From a virus, in the IMG/VR virus record IMGVR_UViG_3300006802_005914, positions 1 to 20,043 of that record: a stretch of DNA of 20,043 nucleotides. One strand, given 5' to 3'. The stretch's first letter is position 1; each line of letters begins with the position of its first letter. The position numbers were made by a program, and so were the translations under genes. Under the pieces are notes generated by a model. It was not told the DNA's origin, ran no database searches, and was given only the letters and a program-made list of their open reading frames with translations. Of this stretch, positions 1 through 20,043 are shown one piece after another.

Positions 1-218
1 GCAACATCACAATCTTTATGAAAGACGTCAAGGATACGTTCATCAGTCACAGGTGTTCCTACAGGCCACGTATATTCCATATCATTTTCTGTAACAAGGT
101 GACCAATACCAAATGTAGGTAGGTTTTCAGAGTCTAAGTAAATTTCTGTAACGTAACCTTCGTGACGAATAAGGTCTTCTTTAACGATCTCAATTAATTC
201 ATTCTTCGTTATCGACAT
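1..218 (-). CDS. Phage lysozyme (GH24 muramidase), C-terminus beyond left edge
   Basis: Reading leftward from the ATG at 218, the frame stays open to the window edge (72 codons). The product starts MSITKNELIEIVKED and carries the GH24 active-site block: E20 in HEG, D29 in YLDS and T35 before FGIGHL. The spacings of 9 and 6 residues are those of T4 lysozyme E11/D20/T26. The family cleaves the peptidoglycan glycan backbone, so this is the probable endolysin acting at host lysis. No signal peptide or membrane anchor is visible, so export would need a holin, not seen here. The start overlaps the end of the upstream small-terminase-like gene by 20 nt, so the two are probably translated from one leftward transcript. 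The C-terminal half is outside the window. Confidence 0.88.
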   Translation of the reverse strand, partial: MSITKNELIEIVKEDLIRHEGYVTEIYLDSENLPTFGIGHLVTENDMEYTWPVGTPVTDERILDVFHKDCDV

Positions 219-594
219 CTACTACCTCTGCATCAATAATATCATCTTGACCTGTAATTATTGTGTCGCCACCAACACCTGTAATCGTGATACTAACACT
301 GGATCTTCCCATATTATTCTTATCTTTTTCAAAATAGCTTACAGGTAGCATACGATCCATTAATAACTTCCATGCCGCCGCCTGATTCTTGTGCTCATCG
401 TCTAATGCCGCGTTCATAATACTATCCAGTACCTTTTGAGATCTTGGACTAGCTAGTAATCTGGCTTTAAACTCATTAATTGCCGCCGCATCACCGGGAG
501 GTCTACCACGTACTCCTCGATTGCCCGCTTTTTTAGCCTCAACAACTGATTTAGGAGGACGCCCTCTTTTTTTAGGTTGAGTATTCTCTGTCAT
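199..594 (-). CDS. AT-hook DNA-binding protein, probable terminase small subunit
   Basis: A 131-residue protein. The N-terminus holds two AT-hook-like GRP cores (KKRGRPPK near residues 8-15 and RGRPPGD near 29-35), which bind the minor groove of AT-rich DNA. The central helical part ends in the block AAWKLLMDRMLPVSYFEKD, which I recognise from memory as typical of podovirus small terminase or packaging-associated proteins. The C-terminus is acidic (DAEVVDVDNEE). Family knowledge suggests a DNA-recognition role in genome packaging. Its position as the first leftward gene, next to a lysozyme, fits a packaging/lysis module. An alternative is a non-terminase AT-hook regulator acting on the divergent control region. 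It is preceded by the leftward sigma-70 promoter near 700 with a leader of about 85 nt. Confidence 0.55.
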   Translation of the reverse strand: MTENTQPKKRGRPPKSVVEAKKAGNRGVRGRPPGDAAAINEFKARLLASPRSQKVLDSIMNAALDDEHKNQAAAWKLLMDRMLPVSYFEKDKNNMGRSSVSITITGVGGDTIITGQDDIIDAEVVDVDNEE

Positions 595-687
595 ATACAG
601 TACTCTGTAGCTCGCAACAAACCCTGCAAGAGGTTCGTAAAAGAATAATTACTATTTGTGTTTCTCTTGCAGCTATTTAGTGCATAT

Positions 688-716
688 ATTGTACCATACT
701 TTTGAGTATTTGTCAA
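688..716 (-). promoter_or_regulatory. Near-consensus sigma-70 promoter, leftward
   Basis: On the minus strand there is TTGACA (711-716), a 17-bp spacer and TACAAT (688-693). This is a perfect -35, a 5/6 -10 and ideal spacing. Transcription would start near 681 and run into the small-terminase-like gene and the lysozyme. It is the strongest housekeeping-type promoter in the window. Confidence 0.8.
696..709. repeat. Inverted repeat inside the promoter spacer (possible operator)
   Basis: ATACT-TTTG-AGTAT, a perfect 5-bp inverted repeat with a 4-bp gap. It lies wholly between the -10 and -35 boxes of the leftward promoter, where a bound dimeric repressor would block RNA polymerase. The repeat is short and AT-rich, so chance is a real alternative. 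Confidence 0.35.
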
Positions 717-938
717 GTATTAATTTAATAATCAGTACAGTTTCCTTTCTTAGGCGGGTTTCCATAGGTATTCCTCCGCAGTGCGCGATTGATTTTTACT
801 ATTAATATCAATAATCTAATTAGTTTATACGCAAATGCAAATCATTCTTATTAACATTCTAATTTTACTGTTTTTTGTATCTAGGTAGGTACACTATATT
901 ACGCAAATACTACAGGGGTGTCCCCGCCCCTTCGGAGT
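717..938. other. AT-rich non-coding part of the divergent control region
   Basis: No gene is visible here. Structures seen: ATTGAT (788-793) facing ATCAAT (807-812); TATCAATAATCTA (806-818), which fits the IHF consensus except at one position; the repeated ten-mer ACGCAAATRC at 829-838 and 901-910; and GGGG-TGT-CCCC (915-925) just upstream of the first sigma-54-type promoter. Sigma-54 promoters usually need upstream activator sites and often an IHF bend, so these are the natural candidates, but none is proven by sequence alone. Confidence 0.4.
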
Positions 939-953
939 TGGCACAGTACTTGC
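939..953 (+). promoter_or_regulatory. Sigma-54-type promoter 1 (-24/-12)
   Basis: TGGCACAGTACTTGC matches the sigma-54 core TGGCAC-N5-TTGC, with GG at 940-941 and GC at 952-953, exactly 12 bp apart. Predicted start is near 965. It belongs to a tandem set of three, and the 15-bp block from 930 to 944 recurs with one mismatch at 984-998. Confidence 0.7.
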
Positions 954-964
954 ATGAAAAATTC

Positions 965-979
965 TGGCATAGTTCTTGC
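965..979 (+). promoter_or_regulatory. Sigma-54-type promoter 2 (-24/-12)
   Basis: TGGCATAGTTCTTGC has the invariant GG (966-967) and GC (978-979) 12 bp apart and one change (T for C) from the best -24 box. It lies 26 bp after the first copy. Predicted start is near 991. Confidence 0.62.
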
Positions 980-992
980 TAGTCTTCAGAGT

Positions 993-1007
993 TGGCACGA
1001 AAATTGC
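993..1007 (+). promoter_or_regulatory. Sigma-54-type promoter 3 (-24/-12)
   Basis: TGGCACGAAAATTGC is the best of the three and matches the fuller consensus TGGCACG-N4-TTGC. GG is at 994-995 and GC at 1006-1007. Predicted start is near 1019, giving a leader of about 170 nt to the first early gene. That leader contains the first copy of the GTTAACGCCGTTAAC palindrome. Confidence 0.72.
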
Positions 1008-1070
1008 GGAGTGTGAGTGTCTGAGTAGCACCTATTAGACCCACCATATATATTCAATTTAGGCCCCTCT

Positions 1071-1087
1071 GGTTAACGCCGTTAACC
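1071..1087. repeat. Dispersed palindrome, copy 1
   Basis: GGTTAACGCCGTTAACC, an 8-bp inverted repeat around a single central base. It is intergenic, in the predicted leader downstream of the sigma-54-type promoters and about 100 bp before the first early gene. As RNA it could form a 7-bp stem with a 3-nt loop. Confidence 0.9.
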
Positions 1088-1189
1088 TATGAAAATAATT
1101 TGCGAGAGTACTTGTATTCTTTCTCAATGAGAGTATTATCTACTTATGGGTTGAGGAGTCGACCCGCTAACAACGAAGAGGAAAAGCAA

Positions 1190-1714
1190 ATGGAAAACTC
1201 AATCACACAATTCTTAAACAATGACGTAACAATGACGCTTGCATCTCATAAAGCAGGTGTATCACATTGCGAAAACTTGATAGCTATGGTTAACGCCGTT
1301 AACCTGAATAGCGCATTAATTGAGGAATACTTGAAAGGTTTTGAGTCTGCCTGTATTGCGCAAGGTATGAGCAAGAACAGCGTCAAGGTTCTGAAGTCAA
1401 ATCGTAAATGCATCATGGAATTCTCAATCGGCGCTCGCAAAGGACAAGAGGATAAAGAACTTTGGAATCCTGAAGCATGTAAACAAATGGCTGTTGAATT
1501 AGGGATGACATCAAACGATATCAGCGACTACGCGAAAGCATGTAGACAAGCACTATCGGATGAGAAGCCAGAGCCAGAATTCGATATCGAAAAAGAATTC
1601 CGTAAGCTTATCGAAAAAGCGAAAGAGAAAGGAGCGGACGAGAAAAAGATACGCGCCGCATTCAACAAGGGCCTGAAGCCGCTAAACGATGCGATACTCG
1701 ACGAAGTGGCATAA
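1190..1714 (+). CDS. Unknown early protein, first gene of the rightward arm
   Basis: 174 residues, starting MENSITQFLNND. I chose this ATG because AGAGGAA lies about 7 nt before it; the frame extends upstream to a TTG at 1100 that has no clear ribosome site. I recognise no family. The protein is hydrophilic and mostly helical by composition. It has an acidic stretch (DEKPEPEFDIEKEF) and a lysine/glutamate-rich C-terminal helix, which could bind nucleic acid or protein. Residues 34-38 (VNAVN) are encoded by a copy of the dispersed palindrome. As the first gene behind the tandem sigma-54-type promoters, and followed at once by a terminator, it may be expressed as its own unit. A takeover or regulatory role is inference only. 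Confidence 0.8.
   Translation: MENSITQFLNNDVTMTLASHKAGVSHCENLIAMVNAVNLNSALIEEYLKGFESACIAQGMSKNSVKVLKSNRKCIMEFSIGARKGQEDKELWNPEACKQMAVELGMTSNDISDYAKACRQALSDEKPEPEFDIEKEFRKLIEKAKEKGADEKKIRAAFNKGLKPLNDAILDEVA
1288..1304. repeat. Dispersed palindrome, copy 2 (inside the first early gene)
   Basis: GGTTAACGCCGTTAACC, identical to copy 1. It is read in frame as V-N-A-V-N, residues 34-38 of the first early protein. Confidence 0.9.
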
Positions 1715-1721
1715 TCCGAGG

Positions 1722-1746
1722 AGGGGGCGAAAGCCCCTTTCTTTTT
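1722..1746 (+). terminator. Rho-independent terminator after the first early gene
   Basis: GGGGC (1724-1728), a GAAA tetraloop and GCCCC (1733-1737), followed by TTTCTTTTT (1738-1746). It sits just after the stop codon of the first early gene and separates it from the following block, which has its own promoter near 1840. Confidence 0.85.
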
Positions 1747-1815
1747 GTCTGAAAAAAAATTTTGAATCTAAAAAAATTAAAAACTCGTGGGTCGATTTGT
1801 GTTCTGTGACATACC

Positions 1816-1844
1816 AAGACACGGGGTTTTATTTGTGATATACT
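1816..1844 (+). promoter_or_regulatory. Sigma-70 promoter with extended -10
   Basis: AAGACA (1816-1821), 17 bp, then TATACT (1839-1844) directly preceded by TGA (1836-1838), an extended -10 element. Predicted start is near 1851. It follows the first terminator and would drive the small-gene block from 1917. Confidence 0.6.
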
Positions 1845-1856
1845 GGTTTCACCAGT
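1842..1856. repeat. Inverted repeat at the predicted transcription start
   Basis: ACTGGT-TTC-ACCAGT, a perfect 6-bp inverted repeat overlapping the end of the -10 box and the predicted start. It could be an operator or a 5'-end hairpin on the mRNA. Confidence 0.5.
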
Positions 1857-1885
1857 CGAGAGTTGTATCGATTGGTGATTGTGAA

Positions 1886-1901
1886 GTTAACGCCGTTAAC
1901 C
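1886..1901. repeat. Dispersed palindrome, copy 3 (before a ribosome site)
   Basis: GTTAACGCCGTTAACC; the outer left base is A, so the right arm is one base longer than the left. It lies about 35 bp after the predicted start of the promoter at 1816-1844 and directly before the TTGGAGG ribosome site of the gene at 1917. Confidence 0.9.
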
Positions 1902-1916
1902 ATTGGAGGATTAGTG

Positions 1917-2210
1917 ATGGCTATAACAAAACAAGATTTGATTAATTCATGGGTCGATTGTGTTGTCGATGAAATGAAGACTGTTCGCAAGCTTAACGAG
2001 TACACGCGAGCGGAGTCAGACGGCACATACAACGTTCGGTCTAGCACGCCGTTGTGGGGTTCGTACTGGACATTGCGTCGATTGACTGGGCCTCTTTCAT
2101 ACAAAGATGCTTGTGCTGTTGAGGTTGCGATGGACACGTTCTTGAATCAATACTGTTCGGCTATTGCGTTGACTGATTTGTCAACGGATGAGGATGAATA
2201 CAATGATTGA
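1917..2210 (+). CDS. Unknown small early protein
   Basis: 97 residues, starting MAITKQDLINSWVDCVV. The start has a good TTGGAGG ribosome site just downstream of palindrome copy 3; the open frame upstream runs through the palindrome and is less likely to be translated. I recognise no family. The C-terminus is acidic (DLSTDEDEYND). Its last 8 nt overlap the next small gene, which suggests translational coupling. Confidence 0.72.
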   Translation: MAITKQDLINSWVDCVVDEMKTVRKLNEYTRAESDGTYNVRSSTPLWGSYWTLRRLTGPLSYKDACAVEVAMDTFLNQYCSAIALTDLSTDEDEYND

Positions 2211-2322
2211 TATGGACATGTTGTTCGGGACGGTGGCGGTTATCGCCATCGTTTCTTTATACTTTGGCATCGCAAGTTGCCTCTTTGAAAAACTATTTAA
2301 TAAATTCTTTGACGAGGAATAA
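2203..2322 (+). CDS. Single-membrane-segment microprotein
   Basis: 39 residues, starting MIDMDMLFG. A single hydrophobic segment (about residues 7-28, including LFGTVAVIAIVSLYFGIA) is followed by a charged, phenylalanine-rich tail (LFEKLFNKFFDEE). It looks like a small inner-membrane protein with a short acidic N-terminus. It starts 8 nt before the stop of the previous gene and ends 4 nt before the next start, so it completes a tightly packed operon. The function is unknown; takeover or membrane-modifying roles are possible. A start at 2212 is also possible. Confidence 0.6.
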   Translation: MIDMDMLFGTVAVIAIVSLYFGIASCLFEKLFNKFFDEE

Positions 2323-2326
2323 TACT

Positions 2327-2956
2327 ATGTTTAAGTCACACAACCCAATCATTAATGAATACATGCAGTCTAATCATGAGCAAATGAGCATGGGTATTAT
2401 GTTTGTTGTGCTATCTGTGAAGACTCCGTTTCACACATTGAAAACACAAATGGATGACTACAAGGTTAACGGCGTTAACTCACAGTATGTTTGGGGATTC
2501 AAGAAAGATACCCATAACTACTTGCAAGACTACGGTCAAGAGTTATACGATGACCTCATGCAACTGTGGACTACACCAAAGAAAAATCTGGGTGGAACAC
2601 AAGACACCAAGGATGCCGCCATGCTGATGCGGTTAGTGCAAGTGCCGGGACTTGGTGCGGTCAAAGCAGGATTTGTGATGCAAATGATGTTCGGTCGAGT
2701 TGGTTGTATGGATGTTCATAACTTGCGGCGGTATCGTAAGGTTGACCCTAAAGACTTTACCTTTGCACCAACAGCAAAAGACTTGACTAAGTTCAAGAAG
2801 TTGGTAACATATGTTGGTCTGTGTAAGGAGAACCGCAGTACTGCAAAGCTATGGGATTCGTGGTGCGAGCAGTTAGTGTGGAAGCCTTGCAATCGTGGTC
2901 GCTTTGCTGATGGTAATGCGGTATCTGAGTTTCATGTCACGGCGTTACTCGGTTAA
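2327..2956 (+). CDS. HhH-GPD-like DNA glycosylase-related protein
   Basis: 209 residues, starting MFKSHNPIINEY, with GAGGAA about 7 nt upstream. Residues 105-131 read QVPGLGAVKAGFVMQMMFG followed by RVGCMDVH. This parallels the helix-hairpin-helix and catalytic region of endonuclease III/MutY: a PGLG hairpin, a helix, FG, then an Asp-x-His placed like VDTH. D129 would be the catalytic aspartate. A lysine (K113) sits one position from where bifunctional glycosylases keep theirs. No C-terminal iron-sulfur cysteine cluster is seen. The family removes or senses damaged bases; whether this one is catalytic is unknown. Residues 47-51 (VNGVN) are encoded by a palindrome copy. Confidence 0.6.
   Translation: MFKSHNPIINEYMQSNHEQMSMGIMFVVLSVKTPFHTLKTQMDDYKVNGVNSQYVWGFKKDTHNYLQDYGQELYDDLMQLWTTPKKNLGGTQDTKDAAMLMRLVQVPGLGAVKAGFVMQMMFGRVGCMDVHNLRRYRKVDPKDFTFAPTAKDLTKFKKLVTYVGLCKENRSTAKLWDSWCEQLVWKPCNRGRFADGNAVSEFHVTALLG
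2464..2479. repeat. Dispersed palindrome, copy 4 (inside the HhH-GPD-like gene)
   Basis: GGTTAACGGCGTTAAC, with G as the central base (opposite orientation to copies 1-3); the 3' flanking base is T. It is read in frame as V-N-G-V-N. Confidence 0.9.
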
Positions 2957-2967
2957 CGCCATTAACC
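2951..2967. repeat. Dispersed palindrome, copy 5 (one mismatch, before a ribosome site)
   Basis: GGTTAACGCCATTAACC, the only imperfect core. It overlaps the stop of the HhH-GPD-like gene and directly precedes TTTGGAG, the ribosome site of the gene at 2982. Its downstream flank up to the ATG resembles that of copy 3. Confidence 0.88.
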
Positions 2968-2981
2968 TTTGGAGATTGGTG

Positions 2982-3152
2982 ATGACATTTCAATATGATG
3001 GGCTTGTAAGCCTTGAGATAGGTGCAGGCATGATCCTGACAGATCGTGAATGTATGGCTCTGTTCGATGCAATTGCAGACCATTTGCGTGAGTTAGGTTA
3101 TGAGCCTGATGGGTTTAGTGTTAAGCTTAAAGTTGACCTACTGGAGAAATAG
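2982..3152 (+). CDS. Unknown small early protein
   Basis: 56 residues, starting MTFQYDGLVSLEIGAG. The ribosome site TTTGGAG is placed like that of the gene at 1917. I recognise no family. The middle is a helix-forming segment (DRECMALFDAIADHLRELGY). The next gene starts 2 nt after the stop. Confidence 0.7.
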   Translation: MTFQYDGLVSLEIGAGMILTDRECMALFDAIADHLRELGYEPDGFSVKLKVDLLEK

Positions 3153-3154
3153 TA

Positions 3155-3517
3155 ATGAAAGGTGTATTAGTAGATCCTTACAAGAAGGAAATCAAGAACG
3201 TTGAGGTAGAAGATTGGCGTGACATTCGTCGGTTGCTACAATGTGAAGTGTTCAGCAGTGGTGGCTATGACGAGGGCGGTGACGCAATCTATGTCAACGA
3301 TGAAGGTTTGTATACAGAAAGCATGTTCTGGTACGCGCCTGATGTATACCCTGATCCGTATGCGGGACGTGTGCTATTCTTAGGTATCAATCGAGCAAAT
3401 GGTGAATCACAAGATGCTTGGTTAGATGCAGAAGATGTTGCAGACTACGATGCAAAGTTCATGACCCGTGATGAGGTCGAGGGTATGTATAGTCAGTGTA
3501 GTCAATACTATGGATAA
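3155..3517 (+). CDS. DUF3846-like protein
   Basis: 120 residues. The N-terminus, MKGVLVDPYKKEIKNVEVED followed by a LLQCEVF element, resembles the DUF3846 pattern of a short beta strand, DP, and a later C-x-V strand, common in phage and plasmid genes of unknown function. The protein is acidic, with many tyrosines and tryptophans. The ribosome site CTGGAG lies at the end of the preceding gene. The last 8 nt overlap the next microprotein gene. Confidence 0.72.
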   Translation: MKGVLVDPYKKEIKNVEVEDWRDIRRLLQCEVFSSGGYDEGGDAIYVNDEGLYTESMFWYAPDVYPDPYAGRVLFLGINRANGESQDAWLDAEDVADYDAKFMTRDEVEGMYSQCSQYYG

Positions 3518-3608
3518 GTGTTGTCGTTGTGGCAACCGTGCAGATGTGGTAGAGCGCGATGCGTTCTACTACTGCGCATTGTGTTGGTTAAAGAGGTATA
3601 AGAAATGA
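3510..3608 (+). CDS. Zinc-ribbon microprotein
   Basis: 32 residues, starting MDKCCRCGNRADVVERD. Two CxxC knuckles (C4/C7 and C22/C25) about 15 residues apart form a minimal zinc-ribbon pattern, and the tail is basic (KRYKK). It starts inside the end of the DUF3846-like gene and its TGA overlaps the ATG of the next gene (ATGA), so it is embedded in a coupled chain. The function is unknown; such peptides often bind nucleic acid or RNA polymerase. Confidence 0.62.
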   Translation: MDKCCRCGNRADVVERDAFYYCALCWLKRYKK

Positions 3609-3892
3609 GTATGTTTACAGATGGACAGGAGTATACATGTACTCACTGGTGGTATGACTCAGATGACAATGACTACGAGATCACTGCGATCTGGAAGTTT
3701 GAAAGAGGGTATGACATACCTGACTCATGGCATCTACAAGATGTTGAGTTCGATCCAGTTGCGTCTCGTATATTAGCTAACAATCATGCTGATGAGATAC
3801 TGTCAGGTTGTAGAAACGGTGGATCTGTATGGTGTGACATCGAACGCCAAGGTCCAGATGAGATAGGTTTAACAGAGGTAGATTACTCATGA
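3605..3892 (+). CDS. Unknown acidic early protein
   Basis: 95 residues, starting MSMFTDGQEYTCTHWWYD, with an ATGA overlap with the preceding zinc-ribbon gene. It is strongly acidic (many D and E) and rich in aromatic residues. I recognise no family. Its stop overlaps the start of a 13-codon reading frame. Confidence 0.68.
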   Translation: MSMFTDGQEYTCTHWWYDSDDNDYEITAIWKFERGYDIPDSWHLQDVEFDPVASRILANNHADEILSGCRNGGSVWCDIERQGPDEIGLTEVDYS

Positions 3893-3930
3893 TTTGGTTT
3901 TCAAAAGACTGCAAGGAGGGATTAATGTAA
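3889..3930 (+). CDS. Possible 13-residue linking peptide
   Basis: ATG at 3889 overlaps the previous stop (ATGA), encodes MIWFSKDCKEGLM, and its TAA overlaps the ATG of the HTH gene (TAATG at 3928). The GGAGG ribosome site of the HTH gene lies inside it. It could serve only to couple translation across the gap. Chance cannot be excluded at this length. Confidence 0.3.
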   Translation: MIWFSKDCKEGLM

Positions 3931-4211
3931 TGGGAATGACTGCTTGGTCAGAAGAACATATTACGATCATGCGCAAGATGTTAGCAGAGGGTAAAAGCTC
4001 TGCTGATATTGGTAAAGCAATTGGACGTAAAGCATCAAGTGTTCGTGCGTATGTAAACCGCAACAAACAATTATTGAAACTGTATTGCGGTGAGATCCGT
4101 GGAAGACCTAAGCATGGTATGCCTAGATATGACAAGACGGAATTTGAAAAGCAATGGTCTGGCTGTGTGCCATATCTCCATTGGTCTATCACTAAACCTT
4201 GGAAGCTATGA
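3930..4211 (+). CDS. GcrA-like helix-turn-helix protein
   Basis: 93 residues, starting MGMTAWSEEHITIMRK; the GGAGGG ribosome site is at 3915-3920, and a second ATG lies two codons later. Residues 6-50 follow the GcrA/SANT-like pattern: W-S-E-E, a helix, LAEGKSSADIGKAIGRKASS and VRAYVNR, a helix-turn-helix with a recognition helix. GcrA-family proteins act with sigma-70 RNA polymerase on promoters in Alphaproteobacteria, and phages carry short relatives. The C-terminal half is basic and of unknown fold. It is the only clear sequence-specific DNA-binding candidate in the early arm. Confidence 0.65.
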   Translation: MGMTAWSEEHITIMRKMLAEGKSSADIGKAIGRKASSVRAYVNRNKQLLKLYCGEIRGRPKHGMPRYDKTEFEKQWSGCVPYLHWSITKPWKL

Positions 4212-4303
4212 TGCACAGAATCAGAACTATGTTACTTTTCTATGTTATCCTTATCGCGGTATGTTTATACTTAAGGAGTACATATGAGATGCCTCAGTTG
4301 TAA
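4208..4303 (+). CDS. Second single-membrane-segment microprotein
   Basis: 31 residues, starting MMHRIRTMLLFYVIL. The basic N-terminus (HRIR), a hydrophobic segment of about 14 residues (MLLFYVILIAVCLY) and a short polar tail fit a small N-in membrane peptide. Its ATGATG overlaps the TGA of the HTH gene, and it runs 20 nt into the next gene. It covers a stretch that otherwise has no gene. Coding status is plausible but not proven. Confidence 0.45.
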   Translation: MMHRIRTMLLFYVILIAVCLYLRSTYEMPQL

Positions 4304-4472
4304 TACCGCACTCAATGAGTTTGAATCTACACGCAAATATGCTGAGTCAGGAGAGTTTGTTGACCTGTGTAACTTTTGTTTCAAAGAGATCAGTGGATCT
4401 GTTGCAGTAAAAGAGCGTATGGATTTATTTAATATTTCTGACGAAATCGCAGACATGGAGGAAGATCTGTGA
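4284..4472 (+). CDS. Zinc-ribbon protein
   Basis: 62 residues, starting MRCLSCNTALNEFESTRKYA. CxxC pairs at C3/C6 and C29/C32 define a zinc ribbon, followed by an acidic helix (DEIADMEEDL). AAGGAG lies 6 nt before the start. This architecture recurs in phage early regions with unknown function; DNA, RNA or RNA polymerase binding is possible. Confidence 0.75.
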   Translation: MRCLSCNTALNEFESTRKYAESGEFVDLCNFCFKEISGSVAVKERMDLFNISDEIADMEEDL

Positions 4473-4478
4473 TATAAT
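4450..4478 (+). promoter_or_regulatory. Sigma-70 promoter with extended -10
   Basis: CAGACA (4450-4455), 17 bp, TATAAT (4473-4478) preceded by TGA (4470-4472). The -10 is perfect and extended. It overlaps the end of the zinc-ribbon gene and would start transcription near 4485, just before the replication genes. Confidence 0.7.
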
Positions 4479-4492
4479 ACTCTCTATAGATC

Positions 4493-4523
4493 GTAAGAGA
4501 TAGTTATTATAATTATCTCTTAC
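4493..4523 (+). repeat. Perfect 10-bp inverted repeat in the leader
   Basis: GTAAGAGATA (4493-4502) and TATCTCTTAC (4514-4523), separated by 11 AT-rich bases. It lies a few bases after the predicted start and ends just before the AGAAGGA ribosome site. There is no T-run after it, so it is not a terminator. A 5' mRNA hairpin, RNase III site or operator are the options. Confidence 0.6.
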
Positions 4524-4546
4524 AATTACTTAGAAGGACTATATAG

Positions 4547-4783
4547 ATGAATGATCTAAATATACCTATAGATGATTTTACTCTTGCGATGGAAGAGCAC
4601 AACGCACATATAGTACTGACTGATTGTTGTGAAATGATTTACAAACACGGTCTATTGCGTGTGCTAGAATCTCTTGCGGATTACTGTTGTGATCCAAAAG
4701 AATCATATGCACTCAGTATGTTGAGTAAAATGTACAAGGAGAACGAGATTGCCTTTTGTAAAGATGCACCTACCATGCAATGA
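4547..4783 (+). CDS. Unknown protein before the primase-helicase
   Basis: 78 residues, starting MNDLNIPIDDFTLAMEEH, with AGAAGGA 8 nt upstream. The segment HGLLRVLESLADYCCD looks like part of a small conserved phage family I have seen beside replication genes, but I cannot name a function. The last 35 nt overlap the primase-helicase start. Confidence 0.72.
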   Translation: MNDLNIPIDDFTLAMEEHNAHIVLTDCCEMIYKHGLLRVLESLADYCCDPKESYALSMLSKMYKENEIAFCKDAPTMQ

Positions 4784-6146
4784 TTGCGGATCAAGCGATG
4801 CTCTTGCAATGAACGATGACGGGTGGACTCATTGCTTCTCTTGTGAGGCACGTAGACCGCCTACAACAGACGTTAACGGCGTTAACCATGACGAGGTACT
4901 AATGCACGCAACAACACACGACAGCAAGCCTGTGCTTGCATGGGACAATCAGAGTTTATACAAGACGATTATCAGTCGAGGTATCAGCAGTGAGACAGCG
5001 AAAGCTTACAAGTGTATGCATGACTCACTTGACTCCACGACTGGATTCGCATACACAGATGACAAGGGCAATGTCATAGCTGAGAAGGTACGCTCTGCTG
5101 ATAAGAAGTTCTTTGTTAATGGCAACTGGAAAGACGCACAGCTATATGGTCAGCATCTCTTCAGCAAGGGCGGTAAGTACGTCACCATTGTCGAGGGTGA
5201 GTTCGATGCGATGGCGGCATACCAGATGCTTGGGTCTAAGTATCCGGTTGTTTCTATCCGCAATGGTGCAAGCTCTGCCGCCAAAGATATACGCAAGCAC
5301 TATGAATGGATCGATTCCTTTGACAACGTGGTTATCTGCTTTGACGCAGACGAGCCGGGACAGAAGGCGGCATCACAGGTTGCTGAGATGTTCGGAGCTA
5401 AAGCAAAAGTGTATCGACATCTTGATGGCATGAAAGATGCGTGCGACTACCTGTGCAACAAAAAGATGAAGGAGTTTACTGACAAGTGGTGGTCAGCAGA
5501 ACAGCATGTCCCTGATGGTATTGTTGTCGGTAGTAGTCTATACGATGATGTGATGAAGCCGTTAGCTCCTGCTGACTGTGACTACCCATTTCAAGGGTTA
5601 ACGGCGTTAACCTATGGCATCCGTAAAGGCGAGCTTGTAACTATTACTGCAGGCTCTGGGCTAGGTAAGTCTCAGTTTGTTCGTGAGATTGTCTGGCATA
5701 TACTGAACAAGACGGATGACAGTCTAGGCTTGATGTTCTTAGAGGAATCTGTGCGTAAGACAGGTTTATCTTTGATGTCTCTTGCGGCTAACCAACCGTT
5801 ACATTTACCTGATACAACAGCAACCGTGGAGGAGAAGCGTGAAGCATTTGATAAAACTCTCGGTACTGACCGTGTTTATCTCTTTGATCATTTCGGTAGT
5901 ACTAGCGTCGATAACATTGTCAATCGTGTCCGATATCTTGCCAGAGGTTTGGGGTGTAGTTATATTTTTCTGGATCATATTAGCATCGTGGTATCTGCTC
6001 AAGCCAGTGGAGACGAACGAAAAGCTATAGACGAAATCATGACGCGACTGCGTATGCTTGTCCAAGAGACTGGTGTAGCTCTGATTGTGGTGTCACATCT
6101 CAAGCGTCCTGATACCAAAGGACACGAGGAAGGTGCGGCTACATGA
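4749..6146 (+). CDS. T7 gp4-like primase-helicase, ended by an in-frame TGA
   Basis: The TTG start at 4749 has AAGGAG 7 nt upstream; an ATG lies five codons later. Domains in order: zinc knuckle C10/C13-C29/C32; TOPRIM primase core with E149 (VEGEFDA) and FDADEPG (198-204); helicase Walker A (GSGLGKS, 302-308); the LEES glutamate (E332); Walker B LDH (408-410); HLKRP (450-454). The enzyme makes RNA primers and unwinds DNA at the fork. The frame stops at TGA 6144-6146 right after HEEGAAT, but the missing last motif continues in the same frame to 6362. Read through, the protein would be 537 residues, close to T7 gp4 (566). Without it the arginine finger is lost. VNGVN (42-46) and LTALT (284-288) are encoded by palindrome copies. 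Confidence 0.9.
   Translation: MPFVKMHLPCNDCGSSDALAMNDDGWTHCFSCEARRPPTTDVNGVNHDEVLMHATTHDSKPVLAWDNQSLYKTIISRGISSETAKAYKCMHDSLDSTTGFAYTDDKGNVIAEKVRSADKKFFVNGNWKDAQLYGQHLFSKGGKYVTIVEGEFDAMAAYQMLGSKYPVVSIRNGASSAAKDIRKHYEWIDSFDNVVICFDADEPGQKAASQVAEMFGAKAKVYRHLDGMKDACDYLCNKKMKEFTDKWWSAEQHVPDGIVVGSSLYDDVMKPLAPADCDYPFQGLTALTYGIRKGELVTITAGSGLGKSQFVREIVWHILNKTDDSLGLMFLEESVRKTGLSLMSLAANQPLHLPDTTATVEEKREAFDKTLGTDRVYLFDHFGSTSVDNIVNRVRYLARGLGCSYIFLDHISIVVSAQASGDERKAIDEIMTRLRMLVQETGVALIVVSHLKRPDTKGHEEGAAT
4871..4887. repeat. Dispersed palindrome, copy 6 (inside the primase domain)
   Basis: CGTTAACGGCGTTAACC, with a perfect 15-bp core. It is read in frame as V-N-G-V-N (residues 42-46) in the linker just after the zinc knuckle. 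Confidence 0.9.
5596..5612. repeat. Dispersed palindrome, copy 7 (inside the helicase domain)
   Basis: GGTTAACGGCGTTAACC. It is read in a different frame from the other intragenic copies, as L-T-A-L-T (residues 284-288), in the conserved segment leading into the helicase Walker A motif. Confidence 0.9.
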
Positions 6147-6362
6147 CTGGCACAGCTACGTGGCTCTGGTGCTATAGCTCAGTTATCTGACATGGTGATT
6201 GGTCTTGAGCGTAACGGTCAGGCAGAGGATGAGACGGAGAGGAACACCACAAAGGTTCGTGTACTAAAGAATAGATTCAGCGGTACGACAGGGCCATGTT
6301 GTAGTTTGTTATATTCAAAACATACAGGAAGAATGGTAGAGGTTGAAGAAGAGGAGTTGTAA
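6147..6362 (+). CDS. C-terminal continuation of the primase-helicase after the TGA
   Basis: 71 codons in the same frame as the upstream gene, starting LAQLRGSGAIAQLSD and including GLERN. These match the T7 gp4 motif with DLRGSGALRQLSD and ALERN; the arginine of LERN would be residue 488, equivalent to the T7 arginine finger R522. It ends in an acidic tail (EVEEEEL), and its TAA overlaps the ATG of the DNA polymerase (TAATG), as expected for the true gene end. No good ribosome site or start in this frame precedes the motif; the first ATG is at 6192, inside it. It is either produced by readthrough, or a remnant of a nonsense mutation or sequence error. Confidence 0.8.
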   Translation: MAQLRGSGAIAQLSDMVIGLERNGQAEDETERNTTKVRVLKNRFSGTTGPCCSLLYSKHTGRMVEVEEEEL

Positions 6363-8008
6363 TGCGCATAGGTAATAAGAAAGTACTGGTCTTAGATATT
6401 GAGACCAACCTAGCGCACGATACAATATGGTGCTGTGTGGTTAACTACGAGGATCATACTACTGTGTACACTACACCACAGTATTTACAGTATTACATTG
6501 ATGATGCTGACATCGTAGTAGGCCACAACATCATAGGGTTTGACGGGCCAGTGTTGTCACGGCTTTGGGGAGTAACGATTCCCCTCTCTAAAGTTCGTGA
6601 CACATTGGTGATGTCAAGGTTATGGAATCCACAACTGGAGGGTGGGCATAGCCTGCGTGCATGGGGTGAAAGACTTGGTGATTACAAAGATGAGTTCACT
6701 GACTTTGACGGCGGCTTGACAGATGAGATGATTAATTATTGTCGTCAAGATGTACATGTCACTGGATTACTCTTTCACAAACTTCAACTAGAGTTGCGTG
6801 AGTATGGTAAAAGTGTTGAGCTTGAGCACAAGATTGCTCTGATTATGAAGAGGCAAGAGGACAATGGATTTAAACTTAATGTACCGGAAGCTGTCTTGCT
6901 ACTGGCTCAACTTAAAGATCGCATGTCTTTTATTACTGACCAGATGCAAACTGTATTCCCTCCTATTGTGGAAGAACGTTGGTCAGAGAAAACAGGCAAG
7001 AGACTCAAGGACAAGGTTACCGTATTCAATGTGGGGTCAAGGCAACAGATCGCAGAAAGGTTGCAGAGCATTGGTGTTAAGTTTACTAAGACGACTGAGA
7101 AAGGCAGTATCATAGTTGACGAGACCACACTCAAGTCTATTGACAAACCAGAAGCACAACTGATTGCTGAGTATCTAATGATACAGAAACGTGTAGGGTT
7201 GATTGAGTCATGGCTTGATAGTGTCAAGGATGATGAGCGCGTACACGGCAGAGTGATTACCAACGGTGCTGTGACTGGACGTATGACACATCAGAAACCA
7301 AACATGGGACAGATCCCTAGTGTCAACAGTGAGTATGGTGACGACTGTCGTAAGTTGTGGACTGTTGAGGAAGGTAATGTTCTCGTTGGTACTGATCTGT
7401 CTGGTATCGAACTACGTTGTCTATCGCATTATATGCAAGACGCAGAATGGCAAGAGGAATTATTGAATGGAGATATCCATCAGAAGAACGCAGATGCCGC
7501 AGGCATTACGAGACCGCAGGCTAAGACTCTCATCTATGCAACCCTTTACGGTGCAGGACCCGCAAAGATTGGTAGTATTGTCGGGGGAGGTGCGCGTGAA
7601 GGGCAAGAGGTGTTGTCGCGCTTTTATGCTAACACCCCTGCGCTATCAAGACTTATGGAAAAAGTTAAGAAAGTGGCGAGCAAAGGGTACGTGTCTGGGT
7701 TGGATGGTAGAAGGATCATTGTTAGATCTGAGCATGCCGCACTCAACAGCCTCCTTCAAGGTTGCGGGGCTATCATTGCAAAGCAGTGGTGTATTGAAGC
7801 GCACAAAAGATTTAAAAGATTTCGATTACCTGTGCAACAGGTTGCATTTGTACATGATGAAATTCAAATTGAAACAAAGGAGAAGTATGGCGAACAGGTT
7901 GCGTCAATCATGGTTGACTCCGCAAGAACAGCAGGGATTACCTTGGGCTTTCGATGCCCAGTAGACGCAGAGAGTAAGATTGGATGTAATTGGTATGATA
8001 CACACTGA
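6362..8008 (+). CDS. Family A DNA polymerase (T7 gp5-like)
   Basis: 548 residues. The 3'-5' exonuclease part has DIET (D12/E14), HNIIGFD (D61) and YCRQDV (D130), so proofreading looks intact. The polymerase part has motif A TDLSGIELR (D345), motif B with RPQAKTLIYATLYG and motif C HDE (498-500). T7 gp5 is 704 residues. The difference includes the thioredoxin-binding loop: where T7 has its insert, this protein has only the short stretch SEKTGKRLKDKVTVFNVGS. Processivity must therefore come from another source than thioredoxin in the T7 manner. The start overlaps the stop of the primase-helicase continuation (TAATG). Confidence 0.96.
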   Translation: MRIGNKKVLVLDIETNLAHDTIWCCVVNYEDHTTVYTTPQYLQYYIDDADIVVGHNIIGFDGPVLSRLWGVTIPLSKVRDTLVMSRLWNPQLEGGHSLRAWGERLGDYKDEFTDFDGGLTDEMINYCRQDVHVTGLLFHKLQLELREYGKSVELEHKIALIMKRQEDNGFKLNVPEAVLLLAQLKDRMSFITDQMQTVFPPIVEERWSEKTGKRLKDKVTVFNVGSRQQIAERLQSIGVKFTKTTEKGSIIVDETTLKSIDKPEAQLIAEYLMIQKRVGLIESWLDSVKDDERVHGRVITNGAVTGRMTHQKPNMGQIPSVNSEYGDDCRKLWTVEEGNVLVGTDLSGIELRCLSHYMQDAEWQEELLNGDIHQKNADAAGITRPQAKTLIYATLYGAGPAKIGSIVGGGAREGQEVLSRFYANTPALSRLMEKVKKVASKGYVSGLDGRRIIVRSEHAALNSLLQGCGAIIAKQWCIEAHKRFKRFRLPVQQVAFVHDEIQIETKEKYGEQVASIMVDSARTAGITLGFRCPVDAESKIGCNWYDTH

Positions 8009-8027
8009 TACATATTAGTGCTATAAT
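7999..8027 (+). promoter_or_regulatory. Sigma-70 promoter with extended -10
   Basis: TACACA (7999-8004), 17 bp, TATAAT (8022-8027) preceded by TGC (8019-8021). It overlaps the end of the polymerase gene and would start transcription near 8034, about 66 nt before the ssDNA-binding protein gene. The leader contains the palindrome GAATATTC and an ACTCA/TGAGT pair that brackets the AGGAG ribosome site. Confidence 0.6.
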
Positions 8028-8099
8028 ATAGAATATTCATAGAGACTATACCTTCTGTCCCTATGTCTAAGAAATGACTCACCTATAGGAGAATGAGTA

Positions 8100-8513
8100 A
8101 TGAGTGGAGTATTTAAACTTTCTAATGTCGAGTTGTATTGGCCTCATCTTTATGAGCGCAACAAGTTGTCAGGTAAGTTTCAAGTAGATCTGTGTAATTT
8201 ATCACCAGAACACATTGAAGCCATTGAGCAGTCAGGTGTTTCTATTAAGTCTAATGACGAGAAGAAACCAGAGCAAGGCTTCTTTGTCACATGTAAATCA
8301 TCTAAGTATGAGATCAAACCGTATGACAAAAGCGGTGATGTGATAGGGCCAGAGGTTCTCGTGGGCAACGGCTCTCGCGCAGATGTTATGGTTAAGCCAT
8401 ACTCTTGGACGAATCCTACAGGCATGAAAGGTATGTCTCTTGGGATTGTCAAGCTTGTGGTTACTGATCTTCACGAGTATGTTCCAGAAGCTGAGGAAGA
8501 AGAGACCTTGTGA
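8100..8513 (+). CDS. ssDNA-binding protein (T7 gp2.5-like role)
   Basis: 137 residues, starting MSGVFKLSNVELYWPHLYE; AGGAG lies 8 nt upstream. The beta-rich body with conserved N-terminal strands (F-K-L-S-N-V-E-L-Y-W-P) and the strongly acidic C-terminal tail (PEAEEEETL) are typical of phage ssDNA-binding proteins that coat single strands and contact polymerase and helicase through the tail. Its place between polymerase and exonuclease supports this. T7 gp2.5 ends in phenylalanine; this tail ends in leucine. The GTGA overlap with the next gene indicates coupling. Confidence 0.8.
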   Translation: MSGVFKLSNVELYWPHLYERNKLSGKFQVDLCNLSPEHIEAIEQSGVSIKSNDEKKPEQGFFVTCKSSKYEIKPYDKSGDVIGPEVLVGNGSRADVMVKPYSWTNPTGMKGMSLGIVKLVVTDLHEYVPEAEEEETL

Positions 8514-9265
8514 TTGCATTAGTGGATGGTGATATCCTTTGCTATCGTATTGGGTTTGCAACAAATGAGGAGTCTGAAGATGTGGCTATCAGGACGATGG
8601 CCTCCTTCATGGAAGATCTGGTTATGTTTCGAGTCGATGTTTCTTCATGGACTACATACCTTACTGGTAAGACCAACTTCCGACATGACGTTGCAGTCAC
8701 TGCTCCGTACAAAGGTAACCGCAAAGCAGAAAAACCAAAACATCTTTCTCTGTTGCGTGATTACCTTTATTATTCTTGGAATGGAATCACCTCCACTGAT
8801 TGTGAAGCAGACGATGAGATTGCAATAGCCGCTACTGAACTAGGCGACGAATCAATTATTGTATCTCTTGATAAAGACTTTGATCAAGTGCAAGGATGGC
8901 ACTACAACTTTGTTAAGGATGAGCAGTACTACATTACACAAGAGGAGGGTATACTTAACTTTTACTGTCAGTTCTTGACAGGTGACAGGATTGATAACAT
9001 TATCGGTGTGAAAGGAATCGGACCAGTTAAAGCAAAGAAGTTGCTTAGTGATAAATCAGAACGTGAGATGTTTGACATTTGCGTTGAGCAACTAGGCAGT
9101 AAAGAAAGAGCAATTGAGAATGGAATCTTATTGCATCTACAACGTAAACGCGGAGAGATATGGGAACCTCCCTATGAAAACACAGAGTGCAAAAGCAAAG
9201 GGAAGGAAACTACAGCAGTGGACAGCACAACAAATACTGCAAACCTATCCGCATCTGGAGAGTGA
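8510..9265 (+). CDS. 5'-3' exonuclease / flap nuclease (T7 gp6-like)
   Basis: 251 residues from a GTG that overlaps the preceding stop (GTGA). Metal-binding and DNA-binding motifs in order: DGD (6-8), YKGNRK (67-72), EADD (99-102), DKDFDQV (121-127), GDRIDNI (158-164) and the helix-hairpin-helix GVKGIGPVKA (166-175). The family removes RNA primers and degrades host DNA in T7. The last 30 residues are serine/threonine-rich and of low complexity, and coincide with the 92-nt overlap with the next gene, so they may be a by-product of that overlap. Confidence 0.92.
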   Translation: MIALVDGDILCYRIGFATNEESEDVAIRTMASFMEDLVMFRVDVSSWTTYLTGKTNFRHDVAVTAPYKGNRKAEKPKHLSLLRDYLYYSWNGITSTDCEADDEIAIAATELGDESIIVSLDKDFDQVQGWHYNFVKDEQYYITQEEGILNFYCQFLTGDRIDNIIGVKGIGPVKAKKLLSDKSEREMFDICVEQLGSKERAIENGILLHLQRKRGEIWEPPYENTECKSKGKETTAVDSTTNTANLSASGE

Positions 9266-9557
9266 TGATGTTAGATCAACAAGCATGGGCGTTAGTGGTA
9301 GCGATGTTCAGCTTAGTCCTTTGGCTTACAAGTCTTTCGCGTATGATGTCGAATGCAAGTCGCTTGCGCGAGTTGGAGTCTATCGTTATGTTGACCAGTG
9401 CAACAATCGAAGCGATGCACAACCACTTGTCATCGTTAAAGAGAATAGACGGAGACCACTCGCAGTCGTAGACGCAGAACATTTCTTTGAACTATTGGCA
9501 ATGGTTAACGCCGTTAACCACAATGGAGAAACTAATGAAACATATGGTGATACCTGA
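9174..9557 (+). CDS. PD-(D/E)XK-type nuclease, possible junction endonuclease
   Basis: 127 residues, starting MKTQSAKAKGRKLQQW. The start is chosen because this basic N-terminal block is conserved in a phage nuclease family I recognise. Motifs: DDVRSTSMGVSGSDVQLS, then an ECK triad (YDVECKSL), then YRYVDQCNNR, giving D...ExK metal-binding geometry. The role is probably a structure-specific or junction endonuclease taking the place of T7 gp3; this rests on motifs and context. It overlaps the exonuclease gene by 92 nt. The C-terminal VNAVN (111-115) comes from a palindrome copy, after which the tail looks non-conserved and overlaps the next gene. Confidence 0.75.
   Translation: MKTQSAKAKGRKLQQWTAQQILQTYPHLESDDVRSTSMGVSGSDVQLSPLAYKSFAYDVECKSLARVGVYRYVDQCNNRSDAQPLVIVKENRRRPLAVVDAEHFFELLAMVNAVNHNGETNETYGDT
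9503..9519. repeat. Dispersed palindrome, copy 8 (gene end, before a ribosome site)
   Basis: GGTTAACGCCGTTAACC. It lies in the last codons of the nuclease gene (V-N-A-V-N) and about 16 bp before the ATG of the phosphoesterase, directly upstream of its TGGAG ribosome site. Confidence 0.9.
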
Positions 9558-10296
9558 TACGCAAGTCAAGCCGGGAAATCCGACAGATCATTTGCGTTGG
9601 GCAGGACAATATGCCGTCGAGAAAAAGCCAGATGTAATTGTACATATTGGCGATCACTTTGATATGCCTTCTTTATCTACTTATGATGTGGGTAAGAAGT
9701 CATTTGAAGGTAGGCGTTACATTAATGATATCAACGCAGGCATTGAAGCGATGCGTGTATTCTTAGAACCAATTGAGAAGGAACGTAAAAGACTACACCG
9801 TAATAGACACAAGCAATGGAACCCTCGTATGGTGTTTACACTAGGCAATCATGAGTATCGTATTGCTAGAGCAATTAATGCTGATCCAAAGCTTGAAGGG
9901 CTAATGTCGTTTGATGATTTATATTTGACAGAGATGGGATGGGAAGTGTATGATTTCTTGCAACCTGTTGTCATTGATGGTGTATGCTACAGTCATTACT
10001 TTGTTAGTGGTGTGATGGGTAGACCAGTCAGTTCATCTAATGCGCTGATCAACAAGCAACACATGAGTTGTGTAATGGGACACGTGCAAGATCGCTCAAT
10101 CTCTTACGCTAGACGTGCAGATGGTAAACGTATTACTGGTTTGTTTGCAGGTATCTATTATCAACATGATGAAGAGTATCTGAACCCACAGACTAATGGA
10201 TCTTGGTCTGGTATTTGGATGCTACATGAAGTACAAGATGGGACATTCGATGAGATGCCTGTGTCTATCAACTACTTGAGAGAACGTTATGCCTGA
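9535..10296 (+). CDS. Calcineurin-like metallophosphoesterase
   Basis: 253 residues, starting MKHMVIPDTQVKPG. Metal ligands in order: D8 and Q10 (PDTQ), GDHFD (39-43), GNHE (104-107), SH (153-154) and GH (182-183). This is the two-metal phosphoesterase pattern; similar genes occur in marine podoviruses beside nucleotide genes. The substrate (nucleotides, cyclic nucleotides or phosphoprotein) cannot be read from sequence. Start at 9535 by spacing from TGGAG; ATG at 9523 is an alternative. It overlaps DUF3310 by 8 nt. Confidence 0.88.
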   Translation: MKHMVIPDTQVKPGNPTDHLRWAGQYAVEKKPDVIVHIGDHFDMPSLSTYDVGKKSFEGRRYINDINAGIEAMRVFLEPIEKERKRLHRNRHKQWNPRMVFTLGNHEYRIARAINADPKLEGLMSFDDLYLTEMGWEVYDFLQPVVIDGVCYSHYFVSGVMGRPVSSSNALINKQHMSCVMGHVQDRSISYARRADGKRITGLFAGIYYQHDEEYLNPQTNGSWSGIWMLHEVQDGTFDEMPVSINYLRERYA

Positions 10297-10516
10297 CCTA
10301 CACGAGATCGCACGCAACCATCAAATTGGGGGTACTCACTATCAAAAAGCTATTCAGCCTTGGGACTATATGGAGGTAGTCCTAACTGAAGAACAGTTTA
10401 AAGGATACCTAATTGGTAATGTAATCAAATACATATCAAGATTTCAAGACAAAGGTGGCAAGATTGATTTAGAAAAATGTTCACACTACCTTGACAAGTT
10501 AAAAGAAGTGTGGTAA
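10289..10516 (+). CDS. DUF3310 protein
   Basis: 75 residues. The pattern GGTHYQKAIQPWDYMEV, then LIGNVIKYISRF, then DLEKCSHYLDKL is the full DUF3310 signature, found in many phages and often annotated as a nucleotide-kinase-like or regulatory protein. The function is not established. It lies among nucleotide-metabolism genes and overlaps the phosphoesterase by 8 nt. Confidence 0.88.
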   Translation: MPDLHEIARNHQIGGTHYQKAIQPWDYMEVVLTEEQFKGYLIGNVIKYISRFQDKGGKIDLEKCSHYLDKLKEVW

Positions 10517-10521
10517 AATAG

Positions 10522-10698
10522 ATGCTTACCCTTTCAGAAATTAAAGATAAATTAAAACACCTTGATGAAGTAACTCTAATGGAAGTGTTAGAGATTACTT
10601 CAGATGATTTGGTAGAACGTTTTGTTGACCGAATTGAACAACAACAAGATGCACTGGAGATAGATTTAGATGAGTCAACACCTTGGGATAACGATTGA
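10522..10698 (+). CDS. Small acidic helical protein before NrdA
   Basis: 58 residues, starting MLTLSEIKDKLKHLDEV and ending acidic (DESTPWDND). The LxEIKDKLKHLDEVTLMEVLE pattern reads as two amphipathic helices and resembles a small conserved phage family that I recall next to replication genes; the function is unknown. It begins 5 nt after the DUF3310 stop and overlaps the start of the ribonucleotide reductase gene by 29 nt. Without it there would be a 150-nt gap. Confidence 0.7.
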   Translation: MLTLSEIKDKLKHLDEVTLMEVLEITSDDLVERFVDRIEQQQDALEIDLDESTPWDND

Positions 10699-12427
10699 TT
10701 ATGAAAGAGACAATCGCCTTAGTGAACAAGCAATTACTCTCATGCGCGACTACTATATGCTTGAGCATGAAGAGTCTCCTCAGCAAGCCTTTGCGCGTGC
10801 TTCAGTGGCTTATTGCTATGGTGACCTTGACTTGGCACAACGCATATATGACTACGCTAGTAAAGGTTGGTTTATGTTTGCGTCACCTGTGCTGTCGAAC
10901 GCACCTGAACATGGCAGAGGTAATAGGGGCTTGCCTATTAGTTGTTTCCTTACTTACGTGGGGGACAATCTTGATAGCCTTATTGATCATAATGGTGAAG
11001 TAGCATGGCTTTCCGTAAAGGGCGGCGGTGTGGGTGGGCACTGGTCAGACGTGAGAGGGATCAGCGACAAGGCTCCGGGCCCGATCCCGTTCATGAAAGT
11101 AGTGGACAGTCAGATGACTGCGTACAAACAAGGGAAGACACGGAAAGGGTCTTACGCCGCATACTTGGACGTAAGCCATCCTGATATCGAGGAGTTCATA
11201 TCCTTTAAAGTACCGACTGGTGGCGACATCAATCGTAAATGTTTTAATCTTTTTAATGCAGTGAATGTCACTGACGCTTTTATGGAGGCGGTAATCAATG
11301 ATGAACAATGGAACCTTACAGACCCAAATACAGGAATTGTCAGAGATACAGTCCAAGCTCGTAAGCTTTGGCAACGAATACTTGAAGCTCGCTTCAGAAC
11401 TGGGAGTCCTTACATTAACTTTATCGACACAGCCAGACGAGGTTTACCAGAAGCTCAAAGAAGGCTTGGACTCAACATTATGGGGAGCAACCTCTGTAAT
11501 GAAATCCATCTCGCAACAAATGAAGAACGCACAGCAGTCTGTTGCCTCTCATCAGTCAACCTCGAAAGATACGACGACTGGAAAACAACTGGAATGGTTG
11601 GAGACCTTATCAGATTCTTGGACAACGTGCTTCAATACTTTATTGACAACGCACCAGAACAATTATCAAAAGCTGTGTACTCAGCTTACAGAGAACGCTC
11701 AGTTGGCCTCGGAGCAATGGGCTTCCACGGCTACCTCCAAGGCAAAGGGATAGCTTGGGAATCTTGGCAGGCCGCTAGTGAAAACTACCGGATGTTCCAA
11801 GAGATCAAACAGCAGGCTCAATACAGTACGTACCAGTTGGCTATGGAGCGTGGTGAGTGTCCTGATGGACGTGGTACTGGTGTTCGTAATATGCATCTTC
11901 TGGCTGTTGCTCCTAACGCTAACAGTAGTATCCTATGCGGTTGCTCTGCCTCAATTGAGCCTCGCATATCTAATTGCTTTGTTCATAGGACGAGAGCAGG
12001 ATCTCACACGGTTCGTAATCCATACTTGGAGGAACTCTTAGATGATAAAGGAAAGAACACTAAGAAGGTATGGCAAAGTATTCTTGAGAATGAAGGCTCT
12101 GTACAGCACTTGGAGTTCCTCTCCGACGACGAGAAGGCTACATTTAAGACAGCATTTGAACTCGATCAGGGGTGGGTCGTCGAGCACTCAGCTAAAAGAC
12201 AAGAGTTTATATGTCAGGGGCAGAGTGTTAACGTGTTCTTCCCATCGGGTACTGACAAGGCTATTGTCAATCAGGTACACCTCAAGGCGTGGAAGGAAGG
12301 GCTTAAGGGATTATATTATCTACGCACGACTGCAGGTGTTACAGCGGAGAAGGTTGGGACTAAAGTGGACCGTAATGCATTGAAGGACTTTGAAGACGAT
12401 GAAGTCTGTGTGAGTTGTCAGGGATAG
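10670..12427 (+). CDS. nrdA: Class I ribonucleotide reductase, large subunit
   Basis: 585 residues. Active-site elements: C92 (ISCFL), substrate loop KGGGVGG (117-123), the N-x-C-x-E radical triad (N274, C276, E278 in NLCNEI), a cysteine at 291-292 as redox partner, a GLYYLRT segment carrying the radical-relay tyrosines, and a C-terminal CVSC (580-583) that re-reduces the active site. It converts ribonucleotides to deoxyribonucleotides with NrdB. Bacterial NrdA is about 760 residues; this short form begins close to the catalytic barrel and lacks the N-terminal ATP cone, so activity inhibition by dATP is probably absent. Such trimmed forms are common in phages. Confidence 0.95.
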   Translation: MSQHLGITIDYERDNRLSEQAITLMRDYYMLEHEESPQQAFARASVAYCYGDLDLAQRIYDYASKGWFMFASPVLSNAPEHGRGNRGLPISCFLTYVGDNLDSLIDHNGEVAWLSVKGGGVGGHWSDVRGISDKAPGPIPFMKVVDSQMTAYKQGKTRKGSYAAYLDVSHPDIEEFISFKVPTGGDINRKCFNLFNAVNVTDAFMEAVINDEQWNLTDPNTGIVRDTVQARKLWQRILEARFRTGSPYINFIDTARRGLPEAQRRLGLNIMGSNLCNEIHLATNEERTAVCCLSSVNLERYDDWKTTGMVGDLIRFLDNVLQYFIDNAPEQLSKAVYSAYRERSVGLGAMGFHGYLQGKGIAWESWQAASENYRMFQEIKQQAQYSTYQLAMERGECPDGRGTGVRNMHLLAVAPNANSSILCGCSASIEPRISNCFVHRTRAGSHTVRNPYLEELLDDKGKNTKKVWQSILENEGSVQHLEFLSDDEKATFKTAFELDQGWVVEHSAKRQEFICQGQSVNVFFPSGTDKAIVNQVHLKAWKEGLKGLYYLRTTAGVTAEKVGTKVDRNALKDFEDDEVCVSCQG

Positions 12428-12435
12428 GAGAGAAA

Positions 12436-12609
12436 ATGAAAGAAGAAGCACAGAATCTACTGAAGAGGTTAGAGTTGATTAAAGACTCTGATCCATTTAA
12501 CAGACGATTATTAAACGACTGCTTTACAACAATACAACAAATGTCCATTAAACTGGACACACTGGAGAAACAATTATATGAGCTTGCTGGAACAGAACAG
12601 AAGTTATAA
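12436..12609 (+). CDS. Small helical protein between nrdA and nrdB
   Basis: 57 residues, starting MKEEAQNLLKRLELIKDS; the AGGAG ribosome site is at 12426-12430. The heptad-like spacing of L and I (LLKRLELI, MSIKLDTLEKQLYEL) suggests a coiled coil. The family is unknown. It overlaps the nrdB start by 32 nt, so it is in the same translation chain and might act on the reductase, but that is only context. Confidence 0.68.
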   Translation: MKEEAQNLLKRLELIKDSDPFNRRLLNDCFTTIQQMSIKLDTLEKQLYELAGTEQKL

Positions 12610-13531
12610 ACCATTTAGTTACCCTTGGGCTGTTGAGTATGCAACACAGCACGAACGTATCCACTGGATTGAAGATGAACTAGAGTTACAGACAGATGTT
12701 AATCACTGGAAATCAGGGGTGTTATCGGAGGCAGAAAAGAACCATATCACCCAAATCTTGCGGTTATTTACGCAGACAGACGTGGCGGTTGGAACAAACT
12801 ATCTTGAGTATTACATTCCCAAGTTCAAGAACAATGAGATTAGAGCCATGCTCACAGCCTTTGCTTCTCGTGAGTTCATCCACCAACGAGCATACGCCTT
12901 ACTCAATGACACTCTCGGACTTCCGGAAGAGGAGTTCACAGCGTTTTTAGAGTATGAGCAAATGTCTGCAAAACTGGAGTTCATGTCCGGATTAGACGTA
13001 CATTCGCATCAAGGTACAGCAATGGCTATTGCACGTAGTGTACTCAACGAGGGTATGTCCCTGTTCTCAGCGTTTGCTATGCTGTTGAACTACCAACGTT
13101 ACGGTAAGATGCCGGGTATGTGTACTGTTGTTGAGTGGTCTGTACGTGATGAGTCACAACACGCAGAGGGTATGGCTAAGTTATTCAGAGCCTTCTGCGA
13201 TGAACACCCACGAGTCGTGAATGATGATTTTAAGAAAGATATATACGAAATGTTTAGGACTGCAGTCAAGTTGGAAGACAAGGTTATTGATCTTGCATAT
13301 GAGATGGGTGACTTGGAAGGTTTGTCGGCGGCAGATGTCAAGCAGTACATTCGCTATCTCGCAGACAGACGTCTACTCCAACTTGGTCTCAAGACAAACT
13401 GGAAGGTTAAGGAGAACCCTTTACCGTGGATGGAGGAATTGTTGGGAGGTAGTTCTATTTCTAACTTCTTTGAGAAAAGAGTCACAGACTACAACGCGCA
13501 CGGATTGAATGGAGAAGATTGGGGATGGTAA
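12578..13531 (+). CDS. nrdB: Class I ribonucleotide reductase, small subunit
   Basis: 317 residues. Di-iron ligands by spacing with E. coli NrdB: D68, E99, H102, E158, E192 and H195 (REFIH, NEGM, DESQH), matching the 31-, 34- and 3-residue intervals. Y106, four residues after H102, is the radical tyrosine position, so this is a tyrosyl-radical type and not a tyrosine-less type. It is somewhat shorter than the bacterial enzyme (about 375). It works with the NrdA at 10670-12427. No thioredoxin or glutaredoxin gene is seen here, so a host or out-of-window reductant is needed. Confidence 0.94.
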   Translation: MSLLEQNRSYKPFSYPWAVEYATQHERIHWIEDELELQTDVNHWKSGVLSEAEKNHITQILRLFTQTDVAVGTNYLEYYIPKFKNNEIRAMLTAFASREFIHQRAYALLNDTLGLPEEEFTAFLEYEQMSAKLEFMSGLDVHSHQGTAMAIARSVLNEGMSLFSAFAMLLNYQRYGKMPGMCTVVEWSVRDESQHAEGMAKLFRAFCDEHPRVVNDDFKKDIYEMFRTAVKLEDKVIDLAYEMGDLEGLSAADVKQYIRYLADRRLLQLGLKTNWKVKENPLPWMEELLGGSSISNFFEKRVTDYNAHGLNGEDWGW

Positions 13532-13713
13532 CTGCTAGGTTTCACAATGTATTCGGATTGTCAGCAGAAACAGTAGAATCGCAACCAGTGTTAGGGTTTG
13601 GAAAAGATCAAACTATTGATGATGCTGAAGTCTACTTCTTTGATGGATTTATTATTAACATACCATTCTTTAAGATTATGATCGGGGATGTATACAGCAT
13701 CCTTGAAGACTAA
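13525..13713 (+). CDS. Unknown small protein, last rightward gene
   Basis: 62 residues, starting MVTARFHNVFGLSAETVE. The ATG overlaps the nrdB stop (ATGGTAA), with GGAG about 10 nt upstream. The C-terminal half is hydrophobic (FFDGFIINIPFFKIMIG) but looks more like buried strands than a clear membrane helix. I recognise no family. It is the last gene before the strong terminator. Confidence 0.65.
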   Translation: MVTARFHNVFGLSAETVESQPVLGFGKDQTIDDAEVYFFDGFIINIPFFKIMIGDVYSILED

Positions 13714-13731
13714 ACCACCCTCCAGTGGATT

Positions 13732-13753
13732 GCCCCCGCAAGGGGGCTTTTTT
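13732..13753 (+). terminator. Strong Rho-independent terminator at the convergence point
   Basis: GCCCCC (13732-13737), loop GCAA, GGGGGC (13742-13747), then six T (13748-13753). It ends the rightward early/replication arm. On the minus strand the hairpin is not followed by a T-run, so it acts in one direction. The stop codon of the converging leftward gene lies in its T-run. Confidence 0.93.
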
Positions 13754-15929
13754 ATTGGTTAACGGCGTTAACCTTATCTAATCGTCCTTGTTTTCTTAAG
13801 ACCTCTACGCGAAACTTCTTAGCCATAACCGGATCTGTTCTGCGTAAGTATGAATAAAATCTTTGACTAGGTGCAGACTTTAATCTATCAATTTGTTTTT
13901 CTAATTTTATTTTTTTACGAGCATCAGGTAAATTGCGGAAGCTTTCAGATGCTACATACCTCTCAAGCCTTGGGGTAATAAACTCACTACTCATTTTACG
14001 GAGAATTGCAAGCTGTTCATTATTTAAATCAACCCCTTTAAGACTTTTATCTTCTCTCATTTTAGTTACACCCAAATCGTAGATGTATCTTTCAAGAGGA
14101 GTTTGGTCTGCTGTTTGGATGTTAAAAGATGTTAATGCTTGTATCTTATTTGTTTCTCGTGGTTCACCAATCAATCCATATTCAGGAGGTAGTTGCTGAC
14201 GTAACCCCGGTATCCTCTGCATAATCTTTTCGATAGGTGAGCTTGCTTGTCTTTCATAAGGATCTGAGATTCGTGCCGCTTGGTTTATAAACGCAGGAGT
14301 AAATTGTCTACTAATAGCTGTAACACCAGTTGCAAAACCTACATCTCCATTGTTGTATGCAGTGTTTACAAAATCATTAAACCCTTCAATAAAAGACTTC
14401 TGCATAATGTTCGCCTTTAAAGCAAACATAGTTCCTTTACCTATCTCTTCTCCCCATATCTCCCACTTCTGATCTACTTCTGGTAGATTACCTATCTCAT
14501 CCCATGTACGAGCCATTTCTGAAGACAGACCAAGCACTGTTGCAAGTGGTTCAATACGATCATAAGAGATCCATGTGTCGCCTAACCTAACAGAAGCTTG
14601 AGGAATCCCTGCGTCTTTCCATGCTTGAGCTTCTTGTGCATCACGCGGCTTACCTGTTATCCTGCCTTCTTCTACTAACCCCATAACTGTAGCAAAAGCA
14701 CCAACACCTAAGATCTGGCGAGCCGCCATCTCCTCATAACTAATTTCATAGTACGCGCCGGGTATTGCATCATCAACATTACCTTGCATATATTTTTTCA
14801 TTACCTGTGGAATAACAGGCACGTAAGAAAAACCTTCTTTAGTAATATTCCAAGGAGTCTTTAAGAAAGGAATGAACAATGAAACAGATGGATGCTTGTT
14901 GCGGAAATCAGCTACGCCTTTAGGCAAACCAGTTAATTTTTGTTGAAACATTTCTCGCAGTGCATATTCTTTTACCGTCTCATATGGATTGAATTGTGCT
15001 GTTTTTACGAACGTAGTATTGACATCTTCTTGTAGTCTGCCAAAGTTTTTCTTAACCGTTTCTGCTAACTCAGGCCATGTCAAGTTACCTTTGTCATCAA
15101 CAGTAATATGCTCCATTGATTGACGTGTGTACTTGTCACGTAAAGTTTTATAATCACCTTTACCACGGGCGGCATCTGCTCTAGCTTTTTGAGAAGCCAT
15201 CATTCCAATTTTGTATCGACGGAATCTAGCCTTACCGTATTCATCAATAGCTACAGACAACTTAGTAGGCCAACGAATTACTTCACCTGCAGGCCCAGGA
15301 ATTGTTCCTCTTACATAGTCGTATGACTCTTGTAAAAACTTTTCAATCTCCGCATCTGTTGGTTTGTAATTAGTTTGAAAAGATTTAGTCAATGCTTGCT
15401 CATCTAATGATGGGTCACGTTGCAATGCTATACGCACACGCTGTTCAATAATAGAATTTGTTAACGCTTTGCGTGCATCTTTTTCTGTAATACCCATCTT
15501 GCGTGCCGCATCACGAATGCCTGTAACAATATCAAGCGGGTAACCTGTAGTCCATCCAGATTTAAAATAAACTAAATCAGAACCAAAACCTTGTCGAGCT
15601 TGATCTATTGCGGATACAATATCTCTAAAAGCTTTAGATGATTTTGGATTTAATGCTTCCACTGCATCAATTAAAGGATTAGTGACTTGCTTGTATATAA
15701 CAGATGCAACGTTTGCGATTGGTGTACCTAGTCCTGATAGCAATGAATTAATTTGAAACTCAACTGCATAGTCCCACATACGTTTAGGCTTGCCGACTTC
15801 TTTTAATGCTTGCGCAACAGCTACATCAAGCTGATCTTTTGTAAATGCTGTTGGATCTAGCGCATGTGCAAAACGAGCCAATGCATCTTGACAATCAACG
15901 CTTCCTTTTCCTGTACCTTTACTTGCCAC
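13752..15929 (-). CDS. Large virion protein, probable internal/ejection protein
   Basis: 725 residues from a GTG at 15929, with GGAG about 6 nt upstream. N-terminus MASKGTGKGSVDC, mostly helical. It has an element FIPFLKTPWNITKEG seen in many large podovirus virion-associated proteins, a glycine/alanine hydrophobic stretch (ILGVGAFATVMGLVEEG) and an aromatic element WISYDRIEPLATVLGL. No lytic-transglycosylase active site is apparent. By order it would take the place of the last T7 internal protein (gp16) in the ejection apparatus; this is inferred from position and size. Its C-terminus, KVNAVNQ, is encoded by a palindrome copy. It overlaps the upstream gene by 11 nt. Confidence 0.65.
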   Translation of the reverse strand: MASKGTGKGSVDCQDALARFAHALDPTAFTKDQLDVAVAQALKEVGKPKRMWDYAVEFQINSLLSGLGTPIANVASVIYKQVTNPLIDAVEALNPKSSKAFRDIVSAIDQARQGFGSDLVYFKSGWTTGYPLDIVTGIRDAARKMGITEKDARKALTNSIIEQRVRIALQRDPSLDEQALTKSFQTNYKPTDAEIEKFLQESYDYVRGTIPGPAGEVIRWPTKLSVAIDEYGKARFRRYKIGMMASQKARADAARGKGDYKTLRDKYTRQSMEHITVDDKGNLTWPELAETVKKNFGRLQEDVNTTFVKTAQFNPYETVKEYALREMFQQKLTGLPKGVADFRNKHPSVSLFIPFLKTPWNITKEGFSYVPVIPQVMKKYMQGNVDDAIPGAYYEISYEEMAARQILGVGAFATVMGLVEEGRITGKPRDAQEAQAWKDAGIPQASVRLGDTWISYDRIEPLATVLGLSSEMARTWDEIGNLPEVDQKWEIWGEEIGKGTMFALKANIMQKSFIEGFNDFVNTAYNNGDVGFATGVTAISRQFTPAFINQAARISDPYERQASSPIEKIMQRIPGLRQQLPPEYGLIGEPRETNKIQALTSFNIQTADQTPLERYIYDLGVTKMREDKSLKGVDLNNEQLAILRKMSSEFITPRLERYVASESFRNLPDARKKIKLEKQIDRLKSAPSQRFYSYLRRTDPVMAKKFRVEVLRKQGRLDKVNAVNQ
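13757..13773. repeat. Dispersed palindrome, copy 9 (between converging arms)
   Basis: GGTTAACGGCGTTAACC, 3 bp after the T-run of the terminator and inside the last codons of the leftward virion gene (V-N-A-V-N before Q and stop). It is the last copy; none is found from here to the right edge. Confidence 0.92.
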
Positions 15930-17871
15930 AAGTTACTCCAAAGAATAAATCTGTAATAATCTTACCTTCCATTAATTCACGCTGATGTTTTTTCTGGAAC
16001 TTATTTGCTAGTTTATAGTTTTTCAGCGCATTAGAAATGTTACGGCGAGAAGCTTCATCCACTCTCTCCAGTGTACGCATTAGTGTCATTAATTCTTTTG
16101 TTGTTTGTAAATCATCTGCAAGTCGAACTGCTTCAGGCCCATTAAACCCGTTGACTTCTTTAGACAGTTTTCTAAACATAGGCATAAGCTTGTTTAAATT
16201 ATCAGATGCAATTGCAAATACTCGTGATGCTACAAGTTGTTCTACTGGAGTTAATGTTTTAGTATCCCTTCCTTGGAATGTTTTAATTATCCAATCACCT
16301 GCATCTTTAAAGTTACCTTCTGTTATTGCTTGCTCAACATCTGCTTGCAGTACACGAGCGGCTTCTTGCGCATTTGCAAAATTATAATCTTTGTCAAGCA
16401 AGTCATCAGGCGTAAAGAAATGTTGTCTACCTACATCTTCTGCGTTTTGATACATTTTTCTACGGCGCAATTCTGCAGTTGTAAAATCACGTCCGCCTTG
16501 CCCCGGCACAAATCCTTGAGCATCTTTTGCTTGCGTACTACGAGAAGGAATAGCATTAACTTCTGCTTCATCAACTAATGCACGGCCAATATCAACTTGA
16601 GCCGCTCCTGCATCACCGCCTGTAGTTCTGCGTCCTAAGATTTCTTTAGCCAAACGTACATTCGGCGGAGGTGTTGGACCAATTTCTTCACGAACAATTG
16701 CATCAACTTGCTCACGTTGTTTTGGTTTACTCTTAGCTACGTTAGTTACATGATCAAGAATGATTGGTGATACATTACCATTGTCAATACGAACCAATTC
16801 TTTCTTTGCTTGCTGTACTGTTTCATGCGCACGTAAAGTTTCTTTAAAAGGTTCAATTCTTTTTTCTTCTTTTTTAATTTTAGCAACAGTTTCTTTTGTT
16901 TGCTTTTGTCCTTTCCAAGCTTCAATTCTACCGTTACCTTTTTTAACTTCTACTTTAGCTTTAGTGACAGCAGGTTTGCTAGGAGCTTCATCAATAATGG
17001 TAAATAATTTTTGACGAACGTCTGATAGTGCTTCAATAGAATCATTCTTAGTATGTTGCACTGGACGTAGAAGCGGGAGACCTAATGGTTGTTGCCCCGG
17101 AATTGTAGTCTCACCTGCTTGATTAGTACGAGCAAGTGGTAATACAGATGCGTCTTGTGGTAAGCGTACTACACCACCTGCTGTTGCAGGTTTACCAGTT
17201 GCATCAGGCATGAATGGAATACGAGGAGTTGCAACTTCAGGTGACGGTAATAACGCAGTAGGTTGTTCAGGCGCAGGTAATGCGGCCCTTTGAGTTGGAG
17301 CAGGTAACCCGATTAGTGCGTCAGGTGCAGGAGCAGGGGTTAATAATCTTTGAAGACCGTATGCCGCTCCTCCTAAAACACCGCCTAAACCTGTGCCAAG
17401 AGCAACGTTTGTAGCTACACTATCATCTTGTGTTAAAATAGGTTCTAAGAAGCCACCAACTGCGCCGCCTGCCATGCCTTGAGTTACAAGATTATTCCAT
17501 CCTTGCGCACCCAATACGCTAGTAATACGCCCAAGTCCTTTGAGTGCTACTCCTGCAAAGCCACCACCTACTACGTCTACAACTGAACCAACTAGTCCAC
17601 CTGCAAGAGAAACAATAGGATTATCTTCACCTGCAACTTCTGCAAGGTCACGATACTTTAGAGCTTCTTCTTCATCAAAGTCAATACCAAGACCTAGATC
17701 TTCAAGAGTCTGTGCAAGTCCCATAAAGGATGAAGCCGCACTATATCCTGCCCAACGAGTAAACCCTGACTCTTCTTTGAGTAAATCTACTTCTTCGTTT
17801 ACAAGAGATGTGATTCCTGCATCAACATTCTGTGGCATTTCAGCATTGAGAATTTCCTCAATTGTAGCCAT
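15919..17871 (-). CDS. Large virion protein with hydrophobic N-terminal region
   Basis: 650 residues, starting MATIEEILNAEMPQN. Residues about 85-165 are glycine-rich and hydrophobic (LAGGLVGSVVDVVGGG, VALGTGLGGVLGGAAYG), able to insert in or cross a membrane. Next come a proline/alanine-rich linker (about 175-265), a lysine/glutamate-rich helical part (about 285-365) and a helical C-terminus. This matches the look of podovirus DNA-ejection proteins that leave the capsid and span the cell envelope. No enzymatic motif was recognised. The start follows the stop of the preceding gene by one base (TAGTATG). Assignment as the gp15-like protein is positional. Confidence 0.6.
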   Translation of the reverse strand: MATIEEILNAEMPQNVDAGITSLVNEEVDLLKEESGFTRWAGYSAASSFMGLAQTLEDLGLGIDFDEEEALKYRDLAEVAGEDNPIVSLAGGLVGSVVDVVGGGFAGVALKGLGRITSVLGAQGWNNLVTQGMAGGAVGGFLEPILTQDDSVATNVALGTGLGGVLGGAAYGLQRLLTPAPAPDALIGLPAPTQRAALPAPEQPTALLPSPEVATPRIPFMPDATGKPATAGGVVRLPQDASVLPLARTNQAGETTIPGQQPLGLPLLRPVQHTKNDSIEALSDVRQKLFTIIDEAPSKPAVTKAKVEVKKGNGRIEAWKGQKQTKETVAKIKKEEKRIEPFKETLRAHETVQQAKKELVRIDNGNVSPIILDHVTNVAKSKPKQREQVDAIVREEIGPTPPPNVRLAKEILGRRTTGGDAGAAQVDIGRALVDEAEVNAIPSRSTQAKDAQGFVPGQGGRDFTTAELRRRKMYQNAEDVGRQHFFTPDDLLDKDYNFANAQEAARVLQADVEQAITEGNFKDAGDWIIKTFQGRDTKTLTPVEQLVASRVFAIASDNLNKLMPMFRKLSKEVNGFNGPEAVRLADDLQTTKELMTLMRTLERVDEASRRNISNALKNYKLANKFQKKHQRELMEGKIITDLFFGVTCGK

Positions 17872-17872
17872 A

Positions 17873-18634
17873 CTATGCTCCGCCTAAAGTTTCTGGACTA
17901 GCCTGCTCATCAATTCCTGATTCTTTATTTATTTCATCACGAGTCATTGGACGACTAAGTTGACCATTAGGTAACTTGCGAACAAATCTTCCTGATGGTA
18001 GCTCATACGTTTCGCCCGGTTTTAAATCTATTAAGTCTCGCCGCATATTAGTAATAACACGAGTTTCAGCTTTTGAAGTACCGTCAGTCTCGCTAGAAGG
18101 TACTTGGGCCGCCGCCTCAGCTTCTGTTTGAATTTCTACTTCCGTAAAAATAGGCGTTAAAGTCCTTGTCTTCATATCGTACATGTGAGGGATTGGAATT
18201 TTAACTGCTGTTTGTTTTGTATCACCAAACTGATCAGTGACATTAACAGTACGGGTAACAGTTTTATTAACAATTTGTCTACCTGCTAAATCACGAGTTT
18301 GTTCTGCTGTTGTTTTACGATCTGCCATGTCTAAGAGTTCTAATGCACGATCTTGAAAACCTGCGGCTTGCAAACGTTTAGCCGCTTCAGTCATACCTTC
18401 TACGGTTGTAAGATTAAGACCTTGTTTAGTTTGTTGTAGCTTTTCTGCTTCTAATACATCTGCAGATTTTCCTCCAAACAATCTGGCAAGGCCAACACCA
18501 ATAGCAGAGCCTGCTCTTTGAAACGGATCTTGTTGAGACAACACCATCATTGCTTGCTCACGGCGTTCTTTTTCCATGATTTGTTGTGGAGTGGCCCCGA
18601 ATAAACTTAATACTTCATTGCGTGATTTTGCCAT
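17873..18634 (-). CDS. Virion-associated protein, unknown
   Basis: 253 residues, starting MAKSRNEVLSLFGATPQQ. The N-terminal half is helical and glutamine-rich with a short hydrophobic segment (AGSAIGVGLARLFGG). The C-terminal half has beta-type segments, and its GETYELPSGRFVRKLPNGQL element looks like a small beta hairpin. I recognise no family. Its place between the gp14-like gene and the large ejection-type genes suggests a virion or assembly role. The ribosome site is weak (AGGG). Confidence 0.6.
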   Translation of the reverse strand: MAKSRNEVLSLFGATPQQIMEKERREQAMMVLSQQDPFQRAGSAIGVGLARLFGGKSADVLEAEKLQQTKQGLNLTTVEGMTEAAKRLQAAGFQDRALELLDMADRKTTAEQTRDLAGRQIVNKTVTRTVNVTDQFGDTKQTAVKIPIPHMYDMKTRTLTPIFTEVEIQTEAEAAAQVPSSETDGTSKAETRVITNMRRDLIDLKPGETYELPSGRFVRKLPNGQLSRPMTRDEINKESGIDEQASPETLGGA

Positions 18635-18642
18635 AATAAACC

Positions 18643-18812
18643 CTATTTATAAAATCTAAACTGATTAGGCGATGTGGTTGTAAACAGTGAAGGTGAGTTC
18701 ATGTAACTTGTTGCGGCAGTTCCAAATCCTGATCCGTATGTTCCTGCTAGCGGGCCAAAGCCTGATTGAGTAGGACCAAACGATGTTGGAGGAGGAGGAC
18801 TACCGCTTACCC
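18643..18812 (-). other. Frameshift extension of the gp14-like gene
   Basis: In the -1 frame relative to the gp14-like gene, the reading continues past its stop as GVSGSPPPPTSFGPTQSGFG and onward to TAG at 18643-18645, giving 56 residues rich in G, P, S, T and F and ending FRFYK. It fills the whole gap up to the next gene. No ATG, GTG or TTG with a ribosome site could start it alone. It therefore looks like the C-terminus of a 307-residue fusion product, or shows that one base is missing or extra upstream. Confidence 0.6.
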
Positions 18813-19565
18813 CTTTCCCCCAAGGAAGCCCCCCAATACAGAACCAAAGAAGCTTGCGTTTTGACCACGCTGTTGTTGTAACATTGAAGCTTGTGTTTTG
18901 TAAGGATCAAGTTGCATTTGTCCGCTTGCATATGCCGCCGCTGCTCTTGCAGTTTCAGCATTAATACCAAGACCAACCAAGTTCTGTTCAAGTTGACTAA
19001 CACTTAAACCAGAGTTCAACATATTAGCCGCTAGTTGCGCAAGAGTTGTTTGTTCTCCATAAGCTTGCTGTCTTGCCATTGGTGCTAATTGAGCAAGTGT
19101 TTGCGATTGAGCACGCATCAAACCATAAGCATCTGGAGATACCATTCCAGAACCTTCTCCTGCTCCGACTGCTTCGCCTGCAAGTTTTAATCCTAGACGG
19201 CCAGAGCCAAATACATCTGATTGTAATTTTTGTCTTTGTTTAGCAAACTCAGGTTGGAGTAAAGCTGACTGCTCTCTAAATATTTCAGCCGCTCGTACAT
19301 TAGGATCAAAAGATGCCGCTTGCTCAAACATTCCAGTTGCACCTGCAAGTGCATTTCTTAAAACTTCAGAATAAGGAGCAGACAAGGTTGATGAGTAATC
19401 TCCATCTCCGCCATAGCCTGCTGTGCCTGATGCAGTTGTAACGGTAAAAGGTTTAAAGACTGCATCTTTACCTAACTCACGAGCACGAGCCACCGCTTCC
19501 CCGGCGACACCCGCACCACCTTTTCCAAATAAGGCGTTAGTGATACCGCCTACGATATTACCCAT
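18807..19565 (-). CDS. Gly/Ala/Gln-rich internal virion protein (gp14-like by position)
   Basis: 252 residues, starting MGNIVGGITNALFGKGG. The N-terminus is small and hydrophobic; the rest is alanine/glutamine-rich helix (AAEIFREQSALLQPEFAKQR, LMRAQSQTLAQLAPMARQQA). This composition is typical of podovirus core/ejection proteins of the T7 gp14 kind. The end, GSVLGGFLGGKG then TAA, contains a G-GGA-AAG slippery heptamer at 18813-18819, and a -1 shift there would add the 56 residues down to 18643. It overlaps the preceding small gene by 8 nt. Confidence 0.65.
   Translation of the reverse strand: MGNIVGGITNALFGKGGAGVAGEAVARARELGKDAVFKPFTVTTASGTAGYGGDGDYSSTLSAPYSEVLRNALAGATGMFEQAASFDPNVRAAEIFREQSALLQPEFAKQRQKLQSDVFGSGRLGLKLAGEAVGAGEGSGMVSPDAYGLMRAQSQTLAQLAPMARQQAYGEQTTLAQLAANMLNSGLSVSQLEQNLVGLGINAETARAAAAYASGQMQLDPYKTQASMLQQQRGQNASFFGSVLGGFLGGKG
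18813..18819 (-). promoter_or_regulatory. Candidate -1 frameshift site GGGAAAG
   Basis: Minus strand, in the frame of the gp14-like gene: GGG GGA AAG GGG TAA. The heptamer G-GGA-AAG fits X-XXY-YYZ exactly and lies two codons before the stop. No strong downstream pseudoknot is obvious; the following bases are GC-rich. The flanking G-runs also make a sequencing indel possible. Confidence 0.5.
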
Positions 19566-19845
19566 TTGTATATCTCCACATAGGTCTATCTATTCCATCA
19601 TCACACGATAATGTTTGTACATATTGATAACTAAGAGACTGTACGAACTTCTCCAATTTGGGGTTGTCAGTCAAACAAAAAAACGGTTGTCCGTGCATCA
19701 TCTGTAAAAGTCCATGTACTTGTTCAAATTCTTTTTTAATACTTGGGGTCCACTTGTGTACATCTGCGTGAGTCCAAGTTCTATCTGCAAACCGTTCAAA
19801 GTAAATCGTGTATGCAGGCTGTATTGCTACTGGTGCTTTTATCAA
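19558..19845 (-). CDS. Small gp13-like protein (GNAT-like fold suspected)
   Basis: 95 residues from a TTG at 19845 that overlaps the previous stop (TTGA); no in-frame ATG is close enough to replace it. The end, NPKLEKFVQSLSYQYVQTLS and then a short strand with WRYTN, resembles the C-terminal part of T7 gp13 (HIRFLKTIGAVFHEE) and of acetyltransferase folds. Its position directly before the gp14-like gene matches T7 order. The similarity is by eye and weak. The last 8 nt overlap the next gene. Confidence 0.5.
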   Translation of the reverse strand: MIKAPVAIQPAYTIYFERFADRTWTHADVHKWTPSIKKEFEQVHGLLQMMHGQPFFCLTDNPKLEKFVQSLSYQYVQTLSCDDGIDRPMWRYTNG

Positions 19846-20043
19846 ACGCCATCGTCTCTACGTAGTGTGCCGCTTACTCCACCGTTGTGTGATGTATTAA
19901 ATCCTGTGACAGATTTACCGGAGTATGCATCAACTTGAGTTCCGGGGCTTGCGCTACCTACAAATGTTCCATCACCTGTAACCCATCGGTAGCCTTCTTT
20001 TAAATACATTCTATAGATTGTATCTGTCCCCGGCCCTTGAGCA
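19842..20043 (-). CDS. C-terminus of a leftward virion-region gene, cut by right edge
   Basis: The frame is open from the right edge to TGA at 19842-19844 (about 66 residues visible), containing YRMYLKEGYRWVTGDGTFVG and a glycine/serine/asparagine-rich end (FNTSHNGGVSGTLRRDDGV). The composition is beta-rich, as in tail or tail-tube proteins, which would also fit T7 order before gp13. The family is not recognised from this fragment. Its stop overlaps the next start. Confidence 0.6.
   Translation of the reverse strand, partial: AQGPGTDTIYRMYLKEGYRWVTGDGTFVGSASPGTQVDAYSGKSVTGFNTSHNGGVSGTLRRDDGV

Follow-up and report, generated by a model that had tools for sequence, protein, structure and literature searches.

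The DNA analysed here, which we refer to as the window, is a stretch of 20,043 bp from an IMG/VR virus record and belongs to an uncultured water-borne phage. Its leftward arm (− strand) consists, in the window, of an endolysin gene and a putative small terminase gene, terS (199–594, − strand), the first gene of that arm, which was recognised by its position beside terL and carries an AT-hook, with otherwise no family match. A near-identical contig of 29 kb (G007) continues past terS and endolysin with genes for a LysM-like protein, large terminase and portal. The rightward arm (+ strand) opens with a gene for a 174 aa protein with no family match and no match in cultured phages (gene 1, 1190–1714, + strand), and contains small unknown genes, a primase-helicase (4752–6146, + strand; phrog_239, E = 3e-146; DnaB_C), a family A DNA polymerase (6362–8008, + strand; PF00476, E = 4e-51), a gp2.5-like protein, an exonuclease, a metallophosphoesterase and both subunits of ribonucleotide reductase (large, 10670–12427, and small, 12578–13531, + strand; phrog_84 and phrog_86). 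From 13.75 kb on, virion genes appear again on the − strand. The primase-helicase frame is stopped by a stop codon at 6145, a single-base difference from G007, which reads through; relatives have intact copies, and the stop is perhaps a sequencing error or the mark of a broken copy. A small protein encoded at 3894–4211 has a helix-turn-helix-like stretch and matches phrog_323 (D5-like transcriptional regulator, E = 3e-6), making it a candidate phage regulator.

The gene order resembles that of VpV262 (Zobellviridae), yet the TerL of the window's family matched other groups first. One related contig, IMGVR_UViG_3300022907_000007 (G001, L084–L087; 74.7 kb), begins with 38.9 kb that are repeated at their end, close on themselves through this repeat and look like the whole genome of the window's phage family. 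The sequence beyond 38.9 kb comes from another phage, which has a terminase-like gene itself, so we treat the contig as chimeric. With the large genes mapped in the window, G007 and the first 39 kb of G001, no single-subunit RNA polymerase gene was found; those large genes that were scanned serve other functions, and among the unassigned ORFs none is as large as an RNA polymerase gene. The absence of a T7-type RNA polymerase, as originally noted, therefore rests on gene content, the PF00940 search having been silent and run with no positive control. The absence of an activator gene, also noted originally, held beyond the window, PF00158 having no match in 15 related contigs of 22–75 kb.

Attempts to assign a host were unsuccessful. 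A single-sequence query with the polymerase found no relative in genome contigs, and a polymerase alignment found only distant ones, 29–43% identical over most of the polymerase, so no host was assigned. The nearest relatives of the small ribonucleotide reductase subunit belong to Methylophilales phages, which is insufficient for a host call.

Three sigma-54-type sites before the rightward arm

Three 15-bp matches to TGGCAY-N5-TTGC (TGGCAYNNNNNTTGC), all on the + strand, lie in the intergenic region upstream of gene 1 (1190) and on the same strand as that gene: TGGCACAGTACTTGC at 939–953, TGGCATAGTTCTTGC at 965–979 and TGGCACGAAAATTGC at 993–1007. This is the arrangement of the original prediction, which placed three tandem rightward sites at 939, 965 and 993, each with 12 bp from GG to GC and with starts 26 and 28 bp apart, and we recovered it in full. 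Site 1 (TTGGCACAGTACTTGCA, 938–954, + strand; predicted start near 965) falls in the same alignment column as site 1 of L011, L017, L040, L013, L027, L036, L044 and L022; site 2 (CTGGCATAGTTCTTGCT, 964–980, + strand; predicted start near 991) is kept by relatives as GGCAYRRTTCTTG[C/A/T]; and site 3 (TTGGCACGAAAATTGCG, 992–1008, + strand; predicted start near 1019) is found in L017, L040 and L245 too. The bases flanking the elements also follow the sigma-54 consensus (a pyrimidine before TGG, a purine after CAY and A/T after TTGC), the sole departure being the last base of site 3.

Within the 20,043 bp the exact pattern occurs at these three sites only, and allowing one mismatch adds a single site, intragenic, at 5426. 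A weighted scan, for which the maximum is 17.9, gave 16.6–17.2 for the three sites and 14.4 for the runner-up, which bears out for the window the earlier claim that no equally good site exists elsewhere. Under a dinucleotide model of the window, both strands considered, 0.12 exact sites are expected by chance, and 2.4e-9 same-strand triples within 70 bp.

Conservation of the sites

We gathered 80 relatives through the DNA polymerase; in most of those that extend into the interval separating terS from the rightward arm, there are 1–7 near-consensus sites in that interval and hardly any elsewhere. When 17 lineages are aligned, sites 1 and 2 fall in shared columns, and site 3 is present in the window's near-twin (L005), L017 and L040. 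A comparison of 25 different site sequences showed no variation in TGGCA or in the −12 G (2 bits of column information each), the spacer being freer (0.06–0.8). Taking the alignment, the column information and the control patterns with one extra spacer base (N6) together, the −24 and −12 elements are kept and their spacing is fixed while the spacer itself varies.

A second set of 80 relatives, gathered through terS, yielded 53 distinct upstream regions of at least 300 bp, of which 35 have near-consensus sites, nearly always pointing toward the rightward arm, and 18 have none. The window and most of its close relatives have just 1–3 sites, in the same direction and right before the rightward arm. 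One lineage, L033, is nearly identical to L044 on the terS side and lacks the sigma-54 block, which points to exchange of the control region by recombination. In two others, L037 and L065, the sites are degraded and DnaA-box-like repeats stand in their place. Clusters of such repeats (TTATNCACA/TGTGNATAA) occur upstream of terS in L037, L065, L231, L247, L276 and L282, and are possibly a replication origin.

Other elements of the control region

Several other blocks around the array are conserved independently of it. For instance, TTTTTTGTATCTAGGTAGGTACA (871–893, + strand), upstream of the array in the 17-lineage alignment, and GTGTGAGTGTCTGAGTAGCACC (1011–1032, + strand), just downstream of site 3, are also kept in lineages without sigma-54 sites, and a C-rich block is present in all lineages at the place of the G+C-rich GGGGTGTCCCCGCCCC (914–931), just upstream of site 1. 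A Fur-box-like palindrome, AATGCAAATCATTCTTATT (also given as AATGCRAAYNATTCTCATT; 834–852), precedes site 1 by about 100 bp and agrees with the consensus at 15 of 16 positions. Fur-like boxes are concentrated in the intergenic DNA of the relatives (23 in 16.8 kb vs 16 in 373 kb elsewhere), and many relatives have one at the same place, with up to 16/16 consensus positions, lineages without sigma-54 sites included. Iron-linked control of the phage through this box is possible; as the activator site it was rejected, since it occurs without the sigma-54 sites too. No convincing binding site for an activator (bacterial enhancer-binding protein, bEBP) was found upstream, and the alignment shows no upstream element confined to the lineages that bear sigma-54 sites.

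The rightward arm also contains eight exact copies of the palindrome GTTAAC-GSC-GTTAAC, the first at 1072–1086 and the others at 1289, 1886, 2465, 4872, 5597, 9504 and 13758, with a one-mismatch copy at 2952. They lie between and inside genes, all within the arm and at its far end. Other lineages have similar numbers of different palindromes (TTTAGTCATGACTAAA in L018 and L051, TTTGTA-N2-TACAAA in L030, L033 and L043, and GTTAAC-N4-GTTAAC in L065), and the palindromes look like operators, specific to each lineage, for some phage regulator. As a candidate for the activator site, the palindrome GTTAACGSCGTTAAC was rejected, being downstream and present or absent independently of the sigma-54 sites.

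A different type of promoter for the leftward arm

Toward terS and the late arm the window has a predicted sigma-70 promoter, TTGACA-17-TACAAT (688–716, − strand), which matches 11 of 12 consensus positions and has the top − strand score in the window (13.6). A near-consensus TTGACA-17-TACAAT/TATAAT is present in essentially all of the 47 lineages scored (mean 13.1, maximum about 14). In the rightward direction the window has no consensus sigma-70 promoter, the best score between 900 and 1200 being 6.8. Across lineages, the best rightward scores from the array to gene 1 are chance-like, at 7.7 with and 8.1 without sigma-54 sites (p = 0.6), so that we could reject the idea that lineages without the sites generally replace them by a stronger rightward sigma-70 promoter; L285 and L277 are among the few lineages without sigma-54 sites that have rightward TTGACA promoters. 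As the leftward promoters are near-consensus and the rightward sigma-70 scores chance-like, each arm appears to rely on a different host holoenzyme.

A strong sigma-70 promoter for lysis and virion genes would be odd at this place if the sigma-54 arm is the early one. One idea, by analogy with VpV262, whose terminal repeat is just left of its sites, is that one end of the genome falls between the promoters of the two arms, in which case the sigma-70 promoter would be the last to enter the cell. The contig ends upstream of terS, 12 of 31 of which fall 300–610 bp away, are weakly consistent with this.

Arrays in other viruses and in bacterial genomes

We searched IMG/VR for tandem copies of the pattern, using the pattern with one extra base (N6) as a control in place of a less fair reversed-letter control (17 matches for pairs). 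Tandem pairs numbered at least 120, compared to 72 for N6, and among the matches listed 81 of 123 pairs lie outside ORFs of at least 100 aa, compared to 11 of 72, and 96% have the purine after CAY of the sigma-54 consensus, compared to 29%. Triple arrays with a pitch of 24–30 bp were found in at least 120 stretches, against 4 for the control. Among the matches listed there are 103 distinct triples, 87 of them outside ORFs and 62 with four or more exact sites, and array size ranges from 3 to 14 sites. The pitch of these distinct triples peaks at 26–29 bp with a second peak at 46–47, the search having allowed 21–31 between the first three sites.

Array loci numbered 137 among the matches listed, without dereplication. 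Of these, 86 have relatives of the window's terS, terL, portal or replication genes, 3 have a VpV262-type terminase and 48 have none of these genes. In a podovirus clade the arrays sit between terS and the rightward genes, and 50 distinct terS-linked array regions contain 248 exact sites pointing away from terS and 54 toward it. One array region reaches 14 exact sites, and contig L172 has 28 near-consensus sites. By comparison, none of 399 Pseudomonadota genomes has a triple, and in a second phylum, the one to which a Sphingobacteriales MAG belongs, 297 genomes gave a single triple, on a phage contig whose phage-type polymerase is 43% identical to the window's. The array is a widespread viral architecture, and suggests that many phages make the start of infection depend on a signal from the host.

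Sites facing each other a few bp apart were seen in L064 (4226–4409), L126, L176, L172 and L395 (173–346), and in one clade they are part of a unit of about 46 bp that is repeated. A plain tandem-promoter model does not account for such sites.

A cultured phage with similar sites

We scanned 22 cultured or reference podovirus-like records, and a cluster was found only in VpV262, which infects Vibrio parahaemolyticus; the other 21 have none or a single scattered match, and the single relaxed matches in PA11, HTVC019P and 1.253.O were taken as chance. All six VpV262 sites, found with the relaxed pattern TGGCAY-R-N5-TGCW, lie within 173–346, just inside the left terminal repeat (1–138) and before the first gene (1034), with none elsewhere in 46 kb and none for the shifted (N6) control pattern. 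Two sites are oriented against the other four, and at most of the six the −12 element is weaker, lacking the full TTGC. The papers searched, which did not include the phage's original genome paper, hold no description of these sites. HTVC103P has no sites in its first 27 kb and no relaxed match in the whole record, which fits with SAR11, to our knowledge, lacking rpoN.

Interpretation

The three sites are probably tandem promoters for host sigma-54 (RpoN), a polymerase factor linked to stress and nitrogen, and would serve to express the rightward replication genes of a podovirus with no RNA polymerase of its own. The sites themselves, their conservation, orientation bias and spread, the absence of an activator gene and the lack of a rightward sigma-70 consensus are observed directly. 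The original reading of the sites as sigma-54 promoters of an early arm stands as regards site type, rightward direction, the missing activator and T7-type polymerase genes and, additionally, conservation in relatives; what we infer are sigma-54 binding, promoter use, early timing and a host activator. Judged from sequence, binding is very likely and use as promoters likely, and gene content suggests that the rightward arm is early.

In the mechanism we propose, host RNA polymerase with sigma-54 would bind each −24/−12 element as a waiting closed complex, which a host enhancer-binding ATPase, itself activated by a host signal, would open so that the replication arm is transcribed; PspF, which answers membrane damage, would be a guess for this activator from known biology. 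The footprint of a sigma-54 closed complex runs roughly from −34 to −5. Since a pitch of 26–28 bp puts each start at the upstream edge of the next −24 element, neighbouring polymerases would almost touch, and the upstream ones of these abutting complexes may serve as a reserve. The opposite arm, with terS, lysis and virion genes, would depend on the near-consensus sigma-70 promoter.

The main rival, which we consider unlikely, is that the sites act as a sponge: as the phage genome multiplies, its many sites of high affinity for closed complexes would tie up RpoN polymerase and blunt sigma-54 responses of the host, for example those of phage shock, pili or nitrogen genes, with transcription being incidental. 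Sigma-54 holoenzyme binds stably without an activator, as this would need, and the arrays with many sites (the 14 in one region and 28 on L172) or with opposed sites a few bp apart, which in L064, L126, L176 and VpV262 could hardly all fire, favour it. However, the 1–3 co-oriented sites of the window and most close relatives, placed exactly before the rightward arm, argue for promoters instead, as does the lack of any other good rightward promoter visible at the array.

We think it improbable, to a somewhat greater degree, that the motif is bound not by sigma-54 but by another protein of the phage or the host, or that it is part of a replication or packaging site and only coincidentally like a −24/−12 element. 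The DnaA-box-like repeats in lineages without sites, the C-rich block, the adjoining terS, the clustering of contig ends upstream of it (12/31) and the inverted repeats formed by opposed sites would all suit such a role. However, conservation falls on the columns of the sigma-54 consensus, one extra spacer base abolishes the signal and the spacer is freer, and the motif also occurs beside unrelated genes in other phages and in VpV262. Chance or composition acting on a short degenerate pattern, single consensus matches being common (0.12 exact sites expected in the window), is refuted by the 2.4e-9 triples expected, by conservation in relatives and by the at least 120 stretches against 4 in the shifted control.

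If the sites are indeed sigma-54 promoters, a more general proposal can be made, which we offer tentatively and would not ourselves expect to hold in full. A large group of uncultured phages would gate infection by host sigma-54 polymerase, through 3–14 abutting promoters with a pitch of 26–29 bp, where a poised queue of polymerases fires together on a signal from the host activator; the replication arm would be off by default, and arrays with opposed sites would also drain host RpoN.

Phages that use the host polymerase are generally taken to begin with sigma-70 promoters that are active immediately. With sigma-54 promoters at its head, a replication arm would stay silent until a host ATPase is activated, and how an infection turns out would depend on the physiological state of the host, a dependence open to genetic tests. 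The arrays would additionally be a readable signature in metagenomes of phages whose hosts should have rpoN.

Comparison with known systems

Sigma-54 promoters are well known, and T7 provides a known case of a phage arm that begins with host promoters in tandem; their combination as regular arrays is undescribed in the papers searched, which covered few subscription journals and gave no precedent for early phage sigma-54 promoters or for regular sigma-54 arrays. In T7, the promoters A1, A2 and A3 are sigma-70 early promoters that need no activator, and the phage then makes its own RNA polymerase. The window is similar in having three tandem host-polymerase promoters, as we read them, at the head of the replication-side arm of a podovirus, and differs in that its elements are of the sigma-54 type and no phage RNA polymerase was seen.

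Bacterial sigma-54 promoters are usually single, with upstream activator sites. Those of pspA, glnAp2 and nifH share with the window the form TGGCAC-N5-TTGC with GG and GC 12 bp apart, and the difference lies in the arrangement, triples at a pitch of about 27 bp being absent from the 399 Pseudomonadota genomes. The published consensus is TGGCAC N5-7 TTGCT (PMC12316311). A link between a T7-like phage and sigma-54 has been proposed for Pectobacterium phage Q19, whose gp2 is a sigma-54-like factor according to a weak structural prediction (PMC7693777). There it is a phage protein that is predicted, compared to promoters that would be read by host sigma-54 here.

The closest parallel among cultured phages is VpV262, which likewise has no annotated phage RNA polymerase and has a sigma-54-like cluster between a terminal repeat and the first rightward gene. 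It belongs to another phage family, and its sites differ in their pitch of 41–55 bp, in a looser −12 element (mostly TATGC, CCTGC or ACTGC) and in the two opposed sites. It nevertheless provides a cultured system in which the sigma-54 idea can be tried.
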